Assembly: GCA_963383645.1 (NCBI GenBank)
Contig: OY726560.1
Location: 66,209,823 to 66,273,822, forward strand
Direction of reading: 5' to 3'
Length of the DNA stretch: 64,000 nt
From: Muscardinus avellanarius
Lineage: Eukaryota; Chordata; Mammalia; Rodentia; Gliridae
In this document: piece after piece, positions 1 to 64,000 of the stretch
Position numbering within the stretch: position 1 is the first letter of the stretch
Layout: each line of letters opens with the position of its first letter
Notes under the pieces: model-generated
What the model was told of the DNA's origin: nothing
The model's database searches: none
The model's input: the letters and a program-made list of their open reading frames with translations, nothing else
Translations under genes and position numbers: made by a program

Positions 1-1620
1 TTCTCCCCTGCCAGGCTGGCTAACTTTGCAGATCAGTGCCCACTCACAGGAGCATGTTTGACTGCTTCCTCTGTCATCCTGGGGCTTTGTGACAAGAGTT
101 GGATGCTTTATTCACTGCTAGCCTTACAGATGGCTGAGGGAGAAAAGTTATGAACTGCTTCCTCAAGGGGCTTTTATTTATCCCCTCAAGTAAGTGATTG
201 AAAGCCGTCCTCTGAAATGGCCTTGCCACTGTAAAGAAAGGTAGGTAGGATGGGAAATGAAAAAAATGTAGAATCCTTTCATTCTCTTTTACTCAGTACA
301 AATCCTGGCCAGGCCCCTCTTTGGCCTACTGAAGAAAGTTTGTTGATTACTAAGATGGACCCCACACCTAGGAACCCACAATACATGTTCTGAAAAGATC
401 ACACATTAAGGATTTAGAGTATCCTCTATTTGAAAGTCACAGCTAAATCTCTCATTGAAAGGACTTAGACTGCCCACCCACTTGCTTAAGCAACTGTTAA
501 ATGAGGTCACGCCCATGGTGACATGGGCTGGATGGGAAGAGGCAGTGCCAGGGGTTAGACAACTTATGCCACAGGGCAGCTGAGGAGGGCAAAAGACCAG
601 ACCGGGCAGGTGGATGTGTGCAGAGGGTCATGGACAACAGGAAGGATGAAGAAGAGGGGGAAGAGGAGCTCATGCAACATGTAACAGCTGCCAGGGGAGT
701 GGTACTTAGAATGAAGAACTCCAAGTTTTAGTGAGACCATTGAGAAAACAGGACTTGAACCCCTTTGGAAGAAGTGAATACAGGGAATCAGAGAATGATT
801 CAAAGCAAATCAAGGGAAAGAAGACAAAGAACTCAAACCTGGACCTGATAAAGTGTGCAGATCTGCTCATGAGAAGCAAAATGAGAGCCCAGGTACTGGA
901 CCTTCCATTGGAACTCTTCCCCACCAAATGCTCTGTGTCAGGTGTTGATTTTAGTTGTTGGTATTGACTATGTAAATATAAACCCACTGATAAAAGTAAT
1001 TATCAAGAAGAGACCTGATGAGAGGCTTGAGATGCTGGACGTGCCCCAGAAGAGCCGGGCATCATTTAGCTCCTTCACAGATTCCAGCATCTGGGGTGAT
1101 GTACAAGTGGTTTCAGCTGGAGGAATCTGAGTGCTATTGAAATAGCACTCCAGTGAGCAAGTCAGAACCCTGCCTTATTGGTATATGTTTATTTCTTTTC
1201 TCTCGTTTGTCCAAGCTGCTGCATTTCTACACTCTCAGTCTTATTTGAAAAACAAAACTGTCTTAACATGACTTGCCTCCTTCCTGGTTGGCTTAGGAGC
1301 AAAATTTCCAGCTGTTGATATTCCATGCCTCACCATGAAGCAGAGCTTGACCTCTCACTGGCAAGGCCATCCCCACTGGGGGAGGGGGGAGTGCACAGCG
1401 CTCTGAGCCATCCCACAGACTCTATCCCTGCTTCTGCCAGGAGAGCTCTGAGTGATACTCTGCCAGGACTGACTCATGAGCAAAACAGCTGGATGGTAAA
1501 ATGCCAGTCCCTGTCTCAGAGAGAAATGCAGTGGTTATACCTCAACATAAAAAATATAACTATACTTATAAAGTAAGTCCGAACAACTATTGAATTTCAG
1601 CCTTCTCACAAAAAAAAAAA
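1..1620. other. unassigned non-coding DNA
   Basis: I see no gene, RNA gene or classifiable repeat here. All open frames are under 100 codons, overlap on both strands and match no family I recognise. Confidence 0.5.
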
Positions 1621-1800
1621 AATGCAGCCTTACCTGGTACAGTGGCATACACCCATAAACTCAGTGATTTGGGAGACTGAAACAGAAGGACTGTAGGTTC
1701 AAGATCAGCCTGAGAAACCTAAGGAGGTCCTGTCCCAAAATATAAATAGAAAATCTGGAGATGTAGAGCAGTAGTAGAATAGTACTCCTGAGTCAATTAT
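1621..1800 (+). mobile_element. old dimeric SINE (B1-dID type)
   Basis: The order of landmarks is that of the younger SINEs in this window: a degenerate 7SL/B1-like half (...GGTACAGTGGCATACACCC, GGGAGACTGA), a middle ending in CCTGTCCCAAAATATAAAT, then an ID-like half (GATGTAGAGCAGTAGTAGAA). It is highly diverged, so it is an old copy. Confidence 0.7.
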
Positions 1801-1807
1801 CAGTGAC

Positions 1808-1808
<1 letters not shown>

Positions 1809-1856
<48 letters not shown>

Positions 1857-1862
1857 ATATAT
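1809..1862. repeat. (CA)n microsatellite
   Basis: About 22 CA dinucleotides followed by a short AT run. It directly follows the SINE at 1621-1800 and may have grown from the SINE tail. Confidence 0.95.
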
Positions 1863-3093
1863 AGCCTTGGTATGTAGTACTAATAATATAACAGGGATCA
1901 AAGACATTGTCTCTTTTTTAATACTGAGAATTGTGATTGGCAATAAATGTAAATTTCTATTGGTACATAGGGAAGGAGCAAACTGGATATAACTTGATTT
2001 TATGTTAATTAATAAAGTGCTGGAGTAAACATTTTATTTTGCATTTCATTTTGGGGAAATCCACTTATTATTGGTATTAGTCATCATTATTGATTTGAGT
2101 GGATCTAATATATTCATACAACTTTTTTCTCTAACTGAAACGTTGAGTTATGATAATTACATGGCTTTCACTGAACTGCAGAAATATAGAGCTGGGAGAG
2201 CCCTGTAGGGCTGAAGCTTTGAGAATGTTCTGGGAAATCCACCTCAGCATGGATCCAAGGAGGAAGGCTAAAGTGGACGGATTCAATTTTGGAGAAGTCA
2301 GAACCACATAGAATTTGATGCCATGTTGTAATTTTAAACATCCAGTGAGTTCAAAAGGGCTGAGAAAATATTTGGGGTGCCCTGGTACACTATGACGCAA
2401 ACACCCTCTGAGCTCCTTGTTTGATAGTTCATGAGGAGCCAAGAGCAGTAATGCTGCCCCAGTGAGTCCCGGGCTCCATTCAGGTGCCTGCTCCAGCTCC
2501 TCATCCTTTCAGCCCTGAGCCACTCAGCAAGTGCCTCCTGACCTTTCACTCTTGAGTATTTCTTCTTCCTCACAGATACACATCAGAATAATCCAAACAC
2601 CAGCTTCTGCCCATGCCACCCATTCACCCAACAACTTCAAGAGCACTTCTTTTGCTATAATAATTGTAGTGAACATTCATCGAGGACCAGTTTCAGTGCT
2701 CTGCGTTGGTAACCTCCTTCTCACAATGATCCCGTAAGGAGGGAACTTCACCTTTGTTCATTCCACCAACAAGCATGAACTAGTCATTGCTGAAGTAAGC
2801 AAGGAATAAGCAGAAGAGCAGACGGTCTGAGCAAATGACTAGTAGGGAGACACTTTAGTATGCTCCTGTAGATCTATCCATTTTAAAAGTGAGGGATCCC
2901 TCCCACCTCCTAGACTGCCTTGCCAAAAACAACAACAGCAAAACTCCTGCACACTTCTTCCCTGTCATTCAAAGCCTTCAAGAATCTCGATTCACCAGAC
3001 ATCTCCAGGTGGCTCTCCCCAGCTAATGTCCTTTGTTTTGGTCAAAACAGATATGACATCCCCCAGAAATGCCCTGCCCACCCTGTGTGGGAT
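1863..3093. other. unassigned non-coding DNA
   Basis: No repeat or gene recognised. The longest minus-strand frame (2131-2442, 103 codons) has no family resemblance. Confidence 0.5.
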
Positions 3094-3130
3094 TGTTTTT
3101 GTTTGTTTGTTTGTTTGTTTGTTTGTTTTT
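3094..3130. repeat. (TTTG)n microsatellite, SINE tail derived
   Basis: GTTT repeats abut the 3' (tail) side of a minus-strand SINE, so they are most simply an expanded AAAC-type tail. Confidence 0.9.
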
Positions 3131-3312
3131 TGCAGAACTAGGGATTGAACCCAGGAGCAGTCTATCTATTTTTTTTTATTCTGTATTTTGAAACAGGGTC
3201 TCACTAAATTGCAGCAGGCCTCACTAAGTAGCTGAGGCTGGCCATGAACCTGCTATCCTTTGTCTCAGCTTCCCAAGTACTGGGATTACAAGCGTGCATC
3301 ACCACGCCCGGC
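3131..3312 (-). mobile_element. dimeric SINE (type 1)
   Basis: Read on the minus strand it starts with GCCGGGCGTGGTGATGCACG, continues through the 7SL-like half, and ends in the ID-like half (GGTTCAATCCC-type B box seen as its complement near 3141). The type 1 middle (complement of CTAAGTAGCTGAGGCTG) is present. Confidence 0.9.
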
Positions 3313-4643
3313 GTGTGTGAGATTTTTATTCTGGTCCTCTCTCAGAGTCCTTCAGCCCATCTAACTCCCATCCACTAGTGCTGGAATGGGATGATGAAAA
3401 GCTTCCTTTCCACCATGTCTTCCTCAAAAGCACCCTTACACCATGAACCACCAGCTACAAGGTACCTCTCCCTCCTCAGGCCCCCAAAGAGCCCCATGAC
3501 CCTTTTTTCATGTGTGTCATAGAATGGACATGACCACAAACTTGGAAGTCACATTGAGTCAGAGTTCAGTCTTTAATTTTTCACTTATTACTTAAACTCT
3601 GAGACTTCTGTATCTGTGTGCCACTGTACTGTTTCAAAATATACAACCTGCCAAGGAGAAATTGTTCAAGTGTCTATTATTGGCATTCCTAAAATGATTT
3701 GTATCCATGCATTACTCCTTCTTCTGATTAGGAGATGTACCTTACTCAGTCTTCTGTCTGCATTGATCTTACTGCTACACGGTGGCACTTGCTGAATGAA
3801 TAATAAACATCACAGAGCTTCCATTCTAATTTCTAAACCCATTAGTCTCCATGCAACAATACTGGGATTGCAGCAAGAGTTTAATGAGGCAGGTTTGTAT
3901 GTTTCTGGATTATTGTTCTATCTACTTAACCCAGATAAGTTGGGTTCAGGGTGCATAAAGCAAGTTAAAGGAAAGAAAATTTCTCAAAACACGTGTTCCA
4001 CTCCCTGTTCCTGGATGAAGGAGGGCTCATTACGCTTAGGAAGAACGGCAGTAGCAGACATGTCATAGCAGTAGCAGGAATAGCAGCCAGTATTTGTTGA
4101 GTATTTAAATAGGCAAATATTAAAGATATATGTCATTTCATTAAGGCTTCAAGACATTCTTGTGAGGTAGCCACTAATCCCTTCCCCACCCTCCCTTCAG
4201 TTTTAGATGAGAAAACAAAGGCAGAAAAAAAAAGTGCTGTTTCATGGGAAGCAACAGAGCAGAGATTTGAACCAGAGCCCATACACTCAATAGATATGCC
4301 CCACACATCACTGCAAATGGGCAGCCTGGATGCTGTGCTGTTTCCTCCCATAGCCAGGGCATTGTGGCCTATTTCAGCAAAGAAATCCACACCTGATCAC
4401 TACCGACCACGTCACTGGGCGGCTTGAACCCTTTAGTGGATCCAAATGCCACTAGACACTTTTTTACTATCATGAGAGAGAAGGTGGAGTACAAAGGAGA
4501 ATGTCAACATTGGAGAATAGCATCTATTTTGAAAAGCTCATACTCACATGTGTGCCAAAGCAATTTCAAGCTTGCCAAGATGTTTATGGACAAAATTATC
4601 CACATGGATAGAGCTGTAGAGCACAGGTCAAAAGCCAGTACAG
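3313..4643. other. unassigned DNA with weak MIR/L2-like traces
   Basis: Around 3520-3650 (ACTTATTACTTAAACTCTGAGACTT) and 4085-4280 (antisense, GTTTTAGATGAGAAAAC) there are weak echoes of the ancient MIR/L2 families. Nothing else is recognised, and no gene is supported. Confidence 0.4.
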
Positions 4644-5040
4644 GAGCCAGTGTGGTGGCACATGTTTATAATCCCAACATTTGGGAGGCTGAGACAGGTG
4701 GATCTCAGTTCGCGGACAGCCTCAGCTACTTAGTGAGGCCCTCTGCAACTCAGTGAGAGCCTGTTTCAAATATAAAGAATAGCCGGCGTGGTGGCGCACG
4801 CTTGTAATCCCCGTGCTAGGGAGGCAGAGACAGGAGGATCGCGCAGGTTTGTAGCCAGCTGCGCTGGTTTAAGAGACCCTGTTTCAAAAATATAAAAATA
4901 GGTCTGGGAGTGTAGCCCGGAGGTAGAAGGGCTTCCAGGAACCCCAGTACCACCAAAAAAAAAAAAAAAAAAGAATAAAAAATATGGCAGAGGCTATAGC
5001 TCAGAGGTAGAATGACCCTGAGTTCCATCTCTAGTTCCAC
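4644..5040 (+). mobile_element. dimeric SINE (type 1), split by a nested SINE
   Basis: The left half runs 4644-4781 (GAGCCAGTGTGGTGGCACA ... CAGCTACTTAGTGAGGCC). The ID-like right half resumes at 4978-5040 (GCTATAGCTCAGAGGTAGAA, then a B-box-like GAGTTCCATCTC). The two pieces are separated by a complete younger SINE with its own duplication. Confidence 0.9.
4782..4969 (+). mobile_element. dimeric SINE (type 2), nested
   Basis: This is the second SINE subtype: CTTGTAATCCCCG in the left half, CTGGTTTAAGAGACCCTG in the middle, and a modified ID half (GTCTGGGAGTGTAGCCCGGA ... GCTTCCAGGAACCCCAGTAC). It sits inside the type 1 SINE with an AAAGAATA duplication on both sides (4774-4781 and 4970-4977), so it is the younger insertion. 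Confidence 0.93.
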
Positions 5041-5407
5041 AAAAAGAAAAAAACAGAAAAAGCCAGAACAGGGAGACCACAGTATGAGGGGAAGCAAAGC
5101 TGAACAGAGGCAGAAGGACAGAGTTAAGGGAGGCAGCCTTGCTTCTGAACGCACACCTTCAGGAAAACAAATGCAAGCAAGTTGCTGGAAATATTTTTAC
5201 AATTTGCTATTGCTTTAGGCACCAATTGTCTGCAGCTTGCTGGACAAGGGGATCATCTCCTGATGAGAAGTTAATGTTGAAATTGTTACCAACACTAGTT
5301 ATTCAAAATGGGAGCTCCTTCTGACTGAAACTGTAAGAGGGGAAAAACAGACCTACATTAATGAGAACAGGGTGGCTGAGACCTTTATTAGCATGGTTCT
5401 TCATAAA
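5041..5407. other. unassigned non-coding DNA
   Basis: Short spacer between a SINE and the first rearranged LINE copy. Nothing recognised. Confidence 0.5.
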
Positions 5408-5619
5408 CTGCCCAATTCTTTTTTTTTTTACTTTATTTTTATTTATTTATTTATTTTTTTATTGGTGCACTGTATTCATACATCATAGTAGGATACATAC
5501 TTTTGTAGACATACATGCACACTTTTCCCAGTCAGCCCCCACCCAATCCCCAACCCATTCTCTCCCTATCCCTCCCTCCCATGCTTGGCTTAGTAGTTGA
5601 CATCTAGTATTATGGCAAT

Positions 5620-6470
5620 TTATCTAAAATTAAAAATGATAATCTCACATAACAGTTTTATTTGTCTGATACCAAGCTTTTGATGACTTAAAGATAACAT
5701 TTCAATATTTCTTTTTGCTTTCTTTCTTACCAGAGAATATTTTTTTCTATTTTTTAGGTGAAACTATCATATATTTATATATTTATTTTTCAGAAAAAAA
5801 TATATCCTAATATGGAATATGGACTCAAAACGATCTTGAAAAAGAACAAAGCTAGAAGATATATATTTTCTGATTTCAAACCATATAAAGCTACAATAAT
5901 TGAAACAGTGTAGTACTATTCTAAAGGCAGATATGTAAACCATTGGAGTTAAATAAAAGCCTAGAGCTAAATTCTTCCCTATATTGTCAAGTTATTTTTG
6001 ACAAGGTTTCCATGAACATTTGGTGGTGGAAATAATAATCTTTTAACTAAATATTGTTAAAAAATAATCATTACATGAAAAAGAATAAAATTGGACCCTT
6101 ACCTAATCCCATATACAAATATTAACAAAAAAAAAGATAATAGACCTAAATATAAATCTTAAGACTATAAAATTTTAGGAGAAAATCTGGGTCATAAAAC
6201 CTCACAACATTGAAATTGGCAGTGATTTCTTGGTTATGATTTCAATGGCACAGGCAACAGAGGAGTATACAAACTCCCTAAAAAATAAAAAATATTGTAT
6301 ATCCAAAGACAATGTAAACAGAGTTAACAGTTACTAATAGAATGGGATAAAATATTTCCAATTGCTATATCTGAAGGTATATTAATATTCCAACTAGAAA
6401 TCCTAAAAATTAACAACAATAAAGGCAAACAATACAATTTAGAGATAGGTAAAAGACTAACATAAATAAT
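5620..6470 (+). mobile_element. inverted L1 ORF2 segment inside copy A
   Basis: On the plus strand this reads as the C-terminal part of L1 ORF2, with GCTACAATAATTGAAACAGT and the classic GACAAGGTTTCC / CCTTACCTAATCCCATA / ATAAATCTTAAGACTATAAA order seen in mammalian L1s. Its orientation is opposite to the ORF1 and 3' UTR around it. The frame is broken by many stops. The outermost 5620-5800 part is not clearly ORF2 and could be of another origin. Confidence 0.8.
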
Positions 6471-6525
6471 GAATCTCCACAGATAACCAATCTTAGTTGT
6501 CTGTTGGATGGAAAATCTTGTTTTT

Positions 6526-7454
6526 CTAGTTCTGGAGTGTGTTACCTATTTCTTCTTTGTAGTTAATCTCTTTGAGTATTTTCTCTAGTGCTGGTTTTGA
6601 AGACATAAATTCCTTCAGTTTCTGTTTGTCATGGAAGCTTCTTATTTCTCCATCTAATTTGATAGAAAGTTTTGCTGGGTAGGAAATTTTTGGCTGGAAG
6701 TTGTTTTCTTTCAGAGTTTGGAATATGTTACTCCAAGCCCTTCTGGCTCTCATGACTTGGTTTGGGAAGTCTGGAGTGATTCTAATTGGTTTGCCTCTGA
6801 ATGTCACTTGGCCCTTTGCTTTTGTTGCCTTTAAGATTCTCTGCTTGGCTTCCATATTGGTCATTTTGACAATTATGTGGTGTGGGGATCCTCTTCTCCG
6901 ATCCTGTTTAAAGGGAGTTCTATAAGTTTCCTGGACCTGTGTATCGACCTCTTGCTCTATGTCTGGAAAATGTTCTGCTATTGCTTCCTTGAAGAGATTG
7001 TTGATCCCTTTGGTTTCACTCTCTTTTCCCTCCTCTATTCCAATTATTCTTAGGTTAGCTCTCTTAAAATGGGCCCATATTTCTTCAATATCAGATTCCT
7101 GCTGTCGGATATTTTTTTCTAGATTAGAAACTATGCGTTCATTTTTGGAATTATCATCTTCTAAGAGCGAGATCTGTTCTCCATGTGGTCTAAACGGTTG
7201 TTTGTGCTTTGAATTGAGGCCTTTACTTCATTAATTGCATCCTTTATCTCTTTTTGGCTCTCTCTGAGTTCTTTTCGAAGCACCTCTACTATTTCTACAG
7301 TTATTTTCCTGATTTGATCTTCTAGAAATCTCTGATTTTCAGTTTTATCAGGTTCTGATGTTGTGGCGTTGTGGGCATTTATTGCTCCAGTATTATTCCT
7401 CTTTACCATGATTTTGGATGTTTGTGCCTTCTCTGGGTTCTTCCCTTGGGTCAC
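6526..7454 (-). pseudogene. L1 ORF1p-like gene in copy A, frameshifted
   Basis: L1 ORF1p is an RNA-binding chaperone forming trimers in the L1 ribonucleoprotein. The N-terminal frame (7454-7161) begins MTQGKNPEKAQ and carries the heptad-rich coiled-coil region. The C-terminal frame (6864-6526) carries the conserved C-terminal domain, with PIRITPDFPNQVMRARRAW and NFQPKISYPAKLS. A one-base loss near 7170 (GAGATCTG where copy B has GAGATTCTG) breaks the frame between them, so no full protein can be made. The Thr/Pro-rich spacer and RRM-like part (NLRIIGIEEGKE in other copies) lie in the broken interval. Confidence 0.9.
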
Positions 7455-8216
7455 TATGACTTCACTTAAGGTGTTCTGGATCTCGAGTCTGTAGTATCTC
7501 AGACCCCACTACTCCTTTACTGGGTTTTATCACAGAGTCTCAGACCCAGAGAGTCGATAGAGGCTGCTTTAGACTGTGTGGGGTTCCAGGTTGCACGTTC
7601 TCCTATGGTGTGATATCTCTGCCACCGCCCCTCCCCCACTGGGTCAAGACCCAGGGAGTACAGTACTGGGATTTCTCCTCTGTGGCCCGCAATTTGACTC
7701 ACTGTTCTTGAGTACGCAGATGTAGCTGTACTGGCCTCGCTGAATTCGGTGCTGCTGCCGCCGGTGGCAATATGGCGCCGCTGCTACGCCCTCGGCTGTG
7801 GGGCTGGTGTTTTTCTTCTTGGTTTTGATTTCCACTCTGAATCCCTGCAATGTGTGCTGAGCTCGGCCACTGGGAGCTTTAGATGCTCTCTGCGCGGAGA
7901 AATCACGCCTGGCTGTTCCACAGTGGCTCACCTCGGCTTGCTGTAGCCGTCCCGTGAATTTGCCAGTGCCGCCGGCAGTATGGCGCTGCTGCCGCGTCTC
8001 CCGTGTCCTCGGGTGTGAGGCCGGTGTATCTCCTCTGTGGCTCTGTTCTCAGTCCGCTTTCTCTCTGGAGCCTGGTGATTTTTTGTTTCACTGGTGATGG
8101 TGTTTTCTAGCTATGAAAGGCGCTGATTTTGTGGTAATGGAGATTTGTTGTTAGCGGCGCTCTTACGCCCCGCTTTTCTCGGTCGCCATCTTCCCGGCAA
8201 CTTCTGCCCAATTCTT

Positions 8217-8929
8217 AAAGGGCCAAAGGCTACCTATATTCTGAGGCATGAGGCAAGTCACTTTCAGAGGAAGTAATTTTGCAAACTATTGTCAAGTTTA
8301 CTTCATGTTGGACCGTGAATCTCTGCTGCTTCACTGATCATGGGAAAGGTGTGCATTCTGCCCACAGGACGGTCTGTGTACCAGTGAAGGTCCCCGGAGC
8401 GTGTGCTTTGACTTGGCATCTCAAGCGTGCAAAAGACAGGCACAGGGTGCAAAGTTTCACTCACCAATTTAGACCAACTCCTGGACAAATTTTCCTTCAT
8501 CTAATGGCCCCGAACATGCATTCCCAAAGGAGTGGTAAAAGGGGACAATGAGAAAATCTAGCTCTTCATGTACAAAGTAGGAATGTACTCAGTACATAAG
8601 TGGATATATAGTGCCCTATGGTGTTAAAATTTCATGGTGGGGAGAATTCATAGGAAAAAACATATGCCTAAAAAAGCTTGGCAAGAGCAAAAGTGAAAAG
8701 GGAGAAAATGTTGGGAAGCCCCATGATAGAACCTATGAGACAGGGGCCATCATCCGAGCAGCAGGACTTAGTGGGCAATAAGAAACCAGCAATCCTCAAA
8801 GACACAGAATACGTTTGCTTCTACTGTTTTCTAGTTCATAATCAATATGAAGTTCAACTTCTGGGTTTTGATCCCAATTTGTCCTTTGCTTTCAATTACA
8901 TAGTTCCAATTACAGCAAAGGCAGGTGAG
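8217..8929. other. unassigned non-coding DNA
   Basis: No gene or family recognised. Confidence 0.5.
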
Positions 8930-9360
8930 GAAGCTCAGGATTTAGATCAGGCAAAACCTGGGTTCAAACCTGACACTAGCTCTGGACCTTTGAGTGAAGT
9001 TCTACATCTCTATGATGTGTCTTTAAAAACTTTTTTCATGTTATGGTTAAGTGTTTCTTTTTTTTTTCTTTTCTTCTTTTTTTTGGTACTGGAGATTGAA
9101 CCCACAGGCATTCTACCTCTGAACTACACTCTGATGCCTATTTATTTTATTTTATTTTACTTTATTTTATTTTATTGAAACAGGGTGTCCACTAAGTTGT
9201 GGAGGGCCTCACTAAGGAGCCAGGCTGGCTAATCCTCCTGTCTCAGCCTCCCAAATGCTGAGATTACAAGCATGTACCACCATACCCAACACAATTAAGT
9301 ATTTCTAAAACACATGGCAAAGTGTCTGGTACAATACTGATGATTAATAAATATTGATTA
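8930..9360 (+). mobile_element. MIR SINE, split by a younger SINE
   Basis: The left piece (about 8930-9057) has the MIR core-like GGGTTCAAACCTGACACTAG. The right piece (9305-9360) has the MIR 3' end (CACATGGCAAAGTGTCTGGT, then ATTAATAAATATT). A dimeric SINE sits between them. Confidence 0.7.
9058..9294 (-). mobile_element. dimeric SINE (type 1) inserted in MIR
   Basis: Antisense SINE with ID half (GGTACTGGAGATTGAACCC) then B1 half (CTCAGCCTCCCAAATGCTGA). It is flanked by TTAAGTGTTTC (9047-9057) and TTAAGTATTTC (9295-9305), a duplication with one mismatch. A (TTTTA)n run lies in the middle linker. Confidence 0.93.
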
Positions 9361-9680
9361 TTATTTTGCCAGGTTTCAAAGTAAAATAATCAATGAAGTG
9401 CCTTCAACAACGTTAGCTACTGGGTAAAACATCAATCTGTACACTCTTTCTGATGTGATGATTATAGAAAAAAAAATATCAGCTGTTACATCCTAAAGTA
9501 CGCTAAGCAAAGGAGAAAATAGTTTTAAGATAATTAGGTAAATACTACCTACTATATCTCTCTAAAAATAATACCCAATCTTATAAATATGCAAAAGTTA
9601 AAATATAAAGGTAGAGAGTAATTATTATTAAAGATTTAAGTTTGATTATTTGCTGGGGATGAACCATTCCTGCTCATTAA
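9361..9680. other. unassigned AT-rich DNA
   Basis: No gene or repeat recognised. Confidence 0.4.
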
Positions 9681-10394
9681 GAGGTGGGCTGATGCAAAAA
9701 ACTCTTAAGGCTCATCAATAAGAAAACAGACAACCCAAGGGAAAAATGATCCCCCCAAAATCTAAACACATCACTAGGAAAGATGTACAGATGGCAGATA
9801 AGCAAATAAAAGATCCTCCACATCACATATCATTAGGGAAATGCAAACTACAGTAATGAAATACCACCACACAGCTACTAGAATGCCCCAAATTCAGTAC
9901 ACTGGCAATGTCAGTTATCAAGTGTGGAGCAACAGGACCTCTCACTTGTTGTTGGTGGGAATGTCAAAATGGCACTGTCACTTTAGAAGACTGTCTGTTT
10001 CTTACAAAGTTAAGAATAACTGTCATATACTCCAGAAATCATCCTACTTGACATTTACCTAAGGGAATTTAAAACCAATGTCTAACACAAAAACCTGCAT
10101 GTGGGTGTTTATAGAAGAAGCTTTATTCATAATTGTTGAAAACTTAGAAAAAGCAATCAAGAAGTCTTTTAGTCAGTGAACAGACAAAGCTGTGGTACAT
10201 CTAGAAAACAAACTACAAGCTATCAAGCCTTGACAAGACATGGTGGAGCCTTAAATGTGTATTACTAAGTGAAAGAAACCCATCTGAAAAAGCTATATAT
10301 TATATAGTTTCAACTCTATTACCTTCTGGGAGAAAAAACGCATAGAGAGAATAAAAAGATCAGTGTTTGCCAAAGGTTAGAAGGGAAGAAGGAT

Positions 10395-10451
<57 letters not shown>

Positions 10452-10745
10452 CCAGGATTTTTAGGGCAATAAAAAGACTGTATATAACAATACTAGACAC
10501 ATGTTGTTTTACATTTGTCTAAACTCATAGAATATAGAATACCAAGAATAAACCCTAAAGTAAACTGTGGACTTTGATGATTATGATTTGTCAATGCAGA
10601 ACCATTAACTGTACTCTAGCAGGGCATGCCAATAATGAGAAAGTATATGCATGCATGGGGCAGGAAGTACATGGGAAATCTCTACTTTCCTCTCAATCAT
10701 ACTGTGAACCTAAAACTGTTAAAAATAAATAAAAAAATAAAAGTC
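9681..10745 (+). mobile_element. old L1 (L1M-type) 3' portion
   Basis: Follows the order of ancient mammalian L1 ORF2 C-terminus and 3' end: GAGGTGGGCTGATGC region, CATCACATATCATTAGGGAA, TGTTGGTGGGAATGTCAAAA, CAAAAACCTGCATGTGGGTG, GCTTTATTCATAATTGTTG, GGGAAATCTCTACTTTCC, ending in an A-rich tail. Many stops and indels. It is far more diverged than the young LINE pieces elsewhere in the window. Confidence 0.88.
10396..10447. repeat. (GA)n microsatellite
   Basis: About 25 GA dinucleotides inside the old L1, at the place where related L1s have a G-rich GGGAGGG-like stretch. Confidence 0.95.
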
Positions 10746-11259
10746 TTTTAAAAGGAAGCATATTTACATTTAGAAGTGAATAACTTATTAATAAATATAA
10801 ATGTCAAAAATAAATCAGATTTTTTAGATTCCAATAAATTGATATTGTTTGGGGTATTTCCTATGAAATTAATATACTTGCTGCCTGCTATCCAAAGGTT
10901 ACATTCATTTGGCTCTTAAAAGTTAAGAAATATATTTCATAATTACTTTATAGTCTACCGTGACCCCTAGATGTTCTGTGGCTAACAAGAATATGACACC
11001 AAATAAAACAATTGACCTTTGTGGTCATATATATCCTGAAAATTTAATATTTCTCTGAATAGTACATGGGAAAAAGAATGAAGATTTGATTTTATTGATG
11101 TGTTGGTTGATTGGCCAGTATGGATGTCGTTAATCACTTTATTAGTGGTTTTGGAGAATTTCAGCATGTGACACAGCCTCAGAGAAACAAAATTAGCTGC
11201 CATGTTTTTCTCATTCAGCCAAAATAACATCTGTGCATTTGCACCTCTAAGTTTACAGG
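10746..11259. other. unassigned AT-rich DNA
   Basis: No gene or repeat recognised. Confidence 0.45.
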
Positions 11260-11274
11260 CCCTCGTCTATTTCT

Positions 11275-14032
11275 TTTTTTTTTTTTTTTGGTGCACTGTA
11301 TTCATACATCATAGTAGGATACATACTTTTGTAGACATACATGCACACTTTTCCCAGTCAGCCCCCACCCAATCCCCACCCCATTCTCTCCCTATCCCTC
11401 CCTCCCATGCTTGGCTTAGTAGTTGACATCTAGTATTATAGCAATTTATCTAAAATTAAAAATGATAATCTCACATAACAGTTTCATTTGTCTGATACCA
11501 AGCTTTTGATGACTTAAAGATAACATTTCAATATTTCTTTTTGCTTTCTTTCTTACCAGAGAATATTTTTTTCTATTTTTTAGATGAAACTATCATATAT
11601 TTATATATTTATTTTTCAGAAAAAAATATATCCTAATATGGAATATGGACTCTAGGTACCCAAAACGATCTTGAAAAAGAACAAAGCTAGAAGATATATA
11701 TATATTCTGATTTCAAACCATATAAAGCTACAATAATTGAAACAGTGTAGTACTATTCTAAAGGCAGATATATAAACCATTGGAGTTAAATAAAAGCCTA
11801 GAGCTAAATTCTTCCCTATATTGTCAAGTTATTTTTGACAAGGTTTCCATGAACATTTGGTGGTGGAAATGATAATCTTTTAACTAAATATTGTTAAAAA
11901 ATAATAATTACATGGAAAAGAATAAAGTTGGACCCTTACCTAATCCCATATACAAATATTAACTCAAAATAGATAATAGACCTAAATATAAATCTTAAGA
12001 CTATAAACTTTTAGGAGAAAATCTGGGTCATAAAACCTCACAACATTGAAATTGGCAGTGATTTCTTGGTTATGATTTCAATGGCACAGGCAACAGAGGA
12101 GTATACAGACTCCCTAAAAAATAAAAATAAAAAATTGTATATCCAAAGACAATGTAAACAGAGTTAACAGTTACTAATAGAATGGGATAAAATATTTCCA
12201 ATTGCTATATCTGAAGGTATATTAATATTCCAACTAGAAATCCTAAAATTTAACAACAATAAAGGCAAACAATACAATTTAGAGATAGGTAAAAGACTAA
12301 CATAAATAATGAATCTCCACAGATAACCAATCTTAATTGTCTGTTGGATGGAAACTCTTGTTTCTCTGGTTCTGGTGTGTGTTACCTATTTCTTCTTTGT
12401 AGTTAATCTCTTTGAGTATTTTCTCTAGTGCTGGTTTTGAAGACATAAATTCCTTCAGTTTCTGTTTGTCATGGAAGCTTCTTATTTTTCCATCTAATTT
12501 GATAGAAAGTTTTGCTGGGTAGGAAATTTTTGGCTGGAAGTTGTTTTCTTTCAGAGTTTGGAATATGTTACTCCAAGCCCTTCTGGCTCTCATGACTTGG
12601 TTTGGGAAGTCTGGAGTGATTCTAATTGGTTTGCCTCTGAATGTCACTTGGCCCTTTGTTTTTGTTGCCTTTAAGATTCTCTGCTTGGATTCCACATTGG
12701 TCATTTTGACAATTATGTGACGTGGGGATCCTCTTCTCCGATCCTGTCTAAAGGGAGTTCTATAAGTTTCCTGGACCTTTGTATCAACCTCTTGCTCTAT
12801 GTTTGGAAAATTTTCTGCTATTACTTCTTTGAAGAGATTGTTGATCCCTTTGTTTTCACTTTCTTTTCCCTCCTCTATTCCAATTATTCTTAGGTTAGCT
12901 CTCTTAAAATGGGCCCATATTTCTTCAATATCAGATTCCTGTTGTCGGATATTTTTTTCTAGATTAGAAACTATGAGTTCATTTTTGGATTGCTCATCTT
13001 CTAAGAGCGAGATTCTGTTCTCCATGTGTTCTAATCAGTTGTTTGTGCTTTGAATTGAGGCCTTTACTTCATTAATTGCATCCTTTATCTCTTTTTGGCT
13101 CTCTCTGAGTTCTTTTCGAAGCACCTCTATTATTTCTACAGTTATTTTCCTGATTTGATCTTCTAGAAATCTCTGATTTTCTGTTTTATCGGGTTCTGAT
13201 GTTGTGGGGTTGTGGGCATTCATTGCTCCAGTATTATTCCTCTTTCCCATGATTTCCGATGTTTGTGCCTTCTCTGGGTTCTTCCCTTGGGTCACTATGA
13301 CTTCCCTTAAGGTGTTCTAGATCTCGAGTCAGTAGTATCTCGGACCCCACTACTCCTTTACTGGGTTTTATCACAGAGTCTCCGACCCAGACAGTCGATA
13401 GAGGCTGCTTTAGACTGTGGGGGGTGCCAGGTTGCAAGTTCTCCTATGGTGTGATATCTCTGCCACCCCCCCTCCCCCACTGGGTCAAGTCCCAGGGAGT
13501 ACAGTACTGGGATTTCTCCTCTGTGGCCCACAATTTGACTCACTGTTCTTGAGTACGCAGATGTAGCTGTACTGGCCTCGCTGAATTCGGTGCTGCTGCC
13601 GCCGGTGGCAATATGGCGCCGCTGCTACACCCTCGGCTATGGGGCTGGCGTTTTTCTTCTTGATTTTGATTTCTACTCTGAATCCCTGCAGCGTGTGCTG
13701 AGCTCAGCCACTGGGAGCTTTAGATGCTCTCTGCGCGGAGAAATCCCGCCTAGCTGTTCTGCAGTGGCTCACCTCGGCTTGCTGTAGCCGTCCCGTGAAT
13801 TCGCCGGTGCCGCCGGCAGTATGGCACTGCTGCCGCGTCTGCCGCGTCCTCGGGCGCAAGGCCGGTTATCTCCTCTGTGGCTCTGTTCTCAGTTCGCTTT
13901 CTCTCTGGAGCCTGGTGATTTTTTGTTTCACTTGTGATGGTGTTTTCTGGCTATGAAAGGCGCTGATTTTGTGGTAATGGAGATTTGTTGTTAGCGGGGC
14001 TCTTAAGCCCCGCTTTTCTCGGTTGCCATCTT
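11275..14032 (-). mobile_element. rearranged ORF1-only LINE, copy B (full length)
   Basis: About 2.76 kb, flanked by the perfect 15-bp duplication CCCTCGTCTATTTCT (11260-11274 and 14033-14047). Its structure is collinear with copy A: GC-rich 5' region (14032 to about 13300), ORF1 (13295-12333), inverted ORF2 piece (about 12290-11440), L1 3' UTR and short tail. It differs from copy A by scattered substitutions and a few small indels over its whole length. It is an independent insertion rather than a segmental duplicate, because the flanks and target duplications differ. Its ORF1 is the best preserved of the four. Confidence 0.94.
12333..13295 (-). pseudogene. L1 ORF1p-like gene in copy B, one in-frame stop
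   Basis: A single frame of 321 codons including its stop, about the usual ORF1p length (human L1 is 338 aa), interrupted by one TGA at codon 87 (13035-13037). Copy D has an arginine codon there. Residues 1-90 hold the coiled coil (LEDQIRKITVEIIEVLRKEL and following heptads). The RRM region includes NLRIIGIEEGKE at about residue 136. The C-terminal domain has RGSPRHIIVKM, GKPIRITPDFPNQVMRA and ISYPAKLSIKLDG. The family is known to coat L1 RNA and act as a chaperone during retrotransposition. Presumably non-functional now, although the frame was open until recently. Confidence 0.92.
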
Positions 14033-14047
14033 CCCTCGTCTATTTCT

Positions 14048-14570
14048 CAAGGATATTAAATGCATCTTTTCAAGTTCCTCGATTCTCATCCTGTAATCTC
14101 CATAATGAGGTAGAAGACGAGAATAAGGGTGAAAGCTCTGAAGTTCATTTTTGTTTTTATTGAGTGTTAACAAATAACTGTTATTTAGACACTAGTTAAT
14201 AACTGCAGTGAGAACTTATACTGACCCAAGGTTTGTTGGTGTTTTTTGCACTTTAACACATTTTTTCTTAAAAAACTTGCTATACTTTTAGGGCCTAGAG
14301 CAAGGAAGCCATTCTGAAGACATTGGAAGTGGTAGAGTTGGAAGTCTGAAGCAGATAGTCTTATTTAGAATTTTCTCCAATTATATGTCTGTAGCCTCCT
14401 TAGGAGGATGGTGCCGAGGACCTTGGAAGTGTCCTTCCTGATTTAAATGCTTCCATTCCTAACAGTATCCCACAGAGTCAAGCTTACCACCAACCCCTCA
14501 GTTGGAACTAGAACTTCATCCAGATGCCTGTCTTGGTGCCTGAGGAAGCTGACAGCTGGGTGCAACCAGA
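14048..14570. other. unassigned DNA, may include retrocopy 5' UTR
   Basis: No repeat recognised. The final 100-150 bp could be the 5' UTR of the transporter retrocopy that follows, but I cannot place its left boundary. Confidence 0.35.
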
Positions 14571-15220
14571 AATGCCATTGTCGTGACAGTCAGTCGCCAA
14601 CTACACACGTACAAATCCACCTGGCTCATTGTCATCCAGGCCTGGGGATTGTACTTCTCTGGTATTTCTTCCTGATCTCTGACAAGTCCTTCACGAACCA
14701 CCTGGACCATCTCCAACACATACTGCAGATCATGGTTTAGTTGAACAGGTACACCCGAGGCCTGGCTTGCTCGCTCAGTGTCACCCCCACACCCGTCACC
14801 CCTGAGCAGGCATTTCTTACACTACCTTTTATGCATCCTGGGCCCCTATGCCATCCTACTCATCTCTTGTCTCAACTTCTTCCTGATAAGCAGATGCCTC
14901 CGTTCTTGAAGACTCTAGGAACCGCATGGTTACCCTACTGGTATTGACACTCAGAACCTGGTGGAAGAAGACATGGAGGCCTATGGTTTGGGACTGTCCC
15001 TGTCATCACCTTGTCCAGGACCATCCTGAAGGCTATGGCCCCACCTTGTGATTGGCCAGTGCCTTCCAGAGATCTTCACCAGCCTGGCTATGACCAGTCT
15101 GTGTGTTCCTTTTCTCCTGATCATGTACTAGTACCAGGTTGGATTCTGTTGCTACAATACAGCTCGGGGTCAGAGGCCTTTGGGAAGAGAAGATAGGCCT
15201 GATTTATAAAGAAGAATCAG

Positions 15221-15420
15221 AGCTGAGCATGTAATCCCAGAACTTGGGGGGATGAGACCGGAGGATCACAGGTTCACAGCCAGCCTCAGCTACTTAGTGA
15301 GGCCCTCTTCAATTTAGTGAGACTATGTTTCAAAGTAAAGGATAAAAAAATAGGGCTGGGGTTTTGCTGGAAGGTAGAATACCCCTGGGTTCAATCCCTA
15401 GTATTGAAAAAAAAAAAAAA
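15221..15420 (+). mobile_element. dimeric SINE (type 1), 5' truncated, in the retrocopy
   Basis: Begins inside the left half (AGCTGAGCATGTAATCCCAG), continues through CTCAGCTACTTAGTGAGGCC, and ends in the ID half with GGGTTCAATCCCTAGTATTG and a 15-A tail. The flanks AAGAATCAG (left) and AAGACTCAG (right, 15420-15428) are a likely duplication. Confidence 0.9.
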
Positions 15421-15529
15421 AGACTCAGGTGCTGACATACAGAAGCACGAGATATGATGAGATTTCAGCCCCAACCAACAGCCTTCCTTCAAGAGCTCAT
15501 CCATGATAACTATCTCAAAACCAATAGAT

Positions 15530-15870
15530 TTAATGTATACAAACATTTTTCAAAAAATTGGCTCACATAATTGTGGGACTGAGAAGTCCAAAATTTGTAG
15601 AGCAGGTCAATAGTTTGGAATTTAATGAAAGATTTTTATGTCACACTGTAGAGTCAGAATGCCTTCTTCTCTGGGATACCTCAGTTTGCCCTTAAGACCT
15701 TCAACTGATTAAATGAGACCTGCCCACGTTATTGAGAGTAATACACTTTATTTAAAGCTACAATTAATCACATATACAAAATACTATTACTGCAACATCT
15801 GGATGAGTATTTGACCTAACAATTGGGCATCCTAGTTCAGTTTACATGTAAAATTTCATATTAAATTGGC
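15530..15870 (+). mobile_element. old interspersed repeat interrupting the retrocopy
   Basis: The run GGCTCACATAATTGTGGGAC ... CCTTCAACTGATTAAATGAG ... CCTGCCCACGTTATTGAGAG resembles a common mammalian interspersed repeat (GGCTCACACAATTATGGAGG type) whose name I cannot give with certainty. It separates ENT1-like sequence at about 15460-15520 from that at 15880 onward. No clean target duplication is visible. Confidence 0.55.
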
Positions 15871-16127
15871 TGACCTGAGGAACATCTCTGCCCTCTCTGT
15901 CCATCAGGGTTGTCCTCATTATTACCAGTGAAGTGTTCTAGGCAGGGACCACTGAGACTAATTCCAGCACTGTGGACTCCAGCAACTGGATAACTACTTT
16001 GTGCCTGTGCTCTGTTTCTTGGTTTTTAACTTCTTTGGCCTATTGGGCCTACAAGAGCTCCACAGCCATATGCACAAGGCCAGGGAAGATGGTCATTGGC
16101 TGTCAGGCCTGTGGTTGACCTGGTAAC

Positions 16128-16569
16128 CATCAGGACACAGGCCAGTGGAAACATCTTATGAAGGAACACACTGCATCTCGTGAGAAAGCTCCGAAAAGGA
16201 CAAAGGTCTTTCACTCAGTGTGCTTTGGACCAAGATGTGGCCTTGGCTGTGTTCTCATGCTTCCTGCCAAATCAGTATGTTTTAATCAAACAGCTCTAGA
16301 AAAAGGTATTTTCCTTGTAACCAGACAGACATTTTTGCAGAACTTCACTTGGCTTTTTTTTTTTTTTTTTTGAGAATGTAATCTATTGTGCTATGTGTCT
16401 ATTGATGTTACATAGTCTGTAACCTCTGATAACCTCCTGGGTCTTGCTGGGTTATAAAAAACCTCTCAGGTCTCTGAATAAACTGGCTATAGCGTAAGAC
16501 TCTAGTCCACCTCGTGTATGTATTAGGCTTCGTGGTTCCAGGTGCAGCATTAGTCTGGAGACTGTGACA
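16128..16569 (+). mobile_element. solo LTR of an endogenous retrovirus
   Basis: 442 bp bounded by the 6-bp duplication GGTAAC (16122-16127 and 16570-16575) and splitting the retrocopy within one codon run. Its right end is TGACA; the left end CATCA looks like a mutated TGTCA, which restores short inverted ends. Promoter-like TATAAAA (16455-16461) and a poly(A) signal AATAAA (16477-16482) are in the right order for U3-R. A T-run lies at 16353-16370. No internal viral genes remain. Confidence 0.75.
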
Positions 16570-16830
16570 GGTAACCTTGTGCTATTGGTCCTACTGTGCA
16601 AGCTAACAGCTCTACAGCTATTGACCTTTGAACACAACTCCTGGTTCATCATCTTCATCATCAGCTTCTCTTTTTCAGTGACTACTTGCCCAGTCTCTGC
16701 ACATACTTTGAATCCCAGAAAGTGCCACCTGCTATGGTAGGGATGTGGGGCATCATGAACTCCACCCTGGCTTTAGACCTGGCACAAGGAGCTGTGCTTT
16801 TCTTCCTGTTCTGGGCAATCACATGTCTAA

Positions 16831-17769
16831 AAGAGAAAGAAGCCCCACAACAGCTGCTTTCCTGTCTGATGAAACCACTCTCACTCCCTTCAGGGTGGCC
16901 TGGAAGCTGTTCTTTCCAGGTAATGTCTGCTTTCACTGCCTTTCTGGAGACTGATAGACTACCCCTGAGAAGAAGGTTCTATGTGTACAAATAGCAAGGA
17001 AGATGAGCACCCAAATCAAGGGGCCTTGCAGTGGCCCAGAGCCTCCCCGGGGCTGTCCTCTGGCTGCCACTGCCTCTGCTCTGTCCTGTGCAGGACAGCG
17101 ATCAATTTGGAGCTGAACATGTATGTGCCTGTTGGTCTGTCCATGTGTAGTGCGAGGGGGTTTCTGATAGTATCTATCTAATGTTGCCCCTCCCCTCTCC
17201 TCACACCACCCCCATCCCCCCACCCCTGCTCCTCTAGACCACATGGCTTTTCCCACATCACGTATTATGTATACATTCACATTTTGCCACCTTTAATATT
17301 TCCCAACAAAATAAAATCTTCATGAGGAGGGGACAAGAATGAACCCACTTTGGAAACATCAGAAGACAGAAGCACAAGAAAATTGAAAAAAGGTCACTAA
17401 TAGGAAAAATAAAAAGAAAAGACAATATTTCCCAATCTTCAATTTTTGCCAAAACCTACTCATAATCTATTTAAAGATGTGTACATCGCCTATATTTGGG
17501 TTGTTCTTTAGTTTTCGTTGGCTCTTACCAGCCTCCATAAAATAATGTGATGGAGAAATTTCATTTAAACAAATGTGGGCATAACTAAATGTCATCTGTG
17601 GCCCTCAGCTTGGGGAAAAGAGAATGCAACAGCAGAGAGTAGGGAAAAGCTACCACTCATGAAACCACATAACACAATAGACACATACCATGAAATGTTC
17701 ATGGACCTCTCAGCAACACAGGCAGGACTTGCTGTATACTAACACCACTTCAAAGATGCCTGCTTCAAG
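16831..17769. other. probable retrocopy 3' UTR, then unassigned DNA
   Basis: The first few hundred bases may be 3' UTR of the ENT1-like retrocopy. An AATAAA lies near 17310, but no poly(A) tract follows it. The rest holds nothing I recognise. Confidence 0.4.
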
Positions 17770-18130
17770 AGTTAAACTGTGTCCCACAAACATTCATATA
17801 CTTAAGACTTAACCCCAATTACCTTAGAATGCGACTGCATTTGGATAGAGCCTTCAAATGGCGACTAAGTTAATAATAACTCATGATTCAATCTAACTGG
17901 TGTCTTCATAAGAAGAGGAGATTTGGACAAGACACCAGGGATGTACACGTAGAGTAAAAGGCCACGTAAGGACACTGTGAGAAAGTGGCCATCAGCAAGC
18001 CATGGGAGAAACCAACCCTGCCAACACCTTGACCTTGAACTTCTAGCTTCCAGTATTGTGAGAAAATGAATTTCTGTTATTGTATCCACCCAACCTCATA
18101 TTTTGTGATGGAGGACTGAGCAGACTAATG
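17770..18130 (+). mobile_element. MaLR (MLT1-type) LTR
   Basis: Collinear with the MLT1 class: GTTAAACTGTGTCCCACAAA, GGTGTCTTCATAAGAAGAGG, GAAACCAACCCTGCCAACAC, CTTGAACTTCTAGCTTCCAG, GTGAGAAAATGAATTTCTGT. It is a non-autonomous ERVL-derived LTR relic common to placental mammals. Confidence 0.85.
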
Positions 18131-20044
18131 CACCTGCTATGTATTACTTCCTTAATAGTACTCATTTATACCTACTTCTCCTCTACTAGGTACAGGAGGA
18201 GGTCATTCCCCTCCAATCTACCTAATGAGTTGCAAGCAGAAGTGATACATCATATTTCTAGATTAAAGAATTAAATCACCCCATAATCCTTCTATGTCAT
18301 GGTGATCAAGGAAAAATACACTGAGATAAAAGTGACAGAACACAGAAGTAGCCCATAGTTGTGAGCCATTACCATTCTGGATAACTGACCTGACTTGCCA
18401 GGGATGTTGTATAGAAGAGAAATGAGGTATGCCATTTTTAATATGTTTCAAATAAAAATTTAAAAATAAATTTAAAAAAATTAAAGATTTGGATGTTATT
18501 TGTTGCACGGTATAACTTAGCCTATCCTCACTCATGCACTCACACTACTTAGGGTTAAGAGAAGCCTCCCGGTAGAACTGGGGTGCTTCCTTGTGGCTTG
18601 CATGTAAAAGAATAATTCTCCCTTCTAAGGCAGTCATGGAAAACTGAAATAGATTGCCAGTAAAATGAAAAGTTCAAAGAGGCTGACTCATGTGGAGTCT
18701 TAGCCAATCATAAATGAAGAATAAGAAGCTGTTGGTGTTTATCTACACTGGCCAATGAGGCTGAAAAAGAGTCTTGTCGGTAAAAATGTACATGTTTTGG
18801 CATAAAGTAAAATACATATATAGGTTCTCTCATAGTGTTAAGGAAATGTCCTTCAAGATTCTCGGGTTTCATTCTCACCAGAAAAGCTTTTTGATCCTTG
18901 GAAGCAGGTTTCCTGGATAGTCAACAAAAATATCACTTCCCCAAAGTATACATACTATCATAGAAACCTAGCAAACAGATTTTCCCATACATGTCAATTA
19001 AGCATGTATATAGCCAGTAGAAGTTTGATAGTATCCCAAGACTTCATCACCCAGTGCCCTAATTATAACAGCCTAAACTTCCACAAGGAAATGAACCTAC
19101 AATAAGGCACCAGTACTGCCCACTTTTACTCCACAGAGTATGAGGGAAGCTATCCCTTGGTGTTTCATCCACACTATGTGCACCTACTTCAAAGCCAAAC
19201 AGTCCTTTAAATAAGTCTGTCTCATCCTCATTGACTCAAAGCATCGTTCCTATGAGTGAGTTTTCCCTGAAATCCAGTGGCAAGACACCACTCCCATGTC
19301 ACTATTTAAACCTGTGGTTCTAAACAGTACAACTCATAGTCAACTTGCAAGTCTGAAGTGGTAGATTTTGGATTCTTGCAATAATTAAGAGCCTTTTTGG
19401 CTTCAGTGAGCAAGGGCAGCAGATGCCAGATCTCCTGCAAAGCCTAGGGCAGTCCTGCACAACAGATAGTTTTTCTTCATCCTAAACTGCTTTCAAATTT
19501 CCACCTCATTTTATAGGAGGAAAAACGTTCACACATTCTTGCAAATATTTATTAAGTAACTACTATGTGCTAAGCACTGCTTCAGGGATCCTGGTTGAAT
19601 AATATTCTCTGCTCTCTGGGCTTTCAAAAGCATATTTTAAATTTTTTAGTCTAGATCTAACTCAATGTTGAAGAGAAAGTATTTGTGCACGGTCTTAATA
19701 TAAAGTGTGTTTTCCTGAAATGCAACCACCATGCAAATCAAGAGAAAATTGTAATGTTTGCTCTGAGGTCCACCAAGAATTGTTCGCTGTATCAGAAAAC
19801 CACACCGCTTATTACATCATTTCCTCTAACAGCCAAGCCACCAGCGTAACACATCTATCCAGTCCATATTTACAGCTGTGGCTTTGACAGGGACCTTGGG
19901 CCAAGTCAAATGGTTGCCTCCTTCATTGAATTCTGTCATGGAGCCATGTCAACACTTAAGTTCAGAAATAGGTGTTATTTTTGTTGTAAATTGCTTTGCT
20001 TTGGTTTCAGCTACATTTTAGTTAGGAAATTACTCATTATCATT
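18131..20044. other. unassigned DNA with a MIR/L2-like trace
   Basis: At 19548-19590 ATTTATTAAGTAACTACTAT followed by GTGCTAAGCACTG is the motif shared by MIR and L2 tails. No other repeat or gene is recognised in this 1.9 kb. Confidence 0.45.
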
Positions 20045-20205
20045 ATTATTATAAGACTGGGGATTGGAGCCATGGAAATTCTACCTCTGAGCTCCACCCT
20101 ATTTTTAATCTCACTAGATTGATCAGAATCTTACTATTTACTGAGGCTGTCCTCAAACCTGCAATCCTCCTGCTCAGCAAGCATGCACCACCAACACACC
20201 TAGCT
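20045..20205 (-). mobile_element. dimeric SINE (type 1), degenerate
   Basis: Antisense ID half (GGGGATTGGAGCCATGGAAA, CTACCTCTGAGCTCCACCC) followed by a shortened B1 half (TACTGAGGCTGTCCTCAAAC ... GCATGCACCACCAACACACC). Diverged and with internal losses. Confidence 0.85.
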
Positions 20206-21261
20206 TATTATTGCTGTTTTTTAAATGTGTATATTATTTTTATATGACTAATAAGCCTCATTTAAAATAAAAATGTGATATAAATAACAACTTCCTTCTT
20301 ACAAAGAGGGAACACTATATAAACTGAACATCAGTCCTCTAACCATATAAATATGCGGCCTCCCAGCCTTCAGTGATAATCCCACTCTAGGACAATTTTC
20401 TGAAGAAAATTGTGAGAATAGGCAATCCCTTAAATTCACCCTATTTTAAAATTTAAGGTCCCTATTAGCCTAATGAATTTGAGTAATATTCCTTCAAAGA
20501 ACCAAATTCAGTAAAACTCTTACCACATGGGGAAGAAACGTATAGGTGGTTACTTATAATTAAATTAATTAAAGCCACTTGATTTCCACACACACACTAG
20601 TAACTTTGATTTCGGGATAAGTAAGGATTCTGAAAATCTCAGACTTCTCTATTTTGATGCAATAAATGACAAAAAAAATACTCAGTGATAAGTCATGAGT
20701 TGATATAAAGAGAACAGACTAAATCCTGAGCTGACTAGAAAGAGCTTCATATTTATCTATACATAAGATAAACAGTAAACCTCTCCTCTCATCTATGTCA
20801 TGATCTAACAAAGAGCCAATGGAAGCAGGGCAGGAAGCAGGACCGAGGACAGCGGGTAGGGGTGAGCACCAGCTGAAGGGGAAGGCAACTGAGCAGGCTG
20901 ACAGAGAGGGACAGCAAAGGGTTGACTGACAGCCCCCTGACTCTCATGAGCTTTCTGGCTTAGAAGAGTTTCTCCTCCTTCTGTCAGTTAGGTATCTGCT
21001 GCTGGTTCTAGTTTTTTGTTGTTGTTTTTTGTTATTTTGGTTTTGGTTTTGGTTGAATCCTATTAAGAGATTTATTGGAGAAACTGGCCTGTATGATCAT
21101 GGGAGCTGGCTAGGCAAGTGAAGTCCACTAGGCTGCACACCAGGAAGGGCAAACTGAGACTTGGTACTAAAGATGCTGTTCACAAGAGAAATTGCTCCTT
21201 TTTCAGGTAAGACTCAGCTCTGTTCTTAAGGTCTTTTAACTTACTGAATCAGGCTGCTGTG
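20206..21261. other. unassigned non-coding DNA
   Basis: AT-rich; a low-complexity TTTTG/GTTTTG run lies at 21012-21053. No gene seen. Confidence 0.45.
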
Positions 21262-21440
21262 GTCTGCATGTGTCCAAAGTTCATGTGTTGGAAACTTAAT
21301 CCGCAGTGGAACAGCACTGAGAAGTGGGACCCAGTTAGGGGTGATCAGATCATGAGAGCTCTGTCCTCATAAATGGAATGATATTATCAAGGGACTAGGT
21401 TAGTTTTCATAGGATCGTATTGTTATAAAAGTGAGTTTGG
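21262..21440 (+). mobile_element. MaLR (MST/MLT-type) LTR, partial
   Basis: Carries the typical 5' text GGTCTGCATGTGTCCAAAGT, TTCATGTGTTGGAAACTTAA, GATCATGAGAGCTCTGTCC and GTTATAAAAGTGAGTTTGG, then is cut by a SINE. I cannot follow it beyond the SINE. Confidence 0.75.
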
Positions 21441-21441
21441 A

Positions 21442-21653
21442 GCCGGGCGTGGTGGCGCACACTTGTAATCCCAGCATTCCGGAGGCTCAGACACGAGGAT
21501 CGTGGTTCGCGGACAACCTCAGCTACTTAGTGAGGCCCTTCGCAACTCAGTGAGACCCTGTTTCAAAATAAAGAATAAAAAAAATTGGGCAGGAGATGTA
21601 GTTTGGAGGTCAAATGCCTCTGGGTTCCAGCCCCAGACTCAAAAAAAAAAAAA
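21442..21653 (+). mobile_element. dimeric SINE (type 1)
   Basis: Complete: GCCGGGCGTGGTGGCGCACA, CTCAGCTACTTAGTGAGGCC, linker AAAGAATAAAAAAAATTGGG, ID half GGAGATGTAGTTTGGAGGTC, then an A-tail that has expanded into the adjacent microsatellite. Confidence 0.95.
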
Positions 21654-21720
21654 AGAAAGAAAGAAAGAAAGAAAGAAGGAAGGAAGGAAGGAAGGAAGGA
21701 AGGAAGGAAGGAAGGAAGGA

Positions 21721-21768
<48 letters not shown>

Positions 21769-21770
21769 AA
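21654..21770. repeat. (GAAA)n / (GGAA)n microsatellite in SINE tail
   Basis: GAAA tetramers, then about 14 GGAA units, then GAAA tetramers again. The long opposite-strand frames here (Lys/Glu or Phe/Ser/Leu repeats) are artefacts of the repeat. Confidence 0.97.
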
Positions 21771-22385
21771 ATAGAGGACCCCAGGGCAAGCAGAGGCCTG
21801 TGGAACAAGACAGGCAGGGAGATTTTCCTCATATAGGAATAACTGAAGAGTGCTAACTATACTTTTCAGAACTCAGAGAAATCCCTGAAAATGGGCTTAT
21901 TTTATTTAATGAAAGTAACTCAATAAACCTGATTTTTAATATTGTATGTGTGTGTTTAAGAAGTCTTTATTTTTACTATATAAAATATACTTATAAAGTT
22001 TTAGGATACAAATTTGCTTGCATCCTAGCAGAAAATATCAAAATATCTTGGTAGGGATAAGTGATGCTTATATTAGTCCTATACTTTCTAGTTACCATGA
22101 TAAGTATACTGATTTTTTTCCATAATTGGAACAAGTAAAGCCTTACCGAAAAAGCCATTTCCCACCAAGCTTGTGCTCAGTTTCGTGCAGTTCTGACTAT
22201 TTAAAGCACACTGATTTCAATGTTAGATCTGTTCCTGTGGAACTATCCATTTATTGTTCTGATTGCTATGCAAGCCTCAGCTTTCTTCAGAACCTTTGTT
22301 TGCCTTTTAACTTAAATATAAATAAAGTGGGCAAATGCATCCACAGCAATGACAGCATTTGCTGGTGTTGAGGTTAAAAGGGCAG
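21771..22385. other. unassigned non-coding DNA
   Basis: No gene or repeat recognised. Confidence 0.45.
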
Positions 22386-22560
22386 CAAGCAGAGAGACCA
22401 GAGCCCTGGCCTCCCCAGGGCTCTGCTAAAGAATTCACTGTGTGGCCTCGGGTAAGACACTTCCCCTCCAGGCTGCGGCTTCTTCAGCTATAAAATGAGG
22501 GCTGTGAACCAGATCATCTCTGAGGGCCCATCTGGGGCTGACATCCCATCATTTTATGTG
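22386..22560 (+). mobile_element. MIR SINE
   Basis: MIR landmarks in order: GAATTCACTGTGTGGCCTCG, GGTAAGACACTTCCCCTCCA, GCTTCTTCAGCTATAAAATG, AGGGCTGTGAACCAGATCAT. Confidence 0.75.
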
Positions 22561-24009
22561 CCCCTTTGGGGAGGAAGAGCAAGCAGAGCCAGGCAAGGTG
22601 CTGAGTCATCTCCTCACACCCGGGTAGGAATCACACCTCTGGCAACCCCCTCCTCCCCATTTCTCTACATCTTCCCACCCTCTCGGCCTTTCTTTCTCTT
22701 GACAATCATCTGGCAGTAAAACTTGTTTTTCACTCTCAACCGTTCTCAGCCATTCTGGCTGCTACTCAGTTAGCCCTGCCCTTACTGGTATCTGATTTTG
22801 CTCTGGCACTCCATGGGGGTCTAAATATTTCCTCCCCTCAACTCCGATGTGTTCCAGCAAAGCATCATACCCTCTCTCTCTCCTTGAAAGCTTAGCCAAC
22901 CCCTCCCCATGGTCCTCTCTGCTATTAATAAATGCACGTGTGCAGCATCTAGGCTGATCCCCTCCTGCTCATGCAAACCTTAATGCCCTGAAATCTTAAT
23001 GTAATCATACTCATTTAAGAACGCACTCATTTGTCCTTGGCTCCATTTTCCCAGAAATGACTGGCACAGGAAGCCTGTTCATAAGGGCAGTTGGCATGGG
23101 GACCACTTGGCGAGTCTTGGGGAATCATTTTGGTTACAGTCTTGTCTGCCAAGTCTGTATTCCCCGCTGACCCAGTTTGGATTTTAAATTTCCATCAAGA
23201 CCACCTGCCTGGTGTTAATTAGTTATGGTTTCTTGTTTTATATGCAAACTTGTTTTAATGTCCATGAACTGGCATAGCCTCTTGGGCTTCTTCCTGGTTC
23301 TACTGCACAAGCAGCATTCTTAACTAACCCAACCATTTGTACTCCAATGACATGCTAGAGCCAGAATGGCAGAGTACCAGCAAAACTCCAAGGATGGAGA
23401 TTGAAAAGTCAAAGGAAACACAATTTGTGTATTTTTTTCTGTTCATTGCTTTTGATGTCGAAACCTTGAATTTATAATTTAGGGAAGTTCTTTCTTGCCC
23501 TCCACCCCATATATACCTTATATCCCCTAGTAGTATCCACACTAAGAAAACCATATGGAGCAGCAAAAACTACTTTTAGTGCTATTCTGGACATCTCTAT
23601 AATTTTTGCTCATTTTTGTTATATTTAGTTGCAATTAAGAAATCAAACCAATTGGCTTTCCTCTTTACCTGAAGTGGGAGGAGGAAATTATAGTAGCTTT
23701 ACTTTAGCGTGAAAAATCTCAGGTAAAATGTTACTTTCCTTCATTCATGTGAGCATGCTCTCAGAAGACAAGTATGACAAGATAACTTTCAAATATTCAT
23801 CCTAGATTTTTCTTCAACCCATGATATAAGAATAAATATAAGCACATTAGATGGCAGACATAAGAGGAGCCTACAGTAAAGATTTGACACTGATGCATAA
23901 ATGAAATGAGATAAAAGAATCCCTTTTCCCACCAGGGGTCAAAAGTAAAACTTGAATCTGAGGAATAATCAAGAGTCATTGGCTCTCAAAAAAGAGCTTG
24001 AGTCTGTAG
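22561..24009. other. unassigned non-coding DNA
   Basis: No gene, RNA gene or classifiable repeat recognised. Confidence 0.45.
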
Positions 24010-24167
24010 GCATACGGTGGTCTGAATGTTTGTGTCTCCCCAAGTTCATGTGTTAAAACCTAATCATCAGTGCAATGGAATTAGACGCTAGGGCCTTTGG
24101 GATTAGATCAGGCCATGAGGGTGGAGTCCTGGCAAGTGTGATTAAAGCGTTTATAAAAAGGGACCCC

Positions 24168-24352
24168 GAGCCAGGCACGGTAGCGCACACTTGTAATCCC
24201 AGCATTCGGGAGGCTGAGACAGGAGGATTGTGGTTCGAGGACAGCCTCAGCTACTTAGTGAGGCCCTCTGCAACTCAGTGAGACCCTGTTTAAAAAATAA
24301 AAAGTAGCTCGAAGGTAGAATGCCCCTGAGTTCCATCCCCAGTACTGAAAAA

Positions 24353-24395
<43 letters not shown>
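24168..24395 (+). mobile_element. dimeric SINE (type 1) with (GA)n tail, in MLT1
   Basis: GAGCCAGGCACGGTAGCGCA ... CTCAGCTACTTAGTGAGGCC ... AGTAGCTCGAAGGTAGAATG ... TTCCATCCCCAGTACTG. Its A-tail is expanded to about 20 GA units (24356-24399). Flanked by GGGACCCC (24160-24167) and GAGACCCC (24396-24403). Confidence 0.93.
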
Positions 24396-24401
<6 letters not shown>

Positions 24402-24403
24402 CC

Positions 24404-24524
24404 AACCCCAAGGGAAACACACAGTGTCATGTGCGTGTATGTTTCTATCACTCACCATATTTCCTCATTATGACATATAATTACAATGCACCAATAAAAT
24501 AATAAAATATATAAAATAAATAAA
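24404..24524 (+). mobile_element. short 5'-truncated L1 3' end
   Basis: Only about 120 bp: GTGTCATGTGCGTGTATGTT, CTCATTATGACATATAATTA, then CAATGCACCAATAAAATAAT, the 3' signature of the young L1s in this window. GAGACCCC stands on both sides (24396-24403, 24525-24532), so it used the same target as the preceding SINE. Confidence 0.88.
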
Positions 24525-24715
24525 GAGACCCCAGAGAAATCCATCATTCCTTTTGCCGTGTGAGGTTATTCCACGAAGGAAGTCATCTACGAACCACAAA
24601 GAAGGCCGTCTGCAATCGCAGAATCTTGGACTTCCAGCACTCAGGAGTGTAATACATTTCTTGTTTATAAGCCAGTTGGTTTATGGCACTTTGTCATAGC
24701 AGGCTAAATAAAGAC

Positions 24716-26049
24716 ATTTTGTTTTTCAATTTGTTATTTTTTGCATACTTTTGGACAAGGATTAAAGATAGAAAACCTAAACCGATACCTTTCTTGTTTT
24801 TATATTGACTTGTGTTGCCTGCCACAGAGATTCCTCATCACATGTAGAATGCCTGTTTGGGGAAGTGAAAAGGGAAAGTCATCTTCACTGAAATGAAGAA
24901 ATGTTGCTATTTTTTCCATGTGCCCCAGACTATCTGATCTTATGTTCTGCCATGCCAATGACTAAATTCCAGGCTAAAGTGATTGGACAAGAGAGGGTGT
25001 GGAGTTACTTTTCTGTCATAATTTAATGGACAATTTTCTGGGTGCTAAGTATTAAATGGTTTTAGGAAATGATGGATAGCACCAGTCTCAGGAACTGGAA
25101 GGATTCCATTCACTTCTCCAGCGGCGCTCTTTCATGTCCACAAAGAACCAGGGACTAGCCGGCAACAGGAAAAGCCATTGGCCAGTGCGTCCTCACCTTC
25201 CCCATAAGGCTTCATTCTAGCGCTAGCCGCAGGATGCCTCTCTCTGGATGTGGCGAGGGAAGAAGCTGTGACATGAAGATCGCTCGGCTGGAGCCAAATC
25301 AGATTGGAAAAAAAAGCTAGCTTGCTGCTGGATGACAAACATAAAGATGTACTGTCTAAAAGCCAATGGTCTTTCTTTTGCTTGAAGTAAATGAATTACT
25401 GAAATGCAGTTCCCTGGGGCACTGTTTGGAAGATAAACATACCAACTTGCCATAGTCAGTATAGTCCAAATATGCTTTCATATAGTATGTACGCTACTTC
25501 ATAATCTGTATTTTATACCTTATGCATATCAATAAGTTATGCCCTCTTCTAGAGGTAATGATGGAGTTTATGAGAGATTTAGCTACACTGTGTGGTGACT
25601 AGTGGTATCAGTTAGATGTTGCTGTAATAATTCCTGGCATGGCAGAGGTTTGCAGCCTATCGGAATTTACATTCATCTCTTTAATGAGATTTTGTTAAAA
25701 TGTAATTCTAGTATGATTAGAGAGGAAGAGCTATTCCGTTCAAATTATAGCACTATATCCCTTCATTTAATCAATATTCTCTTCAAGGACAGATATATTG
25801 GCTCACATTTAGGCAGGCAATGAAACATTGCCATATGCCACGTACAATTGTCTGACACATCCATTTCTTACTTTCTCCTGCTGCTCTGAGCTAAATTATT
25901 TTACCTTCTGAGAACTAACCAAAATTTCCTTTTGTAGGTGTCATTTGCTTTTCCAATAATCACCATTTTGCTGTTAATTTCTCTCCTAAATCACCTTATT
26001 ATCTAGTATACTGATTTCAAATACTTTGCTTGTTTGCTTATTCATTTAT
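24716..26049. other. unassigned non-coding DNA
   Basis: No gene or repeat recognised with confidence. Confidence 0.4.
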
Positions 26050-26237
26050 TTTTGTGGTATTGGGGATAGAATCCAGGGGCATTCTACCTCTGAGGTCCAC
26101 TCCCAGTTCAATTTTTTATTCTTTATTTTGAAACAGTTATGGAGAGCCTCACAAGTTGCTGAGGCTGCAAACCTGTGATCCTCCTATCTCAGCCTCCCAA
26201 GTACTAGGATTATAAGCATGCACCACCATGCCTGGCT
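26050..26237 (-). mobile_element. dimeric SINE (type 1)
   Basis: Antisense: TGTGGTATTGGGGATAGAAT, GCATTCTACCTCTGAGGTCC, linker TTTTTTATTCTTTATTTTGA, then CTCAGCCTCCCAAGTACTAG and GCACCACCATGCCTGGC. Confidence 0.94.
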
Positions 26238-27693
26238 TCAAACACTTTTTGTTTCTTTTAATTGGTAATTTCTATTTTCTTCATAACAAAGACCAGTGTT
26301 TGAATGTGTGGCATCTACAGTAGTTAAAAGTGCTATATTCATATTTGTATTGCATTTATTTTCCTACTAAGTAAAGATCTTATTGCTTAAAAATCTTTTC
26401 AAAAATGTAACTTTCAAGTTCTGAATCAGTAAATATTTTCTTTCATACTTTTCTTGAAAATATGAGACAAAATGGTTGATCTGCCATAAAGAAGCTACTA
26501 TTTGACTGAAGTTTAACTTATATTTCAAAACCTTCATATGAAAAATATTATACTCCCTTAAAAGTCTTCCTTAATTCTCTCTGAAATGAAGCACAGTATA
26601 CAGATATATGGATGGATATCCCTTTTAAAAAACACAACAGATTCAGCAAACTAAGAAAGGATATTTAAAAACAAAGAAACTCTAAGAACTATATGAATAA
26701 GTTACTCTATTCATTAAATATTGAAGAAGAATAAGGAAAAAGATAGGACAAACTAAGTGTGAATAGCTATTGTCTAAAGGCAGGATAATCAGAGCACCCA
26801 TAGTGTTATCTTTAGGAATGGAAAGAGAGAGACGATATAAGCTGGCTATAGATAGCAATTCTTTTTCAGCCAAAAATAGTAGATACTGTCAAAAAGAAAC
26901 ATGAAAAAGCCAAACAAAAAAGTAGCTATTAGCAAGACAACTCCAAATATTTGGCAAAAATCTGCAACTAGAACCCAAGCCTGACACTAGAAGTGATTAT
27001 AAAAGAATCACTAAAGGGATTATTGATTTGTAACTTGGTACTTAAATTTATTTCATTCTTGGTCTGCATCTCTGTAGTATCCCTGAGTTTTTAAATATAA
27101 AAATTGTTCAATATTTAAGTGTTCTTAAAACCAGTAAAAACTGAATATCGTTATAAGTCTATCCTGGCTACGCTGAGCCATCCTGCCTTTTCTGCCTGTG
27201 TGTCCCACTGCACATAGGATGGTAACTGCCTTCTCTGCAAGCAAAATGTGTAGGAGGACTAATAGTTTTCCAATGATCTGGCTTTATGTGACAGCAAATT
27301 TTATAGACAGACATATAAAAGAAGGAGTAAACTCATAACCCCCATTATGTAAACTACAGAAGATAAGTACTATCGTTTCTTATGGTTTGGGATTAAACTA
27401 CCAGTATCAAAGGAGTCTTTGTATTGTTTTTCTTGGTAAATGTCTTGTTCTTATCCATTTTGATTTTCTAAGTAAGTGTCCCTTGTGTCAATACTATGTA
27501 TTGTCAAAATACTATCTCAGCCTGGTCCCCAAACAAACCAACTCAAAATGAATTTAAGTCTCAGAACAGACTCAATGGAGATAACTAAGGCCTAGAAACA
27601 TAACATTTGTGGTTAAAAAGGTTTTCTCTTAATAATTCTTTTCAATGAAACAAAGATTTGTAATTTTTTGTTTTGTTTTACACTAAGTAAATT
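26238..27693. other. unassigned AT-rich DNA
   Basis: No gene or classifiable repeat recognised over 1.45 kb. Confidence 0.45.
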
Positions 27694-27904
27694 TATTTTT
27701 TTCTGTGGTACTGGGGATGGAACCCAGGGGCTTTCTACCTCCAGGCTACACTCCCAGACCTATTTTATATTTTATTTGGAAACAGAGTCTCACTAAGTTG
27801 CTGAGAACCTCACCAAGAAGTTGAGGCTGGCTTTGAACTTGTGCGATCCTCCCGTCTCAGCCTCCCAAGTACTGGGATTACAAGCATGCACCACCACGCC
27901 CAGC
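27694..27904 (-). mobile_element. dimeric SINE (type 1)
   Basis: Antisense: TGTGGTACTGGGGATGGAAC, then GAAACAGAGTCTCACTAAGT, CTCAGCCTCCCAAGTACTGG, GCACCACCACGCCCAGC. Left T-rich tail. Confidence 0.94.
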
Positions 27905-28090
27905 TATACTATGGTATTTTAAAATAAATAATAGAATTACCATACTTTTAAATCCCCTGAGAAGTCAAGAATTCATATGCAACAATTATTTCTTATTTTT
28001 CTTAAAAATATACCTTTGCATTTATTTTTAATTGATATATAATAATTGTGCATGTTTGTGGCATACAGTTTGACCTTTTTATTTAGTTTT
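27905..28090. other. short AT-rich spacer
   Basis: Nothing recognised between two SINEs. Confidence 0.4.
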
Positions 28091-28248
28091 ATTTTTTGTG
28101 GTACTAAGGATTGAACCCAGGGGCATTCTACCTTTAAGCTATATCCCCAGCTCTATTTTTTTTTTTTTGAAACAATATCTTGCAAAATTGCTGAGGGCCT
28201 CATTGAAGTGCCTGTCTCAGCCTCCCCAGTACTGGGATTATACATGCT
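28091..28248 (-). mobile_element. dimeric SINE (type 1), B1 half shortened
   Basis: Antisense: TTGTGGTACTAAGGATTGAA, GCATTCTACCTTTAAGCTAT, CTCAGCCTCCCCAGTACTGG. It stops at GGGATTATACATGC without the B1 start, with an internal loss around 28205. Confidence 0.88.
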
Positions 28249-28582
28249 ACAGTGTGACGTTTCTAAACATGTATATTGTACGTAAGTAATAATTAAGTCA
28301 GAGTAGTTGACATACCCATCACCTTGGATATTTATTATTTCTTTGTCTGGGAACATTTAAAATCCCTCTTCTAGCTATTTTGAAATACACATTGCAATTT
28401 TCTCTGAATTCTACCCAGTAGAGCAAAATTGCCCCGGCCCCTCCCCCGCGGCCATCTGAGCCTGTGCTGCTTTGCCCTTTTTTCTGCCCCTCCCCTAGTT
28501 ACCTCTCATTCATTCATGGAGCCTGTCTTAAAGAACTCACTGCACTGTTTTATAGAACAATTTAGGTTGAGAAACGTTGGTA
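28249..28582. other. unassigned non-coding DNA
   Basis: Nothing recognised. Confidence 0.4.
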
Positions 28583-28869
28583 TTGGTTGAGCAGCCCTAA
28601 TTCAAAAATAAAAAGTCGTAAATGTGCCCAAATCTGAGATTTCTTGAGCACCAACTTAAAGTCACAAGTGGAAAATTCTACATCTCATCCCACATGATGG
28701 GTCATACTCAAATTGCAGATGCACTCAAAATATTGTTTAAAATTACTTCTGGATGTTATACTTAAACCTGAGTCCCATTCACTAAACAAATGCAAATATT
28801 CCAATTTTTTAAATTCAAAATTACAACATTTCTAATCTTAAGCTTTTCGGATAAGGGATACTCAACCTA
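28583..28869. mobile_element. fossil Tigger-like DNA transposon (short, non-autonomous)
   Basis: The ends are inverted copies: TTGGTTGAGCAGCCCTAATT at the left and ATAAGGGATACTCAACC at the right, with TA-type flanks. The interior contains ACATGATGGGTCATACTCAA and TTTCTAATCTTAAGCTTTTC. It matches the style of Tc1/mariner-Tigger MITEs whose ends read GGTTGAGCATCCCTAATCC. No transposase remains. Confidence 0.7.
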
Positions 28870-29183
28870 TGTGTAGTAGCAAATAACTATAATATCTAGG
28901 ATGTTGTAAGAGGTAAATAGGAAAGACAAACAAAAAAACTGCTAAGTTATCGAAAAAGATATATCCAAATTATGTTATACCGAAACATCAAAACACCTGA
29001 ATAACCTAAATTGTCATTTATTGTCACCTATATCACACAGACTTGGTCAATTTAAGAGACAGATTTTACAAGTTCACTTAAGTTTTACATATTATAATTC
29101 CATCTATTTAATGGTCATACATTTATAATTCAACCACATGTAGAATTTTTCACTATATTTTAAAAAAATATTTAAAAAAAAAT
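28870..29183. other. unassigned AT-rich DNA
   Basis: Nothing recognised. Confidence 0.4.
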
Positions 29184-29377
29184 TTTTGTTGTTGTTGTTG
29201 TTGTTTGGTTTTTGCTAGGGATTGAAGCCAAAAGCATTCTACCTCCAAGATACACTCACCCTCACCCTCCCACTTTGGTTTTTTAAACAGGTCTCACTAA
29301 GTTGCTGAGGCTGGCCTTGAACATGCTATTATGTTTCAGCCTCCCAAGTACTGGAATTACAGGCAGGCACCACCACT
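29184..29377 (-). mobile_element. dimeric SINE (type 1) with (TTG)n tail
   Basis: A (TTG)n tail at 29184-29207, then antisense ID half (GCTAGGGATTGAAGCCAAAA) and B1 half (TCTCACTAAGTTGCTGAGGC, CAGCCTCCCAAGTACTGGAA). Confidence 0.9.
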
Positions 29378-29491
29378 ATGAAGCATAAAAAGTCCTTTTT
29401 CTAACATTTTTCTTGATTTAAAAAAGCATGGTTTTAATCAGCTTTACTAGTAATGAAACAATTTTCTAAGAACCTGGCCCAGATAGTCTAC
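29378..29491. other. short spacer
   Basis: Nothing recognised. Confidence 0.4.
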
Positions 29492-29497
29492 CTAATA

Positions 29498-29915
29498 TGT
29501 CGGGGCCCACTCGGCTGGACCGAGATGGCACCCAGGCTTGTTGCCAGCGTGGATTCAAGATGGCGCCTAGGCTTGCAGCCAAGTCATGAGACTCACAAGA
29601 TGGACGTCTCCTTGAGCATGCGCAGTGTGCCATGCTACGTGCCTGCAGAATGATCAGTGACGCCTACCACCAGCCTGCCTATTAGAAAGTCAGAAGTGTG
29701 CATGCCCTAGCTGTGGAAGCTTGGGGTTGGTAGGAAATAGAGGGAGGGATTTTGATGCTGATATATATTGTGCTTGTTGTACGCATTGTCAGACATATTA
29801 GAAGAAGGAAGAAGAGACATATTAAGGATCCATTAAAGAAGAATTCATATTTCAGCTGAAGAGGTGTCTGTGTCGTTCTCTAAGCCCCTGCGGGTCGGAG
29901 TCTTAGGGGACGATA
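29498..29915 (+). mobile_element. solo LTR of a class II (ERVK-like) endogenous retrovirus
   Basis: 418 bp starting TGTCGGGGCCC and ending GGGGACGATA, which pair as imperfect inverted ends. Flanked by the perfect 6-bp duplication CTAATA (29492-29497, 29916-29921), the length typical of betaretrovirus-like ERVs. A GC-rich left part holds two GAGATGGC/AAGATGGCGCC boxes (YY1-like). A TATATAT run lies near 29760 and an ATTAAA poly(A)-type signal near 29832. No internal retroviral genes are present, so the provirus was lost by LTR-LTR recombination. Confidence 0.85.
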
Positions 29916-29947
29916 CTAATACATACAACTCAAAAAGTATCAATTAA

Positions 29948-32365
29948 GGTTCTGGGAAGATGGCGACAGAGAAAACCGGGGCTTACGAGCCCCGCTAACA
30001 ACCAATCTCTATTACCACAAAATCAGCGCCTTTCATAGCCAGAAAACACCATCAGCAGAGAAACAAAAAAAATGTAATTTCAAGGGACAGAGAAAAAGAG
30101 GGCTGGAAAAATGAGACACCAGAAACCAGACCACAGTGCTGGAGCCGGAGCCACAGCATGAAGCGGCGGGCACCATTTTCCCTTGCAGCAAAAGGCTCCA
30201 GAGAGGAGGAGAACTCATAACGGAGCTCAGAACCAGAGAGGAGATACGTCGGCCTTACGGCCGAGGACGCAGCAGCAGCGCCTTACTGACGGCGGCAGCG
30301 ACGAGCTCACTGGATGGCACCAGACCAATGCTCTCAACAGCCCACCAGGCTCCAGAGAGGAGCGGCAGACAGCGAACCGAGGTGAGCAGCTGCGGATCAG
30401 CCGGGAGGAATTCGGCAGATTTCTCGGCGCAGGGAGCATCTAAAGCTCCCAGGGGCTGGGCTCGGCACACCTTGCAGGGACTCAGAGCGGAGCTCAAAAA
30501 CAGAAAAGAAATATGCCAGCCTCACGGCCAAGGGCGTGGCAGTGGCGCCATATTGCCACCTGCGGCAGCAGCAGCGAATTCACCAAGTCCACGACAGCTC
30601 CATCTGCGCACTCAACAACAGTGAGTCAAATTGTGGCCCCTGGAGGAGAAATCCCAGTACTGTACTCCTAGGGACTTGACCCAGTGGGGGAGTGGTGGTG
30701 GCAGAGATATCACACCATAGGAGAATGCCCAACCTGGCACCCCCCCATGGTCTAAAGCAGCCTCGATTGACTCCCAGGGTCTGAGACTCTGCGATACAAC
30801 CCAGTAAAGGAGTAGTGGGGACTGAGATACCACAGACTCGAGATCCAGAGCACCTTAAGTGAAGTTCAGGAAACTTATAGAACTCCCTTTAGACAGGATC
30901 GGTGAAGAGGATCCCCACGCCACATAATTGTCAAAATGACCAATGTGGAAGCCAAGCAGAGAATCTTAAAGGCAACAAAAACAAAGGGCCAAGTCACATT
31001 CAGAGGCAAACCAATTAGAATCACTCCAGACTTCCCAAACCAAGTCATGAGAGCCAGAAGGGCTTGGAGTAACATATTCCAAACTCTGAAAGAAAACAAC
31101 TTCCAGCCAAAAATTTCCTACCCAGCAAAACTTTCTATCAAATTAGATGGGGAAATAAGAAACTTCCATGACAAACAGAAACTGAAGGAATTTATGTCTT
31201 CAAAACCAGTGCTAGAGAAAATACTCAATGAGATTAACTACAAAGAAGAAATAGGTAACACACACCAGAACCAGAGAAACAAGATTTTCCATCCAACAGA
31301 CAACTAAGACTGGTTATCTGTGGAGATTCATTATTTATGTTAGTCTTTTACCTATCTCTAAATTGTATTGTTTGCTTTTATTGTTGCTAATTTTTAGGAT
31401 TTCTAGTTGTGAAAATATTAATATACCTTCAGATATAGCATTTGGAAATATTTTATCCCATTCTATCAGTAACTTTTTACTCTGTTTACATTGTCTTTGG
31501 ATATACAATATTTTTTTATTTTTTTAGGGAGTTTATTTACCCTTTTGTTGCCTGTGCCGTTGAAATCATATCCAAGAAATCACTGCCAATTTCAATGTTG
31601 TTATGTTTTATGACCCAGATTTTCTCCTAAAAGTTTATAGTCTTAAGATTTATATTTAGGTCTTTTATCTATTTTGAGTTAATATTTGTATATGGTGTTA
31701 GGTAAGGGTCCAATTTTATTCTTTTCCATGTAATTATTATTTTTCAACAATATTTAGTTTAAAAATTAGTATTTCCTCCACCAAATGTTCATGGAAGCCT
31801 TGTCAAAAATAACTTGACAATATATGGAAGAATTTATCTCTAGGCTTTTATTTAACTCCAATGGTTTATATATCTGCCTTTAGAACAGTACTACACTGTT
31901 TCAATTATTGTAGCTTTATATGGTTTGAAATCAGAAAATATACATCTTCTAGCTTTGTTCTTCTTCGAGATTGTTTTGGGTATCTAGAGTCCATATTCCA
32001 TATTAGGATAGATTTTTTCTGAAAAATAAATAAATAAATGTATGATAGTTTCACCTAAAAAAAAAAATATTCTCTGGTAAGAAAGAAAGCAAAAAGAAAT
32101 ATTGAAATGTTATCTTTAAGTCATCAAAAGCTTGGTATCAGACAAATGAATCTGTTATGTGAGATTATCATTTTTAATTTTGGATAAATTGTTTTAATAC
32201 TAGATGTCAACCACTAAGCCAAGCATGGGAAGGAGGGATGGGGAGGGAACGGGGTGGGGATCGGGTGGGGACTAACTGGGCGATGTGTGCATGTATGTCT
32301 ACAAAAGTATTTTCTTTATACCTTTATGATGTATGAATACAGTGCACCAATAAAATATAAATTTA
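29948..32365 (+). mobile_element. rearranged ORF1-only LINE, copy C (deleted ORF1)
   Basis: Same family as copies A and B but on the plus strand, flanked by the perfect 16-bp duplication AAAAAGTATCAATTAA (29932-29947, 32366-32381). Order: 5' region 29948 to about 30865 opening GGTTCTGGGAAGATGGCGAC; ORF1 remainder to 31307; inverted ORF2 piece about 31310-32200; L1 3' UTR with GTCAACCACTAAGCCAAGCA and a G-rich tract; terminal GTGCACCAATAAAA and tail. The ORF1 start and coiled coil are missing: AAGTGAAGTT joins directly to CAGGAAACTTATAGAACTCC near 30865, a loss of roughly 0.5 kb relative to A and B. Two blocks opening AGGCTCCAGAGAGGAG (about 30186 and 30348) indicate a duplicated monomer in the 5' region. 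Confidence 0.94.
30868..31307 (+). pseudogene. L1 ORF1p C-terminal half in copy C
   Basis: Only the end of the RRM-like part and the C-terminal domain remain. The open part 30936-31307 runs from MTNVEAKQRILKATKTKG through NQVMRARRAWSNIFQTLKEN to NYKEEIGNTHQNQRN and its natural stop. The preceding arginine-rich RTPFRQDR-type stretch carries a TGA (near 30904). Lacking the coiled coil, it could not trimerise. Confidence 0.9.
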
Positions 32366-32381
32366 AAAAAGTATCAATTAA

Positions 32382-34087
32382 AAAATCCAAGTAACATAGC
32401 AATAAAAGATTGATACAAGATTTCTATAAAACCTATTGCAACTTTATATAAGACACTGTTGTTGGGATAGAGAATAATGTTAGGCTTTCTTTCTATTAAT
32501 CCTTCAGTGGATAAGATTTATTTTTATGTAAAATTCAAGGAAAAAATAAAACTTGACTAGTTATCAATTCATTATAAAGGGAGTTATGTGGTTTTTACAA
32601 TGAGGTTAAAGCAAAATGCTTTTGGAATTTTCAGAATCTACAGAAATGGAAAGAAGCTTGACCAAATTTGAAATTTTTTTAAGGAATTAAAAAATTGGGG
32701 TGGGGGTGTCGGATACCATTTTGAAATGTATGTGCCTACTGTCTGCCAGGGTCTCTTTTGCTTACCAGTGGCAAAAACTCCCCAAAGGTCACCCAACCCT
32801 GATTTAAGACGTTATTCCAGACTCGTTCTTCTAAATGTTCATTATAAAAAGAGACAAATTCTTTTTTTTTTTGGCAAAATGATGAAAAGAAGATGGGAGA
32901 TGGGAAGGAATTGCTTTCCTCAGGGAGACAGCAGACTTTCTACCTGCTGTTCCCAGAGGGGGAAAAATAGGTTCCCCTCCCCCCACAACATACAATAGGT
33001 TATTTTTACTCTGTCTTTCTTCACCAACTCATTAAATGAACAGCTCCCCCTACAATTTAGTGTTTACTAAATACGAAATACAATTTAGTATATCTAAGCT
33101 AAATCCTAGAAATACACATGTGGTAACCCTGCTAGTGTCACAGACCATTTGACAAGAAACAGAGCAGGGGCTACGGAAGCAGCATGATCTGAACTGCACG
33201 TACCAGAGATGACACCGAGCTCCACCAGATGTGTGATGCTGTGCCACTGGGAGGCTGGGATGACATCAGAGACAGGGTCAGGCCCTCCAGATGCTCAGCG
33301 GGACACGAAGGCAAATCAGGAGACAATGGCTGTGTGAGAAGCTCTGAACTAAAGGAACATATTGAGTTTCTTGGAGTCACTGCAGAAGGAAAAGCTACCA
33401 CAGAGGTGGCAGAGGAGGCAGCTGAGACCAGAAGGATGAGTAGAGCTTTTCATTTGAACAGGAAAACAAAGGATGATGGAGACCAGAGTCACGGGAGAGC
33501 GGGGCAGAGCTAGTAAAACAGCAATATCTTCATAAATGGGTGAATTCTTGTTTTACCAAGGCTGTTTACAGAACATAGCACCTTAAAAACCAGTCTCCCA
33601 CCAGAGTAAAGAGCAAATATTTTCCCCACTGCCCAGCAAAGATTATGTCTACTTCTGGTGCAAAGTTTGGACAGGCTTTCTTGCAACTCATTATAGAAGT
33701 TAGGGGGTGCTCAGTGTCCCTCCATAAAACAAACCTGCTGCAAGCACAACACCCACCTGAACCTACCTACAGCATCTCCATAGAACATGGGCGTCAAGGG
33801 AAACCAACATAGTCCTGAAGCTTGTGAGGTTTGTTCTGACATAAAAAGTGAGAAAGCTCCTTGTCGGTGATCCAAGAGGCTTCAGCACCATGATATGTGG
33901 CAGGCAAATGTGTTAGCTGACAGAACAAAAATTTCACTGACAAAAAATCAAATCGCAGCTCATTCACAATTCTTAGAGGATGGGTAGTAACACCACTGAG
34001 TAATATAGAAAGTAAAAAGGGATGAAGTGGAAATTTGGAGGAAGATAATGAGTTTTTTGTTCTTGTTGAAATGAAAATGGTTATGAA
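32382..34087. other. unassigned non-coding DNA
   Basis: No gene or repeat recognised. A 94-codon plus frame at 33229-33513 is charged and resembles no family I know. Confidence 0.45.
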
Positions 34088-34262
34088 AGCCAAGCATGAT
34101 GGCACATGCCTGTAACCCCAGTACTGGGAAGCTGAGACGGGAAGATTGCAGAATTGAGGATAGCCTCAGCAATTTAGAGACCCTGTTTCAAAATAAAAAA
34201 GTTAAATGGGCTGGGAGTATAACTCAGAGGTAGAACACCCCTGAGTTCCATCCCCAGAAAAA
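34088..34262 (+). mobile_element. dimeric SINE (type 1)
   Basis: AGCCAAGCATGATGGCACAT, TGTAACCCCAGTACTGGGAA, GACCCTGTTTCAAAATAAAA, GGCTGGGAGTATAACTCAGA, GAGTTCCATCCCCAG. Confidence 0.94.
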
Positions 34263-34600
34263 GAAAGGAAGAACAGAAGAAAAAAAGAGAAAGAGTGTGT
34301 AGGTCAGGCTATGAAGACACAGAGTTGTCAACACAAGCCAAAATTTCAGAAGGAAGGTCTGAGCTAGAGATATATATCTGAAAGTTACTAGAATCCACAA
34401 GGGAGTTAAAACCTTGATATTAAAGAAAATCTTGGAAAACACTGACATTTAAGTGGTAGATATGGGAACATGGAAAGGGTGAAGTCTGTAAAGAAGACAG
34501 AAGGAATCAAAAAGTGGAAGGAGGTGCTGTCTTTCAGAAGCCAGTGAGGAAGAAGAGATGATCAATGGTATAATTCAAAGATATCCAATAATTTAAAATA
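34263..34600. other. unassigned non-coding DNA
   Basis: Purine-rich; nothing recognised. Confidence 0.4.
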
Positions 34601-34607
34601 CCTAAAA

Positions 34608-34820
34608 GCCGGGTGTGGTGGCTCACACTTGTAATCCCAGCGTTCGGGAGGCTGAGACTGGGGATTCGCGGTTCATGGCCACCATCAGCTACTTAGTGAG
34701 GCTCTTTGCAACTCAGTGAGACCCTGTTTCAAAATAAAAAAATAAAAAATAGGGCTGGGGGTATTGCTTGGAGGTAGAATGCCCCTGGGTACCATCCCCA
34801 GTACCACACACATACACACA

Positions 34821-34862
<42 letters not shown>
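34608..34862 (+). mobile_element. dimeric SINE (type 1), complete
   Basis: GCCGGGTGTGGTGGCTCACA, CATCAGCTACTTAGTGAGGC, GGGCTGGGGGTATTGCTTGG, GGGTACCATCCCCAGTACCA, a (CA)n tract (34807-34833), then a 29-A tail. Flanked by CCTAAAA (34601-34607, 34863-34869). Confidence 0.95.
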
Positions 34863-34865
<3 letters not shown>

Positions 34866-34885
34866 AAAAATCCTACTTGCTGCAT

Positions 34886-35240
34886 GTTATGGTTAGATAT
34901 AAAATATCACCTAAAGAAGCGTGTGTATTAATGTTTGGAGCTGCTGTATTTGAGTCATGAGGGTTATAATCCCAGCAGTGGTGACCCAGGCCAGTAGGGT
35001 GTGGCTGGAGGTGGGTCCCTGGGGGTGTAGCCTTGGGGATTATAATACATGGATCCTCTTCCCCATGCTCACTCTCTTGCTTCCGGTCTCCATGATGTAA
35101 GAAGCACAGCCCATGTGCTCTTCCTCTCTTTGCTTCCTGCCACCATGCCCTTAAATCTGCAGTCCCTAGCCTCACATGGACTGAATCCAAAACTGTAAGA
35201 AAATAGATCTTTCCTCTAACTTATATGATCAGATCTTTAG
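34886..35240 (+). mobile_element. MaLR-type LTR
   Basis: Shows the MaLR order: TGTTATGGTTAGATATAAAA, GGGTGTGGCTGGAGGTGGGT, CCTGGGGGTGTAGCCTTGGG, CTCTTGCTTCCGGTCTCCAT, CTTCCTGCCACCATGCCCTT, CATGGACTGAATCCAAAACT, GTAAGAAAATAGATCTTTCC. Confidence 0.85.
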
Positions 35241-35936
35241 ATTATAGCTGTAAGAATGCCAGCCAGGACACTGCATTTACTGAGATTAATTCCTTCCACG
35301 GACTAAGTTTCCTCTAGACAGGCCAGACAACAGGGCCTGATACACCATCTCCACTCTGTCCCTCCATTCTAGGTGTCTTAATGGTTTTCTGTTGTTGCAG
35401 GAAACCTCACTATCCATATGGTTTCTCAGTTCTTCCAAATCCCATTCAATTTCCCCATATTGTATTTTCTTTGCATATAATTGAAGTAGTTTCTTTTTGT
35501 CTGATTATATCTCAGTACAAGTAATAAAAACAAAAACTAAATATCCTGGGAGAAAGAATGAGGGAGAAGAATGTTGGAGACCAGCAGTGCAGACTATTCT
35601 TCTAGTAGTTTGTGTGAAAGAAGAAGAGAGACTTGACAGTAACTAGAAGAGACTTGGGCCTTTTTACTTGGCTTGGGATTAGAATGGGTAAATTTTGAGT
35701 TTCCTTTGAGGCTAAGGAGATGTCTGAAAAGAAAGAGAATAAAGATTGAGTAGTTGAGGAAGTTTGACTAATAGAATAAGGTCTTGAAGAAAACAGAAAG
35801 AAGGGATACATTTCAAAGGATCCAAGTAACAGGTTTGACTTTGAAAAGGATGGAAGAGTAATACTGAAATTGACAAAGAAATTAAGTATTGATGTGACTA
35901 TAAGTCACCTCGTGAGTAAGGTATATGAGATTTGTT
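35241..35936. other. unassigned non-coding DNA
   Basis: No gene or repeat recognised. Confidence 0.45.
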
Positions 35937-35951
35937 GATAGCCTCAGTTTC

Positions 35952-36275
35952 TTTTTTTTTCTTTTAACAATTTTTTTTTATTGAACATAAATAGTATACA
36001 TTTAAACTATATTTGGTGCCCTCTCCCCCCCGCCCCCGTTTTCCCTTCCCCCCTCCCACCAATGGTTGTCCAGGTTAACCATGTCTTATTCATAATTTTA
36101 CACATGTTCAGATATAGACCCTCATTAATCAAGATCAGCCTTCCTCCTCTCCTATCTTTCCATTCAAACTTTGCTGGTATTTTCCCTCCATTATCTGGAG
36201 TCCCACTGGTATCCTTTGTGTTTCCTAGTCTGGGCATATTAGAGGAAACATATGTACCTTCTCCTTCTGTACTTG
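35952..36275 (-). mobile_element. retroposon of unrecognised family
   Basis: 324 bp with a T-rich left end (a poly(A) tail on the minus strand), flanked by the perfect 15-bp duplication GATAGCCTCAGTTTC (35937-35951, 36276-36290). The interior begins TTATTGAACATAAATAGTAT and contains a C-rich tract (36022-36058). It lacks the SINE landmarks and the GTGCACCAAT end of the window's L1s. It may be the 3' end of a different LINE, or a retroposed transcript. Confidence 0.7.
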
Positions 36276-36290
36276 GATAGCCTCAGTTTC

Positions 36291-36630
36291 ACCAGGAAGT
36301 CTGAAGGTTTCCTGAGATTGGGGGAAGAGCAGGCTGAGAGTGATGGTATTTGGAAGCGTTCTCTCTAGAGTGGGAATGGCAGCTGACTAAGCATCTGAAA
36401 GGATCCATGAGTGATGAGGGGGCCAAGCTTGTGGAGAGGACAAAGGAATTTCAGTGGTGCGAATCTGCATGGTGTAGTTTGGACATTTCCCCTCCTCAGT
36501 TGCCTCTGGAAGCAAAAATGTAAGACCAGGGTTGGGGGTCTCGCCAGCTGAGTATTGTAGAAGGTGGGACTGCAGGAAATGGAAGGTAAGAGAGTGGAGC
36601 ATGGGCAGCAGAACCAGTAGAAGGAATGCT
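36291..36630. other. unassigned non-coding DNA
   Basis: Nothing recognised. Confidence 0.4.
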
Positions 36631-36800
36631 CAGGGTCACACAGTCAGGCGAGACTGGATCCAGTGCCCATCCTTGAGCAAGCGAGTTAACCTTTCTAAGC
36701 CTCAATTCCCCCAACCAAAAAATGGAGATAACAATAATCCCCACCTCAGGAGATTATTAGACTGAATGAGAGCTTTCATCTAGAGTACATGTTAAAGATA
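36631..36800 (+). mobile_element. MIR SINE
   Basis: GGTCACACAGTCAGGCGAGA, AGTTAACCTTTCTAAGCCTC, AATTCCCCCAACCAAAAAAT, GGAGATAACAATAATCCCCA: the MIR core and 3' order. Confidence 0.75.
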
Positions 36801-36864
36801 CACAAACATACAGAACTAAGTGAGGGACAGCAAAGTCAGACCTTCCCACTCACCAAATTTGCTA

Positions 36865-37215
36865 GAGTTTAGGTCTGGAATGTTCTCTAAATGTTCATGA
36901 GTTAAAGGCTTAGTTCCCAGCCTGTGGCACAAATGGTGGTACCTTTAGAAGGTAGAGCCTAGTAGAAAGAAGTTAGGTCAATGGGGCATACCCTTCGACA
37001 CCCCAGACCTTTCACTCACCCCCTCCCTTGATGCGCAGCCACCACGAGCAATTTTCTCCAATATATTCTCCCACCATGAATTAGAACCTCACTACAGATC
37101 CAAAAAGCAACAAGCCAACCAACCATGGACTGAAACCATAAGCCAAAATTCACCTTTCCTCCATATAAGTTATTTGTCTGAGGTATTTTGTCACAGTGAC
37201 AGAAAGCTGACTCAC
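36865..37215 (+). mobile_element. MaLR-type LTR
   Basis: GTTTAGGTCTGGAATGTTCT, GAGTTAAAGGCTTAGTTCCC, CAACCATGGACTGAAACCAT, TAAGTTATTTGTCTGAGGTA, TTTGTCACAGTGACAGAAAG: the same LTR class as 34886-35240, more diverged. Confidence 0.8.
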
Positions 37216-37984
37216 ACAAGACCCCTATTCAATTCTCATATCCGCAGAACTTTCTATGAAGATAAATATCAATCAACAAACAGTTCTGAAACTGCCTTAA
37301 CATACACCATGTACATTTCCAAAACAAACCCCTTCTCTGTCTCCAAACCACACTGGAAGATTCTACTGAGGGCCTGGTCATCTTTTCTCTTGAAAGAATA
37401 AAGCAGTTGCAGAATCCTACATTAAAACTGGAATCATACAGAATATAAACCTCTGGAGAGCCACAGACCAGACAAATAAACTAGAATGTAAATATGGTCC
37501 CTGTAAGGCAAGAGCTCCTCCCAGGACAAAGGGCTCAGAAGAAGAGATTTGGAAAACCTGAATAGACAAACAGGGGCACATTTAGCTACCCAAAGGCACA
37601 GCTCTCCAACTAACAATGCTGTGACTCTGATGTCTCTCTTACTCTGATTTACAACTTCGCAAAGTCATCATGTGGTCTGCTGACTACACAAGCTCTTAGT
37701 ATTTTTTTGTTGTGTTTGTTTTGTTTTGTTTTGCCTTCTTATTTCTCACTAAATGTTTTTCTCATGACCAACAGATGAAGAAAGACTCCCCATAGAATGG
37801 ACACCCTCAGATAGACACCTGGGCCAGTTAAATTGCCTCTAACAAGTTATTAAGGGATAAAAATAAATCACTGCCTCTAATGACCATTTTAGAAATAAGC
37901 TATGAAATTATTTTACTTTGTTCTTTTTTCCATAGATAAGGAGTTAAAGGAGCTAAACAACACTATACATTTACCTATTTTTAC
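37216..37984. other. unassigned non-coding DNA
   Basis: Nothing recognised. Confidence 0.45.
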
Positions 37985-38206
37985 ATTTGTTTGTTTGTTT
38001 GTTTGTTTGTTTGTTTGTTTTGGTGGTGGTACTGGGGTTCCTGGAAACCCTTCTCTTTCTGGGCTACACTCCCAGAAACCTATTTTTTATATTTTTATTT
38101 GGAAACAGGGTCCCTTAAGCCAGCGAGCCTGGCTTCGAACCTGCTCAATCCTCCTGTCTCCGCCTCCCAAGCGCAGGGATTACAAGCGTGCTCCACCATG
38201 CCCAGC
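37985..38206 (-). mobile_element. dimeric SINE (type 2) with (TTTG)n tail
   Basis: TTTG repeats at 37985-38020 form the tail. Then the antisense type 2 ID half (TGGTACTGGGGTTCCTGGAA) and B1 half (CCCTTAAGCCAGCGAGCCTG, CTCCGCCTCCCAAGCGCAGG, GCTCCACCATGCCCAGC). Confidence 0.94.
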
Positions 38207-39981
38207 ATTCCTCCTTTTCAATTAAAAAGAAATAACAACACCCTACAGAGTGAAGAGGAACTAACAGTTGTATCTTTATCCCTTTAACGAATCTCAGTGA
38301 TATGAAAATGACACAAGTCACCACTAATTCCCAGGAATCAGGGAGGAAATATCTAAAAAGGTTTAATGAACAGATAAAGAAAGAAAGCTGGCAACAGACT
38401 TTTCCTTAGAACTATGATAATCGACACCAGAGCTAGTGTCCAGCTCTCCTACAGATTGAAAATGCTAAAAGCTTCACCCAGAGTCAACAAATGCCATGTT
38501 CTCAGGAAAGGCGTCTTAGGGGACAGATCTGTTACCCCTCGGTGGCCATGTTTCATCTCACCGCTCACCGCAGGGCGGGCAAATTAAAGGAGGCTTTGTG
38601 TACCTGCTTTCTGACAGAAGCTAGGTTTGTGCGGCTCAGGAAGGCGGGGTCTTGCCCTGGGGCCTCAGGACGGAAACACACACAGACAGTATGTGTATAA
38701 AGACACATGCAGCACAGTCTTCAAACAGGGCTCCTGCAGGCGATTTCCCTGCATCTTAGACTTGCTGAAGAGAAGAGTGAGTCATCTGCAGGTCAAGAAG
38801 ATGTGACAGGGAAACTGCTTTTCTTTTCTTTTTTGCTTTTGCTTTTGCATTTAATATAGATTTTCCTGTTCAAAGTCAGAAATGCTTGAAGTCTTTTCCA
38901 AACACCATGGGTCTTACTATAAAGACAAGTGTGCACAAAGGTCATCTTAAAAAGTTTTAGTGTGATGGCAAAGTTCCTTCACAGCATGCCCAGTTTACAC
39001 AATGCATTTTAGTGTCATCCAAAAAGAAAAAGAAAAAAAAAAAAAAAAAGGAACATCTGTTGCATGCTGTTATTAGCATATGTTACCCTACCAGAGGCCA
39101 CTAGGCCCTCTGGGAGTGTTGACAGTTACAGAGAGGATGGGACAGTGGGAGGCGTTCTGGAGCCACTCTGCTAGCCCACTCTGGGGTGAGGATCTGTGCT
39201 TCTAATCATCACCCAGTGGGAATAGGCTACAGAGCAGAGCAGGTAGTGCAGGGCAGACGGAAGAAGCTGGCTTTCCAGAAGCTAGGCCCTCCGTTGACCT
39301 CCCTGGCCTTTTGCAAATCAAGGGCAGTAAAGACCCCAACAAGAGGAACCTCCTAAAGCCTTTGCTTACAAACCTCAGCATGGGGTAGAAATGGTCCTTC
39401 CTGACTTCCTGGATGCTTGGGGAAAATTTTTTTAACACCTGGTCCTAAAAGCCTTTCAGACTAACCCATGTGTCAGTCAAGAGCCACTCCTGCTCCACCA
39501 TCAAAACAATGTTTTCATCCCTAATTCCTTACACCAGAGAGTAAGGAGTAAAACCTTGCAATGTGAAAAACTGGCCCCTAAGCCAAGACAGCAGCAGAGT
39601 AGCTTGGAAGGAATGTCCCTCCCATTGTACTTTCGCATGCTATGCTGTTTATGGGCACTGCACTTAATTCTGTTATTTTTTCTGCCTTTGTATCCAAGGA
39701 AATCTGGGGGATGGGTAGGGGGAAAGAAAAAACAAGAAAAAGAAAGCTGTTGCTGCAATGCATCCCATGGAGTCAAACTGGATGGATTTGATTTGCTGTG
39801 GCAGTGTGAAGATGCTGAAAGGGAGCCCTCGGTCCATGGCCTTTCTGAGGGTGTCTGACTGGGTAATTTGAGGAGAGTTTCTTCATAATGGTGCCCTTTT
39901 TTGCATGGCAGGCATTTTTGAAACTCACCTGTAAACCAGGGAAATGTATAGGGATTTTTTTTCCTTCCTCTTCTCTTTTAT
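38207..39981. other. unassigned non-coding DNA
   Basis: No gene recognised. Short low-complexity runs occur at 38816-38850 (CTTTT) and 39022-39049 (A-rich). Confidence 0.45.
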
Positions 39982-40177
39982 CTGCTGGGAGTATCTCTCA
40001 GAGGTAGAATGCCCCTGGGTTTCATCCCCAGTACCCTAATTTTGTATTCTTTATTTTTGAAACAGGATCTCACTGAGTTGCAAGGGGCTTAAGTAGCTGA
40101 GGCTGTCTGCAAACTGCAATCCTCCAGTCTCTGCCTCCTGAATGCTGCGATTACAAGGGTGCACCACCAAGCCCGGT
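39982..40177. mobile_element. rearranged SINE: ID half and B1 half in opposite orientations
   Basis: 39982-40035 reads as a plus-strand ID half (GCTGGGAGTATCTCTCAGAG, GTAGAATGCCCCTGGGTTTC, CCCCAGTAC). From about 40036 the sequence is the minus-strand linker and B1 half (TATTCTTTATTTTTGAAACA, TCTCTGCCTCCTGAATGCTG, GTGCACCACCAAGCCCGG). All other dimers in the window keep the halves co-oriented. Confidence 0.85.
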
Positions 40178-40479
40178 CGTTGTATCTCAATTTTAAATTG
40201 AAGATGGGATAACCTCAGCAAAGCTGAAATGGAAGGATAGGAGACAAAGAAGGCTGAGGTTGATTAATGGAGTAGCTACACCCGAATATGTGTAAAAGTA
40301 TAAATATTGCATGGTTAACCTGGACACTCACTGTTGGGAGAGGGGGAAGGAGAAGTGGGCGGCACAAGCACAGTCTGAATGCATGCCATTTTCAATATGA
40401 TCTACATAAAAATAAATAAATAAATAGATAAAAATTAATTAAATTAAATACATTGATGATTTTAAACGTTTTGGCCTTG
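40178..40479. other. unassigned DNA, possible L1 3' trace
   Basis: GGGAGAGGGGGAAGGAGAAG followed by TGATCTACATAAAAATAAAT and an A-rich tract suggests an old L1 tail. Not firm. Confidence 0.35.
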
Positions 40480-40800
40480 GACACAGAATTGAGCCTTTTA
40501 AAACTATGTATACAAAAACAACCACACACACAAATGCACTTGCTATAATTTAACAATACTTACAATAAAAACAACTTTAATGTCCAACTACACTGTAAAG
40601 TTTAATAAACTGATATATTTGTATAATAGAATACCATCTAGCCACTGACCGTGATAATATAGAACAATGTTCAGTGATATAAAGACAACATCACACACAC
40701 AAGAACACCAAAACTTGCAAAGGAGTACATTTAATGTGTCCTTTTTTCACACATGCATATGATTTAAAAATCATAAAATTATTAGGATAATAGTGTCCAC
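40480..40800 (+). mobile_element. old L1 3' fragment
   Basis: ATAATAGAATACCATCTAGC, ATAATATAGAACAATGTTCA and CAAAACTTGCAAAGGAGTAC follow the old-L1 ORF2 C-terminal order (AATGGAATATTATTCAGCC-type block). Diverged. Confidence 0.65.
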
Positions 40801-41204
40801 AACCTCTCAGTAATCAGATTTTGAGTGAGTGATTTTGTTCTTTTCATCAATCCCCAACATCCTTTTCCTGAAATTTATAAGAAATGTGCTGAATTTTTTA
40901 AATGGTATTTTTCAATAACATTACTTTTTAAACTGAGGTCAGGATACTCAAACACAAGCAACAGAAACAGCCACATTCGAGTAGAAGCCCAGGACATCAA
41001 GACCAGTTGAATTGAAAAGAACTTCAAATGGTTAGAAATGAGTTTACATCTGTGACACCCTGCACTATGACAAGATGCTGTGCTGAGTGGACAGGACACC
41101 AGCAGATAGCAGGGTGGGACCTGAAGGGAAACACTCCAAGATACCTGCACATTTGTATGACTTTGACTTTCACTAAGATGTATAATTACACTGTATCAGT
41201 AAAA
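40801..41204. other. unassigned non-coding DNA
   Basis: Nothing recognised. Confidence 0.4.

Positions 41205-41257
<53 letters not shown>
41205..41257. repeat. (GT)n microsatellite
   Basis: About 25 GT dinucleotides. Confidence 0.96.
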
Positions 41258-41259
<2 letters not shown>

Positions 41260-41460
41260 CATCCTGGCTTTTACTACTTTCCAGCCATAGAAAGGGACCT
41301 TGGGAAAATGTCTTAACTTTTCTGACCTTTGGTATCCCCCCACCTAAAAAGTAGAAGATAAAAAGTTTCTCACAGGGTTGTACTGATGTTTAAATTAGAG
41401 AATCTATGGAAAATGTCTAGCATAGTACAGGTATTATTGAAATGGTACTGATGTGATTAA
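41258..41460 (+). mobile_element. MIR SINE
   Basis: GGCTTTTACTACTTTCCAGC, GACCTTGGGAAAATGTCTTA, CACAGGGTTGTACTGATGTT, AATGTCTAGCATAGTACAGG: MIR core and 3' end in order. Confidence 0.75.
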
Positions 41461-43069
41461 GATGATGTTCACTTAAAAGACAAGAAGTTCAGGCATAGGG
41501 GGTTAACTGACTGATTCCAGCCTGCTTACCAAGCAAGATGTGAACCCAGATCCAATGGCAAGACCACACTCATTCGACTACACCAATCACATACACCAAG
41601 TTTTAGACATCTGAGCTACATCTGTCAGGAACACCCAAATCACTCTTTCCTCTGCCCCTGTCATGCTATTTCTGCCAGTCTCCTCCCCACTAGACTTGAA
41701 GTTCAACTTTCCCCCTGTACCTTTCCCCTCAACCCTTTGGGTCTTGCCCCAGAACTTGACCTCTAGGACTCCCAATGACTCTTCTGGTTCTCCTAGACTC
41801 GGTCATGTGGCAAAAGTCCTCCTTCCCAGTCTATGAAGGCCACGCTGACCTCTGTCCAACAAGGGAGGTATAGCAGACATAGTGATGACTGATAGAAAGC
41901 AAATGATTATCTAATACTGAAGATGTACACAGTATTCTTTTGGATCATAGTATGATGCTCAGGCCCAGCCTTTAACCATTCTTGGATTTTGCTGTGAAAC
42001 ACTACTTTAAAACTAAACAACAACAACAACAAAAAAAAAACCCTCAAGAGAATTTCAATCATAATTGTAAAATATTTGGGAAAGAAGAGTCAAAATGAAA
42101 TTATTTACCCATTGTATTCTAATATAAGCAGTAGGAATACAAAATAAATTATGGAAGTAATGCAATTCCATAAAATACATGACAAGAAGAACCACAGGCA
42201 TTACTACTGAATGTGGCTGAAAAGGTATTTTTGGAGGGACTGAGATACTTTATAATGCTGGAAAAACTCAAGATCCTAAATAAGCAAATTGTTTTAGCAT
42301 TTCTGTTCCAAGCAATAACATTCAAGAGCTGCATGGAGATTGTTTTCAATAGAAATTTTATGGGAAAACTATAACTGGAAATAAAAGAAATATTCTAGCC
42401 ATAAACATAACATATCTCTTGTTGCACATGTTGGTGATGACACTGAATGAGCTCTCCAAGCAAAGTAAGAGTTATGATGTGTGGTGTCAGCATAATAAAA
42501 TAGGGCTTCTCTCTCTTAAAGGTCAATCTTGAGCTTCATAAACTTGTACAGAATTTCACAGCCTGAAATCTATGTTAAGGGGACACTGAGAACCAGATGG
42601 CAAGATTTTTTTTAAAAGAAAAATAGAGCCTTACATCCCTGCCTTAATTCATTGCAGCACAAGTCAGTATTGAGTAGCTATTCTGAAGACTTAGAATAAA
42701 AAGTTATTGTAAAAAAAAAGTTTATAGATCTAGATTCTCCTGGAGAATGTGCCCACACAGAAAAAAAAGTGAGAATTGAGGTGTCATCTCAAATAGCCAG
42801 CATTTATCATTCTGTTTCTTCTTTAATAGGTAGAAATTTGTAAGGCTATTAACATTATGATTGAAATAGCTTCTGGCCTTCATATTTATTTCTCATACTG
42901 GTACAAAAAGTGTAAAAAGGATGTAAAAATAGGGTAGAAATGTTAGTTGAACTGAAACAAGTAGCCTCCTCATTTAGGAGAGGTCTAACCTTGGGTTTGA
43001 GAGAATTAACTGCAAAGTTAACCTTGGCCTTGCCAAGCACATTGCCTGATTTGAATCCTGTATCAGTCA
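41461..43069. other. unassigned non-coding DNA
   Basis: No gene or classifiable repeat recognised over 1.6 kb. Confidence 0.45.
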
Positions 43070-43190
43070 CACATTATGTGAACTGGGAGGAGCTGTAAAC
43101 CTAAATCTCAATATTCTCATCTGTAAAACGAGGGTAATAATAATCTCCTCTAAGGGGGGGTTATTGTTATCTTTAAACAACTTAATAGGT
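43070..43190 (+). mobile_element. MIR SINE fragment
   Basis: AACCTAAATCTCAATATTCT, CATCTGTAAAACGAGGGTAA, TAATAATCTCCTCTAAGG correspond to the MIR 3' half. Confidence 0.65.
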
Positions 43191-43346
43191 GTGAATGATT
43201 TGGCAGGAGAACTAGTTCATAGTTTTACTTTTTATTTGTACATATTTATTTAGTTCATACACCATATAATTCACCTCTTTAAGGTGTACAATTCAATGTT
43301 TTTAGTATACTCATATATTCACGGTTATATAACTATCACCACATTA

Positions 43347-43554
43347 GTTTTTTATTTATTTTTGTGTGTATGGTTCTATGGATTAAGCCCAGGGGTATTC
43401 TACCTCTGAGCTACACCCTAGCCCTTTTTTGGTTTTGAAACAACTTCTTGGTAGGTTGCTGAAAGTCTCACTACATTGCAGAGACTGTCCTTGAACCTAT
43501 GATCATATCTCAGCCTCCCAGTTACTAGGATTACTCTGTGTGTTACCACATTTG
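43347..43554 (-). mobile_element. dimeric SINE (type 1)
   Basis: Antisense: GTGTATGGTTCTATGGATTA, GGTATTCTACCTCTGAGCTA, CTCAGCCTCCCAGTTACTAG, GTGTTACCACATTTGG. Confidence 0.9.
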
Positions 43555-44094
43555 GATTCCAAGATCAATCTTAGAACACCACAGAGATCCAGCTTGACAG
43601 AACCACAGTCATCTTGGTTGCGACCAGCATTTTTCCCACCCATGCTTTCCAAACCTGGAAGGATAAGCAATGGCACTGTGATGGTGGACCAAGCAGTTTC
43701 TTGCTAGCCACGGATGTCCAGACTGCTCCTTAATTGATGCATGACATGTTCAATTTTTTAGAAAAACCAGGTATATTTTAGTTGGTAGCAGCCCCCCTCC
43801 TTTGTATAGCTTAGCATAGAAACCTCCGTCTCTTGCTGCCTCCTAAAACCTTTAAATAACTCCCTAATAAAATTGTACTCTCTGCGATTCTCCATTTTTC
43901 CTTTTTGTTCTTTTTCTCTTGGTATCTCCCTCCTTTGGCAGCTGGTTCACCTTCAACACTTTCATTAAGAAGAAAGTCTCCACTTTTATTTTCTTACAAC
44001 TCTCTCTTCCTCCATCCCTTATTGTTCTACCCCACACTACTCTGCAGCCCCAGGCAGCCACTATTCTGCTTTCTGTCTCTACAGATTTACCTAA
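43555..44094. other. unassigned DNA, possible LTR remnant
   Basis: The stretch to about 43900 ends with AACTCCCTAATAAAATTGTA, an R-region-like poly(A) signal context. I cannot find paired ends or a target duplication. Confidence 0.3.
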
Positions 44095-44453
44095 TCTGGA
44101 CTTTTCATTTAAACAGAATTATGTCATATGTGGTCTTCTGTGACTGGCTTCTTGCACTTAGAATGTTTCCCAAGTTCATCCAATTTGTAGCCTGTATCAG
44201 TGCTTTATTTCTTCATATTGAGGAACAATACTCCATTACATAAATTTATCAGATTTTACTTATCTACTCATCAGCAACAGAAATTTGGGTTGTTTTCACT
44301 TTTTGGCTATTGTAAATAATGATGCTATGAAGGTTCCCTATATTTTTACCAATACTTTCTGATTTAATCAATCCCAATGATTGTGAAGTGCTATTTCATT
44401 GTGATTCTGATTTACATTTTACTGAAAGCTAAGGGTGTTATTATTACCATTTT

Positions 44454-44472
44454 CACACACACACACACACAC

Positions 44473-44521
<49 letters not shown>
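44454..44521. repeat. (CA)n(TA)n microsatellite
   Basis: About 11 CA units followed by about 22 TA units. Confidence 0.96.
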
Positions 44522-44526
<5 letters not shown>

Positions 44527-44599
44527 GGAGAACTGTCTATGTAGATCCTTTACCCTTTTTCACTGAGTTATTATTCTATTATTGAGGAATAATAAATCT

Positions 44600-44865
44600 T
44601 TATGCAGTCTGTATGTTAAACCAAATACACCAAAAGAAAATGAAGCCAGTCTCTCTTTTGAATACAGTTGCCAAAATCCTTAGCAAAATTTTAGTAATTA
44701 AATCCAGGAACAAAAGTTTATAATGTGGCCAAGTAAGATTTATCTCATGAATGCAGAGTTGGCATAATAGCTAAAGCTCAAATTATATGTTACTCAAATA
44801 TAAATAAAGGACAAAACTCACAGAATCATGCAGAAAAGGCATTTGACAAAGTCTACCCAGTCTCT
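44600..44865 (+). mobile_element. L1 ORF2 fragment (reverse-transcriptase region), degenerate
   Basis: AGTTGCCAAAATCCTTAGCA, GTGGCCAAGTAAGATTTATC, CAGAATCATGCAGAAAAGGC, ATTTGACAAAGTCTACCCAG follow the L1 reverse-transcriptase domain order. Stops and losses throughout. Confidence 0.75.
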
Positions 44866-45340
44866 CTCCCAGACTTATTGCTCTCAAATTTCTGAGAAAT
44901 CTTTAAATTTTAAAGTGGCCATAAATTCACTCACAAAAAATTACTTCATATGCTACTAATTAGCCCACAAGTAGATAAAAAGAAAGACAACATGTAAAGA
45001 AATCTGTAACTTAGAGGACTGTCTGATGTTATCTACTGGACAGATAATGGTGGCAAGTGTGCTGAAAATGACCAAACTGAACTCCTTCTCACATACCTTT
45101 CCATACCCAACCCTCACCAAGTTTCCTTTAAAAGGGCCTGAAAACCTTCAGAGTGTCTTTGACTCTTAAGATGGCTGTATGCTCTCTTGAATTTCTTTTC
45201 CTTGCTTTCCTAAAACGACCTCTGTGTTCTACTGACAGGTGCTAAAATTTCTCTCATCACATACATCAAGGTCCCCATTTGTCCTGTATCTAGTTCCTCC
45301 TCCTCCATCCAGACATTCCTCAGAACCCTCTTCTGGGGAT
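44866..45340. other. unassigned non-coding DNA
   Basis: Nothing recognised. Confidence 0.4.
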
Positions 45341-45344
45341 ATCT

Positions 45345-45935
45345 TTTTCCTGGTAACAATACCATATCCAAAATTTAATTCAAAATGGATCATGGACCTA
45401 GATATAAAAGCTAAAATTATACATTTTTTAGAAAAAGTACATAGAAATAAATTTGGAATCAGGAATTAGGCAATAACTTGGTCAATACAATATCAGAAAT
45501 ATAAGCAATTACTCAGCCATAAAGAAAAACACAATTACATCATACAGGGAAATGGATGGAACTGGAGAACATTATGCTAAGTGAGCTTAGTCAGTCACAA
45601 AAAATAAGAAATTGGATGCTCTCCCTAATATGCAAAAAATAGGGAGAAATGGGTCATAAAAGAAACTCTAGATGAAGAAGGAGATTCTATAGATGAGCAA
45701 ACAAGGCGACCTGAGCGAATGGGAGGGAGAAGAGGGAAAGTCTCTAATGCACATGATGTAGTTTAACAAACATGTCAAAGTCAACCACTAAGCCAAGCAT
45801 GAGAAGGAGAGTGGGGGAGGGAATGGGGAAGGAATTGGGTTAGGGCTAATTGAGTGATGTGTGCATGTATGTCTCTACCATCTTTTATCCCATTAAGATG
45901 TATGACTACAATGCACCAATAAAAAATTTTAAAAA
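45345..45935 (+). mobile_element. young L1 3' end with internal deletion
   Basis: ORF2 C-terminal text (AAAATGGATCATGGACCTAG, CAATTACTCAGCCATAAAGA, AATGGATGGAACTGGAGAAC, TGCTCTCCCTAATATGCAAA) leads into a 3' UTR with GTCAACCACTAAGCCAAGCA, a G-rich tract and CAATGCACCAATAAAA. The UTR is the same as that on the ORF1-only LINEs (copy C 32204-32360). Bases between about 45500 and 45510 join distant ORF2 parts, an internal deletion. Confidence 0.88.
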
Positions 45936-46002
45936 AGAAAAAGAAAAAATTAATTTGACTCTATCAAAACTTAAAACATTTTTCTTTAAAGGATACCATC
46001 AC

Positions 46003-46110
46003 GGGGCTGGAATGTAGCTCAGTAGCAAATTGCCTCCTCTGCAGGTTTCGATCTCCAGTTCCAAAAAGACCAAAAAAAAAAAAAAAAAAAAAAAGAACCC
46101 CTTTAAAAAA
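46003..46110 (+). mobile_element. monomeric ID-like SINE
   Basis: GGGGCTGGAATGTAGCTCAG (tRNA-type A box), then GTTTCGATCTCCAGTTCC (B box) and an A-rich tail, with no B1 half. Flanked by the perfect duplication ATACCATCAC (45993-46002, 46111-46120). It is the only clear stand-alone ID element in the window. Confidence 0.88.
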
Positions 46111-46120
46111 ATACCATCAC

Positions 46121-46308
46121 AGGCCGGGGCGTGGTGGCACACACTTGTAATCCCCACGCTTGGGAGGTGGAGACAGGAGGATTGCGCAGGTTCGAAGCCA
46201 GCCGTGCTGGCTTAAGAGACCCTGTTTCCAAATAAAATATAAAATAGGTCTGTGAGAGTAGCCTGAGGTAGAAGGGTTTCCATCCCCAGTACCAGCAAAA
46301 AATATATA
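46121..46308 (+). mobile_element. dimeric SINE (type 2)
   Basis: AGGCCGGGGCGTGGTGGCAC, TGTAATCCCCACGCTTGGGA, GTGCTGGCTTAAGAGACCCT, shortened ID half ending CCATCCCCAGTACCAGC. It starts directly after the TSD of the preceding ID element, with a TGCCATCAT echo at its right end (46309-46317). Confidence 0.92.
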
Positions 46309-46424
46309 TGCCATCATAATTTTCAGTAATCAAAACCATGCAGGAGGTACCACAATACCTGACTTTAAACTATATTATAAAGCTACAGTAATAACAACAG
46401 AATAATATTGGTGTTAGTGTCCCA

Positions 46425-46772
46425 AACAAAAGGTACTCTAAAAGCAAGTCTTGCTCACTACATTCTTACCCCTGCTCCTGAAAATGTACTCATTGTCTTG
46501 CCTAAGACTTGTCTAACAAGCCATATCAGACCTCTCTGCTTGCAGGAAAGCCCATTATCCTGCTTAACCCTGATATAACAATCCCCCTTGGCAATAAGTA
46601 ATCATTGCTTCCCCCCTCCCTGCCTTGTAGAATTTTCCCTTAACAACCCTCCTTGGTAATAGCTAACTACCAGTTCCCATTCTATAGAATCTCTCTGTAA
46701 CCGATATCAACTTCTAGTCTATTAGAGGACATGGGCTCCATCTTTCCTGTCCCTTCCCTCCCAAACCTTTGA
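46425..46772. mobile_element. unidentified insertion in L1 ORF2
   Basis: The L1 text breaks after TTGGTGTTAG and resumes at GAATTGGCACAAAAACAGAC. The intervening about 350 bp (TGTCCCAAACAAAAGGTACT ... CTTCCCTCCCAAACCTTT) is not L1. It contains two similar stretches (CCCCCTTGGCAATAAGTAAT near 46583 and CCTCCTTGGTAATAGCTAAC near 46649), an internal repeat. The origin is unknown; a partial LTR is one possibility. Confidence 0.55.
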
Positions 46773-47636
46773 ATTGGCACAAAAACAGACACATGGATCA
46801 ACTGAACAGAATAGAAGACAGAGAAACAAATTCACACACTTACAGCCAATTGATTTTTGACAAAGGTGCCAAAATATATGCTGGAGAAAAGACATCCTTT
46901 TCAACAAATGGTGTGGGGGAAACTGGTTATTCATTTGTAGAAAATGAAATTAAATCTTTACCTCTCACTCTGCATAAGAGTTAACCCAAGATAAATCAAA
47001 CACCTTGAAGGTAGACCAGAGACTTTGAAATTACTAGAGGAGGGCATAAGTTCAACACTCGAACATATAGACACAGGTCAAGAAATTAAAGCAAGAATTA
47101 ATAAATGGGATGACATTAAACTAAAAATTTTCTGCCAATCAAAGGAAATCATCAAGAGTGTAAATAGCCTACAGAATGAAAGAAAATCTTTGCCAGCACT
47201 TCCTCTGATAGAAGACTAATATCTAGAATACAGAAAGTACTTAAAAGATATAACACTAAAATCCAATCAAAAAATGGGAAATTGATCTGAACAGACACTT
47301 CACAAAAGAAGAAATACAAATAGCCAATAAATATATAAAAATGTTCAACATCATTAGCAATCAGGGAGATGAAATCAAAACTACACTGAAATTCCATCTA
47401 ACCCTAATCAGAAGAAGTCAAAAAATAAATGCTGGTGAGAATATAGAAAAACAGGAACTCTTCTACTCTATTGGTGAGTTTGAAAATTAGTACAGCCTCT
47501 GTTGAAATCAGCATGGAGATTCCTCAGAAAACTGGGAATGGATGTACCTATATTTGCAAAGGGGCAGAAATTGGAATATTATAGTAATACATGCATATCC
47601 ATGTTTATAGCAGTACAATTTACAATAGCCAAATAA

Positions 47637-47861
47637 ACCAGGCTTGGTGGCGCACGCTTGTAATCCCCGCGCTTGGGAGGCGGACACAAGAGGATCACGC
47701 AGGTTCGAAGCCAGCCGCGCTGGCTTAAGAGACCCTGTTTCCAAATATAAAAGTATAAAATAGGTCTGGGAGTGTAGCCCGGAGGTAGAAGGACTTCCAG
47801 GAACCCCAGTACCACACACACACAAAAAAAAAACCACAAAAAACAAAACAAAACAAAAAAA
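47637..47861 (+). mobile_element. dimeric SINE (type 2) in L1
   Basis: CCAGGCTTGGTGGCGCACGC, AAGCCAGCCGCGCTGGCTTA, GTCTGGGAGTGTAGCCCGGA, CAGGAACCCCAGTACCACAC, with an AC/AAAAC-rich tail. Confidence 0.94.
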
Positions 47862-47920
47862 CAAATTATAAAACCAATCTAGGTGTCCATCAACAGATGA
47901 ATGGATTACAAAATTATGGG

Positions 47921-48147
47921 ACAGCCGGTGTAGTGGTGCACGCTTGTAATCCCCGCGCTGCGGAGGCAGAGACAGGAGGATCGCGCTGGTTCGGAGCCAG
48001 CCTCACTGGCTTAAGAGACCTTGTTTTAAGAGACCCTGTTTCCACATAAAAAAGTTAAAAAATAGGTCTGGGAGTGTAGCCCGTGGGAGTATATCCCAGA
48101 GGTAGAAGGGCTTCCAGGAACCCCAGTACCATAAAAAAAAAAAAAAA
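47921..48147 (+). mobile_element. dimeric SINE (type 2) in L1
   Basis: CAGCCGGTGTAGTGGTGCAC ... GGAGCCAGCCTCACTGGCTT ... GTCTGGGAGTGTAGCCCGTG ... CCCCAGTACC plus A-tail. Internal short duplications: TTAAGAGACC twice, and GGGAGT-AT/GT before the A box. Flanked by AAATTATGGG (47911-47920, 48148-48157). Confidence 0.94.
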
Positions 48148-48157
48148 AAATTATGGG

Positions 48158-48382
48158 CCGGGCGTGGTGGTGCACGCTTGTAATCCCCGCACTTGGGAGG
48201 CGGAGACAAGAGGATCGCGCTGGTTTGGAGCCAGCCTCACTGGCTTAAGAGACTCTGTTTCCACATAAAAATGTTAAAAAATAGGTCTGGGAGTGTAGCC
48301 CATGGGAGTGTATCCCAGAGGTAGAAGGGCTTCCAGGAACCCCAGTACCATCCCCCCCAAAAAATAATAATAAAATAAAATA
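48158..48382 (+). mobile_element. dimeric SINE (type 2) stacked on the previous one
   Basis: CCGGGCGTGGTGGTGCACGC ... GCCAGCCTCACTGGCTTAAG ... GGGAGTGTAGCCCATGGGAG. It shares the unusual extra TATCCCAGAGGTAGAAGGGC block with its left neighbour. Flanked by AAATTATGGG at the left (48148-48157) and AAATTATGAG at the right (48383-48392), the same target again. Confidence 0.94.
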
Positions 48383-48845
48383 AAATTATGAGATATATGC
48401 ACAATGAAATTCTACTCATCAAAAAATAACAGAGTTATATCATCTTCAGAAAAATAGATGGACCTGGAGACCATTATGTTAAGTGAAATTAGCCAGTCAC
48501 AGAAAGTGGAGGGTCATATGTGTTCTCTCATGCTGAAGCTAGGGAGTAATGGGGATACCTGAAGAAATTTAGACAATGGAGGAGAAACCCCAATGGAGCA
48601 AGGAAGATCATCTAGGGGAGGTGGGGGAGACGCAGAATTAATGAAGGAGACACTTCCATGGACCTTAGGTAAATACGTGAGAATACCCATGCCATTCTCA
48701 ATACCATGTATGGGGAAGGGAGGAGTGGGAAGAGAATTGGGGGAAGCTCACCAAGTGCTGTGTGCATCCTCATCACTATCACTATTTACTACATTATGAT
48801 GTGAGACTATAAGACTATAACATACTGATAAAAGTTTAAAAATAA

Positions 48846-49130
48846 AAGGATGCCATCAAGGAACGAATGAAGCCACAGAATGGAAGAAATTATTTGCAAA
48901 CAATAAGATACAAGTAAGGGACCTGTATCTTAACAAATGGTATGAGAACTGGATAGTCACATGCACATACACAAAAAATATATGAAAAAATATATATAGG
49001 GAAGGGAAGAAATATATATAGGGAATCATATATATAATATAATATATATAATAAATATATATAGGGAAGAAATATATATAGGGGAATATATATATATATA
49101 TATATATATGAAGAAATGGATTAACCACAT
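48846..49130 (+). mobile_element. rearranged L1 ORF2 fragment with AT-rich repeat
   Basis: GGATGCCATCAAGGAACGAA, TGGAAGAAATTATTTGCAAA, GGACCTGTATCTTAACAAAT, TGAGAACTGGATAGTCACAT is ORF2 text in non-natural order. It then passes into an imperfect array of TATATAGGGAA/GAAATATATA units (48978-49108). Confidence 0.65.
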
Positions 49131-50010
49131 CCTTCTATTTTGTCTGGCTGGAAGAAGGCTCTTAAATTGTCATGAATCAAATTAGCAGAAGAAAAAAATT
49201 AATTACATATGCATATGTGAAGTCCCACAAAAGTATGGATTCAAAAAAGGGTCAGACAGTTGAAGTAATCTGATTGACTAGAATCCTGACTACAGAAAGG
49301 AATAGGAGTTGGAGCTTGTAGGCGGTGAGAAATGAATTATGGGAGAGTGAGAAGAGGCAGTGCACAGTGAAGTGGTTTTGTCTCATACAGAGAGACGATC
49401 ACAGTTAATACGAGTTGTCTGAATAGCTCTTCCTTAAACACCTTTGCTCATGATAATTTCCCTTATAGATTTCTCTTTATAAAAGGGCAGTTATTTGTTT
49501 TAAGTGGTTTACAGGGTGGCGAAGAGCTTTTCCTGTGTTGGCTGGTTCTCAGTTTCTTTAATTCAAAGTAATCGATAGGCCAAAGTGACATACATTTGAG
49601 GCAGCATGTTCTAGTCTCCTGCAGTAAGATTTTCTGAGCTCAATATACCCTTCACATCATTAACTCAAAATATTTCAGAGACCTAAACATAAAATATATA
49701 CTATACAAACTATACAACTCCTAGAAGATGACACAGGAGACAATCTCTATTGAGAGTCCTTGTTCACTATCGCTCCATCGCTTTTTCACTGTGACCTTTC
49801 CAGACCTTTCTAATGCTCCTCAATCAGCCAACCAATCCCACCCCATTCTCATCAAATAACCTTACTGACAAAATATAAGTCATTAGAAAGTGGCCGTTTC
49901 CACCTGCATGCTGCTAGCAGCTACTGTGCCTCTTAGCTTAGGTTCCTTATCAATTGCACATATAGGTTCTAACTTGATACAAGGTACTTTAAGATTAGAA
50001 ACTGATCATT
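49131..50010. other. unassigned DNA with an L1 trace
   Basis: 49655-49765 (CATTAACTCAAAATATTTCA, CTCCTAGAAGATGACACAGG) resembles L1 ORF2 C-terminal text and may belong with 48846-48975. The rest is not recognised. Confidence 0.4.
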
Positions 50011-50013
50011 TTC

Positions 50014-50278
50014 TTTTTCTTTCTTTCTTTTTTTTCTTTTTCTTTTTTTCTTTCTTTCTTTTTCTTTTTTTTTTCTTTCTTTCTTTTTTTTTTTTTTTTT
50101 TGGTGGTACTGGGGTTCCTGGAAGCCCTTCTACCTCCAGGCTATACTCCCAGACCTATTTTATATTTTTATTTGGAAACAGGGTCTCTTAAGCCAGCACG
50201 GCTGGCTTCGAACCTGCGCGATCCTCCTGTCTCCACCTCCCAAGCTCAGGGATTACAAGCGTATGGCACTACGCCCAG
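50014..50278 (-). mobile_element. dimeric SINE (type 2) with (CTTT)n tail
   Basis: A (CTTT)n/T-rich tail (50014-50100), then antisense type 2 ID half (GGTGGTACTGGGGTTCCTGG) and B1 half (CTTAAGCCAGCACGGCTGGC, CACCTCCCAAGCTCAGGGAT). Flanked by a 17-bp duplication with one mismatch, AGAAACTGATCATTTTC (49997-50013) and AGAAACTGATTATTTTC (50279-50295). Confidence 0.95.
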
Positions 50279-50295
50279 AGAAACTGATTATTTTC

Positions 50296-51364
50296 ATCTT
50301 GACTCATCAACCTCACCCATATAGTAGACAGCTATGTATTGCCTAAATGGAGGAACAAATAGTAATTGAAACAAATTCTTTACTATGGAAATCCTAGACC
50401 CCATTGATGTCATTGATAAACTGATCCATAAGGCTCACTGAGTAGGCCTCAGCCCAGAGGCCACACACATGTGGTCCCCAGGTGAGAACAGGGATTTTCC
50501 TTCTAGTGATGTCACTTCAGAGAATCAAGAGAGATATGGCAGAATTTCATTTGGATTTAAAACTATTCTTTATGGGGTAACACAGAAGGCATCCAGCTGG
50601 TTTTAATGCTCACTATAGTTACTGCCATGACAGTTATCCTCATCTTCTTTCCTTATGATTTCTATCAACATCCAGATATTGGCCCTGGTCCCTGTGAGGA
50701 CACTTCTGAGATCTCACATACTGACCTGGTTTTCTTTTTCCTTTCAGATTCACTCCTATGTCTTTTCTTCCTTTTCTCCCTGCCCCAACATCTACATAAA
50801 AGTATTTTAACAATGTCATTTGCTACAGAGAAGCCCCTGATTGGGTACTTACAAAATAAACCCCCAGTTGACCCCATGGACTTGAGGTCTGAAGCAGCAG
50901 GGACCCCTGGGGCATTTCCTGGAACCCTGATACATCCCACTCAGGCAGTTCCTAAAAGGAAGCACTGATTGAGCTCATTTTTCCTAGGGAAAATTAAATG
51001 ACAAGTGACAACAGTATTTGCTTTTCAGCACGTTTAAATTCTTACACAGGTATGTGGACAGTCACCAGGTCAGTGAGCCTCCTGGCCTTATACCTTGGTG
51101 ACAAGGCCAAGATTTACAGCCTGTGGTCATAGGCTGCCCCATAGACCTGGACAGCTTTCCTCTGACTTCTTCGCCAGACAGGTCTGATGTGGCCCACTCC
51201 CGAGCCTGTGGCAGAGGTGCAAAAGTCTAGAGTCATCAAATGCCACTTTAACTATTGAAGGAAAAGCCAAGATCTTGAAACCTTCTTCTTCTGAGGAATG
51301 AATTTCTTCACCCAAATATTTGTGGGGCTTGTTTTTAAATCTAGGAGCTCATCCTATCAGGTTT
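50296..51364. other. unassigned non-coding DNA
   Basis: No gene or repeat recognised. A 120-codon plus frame (50606-50968) starts in hydrophobic text but resembles no family I know. Confidence 0.45.
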
Positions 51365-51560
51365 ATTTTGTGTGTGTGTGTGTGGTACTGGGGTTCCTGG
51401 AAACCCTTCGACCTCCGGGCTACACTCCCAGACCTATTTTTATATTTTTATTTGGAAATAAAGTCTCTTAAGCCAGCGCAGCTGGCTTCCAACCTGCGCG
51501 ATCCTCCTGTCTCCACCTCCCAAGTGCAGGGATTACTAGCGTGCGCCACCACGCCCAGCT
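51365..51560 (-). mobile_element. dimeric SINE (type 2)
   Basis: Antisense: (TG)n tail, TGGTACTGGGGTTCCTGGAA, CTTAAGCCAGCGCAGCTGGC, GTGCGCCACCACGCCCAGCT. Flanked by TCCTATCAGGTTT (51352-51364) and TCCTATCGGTTTT (51561-51573), a likely duplication with a mismatch. Confidence 0.94.
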
Positions 51561-51719
51561 TCCTATCGGTTTTTGACAAAATGAATCCTCTTCACATGCA
51601 CTGAACTGAGGAAGGCCCTAAAGTGATGTGAAAATAACTCTCCTTATAAAATGCGATGGTCTCCAGGAGTATATTAGGCTTCCTTCTTGGATCTCATGGA
51701 TTCACAAAACAGTCTTAAA
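51561..51719. other. short spacer and left target duplication
   Basis: Ends in ACAAAACAGTCTTAAA (51704-51719), repeated perfectly at 54527-54542. Confidence 0.9.
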
Positions 51720-52035
51720 GGGAACCTGGGAAGATGGCGGCGGCTGCGGCTGCCAAAAAGGACATGCATTCCTCGGAGAAGCCCTGGACACCAGATTTTG
51801 GTTTAATATCAGATTGGGACAACTTGCGGAAACATTTCCAGCCACGACTTTCTACCTAGAATACAGGAGAGATAGTGGACAACAGCAGAATTAGAAGCAA
51901 GATGACAAGGAGGCGCATGCCACGCAAGAGAAGCAATTTTTGGAAGAACATCCCAGAAGGGACTAGAGAAAAGACCACTTCAGCTGCACATGCTGGGGAC
52001 TCTTAACAACATACCTTGTAAAAAAAAAAAAAAAT

Positions 52036-52297
52036 GATCCAGGCTTGTTGGAGGGAGCCGAGCAGCGTCGGTTGGGAAGCTGAGCCGTGCGTCCCTGGGG
52101 AGCTCAGCGCACCTGGCCGCCATGCTCCTCTATGCTGCACTGGGGTTCCTGCTGCACTCTGAACAGCAGATCCTGCTCTAAACAGTGAGGCTGTGGGCCT
52201 CCACCCTTGGAAGGAAGATAAAATTCATTGCTGCTAAGTGCTTGATCTCATAACCTCTTCAAAACACACATACTGTCTTCTCTTGTTAAAAAAAAAA
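52036..52297 (+). other. transcript-like poly(A)-ended module, first
   Basis: Starts GGCTTGTTGGAGGGAGCCGA, passes a Kozak-like GGCCGCCATGCTCCTCTATG, and ends ACACACATACTGTCTTCTCT followed by 16 A. It resembles a small 5' UTR-ORF-3' UTR transcript captured inside the element. The ORF is short and stopped (LLYAALGFLLHSEQQILL). A faint similarity to IER3IP1 (LLCVNAIAVLHEERFL region) is not strong enough to name it. Confidence 0.5.
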
Positions 52298-52302
52298 AAA
52301 AA

Positions 52303-53130
52303 ATGGAGAGGGGCCAAGATGGTGGCGGTGGCAGCCAGGATTCAGGATATGCAGACAAATCCTATCCAATTCACCTGGAACTTTTGGAAAAAATCCCCAC
52401 AAAGGGGGATTGCTTCTGCCGCACATGCTTAAGAATTCTGGACATCACATCATGTAAGGAAGGAGCTTAGCGGAGAACCAGGAGGAAGGCGGTGGCGGCA
52501 GCAGAGGTAGAGGCTAATATTTGGGAGAGGCAGAGATCTGATCCAACCCACCTTGATCTTCTGAAGAAATTGCCCCAAAGGTAGAATGCTATCACCACGC
52601 ATGCTCAGGAATTCTGGACAACATGCAGTGTGGGAAAAGTGTTTGGGAGAGAATTGAGATGGTAGAGGGAGCGGCAATGGCAGCGGCCAGTACTCAGGAG
52701 AGGCAGAGATCTGATTCAATTCACCTTGATCATTTGAAGAAATCGCCCCAAAGGTAGAATGCTGCCACCACACATGCTCAGGAATTTGGAACAACATGCT
52801 GTGTGAATAAGGTGCTCCGAAGAGAAACAAGATTGGTAGAGGCAGAGATTCAATCCAATCCACCTCATAACTTTAAAGAAATGTCCTCAAAGGTATACTG
52901 CTACTGCTGCACATGCTCAGGAATTCTGGAAAACAAACTGTGTGGGGAGGGTGTTCAGAAGAAAACTGAGATGGCAGTGGCAGCAGTGGCAGTGGTGGTG
53001 ACCAGAATTTGGAGGGGCAGACAGATCCAGTCCAGTCCACCTTGAACTTTTGAGGAAATCTCCCCAAAAGTAGATTGACTGCTCCTGCCTCACATGCACA
53101 GGAATTCTGGACAACATGTTAAGTGGTAAA
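52303..53130 (+). repeat. tandem 140-180 bp monomers of the SVA-like element
   Basis: Five diverged units, about 52303-52463, 52464-52638, 52639-52810, 52811-52950 and 52951-53130. Each has a purine-rich GGCGGTGGC/GGCAGTGGC start, a TCTGATCCAA..CACCTTGA middle, CCCCAAAGGTAGAATGC, and an end resembling CACATGCTCAGGAATTCTGG then ACAACATG. The first retains GCCAAGATGGTGGCGGTGGC, a YY1-like box. By analogy with mouse L1 monomers this could be a promoter array; that is inference. Confidence 0.88.
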
Positions 53131-53396
53131 AGGGTTTGAGGGGTATCAGAGGGAGCCCCACAGAGCCGGATGGGCCACCATGCTGCATGTTCTGGGAGTC
53201 ATCAGCCCTCATAGCCACCGCACTCCTCTGTGCAGAGCAGGAGGCCAGGGTGCATGTGGAGCAGCAGAGCCTGCTCTTCAAAATGAAGATGTGGACCTCT
53301 GCCTTTGGAGGGAAGACAAAATTCATTGCCACGAGATATTTGGGGTCCCAGTTTTTGCAAAAGACATGTACTGCTTTCTCATATTAAAAAAAAAAA
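53131..53396 (+). other. transcript-like poly(A)-ended module, second
   Basis: A diverged copy of the module at 52036-52297: GGGCCACCATGCTGCATGTT, CTCCTCTGTGCAGAGCAGGA, GAGCAGCAGAGCCTGCTCTT, TGGAGGGAAGACAAAATTCA, then a 12-A run. Only 65-75 percent alike by eye. Confidence 0.55.
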
Positions 53397-53408
53397 AAGT
53401 GGAAGAAT

Positions 53409-53529
53409 GCCAGGCATGGTGGTGTACGCTTATAATCCCTGCGCTTGGGAGGCAGAGACAGGAGGATCACGCAGGTTCGAGGCCAGCCTCACTGGCTTAA
53501 GAGACCCTGTTTCCAAATTTATGTATGTA

Positions 53530-53599
<70 letters not shown>

Positions 53600-53745
53600 G
53601 GGAGTGTAGCCTGGAGGTAGAAGGGTTGAACTCCAGTACCACCAAAAAGAAGAAGAAGAAGAAGAAGAAGAAGAAGAAGAAGAAGAAGAAGAAGAAGAGG
53701 AGGAGGAGGAGGGGAGGAGGAGGAGGAGGAGGAAGAAGAAGAAAG
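53409..53745 (+). mobile_element. dimeric SINE (type 2) with expanded linker and tail
   Basis: B1 half (GCCAGGCATGGTGGTGTACG, GGCCAGCCTCACTGGCTTAA), linker grown into (TG)n(TA)n (53526-53593), short ID half (TCTGGGAGTGTAGCCTGGAG), tail grown into (GAA)n(GAG)n (53643-53745). It interrupts the composite element between its second poly(A) and its minisatellite. Confidence 0.92.
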
Positions 53746-53780
53746 GGAACATCTGTTGACGACCTGCTCATAGTGACAGA

Positions 53781-54151
53781 GACCAGAGCCTGATGCACAG
53801 CAAGGCCAGTGCCAGGGCCTCAGAGGCCAGGATAGGAGCCTGCTGGGTGGCTAGGCTGGGACCAGGGCCAGTGAGGCTGGGATCAGAGCCTGCTGTGAGG
53901 CAAGGCCAGTGCTGGGGCTTCTGAGGCCAGGATCAGAGCCTGCCATGTGGCGAGGCCAGTGTTGGGGTCAGCAAGACCAGGATCGGTGCCTGCGCCATAC
54001 GATGAGGCTGTAGCTGGAGCCAGTGAGGCCAGGTTAAGATCCTGCCTTAAGGTGAGGCCAGTGCTGGAGCCAGTGAGGCTGGGATCAGAGTCTGCCGAGT
54101 GGCCAGGCTAGTGGTGGGGCCTTCAAGAGTGGGATTGGAACTTGAAATGTG
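53781..54151 (+). repeat. 50-bp minisatellite (VNTR) of the SVA-like element
   Basis: About seven units whose typical form starts GCAAGGCCAGTGCTGGGGC and ends GGATCAGAGCCTGCCATGTG, with exact 50-bp spacing in several units. GC-rich, unlike its surroundings. Confidence 0.93.
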
Positions 54152-54526
54152 GCATACACAGAGAAATATCACAGAAAATAAAAAAACAGATGCTTTCCCT
54201 AATATGCAAAAACTAGCAAGAAATGGGTAATCGAAGGAGATCTAGTTGAAGAAAGGCCCCTATGGAGGAGCAATTAAGGTGACCAATTAGAGGGGATGGG
54301 ATGGGGGAAGATGGAATCTCTTCAAAACACATAATGTGTTTTGATATCAAAGCTAATCACTAAATCAAGCATGGGATTGAGGAAGTGGGAGGGAATGGGA
54401 TGGGGACTGGATAAAGGCTAAATGGATGATGTGTGCTTGTATATCCTCACAAGTCTTATATTTCATTGTGATGTTTATCTACAATGCACCAATAAAAATA
54501 TATTAAATAAAAAACAAATAACAACA
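54152..54526 (+). mobile_element. L1-type 3' UTR of the SVA-like element
   Basis: CAGAGAAATATCACAGAAAA, TGCTTTCCCTAATATGCAAA, AATGGGTAATCGAAGGAGAT, AATCACTAAATCAAGCATGG, G-rich tract, CAATGCACCAATAAAAATAT. It is collinear with the L1 3' end at 45610-45935, which places the element in that L1's 3' UTR class. Confidence 0.9.
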
Positions 54527-54542
54527 ACAAAACAGTCTTAAA

Positions 54543-54724
54543 TGGGCACATTAGCATGGGTAGTGGGGCCATCCATCCCATTGTGAATGTGTAACAATAA
54601 ATTTGAAGTCCTACTGATGAATCTGGTGCTATTCACAAATCAGCTTCCCCTAAAAGACTTGCTGTCAGAATTGGCCTTCCTTATTTCTTATTTTTAATTA
54701 ATATTAATTTATTTATCATTTTGT
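54543..54724. other. spacer
   Basis: Nothing recognised. Confidence 0.4.
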
Positions 54725-54903
54725 AGAAATGAGGATTGAACCCAGGGTCTTCTACCTCTGAGCTATACTCCCAAACCTTTTTATTTTATTTTACTTTTAA
54801 AACAGAATCTCAGCAAGTTATCAAGGGCTTACCTTGAATCTGCGATCTTCCCATTTCAGCCTCCCAATTACTGGGATAGAAGGTGTGTGCCACCAAGCCC
54901 AGC
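54725..54903 (-). mobile_element. dimeric SINE (type 1)
   Basis: Antisense: GTAGAAATGAGGATTGAACC, TCTTCTACCTCTGAGCTATA, linker TTTTATTTTATTTTACTTTT, TTCAGCCTCCCAATTACTGG, GTGCCACCAAGCCCAGC. Confidence 0.93.
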
Positions 54904-55198
54904 TCTGCCTTACTCATTTCTGTTGAGATTCATACCTTCCTGGGTGCCTGAAACATATAAAGGCAACTCAGTTTGCTGACAAAATAAAGGATAGAATAAG
55001 TGATCCTGTCAAAATTGTTTAGAAGCAATAATGTCAAAATGTGTGTGATTGGCCACCACCTATAACATCAATTGCTAAAATAAGCACAAATAAACCACTG
55101 TACCTTAGTGTAAAGCCTATTTCTTTGTAAAGTTCAAACAGGAGCATAGACAACAAGACCTACCTCATTCTCACCTGAGAGAAACTCTCTGAATTGTC
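54904..55198. other. unassigned non-coding DNA
   Basis: Nothing recognised. Confidence 0.4.
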
Positions 55199-55200
55199 CC

Positions 55201-55259
55201 CCTGGACCCTTGTGTCAAAACCAACTAGCACGTAAAGCAAATTGCTTGTCCATTTGCTC

Positions 55260-55310
<51 letters not shown>

Positions 55311-55365
55311 CTGGACCCTTGTGTCAAAACCCACTAGCATGTAAAGCAAATTGCTTATCCATTTG

Positions 55366-55406
<41 letters not shown>

Positions 55407-55409
55407 TGT
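55201..55409. repeat. tandem duplication of about 100 bp, each with a (GT)n block
   Basis: CTGGACCCTTGTGTCAAAAC ... GCAAATTGCTTGTCCATTTG then (GT)n (55265-55309). This is followed at once by CTGGACCCTTGTGTCAAAAC ... GCAAATTGCTTATCCATTTG then (GT)n (55366-55410). The units differ at only a few bases, so the duplication is recent. Confidence 0.93.
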
Positions 55410-55410
55410 G

Positions 55411-55585
55411 TTTACGGAGGATTGAACCCAAGGACATTCTACCTCTGAGCTAAACTTCTAGCCCTATTTTATTATTTTGAAGCAGGGTTTTGCCAAGTTT
55501 CTGAGGCTGTCCTTGAACCTGCAATTCTTCTGTCTGAGCTTCCCAAATACTAGGATTACAGGCATGTGCCACCATACATGGCAAA
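55411..55585 (-). mobile_element. dimeric SINE (type 1)
   Basis: Antisense: GGAGGATTGAACCCAAGGAC, ATTCTACCTCTGAGCTAAAC, GAGCTTCCCAAATACTAGGA, TGTGCCACCATACATGGC. The GT block may be part of its tail side. Confidence 0.92.
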
Positions 55586-56730
55586 GTTATAAATATTTTA
55601 AAGGAACCCGTGGATTTTAATATATCTTAGGAAATACAGCAGATAAATTAAGAAGAGACTCTAACTCAAGCCTAATTCCTAAATATACTATTCAGGCCTA
55701 ATTCTAAAACATAAGAATAACATTCTTGGTTTAAAGTAACTCACCTGTATTGCTCAGTCGCTCCACAGAGAGATACTTGGTACAATAAAAGCAAAACTGT
55801 ATGTGATGGCTGCTCATCCTCTTCAGAGGAAAAATGAAAATAAACCCTGCAAAGAAGAGGCCATGTTGCCCTGTTACTAGAAATCATCTAAACATAGATT
55901 ATTTTGTTTGAAAGTTTGTGTTTGCTGCATCTGGAAAAGAAAAAAGAATAGTAGCCAAGTGGAAGAAGTTGTTACCTGTGCATGACATGTATTCAAGTTC
56001 AACACCAGTTTTCAAATTATCACCAGCTGATACATGTATTACCAAAGAGTCATTCATCGAGAATAAGCCAGCTGACAGCTCTAAGGTGTGTTTGCGAGCA
56101 CTTTAATGATTTCCTTGCAACACATGCTGAATACACCTCACCCCCACATTTCCTGGATTTTAATGCAAGAGAAAGGAACTCAACTAAAATGAAAAAAAAT
56201 CAATCACTTTAAAGGCAAAGAGAGGGCATAAATCAGTGCTGCTCAGCACTCAAATGTGATGAAAAGTCATTGTTCAGAATCTATTTGTGAAGAGTTACAG
56301 AAGCTTTATAACTTAATACACCCAAAAGTTTACAAAGGCTTAACTTTCACTCATCCTCATTTCCATAAACTGATGGACATGACTTTCTCCCACTGTTAGG
56401 ATCCCCCTTCAGGTCCATGTCAGATGGTCCAGGCTAGACACTGGTCCCTCGTTGTAAATGCTAGGATGCAGGCTGAAGAGTTCACATTAGAAAGTAACAT
56501 TTGAATGGCTGAACCTACAGTCACAGACACACATCAGTAATCCTCCCATTTCGTAAGGGTTACTCTCAACTTGTTTTAACAATGAAATAAGAATTGCTGT
56601 GTTGATCTAACTTCCCCAAGATCAATCTTGATGCAATTTTCTCTAGAACTTGACTTCAATTTCCTTCTATTAGTTGCTGCTTTGACCTCAGGTTCTTCCC
56701 CATCCTTTCACTTCTAGCATGCTCAAAAAG
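55586..56730. other. unassigned non-coding DNA
   Basis: No gene or repeat recognised. Confidence 0.45.
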
Positions 56731-56741
56731 TTCTCTTTCAC

Positions 56742-58179
56742 CAGAGCCCAGGGCCGCAGCAGGGCCGCAGGGCCCTGGGCCCTGGGCGGGGGTTGCACAG
56801 GGCACGCCGGACCCCCAGAAGAACTGGGGCCTGGGCCACAGTGCTATCGAGTGCCTGATCCCACAACCTCCTCAAACCACACATACTGTCTTATTTAAAA
56901 AAAAAAAGGGGGGGGGGGAAGCAAAAGAAAAAAGAAAAGAAAAATATCGGAGAGGTGTCAAGAGGGCCACGGTGGCTGCCAGGATACTGGAGATGCAGAC
57001 AAAATTTATCCAACTGAACTAGAACTTTTGGAAAAATTCCCTGTGAAGTAGGACTGCTTCTTCTCTACATCCTTAAGAATCCTGGACATGACCTGTAAGG
57101 AGAGAGTTTAGCGGAGACCTAGAAAGAAGGCGGTGTTGGAACAAGTAACCGCAATGGTGGTGGAGACTTGTATTCAGGAGAGGCAGAAATCTGATCCTAC
57201 CAATCTTATCTTCTGGAGAAATTACCCCAAGAGTCGAATGCTACCATTGCGCATGCTTAGGAACACTGGACAACATGCAGAGTGGAAAAAGAGCTTGGGA
57301 AAGATTTGAAATGGTGGAGGCAGTGGCAATGGCAGCAGCCAGTACTCAGGGGAAGCAGAGATCTGATCCATTACACCTGGAACTTTTGAAGAAATAACCC
57401 CAGAAGCAGAATGCTACCACCATGAACCCTCAGGAACATGGGACAACCTGCTGGGTGAAGAGGGTGCTCAGATCGGAGCCTGCCGAGGGGTTAGGCCAGT
57501 GCCAGGGTCAGCAAGGCCAGGATCGGAGCCTGCCATGAGGCAAGGCCAGTGCTGGGGCCTCCAAGGCAAGGATAGGAGCCTGCCAAGGGGTTAGGACGGT
57601 GCCAGGGTCAGTGAGGCTGGGATTGGAGCCTGCCTTGAGGCAAGGCCAGTGCTGGGGCCTCTGAGGATGGGATCAGAGCCAGCCGAGGCATTAGGCTGGT
57701 GTGGGGGCCAGTGAGGCCAGAATCAGGGCCTCTCATGAGGCAAGGCTGGTGCTGGAGCCAGCAAAGTTGGGATCGGAGTCCTCCGGGTGGCCAGGCCACT
57801 ACTGGGGCCGTCAAGAGTGGGATCGGAACCTGCAATGCGGCATGCACAGAGAAATATCACAGAAAATAAAAACCAGAAGCTTCCCCTAATTAGCAAAGAC
57901 TAGGAGGAAAGGAGTAACAGGAGGAGGTCGAGTTATAGAAAGGGCCCTATAGCAAAGCAATTAAGGTGACCAATCAGAGGGTATGGGATGGGGGAAGATG
58001 GAACCTCTTTAAAACTCAGGAGGTATGTAAACAAATGTATCAAAGATAATCACCATCAAGCATGGGATCTAGGGAGGGGGAGGGAATGGGATGGGAGTGG
58101 ATGAGGGCTAATTGAATGATGTGTGCTTGTATATCCTCTCAAGTCTTGTATTCCAATGTGATGTATGATTACAATGTAC

Positions 58180-58233
<54 letters not shown>
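56742..58233 (+). mobile_element. SVA-like composite retroposon, short copy
   Basis: 1.5 kb, flanked by TTCTCTTTCAC (56731-56741) and TTCTCTTCCAC (58234-58244). Order: GC-rich start (56742-56800), end of the transcript-like module with AACCACACATACTGTCTTAT and poly(A) (about 56800-56911), three monomers (about 56945-57470), 50-bp minisatellite (57471-57839), L1-type 3' UTR (57840-58180), tail expanded to (TA)n (58182-58233). The monomer-to-minisatellite and minisatellite-to-UTR joins are the same kind as in the long copy. It lacks the last two monomers and the second transcript-like module, so it represents a shorter or earlier form. Confidence 0.88.
57471..57839 (+). repeat. 50-bp minisatellite of the short SVA-like copy
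   Basis: About 7.4 units (for example GCAAGGCCAGTGCTGGGGCC ... GGATCAGAGCCAGCCGAGGC). Unit types alternate between GTTAGGCCAGTGCCAGGGTC-like and GCAAGGCCAGTGCTGGGGCC-like starts, suggesting a higher-order 100-bp repeat. Confidence 0.92.
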
Positions 58234-58236
<3 letters not shown>

Positions 58237-58244
58237 TCTTCCAC

Positions 58245-59013
58245 TCCGTTTCCCATTAACTCTCCCTTCCTTCAATATTCACAAATCTGCTTTTACCCTC
58301 CCTACAAGCATATTTTTGAAGGAGTCTGTGTACTTGACTCCATTCCTTCATTTTATTTATTTCCAGTCTTTGACCCTGGCTCATTACTGAACACCCCCTA
58401 TAGCTTTTAAAACAAATGTTTTCCCCAAGAAATTTTGCTTTTGCATATTATCTTGGGCTTTCTTTTTCTATTTACACCACCAGCATAAACAACCTCAGCA
58501 TTCCTGTGTACCTGACTTCTAACTTCCTGATCTGCTTTTCCTACCATTCAAAACAAGGCCTATAGGCATGATTCCCTGTTCATGAGACCACCACTGGGGA
58601 AGGCATGAAAACTGATTTTCAACCTGTTTGGACATCACAAATACTTACGGGAGTGACAGTACATGCACATGTTCAGGGCCCACTGACAGAAATTGGTGTA
58701 ATGAATCTGGTTTGAAGCCCTGTCTATAATCTGTATTTTGCCAGAGGTACATGGATGATGACATATATCAGAGCTTGAGCCTCCCACTGAGGTGGCGATA
58801 AAAGTTCAGTAGCAATTACCCAGACTGCTCCTACCACTCAAAAGAAGTCAAGTACCATTCCTTGAGCTAATGAGAGCCATGATGCATCATTTCAGGGCAG
58901 AGTCAGGAAGCAGATCTTAGTTCAACAGATGATACTATGGTGCAAATCCCTGCCTACAACCAGACTTTCTGTAAAAGGCCAGTCTTGGCACAATACTATT
59001 CAAATAAATTCAA
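58245..59013. other. unassigned non-coding DNA
   Basis: No gene or repeat recognised. Confidence 0.45.
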
Positions 59014-59028
59014 GACTTTATTTTTTTC

Positions 59029-61222
59029 ATACTTTTTTTATTGGTACACTGTATTCATACATTATAATGGGATAAAAAAATACTTTTGTAGACATACATG
59101 CACACATAGCCCAGTTAGCCCCTACCCAATCCCGACCCCGTTCCCTCCCCATTTCTCCTTCCCATGCTTGGCTTAGTGGTTGACATCTAGTTTTATAGCA
59201 ATTTATCCAAAATTAACAATGATAATCTCACATAACAGTTTCATTTGTCTGATACCAAGCTTTTGATGACTTAAAGATAACATTTCAATATTTCTTTTTG
59301 CTTTCTTTCTTACCAGAGAATATTTTTTTCTTTTTAGGTGAAATTATCATACATTTATTTATTTATTTTTCTGAACAAAATCTATCCTAATATGGAATAT
59401 GGACTCTAGATAACCAAAACGATCTTGAAAAAGAAAAAAACTAGAAGATGTATATTTTCTGATTTCAAACCATATAAAGCTACAATAATTGAAACAGTGT
59501 AGTACTGTTCTAAAGGCAGATATATAAACCATTGGAGTTAAATAAAAGCCTAGAGATAAATTCTTCCATATATTGTCAAGTTATTTTTGACAAGGTTTCC
59601 ACGAACATTTGGTGGTGGAAATAGTAATCTTTTAACTAAATATTGTTGAAAAATAATAATTACATGAAAAAGAATAAAAATGGACCCTTACCTAACACCA
59701 TATACAAATATTAACTCAAAATAGATAAAAGACCTAAATATAAATCTTAAGACTATAAACTTTTAGAAGAAAATCTGGGTCATAAAACATAACAACATTG
59801 AAATTGGCAGTGATTTCTTGGATATGATTTCAATGGCACAGGCCACAAAAGGGTAAACAAACTCCCTAAAAATTAAAAAAAAAATTGTATATCCAAAGAC
59901 AATGTAAACAGAGTAAAAAGTTACTGATAGAATGAGATAAAATATTTCCAAATGCTATATCTGAAGGTATATTAATATTTTCACAACTAGAAATCCTAAA
60001 AATTAGCAACAATAAAAGCAAACAATACAATTTAGAGATAGGTAAAAGACTAACATAAATAATGAATCTCCACAGATAACCAATCTTAGTTGTCTGTTGG
60101 ATGGAAAATCTTGTTTCTCTGGTTCTGGTGTGTGTTACCTATTTCTTCTTTGTAGTTAATCTCTTTGAGTATTTTCTCTTGTGCTGGTTTTGAAGACATA
60201 AATTCCTTCAGTTTCTGTTTGTCGTGGAAGCTTCTTATTTCTCCATCTAATTTGATAAAAAGTTTTGCTGGGTAGGAAATTTTTGGCTGGAAGTTGTTTT
60301 CTTTCAGAGTTTGGAATATGTTACTTCAAGCCCTTCTGGCTCTCATGACTTGGTTTGGGAAGTCTGGAGTGATTCTAATTGGTTTGCCTCTGAATGTCCC
60401 TTGGCCCTTTGTTTTTGTTGCCTTTAAGATTCTCTGCTTGGCTTCCACATTGGTCATTTTGACAATTATGTGGCGTGGGGATCCTCTTCTCCGATCCTGT
60501 CTAAAGGGAGTTCTTTAAGTTTCCTGGACCTGTGTAACGACCTCTTGCTCTATGTTTGGAAAATTTTCTGCTATTACTTCCTTGAAGAGATTATTGATCC
60601 CTTTGGTTTCACCTTCTTTTCCCTCCTCTATTCCAATTATTCTTAGGTTAGCTCTCTTAAAATGGGCCCATATTTCTTCAATGTCAGATTCCTGCTGTCG
60701 GATTTTTTTTTCTAAATTAGAAACTATGCGTTCATTTTTGGAGTGCTCATCTTCTAAGAGCAAGATTCTATTCTCCATGTGGTCTAATCGGTTGTTTGTA
60801 CTTTGAATTGAGGCCTTTACTTCATTAATTGCATCCTTTATCTCTTTTTGGCTCTCTCTGAATTCTTTTTGAAACACCTCTATTATTTCTACAGTTATTT
60901 TCCTGATTTGATCTTCTAGAAATCTCTGAATTTCTGTTTTATCAGGTTCTGATGTTGTGGGGTTGTGGTCATTCATTTCTCCATTGTTATTACTCTTTCC
61001 CATGATTTAGGAAGTTTGTGCCTTCTCTGGGTTCTTCCCTTGGGTCACTATGACTTCACTTAAGGTGTTCTGGATCTCGAGTCAGTAGTATCTCAGACCC
61101 CACTACTCCTTTACTGGGTGGTATCGCAGAGTCTCAGACCCAGGGAGTCAATAGAGGCTGCTTTAGACTATGGGGGGGGGGGTGCCAGGTTGGGTGTTCT
61201 CCTATGGTGTGATATCTCTCCA
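59029..61222 (-). mobile_element. rearranged ORF1-only LINE, copy D (5' truncated)
   Basis: Same order as copies A-C in minus sense: it starts within the 5' region at the ACACCATAGGAGAACA block (about 61215), then ORF1 (61003 to about 60110), inverted ORF2 piece (about 60060-59230), L1 3' UTR, tail at 59029-59040. The first about 550 bp of the 5' region are missing. A weak ACTTTA..TTTTTTT similarity at the two ends (59014-59028 and 61225-61240) may be the target duplication, but homopolymer slippage makes it uncertain. It adjoins the tail of another minus-strand L1. Confidence 0.88.
60110..61003 (-). pseudogene. L1 ORF1p-like gene in copy D, two in-frame stops
   Basis: The frame 61003-60515 (MGKSNNNGEMNDHNPT... 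to QVQET) holds the coiled coil and RRM-like part. A TAA replaces the Tyr codon after QET, and a TGA replaces the Trp codon of RARRAW near 60326. The C-terminal domain otherwise continues in frame to near 60110. The upstream MTQGKNPEKAQ start is frame-disturbed near 61005. Confidence 0.88.
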
Positions 61223-61250
61223 ACCACTTTAAATTTTTTTGTCTTTTTTT

Positions 61251-62440
61251 TAATTGGTGCACTGTAATCATACATCTTGTTGAAGATCAGGGTGATAGAG
61301 GCACACATGCACACAGCACTCACTGAGCCCTTTTCCAGTTTCCGCCTTATTCCCTCTCCCTCTCCTCCTTCCAGTGCTCAGCACAGTGACTGCCTTTGAT
61401 AAGTTTGTATATGTACATCATAACCATTGAGGCGTTTTCCTCTCCCCCCCCCATCTCCTTCAGCTGGTCGCCTTCTTCACTCATCTAGGGTTTCTTCTCC
61501 TTAGTCTAGACTCCCTCCCATGTCTCATTTTCTCCCTGGCTTCCACATATCAGAGAAAACATCTACTTTTCACTTTTTGTCACTGACTAATCTTAGCAAA
61601 ATGTTTTCCAGTTCCATCCATTTCCCTTGCAAATGACATAATTTTGTTATTTTTTATGGCCGAGTAGAATTCCATTGTGTATATATCCTATAGATTTGTA
61701 ATCTACTCATCGTTGATGAACATCTTGGCTGGGTTCCTTAGTTTGGCAATTGTGAATTGTGCAGCTATAAAAATAAATAAGCATACATTATCCTGGTAGT
61801 TTGGTTTCCATTCTTTTGGGTAGAGACTCAGGAGTGATATAATTGGGCCATTGGGTAGGTTCATTCTCATTCTTCTGAGGATCCTCCATGCTGTTTTTCA
61901 GAGTGGCTGCACTAATTTACACTACTACCAACAGTGCATCGAAGTTACTACTTCTTCACACCCTTCCCAGCATTTGTTATTGTCTGTGTTTTTAATGATT
62001 GCCATTCTAATTGACGCTAGGTGAAATCTCAGGGTAGTTTTGATTTGTATCTCTCTGATTGCTAATTATGTTGAACATCCTTTCACACATTTATTGGCCA
62101 TTTTTATTTCTTCTTTTGTGAAATATCTACTTAGTTCACTTGCCCATTTTTGATTGGGCTATCGGTATGTTTTTTTGTTTTTTGGCAGTGAGTTTCTTGA
62201 GTTCTCTATATATTCTAGATATTAGTCCTCTATCAGAGTAGTTGGCAAAAATCTTCTCCTATCATCTCTCTATTGAGGTGCCTGATAGTTCCAGCTGCAT
62301 AGAAGCTCTTCAGTTGAATGCAACCCTAGATATCAATCCTCCTTTTACTTTCTTGTGTCTTTGGGGTCTCAGTGAGGAAGTTTTTACATGTGCCCACATG
62401 TTGGAGTGATGGTTCCATGACCTCTTCAAGTAACTGCAAG
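61251..62440 (-). mobile_element. L1 3' portion, antisense
   Basis: Begins AATTGGTGCACTGTAATCAT (L1 3' end complement), passes a C-rich 3' UTR, and then antisense ORF2: TTCCAGTTCCATCCATTTCC, GAGTAGAATTCCATTGTGTA, TCCATGCTGTTTTTCAGAGT, ACCAACAGTGCATCGAAGTT, TTGTGAAATATCTACTTAGT, CCCATTTTTGATTGGGCTAT, TCTAGATATTAGTCCTCTAT. The frame is disrupted. The left tail of T (61244-61251) abuts copy D. Confidence 0.92.
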
Positions 62441-62530
62441 GTCTCTGATCTTAAACATTTTTATTTTAAGGTTCTAGTATGGAACAATAGCCAAAATAAT
62501 CTCAATCTTTTGCTCAGCGTTTGCACTTGT

Positions 62531-62532
<2 letters not shown>

Positions 62533-62589
<57 letters not shown>
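62533..62589. repeat. (CT)n microsatellite
   Basis: About 28 CT dinucleotides. Confidence 0.96.
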
Positions 62590-62592
<3 letters not shown>

Positions 62593-63236
62593 GTAATTTT
62601 CTTGTTAGAATTTCTTTATTAATATTTTATAGCCATAACTTCTGAAAGCTCCCCTTCCTCACTGAAACACCCACCTACAGTGATGGTAATGGTAGTCAAG
62701 GTGACCATCCTTGCCAGAACACCATCTCCTTTAGACACTTTGAACAAGCTATGTGGTGTGGCCAGTAAAACACATGCCAGACCCATCAGAAAAGGAAGTT
62801 GTAGAAGGAAGTCAATAACTGAGAAATGGGGATCCTTGAGGGCCAAAAAGGAATAATTAAGAAACTTAAAAGAGTAAAAGTAAAAAGAGAATTTCATACC
62901 AGGAAATGTGTCTAGAGAAATTGGAGAAGTAATGAATTCAGTGAAAAAAGGAAAATTATTAAAACAAAAACTTAGAGCTATAGTGAACAAAAAACTAAGT
63001 GGGAAAAATAAAACTAATAATAGTATAAGAAAAGAAACAAGATTTAAAAATCCTAAAGAAACATTTATTGCTAACAGGATTCAACATCCTATCTTCACTG
63101 TGCTTGTTCACAGCAGGAACAGAAGTTTCCTATATCTCTGCATAGAGCCTGGCAGGTATGTTAGTGGATGATACATGAACAAATGAATGGATTATGAGAT
63201 GACTTGGACTTAGTTGTACTGTGTTCTCAATAAACT
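62590..63236. other. unassigned non-coding DNA
   Basis: No gene or repeat recognised. Confidence 0.45.
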
Positions 63237-63245
63237 GACTGCTGG

Positions 63246-63765
63246 CACGATTCACAATAGCCAAATTATGGAACCAACCTAGGTGTTCATCAACAGATTA
63301 ATGGATTATAAATTATGGGACATACACATATGAAATTCTACTCAGCAATAAAGAAGAACAAAATTATAACATTTCCAAGAAAATAGATAAACCTGGAGAA
63401 CATTATGTTAAGTGAGATTAGCTAGTCCCAGGAAGGGAAGGGTCATGTGTTTTCTTTCATATGTGGAAGCTAGGGAGTAATCAGAGCATGCGGGACTTTA
63501 GTTAGTGGAGGAGAGACCCAAGTGGAGTGAGGAAGTGGTCTTGGGAAAGGGGTGGGGAGGGAAAGAATTAATAAAGGAAACACTTTCATGGATATTATGT
63601 ACATATGTGAGAATACCAATGCCAATCTCAATACCATGGATGAGAAAGGGGAGAGTGGAAAGGGAGCCAGGGAAAAGTCCACCAAGTGCTGTATGTGCAT
63701 GTATGTCACTATCACTTATGATGTGAGTCACAGTGCACCAATACAAGTACTTTTTTAGATAAGTC
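63246..63765 (+). mobile_element. 5'-truncated L1 3' end
   Basis: CGATTCACAATAGCCAAATT, AGGTGTTCATCAACAGATTA, GAAATTCTACTCAGCAATAA, AACCTGGAGAACATTATGTT, GTGGAAGCTAGGGAGTAATC, TCCACCAAGTGCTGTATGTG, CAGTGCACCAATACAAGT. Flanked by GACTGCTGG (63237-63245) and GATTGCTGG (63766-63774). Same 3' UTR subfamily as 48400-48845. Confidence 0.9.
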
Positions 63766-63774
63766 GATTGCTGG

Positions 63775-63909
63775 TTTTTGACAGAACTTTAGTAATTTGT
63801 CTTAAAGGACACAGTACTACTTAAAATCATTTTACCATCTTGCTTGCTCCTTTGTTAATCCTTTATTTATACCTTCCAATCCTTCAGAAAAATGGAGAGG
63901 TAGGGAGGA

Positions 63910-63915
<6 letters not shown>
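63775..63915. other. unassigned spacer
   Basis: Nothing recognised. Confidence 0.4.

Positions 63916-63969
<54 letters not shown>
63916..63969. repeat. (GA)n microsatellite
   Basis: About 27 GA dinucleotides near the right edge of the window. Confidence 0.96.
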
Positions 63970-63972
<3 letters not shown>

Positions 63973-64000
63973 TTATTGGAAAGCTAATACTCCTAATACA

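Follow-up and report, generated by a model that had tools for sequence, protein, structure and literature searches.

Introduction

The closest described systems are the VNTR composite retroposons SVA of great apes and LAVA of gibbons. According to PMC7353768 and PMC4432496, these elements follow a plan of CT-hexamers, an Alu-like domain, and a VNTR with units of 36-50 bp, after which come pieces of SINE-R or of L1/Alu and finally a poly(A) tail. The same papers describe VNTR composites as specific to hominoid primates, so that the role of the VNTR has been studied in one lineage so far. The numbers of SVA copies given there range from 1,800 in orangutan to 2,800 in human (excerpt of PMC7353768), while a passage of PMC13174262 puts the human copies at about 6,000; that passage names SVA as the example of a composite element and no rodent one. 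The L1 cleavage site is given as TT/AAAA (PMC13174262, same passage), and the YY1 motif of the mouse L1 monomer as GTCGCCATCTTG (excerpt of PMC11602158).

Here we analyse a composite unit of 2,807 bp in the window, which is the whole 64,000-nucleotide stretch of DNA under study (C4:66209823-66273822). With high confidence, we interpret this unit as a full-length member of a large non-coding family of composite retroposons, which is dispersed in the genome and was likely copied by L1 in trans.

Results and Discussion

Architecture of the Unit

The unit occupies positions 51720-54526 and is flanked on both sides by perfect 16-bp duplications. Its features are the following.

51704..51719, no strand: 5′ target site duplication ACAAAACAGTCTTAAA, 16 bp, perfect
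51720..52034, + strand: module M1, with a YY1-type box near its start and a 3′ half apparently related to the monomers
51731-51741, + strand: YY1-type box AAGATGGCGGC in M1, read from the sequence
52020-52034, + strand: A-tract closing M1, 15 A, expanded in the window copy
52035..52303, + strand: module M2, ending in an A-tract at 52288-52303
52304..52468, + strand: first monomer, starting with GGAGAGGGGCCAAGATGG (YY1-type box), from join alignments
52469..53142, + strand: further tandem monomers, from TRF and alignments
53143..53398, + strand: module 'mid', another version of M2, closed by an A-tract at 53386-53398
53409..53745, + strand: SINE with an internal TA run and an AAG/GAG tail, its join common to the aligned loci
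53746..53802, + strand: conserved linker GGGAACATCTGT...AGTGACAGAGACC, 20 loci aligned
53803..54147, + strand: GC-rich VNTR with a 50-bp unit, its join to the L1 part found genome-wide
54160..54512, + strand: L1 3′ end, with the last ORF2 codons and a 3′ UTR with AATAAA, compared with an L1 of the window
54513..54526, + strand: A-rich tail, read from the sequence
54527..54542, no strand: 3′ target site duplication ACAAAACAGTCTTAAA, 16 bp, perfect

The tandem monomers are detected by TRF with a period of 139 at 52699-52966 (1.9 copies, 76% matches), and the VNTR as a 50-bp array at 53803-54121 (6.3 copies, 69% matches, 64% GC). The one SINE module of the unit has the sense orientation and is placed downstream of 'mid' and upstream of the VNTR; we take its first part to be B1-like, and the SINE types of the host genome to be those of a rodent. 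The longest ATG frame within the unit has 128 codons. Among the matches listed, none to ORF1 or ORF2 falls within 51720-54526, where only the last ORF2 codons remain, and the unit is non-coding.

A sequence-only reading of the same DNA had described one unit bounded by the 16-bp duplication, with a YY1-box start, tandem monomers, a 50-bp GC-rich minisatellite, and an L1 3′ UTR, and each of these parts is recovered here, the last with an ORF2 end reading MLSLICKN-stop and 78% identity over 349 bp to the 3′ end of an L1 in the window (45595-45936). The reading had further seen two poly(A)-ended modules. The first of these, M1, ends in this way only weakly in the family, while M2 and 'mid' do end in A-tracts. 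Two points had been missed, namely that 'mid' and M2 are versions of one module and that the family includes the SINE.

Genome-wide Copies and Shared Joins

The joins between the modules recur throughout the searched genome (2.50 Gb, 104 contigs). Whole-genome pattern searches with at most 3 mismatches give 4,460 matches for the VNTR-to-L1 join (2,172 + 2,288 by strand), 1,009 for the M1-to-M2 join (502 + 507), and 706 for the array-to-'mid' join (348 + 358); with this mismatch limit, copies that have diverged further escape the counts, as do variants like the expanded A-tract of the window's own copy. The reversed-pattern controls for the three joins return 0 matches each, and the counts are far beyond chance. 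The larger number of 3′ than of 5′ joins fits 5′ truncation together with a form that is without M1. Matches were also obtained at 40 of 40 scored loci with each of four queries, namely the whole unit (best 40 of 14,629 first-look candidates), M1 (best 40 of 2,431), M2 (best 40 of 2,581), and the 3′ end (best 40 of 4,333).

Six joins were aligned over 20 to 31 loci per join, at most 25 of them examined in full. A-tract length aside, the joins are identical base for base at almost every locus. Poor or interrupted rows are seen at L024 and L049 for the M2 join and at L044 for the first join. The join of the SINE is common to the aligned loci, and the SINE is part of the family. At the join that closes M1, nearly all of the 25 loci examined in full read TGTAAGAAAAATGATCC or a close variant, the 15-A tract of the window copy being one of few expansions, and the A-tracts of M2 and 'mid' have roughly 5 to 20 residues in the family. 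Both borders of the VNTR were located in 18 copies, in which its length is 286-986 bp. The monomer array is nearly constant in length across copies: measured from the first monomer to 'mid', 17 of 26 copies have a length of 841-908 bp, and the remainder fall within 495-1,138 bp. Four of the copies outside the 841-908 bp range contain an inserted SINE.

Insertion Signature

All eight complete copies for which the locus covers both ends are flanked by target duplications of their own, 12-18 bp long with 0 to 2 mismatches; L034, whose 5′ end lies outside the locus, was not judged. Twenty further complete copies were drawn from the other 32 whole-unit matches and inspected in short stretches at both ends, and 12 of them have a clear, correctly placed duplication. 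The remaining eight comprise a borderline case (L062), one match that was discounted as SINE-like sequence far from the tail (L075), and six copies without a duplication. With mis-paired control ends, the same score threshold of 10 is reached in 4 of 60 cases, once with a score as high as 16. The copies that start in the VNTR or are without the middle have clear duplications at the truncation point in 7 of 10 judged, the exceptions being L023 (without the middle, only a weak duplication match), L032, and L039; L041 could not be judged and is left out of this count, and the second copy in the window is counted with form B below. The duplication of L030 is A-rich. The sequence-only reading had proposed to look for further copies with the same internal joins and their own target duplications; such copies are found, and the joins are not confined to two loci.

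The insertion sites are TT/AAAA-like. The duplications of the 20 clear complete copies have A at their positions +1 to +5 in 15, 17, 16, 14, and 16 cases, and T precedes them at positions -3 to -1 in 11, 14, and 10, in a set of sites that was selected for having a duplication and may thus favour A-rich starts. All 20 of these copies have the YY1 core AAGATGG, allowing for 1 mismatch, no more than 45 bases from the 5′ end, as compared to 11% of shuffled ends; it lies at an offset of 4-13 in 18 of the 20 copies and is exact in 13.

The shared joins, the own duplications, the TT/AAAA-like sites, the A-rich tail, and the 5′ truncation make up the signature of L1-type retrotransposition, and from this signature we infer a probable dependence on L1. 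As to the age of the copies, the top match to the consensus of the 3′ end has 98% identity and the others have 96-97% (best 40 of 4,041 first-look candidates), so that no very young copy is found among the best 40.

Relationship between the Modules

M2 and 'mid' align with a score of 124 (shuffle maximum 30) and are versions of one and the same module. The 3′ half of M1 scores 57 against the first monomer (shuffle 36) and 38 against the last one (shuffle 37). The similarity of the whole of M1 to the first monomer is weak (29, shuffle maximum 24), and against the window's second monomer M1 scores 22, which is below the shuffle value of 31. When M1-M2 is compared with the last monomer followed by 'mid', the alignment crosses the join with a score of 214 versus 40, its monomer side alone (38 versus 37) being at shuffle level. 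On the basis of the kinship of M2 with 'mid', that of M1 with the monomers, and this alignment across the join, the 5′ half of the element is best interpreted as a tandem pair, both members being versions of one putative unit composed of a YY1-headed monomer, M2, and an A-tract.

M2 and 'mid' have open consensus frames of 83 and 81 codons, respectively. A host-gene origin of this module receives no result from Pfam, where neither frame has a match, or from PDB, where the M2 frame was searched and has none. The 45-codon frame of M1 gives chance-level matches only (Pfam Tricorn_C1, E 0.18; PDB 8ab6 chain, cytochrome bc1-complex, E 0.21), and the six matches in Rfam are all under the gathering score.

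A Second Form of the Element

The window contains a second copy, which has a different composition and is referred to as form B, the unit described above being form A.

56731..58244 (element 56742-58233), + strand: second copy, form B, with a GC-rich start, M2 tail, first monomer, two monomers, VNTR, and L1 3′ end
56731-56741 and 58234-58244, no strand: duplications of this copy, 11 bp, one mismatch

Form B is without the third module ('mid') and without the SINE, the monomer running straight into the VNTR. This monomer-to-VNTR join has 1,492 matches genome-wide (739 + 753), with 0 for the reversed control. Upstream of the join, the M2 tail and the first monomer are present in 11 of the 12 loci fetched (they are absent in L111), and the three form B loci examined in full (L107, L109, and L113) have a different GC-rich array upstream of the M2 tail. 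Duplications are found in 4 of the 7 copies judged, a count that excludes six unjudged copies: L113 (17 bp), L115 (16), L116 (16), and the window copy (11, with one mismatch), as opposed to L110, L112, and L117, which have none.

The 3′ end consensus of form B is 9.4% different from that of form A at non-CpG sites. The 3′ end of L118 is closer to form A than to form B. The mean non-CpG divergence of form A goes from 7.8% in M1 (n=27) down to 4.0% in the 3′ end (n=29), values that are biased low because the sample consists of the best matches to the window copy, and it is with this bias that they have to be set beside the 7.1% obtained for the 3′ end of form B (n=12). We have also considered that form B is spliced from form A. 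This was dropped, as no GT follows the GGTGCTC break in the form A copy of the window and form B has another 5′ array. Form B suggests that the assembly changed over time, and the presence of both forms in one genome makes a stepwise assembly readable.

Alternative Interpretations

The alternative that survives best is that the family is already catalogued in Dfam or Repbase, whole or in pieces, and is merely not named there as an SVA-like composite. With its abundance, pieces of it are to be expected in a repeat library of the species. On the other hand, no rodent VNTR composite was found in the literature searched, a scope outside which most subscription journals fall, and VNTR composites are called hominoid-specific in PMC7353768 and PMC4432496. 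We regard a previous entry of this kind as quite possible, if somewhat improbable; judged from the literature alone, the family is likely new to science.

Rather doubtful, in our opinion, is a second alternative, in which the element is a deletion derivative of L1: an L1 with a monomeric 5′ UTR would have lost its ORFs and gathered the modules, the SINE, and the VNTR inside the remaining shell, and the element would not stem from separate retroposons that were fused. The YY1-type start and the tandem YY1-headed monomers do resemble L1 promoters, and the 3′ end is that of an L1, including the end of ORF2. The L1s sampled here speak against this origin at the 5′ side. Intact-looking L1s are present in the genome (about 120 of 150 scored ORF1 rows have an open frame of 329 codons), and the 5′ UTR of the two whose start was read (L102 and L103) begins with TTTTTCAAAATGGCGACTG, displays no tandem array by eye, and has no similarity to the composite above shuffle level. 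A derivation of the 5′ modules from the 5′ UTR of the intact L1s was accordingly rejected for the L1s examined, on shuffle-level scores over about 510 bp of one 5′ UTR. Likewise, no monomer match adjoins the four ORF1-bearing stretches of the window, in a comparison that hardly samples the 5′ UTRs of older L1s.

At the 3′ side, the composite matches the intact L1s over about 50 bp only (76%), and its last 165-180 bp are 73-75% identical to elements that carry ORF1 only. By sequence comparison, the 3′ end of the composite is nearer to that of the window L1 at 45595-45936, just upstream of which an ORF2 match ends, than to that of the intact L1s sampled. This L1 is older than the intact ones. 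In place of the MLSLICKN of the composite, a window L1 reads MLSLICKK.

A chance pile-up of separate insertions, which would have refuted the sequence-only reading, or a segmental duplication, for which one could invoke the SINEs and L1 pieces inside or beside some copies, is refuted by the base-exact joins at unrelated sites that differ in their flanks and in their target duplications and by the thousands of strand-balanced joins genome-wide, and its probability is negligible. Descent from a common ancestor with SVA or LAVA is just as improbable: the general plan of a SINE piece, a GC-rich VNTR with ~50-bp units, and a 3′ L1 piece as in LAVA is shared, but the parts themselves are a SINE that we take to be B1-like, a local L1 3′ end, and monomers, and the sense strand of the unit contains no CT-hexamer (TCTCCC)n pair at up to 2 mismatches. 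On the other strand the matches are weak (4 and 3), and none of them falls at the 5′ end. PMC7353768 states, moreover, that not even Old World monkeys have SVA. The parts, with their YY1-headed monomers, thus fit the independently evolved SVA-like family that the sequence-only reading had put forward.

Proposed Assembly and Mechanism

For the composite family copied by L1 in trans, the following scenario can be proposed. RNA polymerase II would start about ten bases upstream of the YY1-type box, and the RNA would span the monomers, the poly(A)-ended modules, the SINE, and the VNTR, to terminate at the 3′ end derived from L1, which carries the AATAAA signal. The L1 ORF2p would then nick a TT/AAAA site, prime on the tail, and copy the RNA into the genome. 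As for the assembly, a unit of YY1-headed monomer, M2, and A-tract may have become a tandem by fusion with another version of the same unit, after which the tandem units would have been joined to the SINE, the GC-rich VNTR, and the L1 3′ end.

On balance, we lean toward the conclusion that rodents evolved a VNTR composite class of their own, independent of ape SVA, in which tandem YY1-headed, poly(A)-ended units are fused to a SINE, a GC-rich VNTR, and an L1 3′ end, with a copy number at the level of SVA or higher and with at least two forms that do not share their 5′ ends, two GC-rich arrays being present in one of the forms. If this is true, an independent rodent family constitutes a natural replicate of SVA, and such composites can arise outside apes. 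The traits common to both (a GC-rich VNTR of ~50 bp, a SINE piece, and a poly(A) tail) would then point to a preference of the L1 machinery, those that differ (YY1 monomers versus CT-hexamers, L1 3′ end versus SINE-R) would be dispensable, and a GC-rich VNTR would represent a recurrent route to a good L1 substrate.

Comparison with Known Elements

An autonomous LINE-1 carries ORF1 and ORF2, and the unit has neither beyond the last ORF2 codons. The elements of this genome that bear ORF1 and lack ORF2 are presumably HAL1 (half-L1), in which ORF1 is followed by an L1 3′ UTR. Like these, the composite is a non-autonomous relative of L1, and the last 165-180 bp are related as given above; unlike them, it has no ORF1 match. 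With the mouse Tf-type L1 it has in common the tandem 5′ monomers with a YY1-type motif (excerpt of PMC11602158), whereas it is devoid of ORFs and has poly(A)-ended modules, a SINE, and a VNTR downstream of its monomers.

The features that mark VNTR composites as a kind, i.e., fixed joins, a poly(A) tail, target duplications, and a non-coding sequence, are all present. The VNTR is central and GC-rich (64%) with a 50-bp unit, as in SVA, LAVA, PVA, and FVA (units of ~36-50 bp), which is a likeness of architecture and not one of compared homology. A further trait of these primate elements is an Alu-like domain in antisense that adjoins the 5′ end. LAVA of gibbons, together with PVA and FVA, is a VNTR composite with an L1 piece in its 3′ domain, and these related families exchange ends, as forms A and B do here; LAVA has, however, the CT-repeat/Alu-like 5′ region of SVA, in place of which tandem monomer-M2 units are found (excerpt of PMC4432496). 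SVA of great apes resembles the present family in being a non-coding composite with a GC-rich array of ~50 bp, a SINE piece, an A-rich tail, target duplications, and evolving forms. It differs in that the family described here is without CT-hexamers on the sense strand, has YY1-headed monomers at the 5′ end, carries its SINE in the middle of the element, and terminates in an L1 3′ end instead of SINE-R. From these sequence comparisons, the family does not appear to be a member of the SVA/LAVA clade, as its parts differ as far as they were compared, and what it shares with that clade is the architecture and the insertion signature.

L1 elements and the composite–L1 junction

L1 was recently active in this genome. 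A 329-codon frame is present in about 120 of the 150 ORF1 rows scored in the genome search, and these L1s look intact. A T-run followed by a YY1-type box constitutes their 5' UTR start, as read in L102 and L103, two loci fetched from the same genome.

Intact-looking L1s
G000; L050-L057, L101-L103

At locus L050, the VNTR and 3' end of a composite copy continue up to 3'-end position 289 and then pass directly into the middle of the ORF1 frame of a young L1. Either an L1 truncated at its 5' end inserted there, or the two were already joined as a chimera at the RNA level.

Composite–L1 junction
L050:1321-2195, minus strand, composite VNTR and 3' end leading into young L1 ORF1

Features of the composite copies

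One frame is open across the entire consensus of each version of the A-tract-ended module, namely M2 (window 52035-52287, 83 codons) and "mid" (53143-53385, 81 codons). Neither consensus frame has a Pfam match; they may be open by chance, the sequence being GC-rich, or may stem from a coding fragment that was captured. The mir-297 Rfam match in the TG/TA run of the composite's SINE (window 53521-53591), which at 49.6 bits lies below the gathering threshold of 90, is most likely a simple repeat.

By eye, the form B copies at L107, L109, and L113 start with a second GC-rich tandem array, located 5' of the M2 tail and different from the first VNTR. Between the window's two composite copies lies a 109-bp tandem duplication (55201-55411; 1.9 copies, 94% match) that includes TG runs.

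HAL1-like elements

Four ORF1-bearing stretches of the window are similar to young L1 ORF1.

ORF1-bearing stretches
6529-7289, minus strand
12363-13130, minus strand
30861-31277, plus strand
60116-60883, minus strand

These and the ORF1-bearing stretches at L049, L054, and L056 share 57-65% identity with young L1 ORF1. At the three loci, no long ORF2 frame is found among the listed frames between ORF1 and an L1-like 3' end, which follows within about 1.5 kb. All these ORF1-bearing elements look like HAL1.
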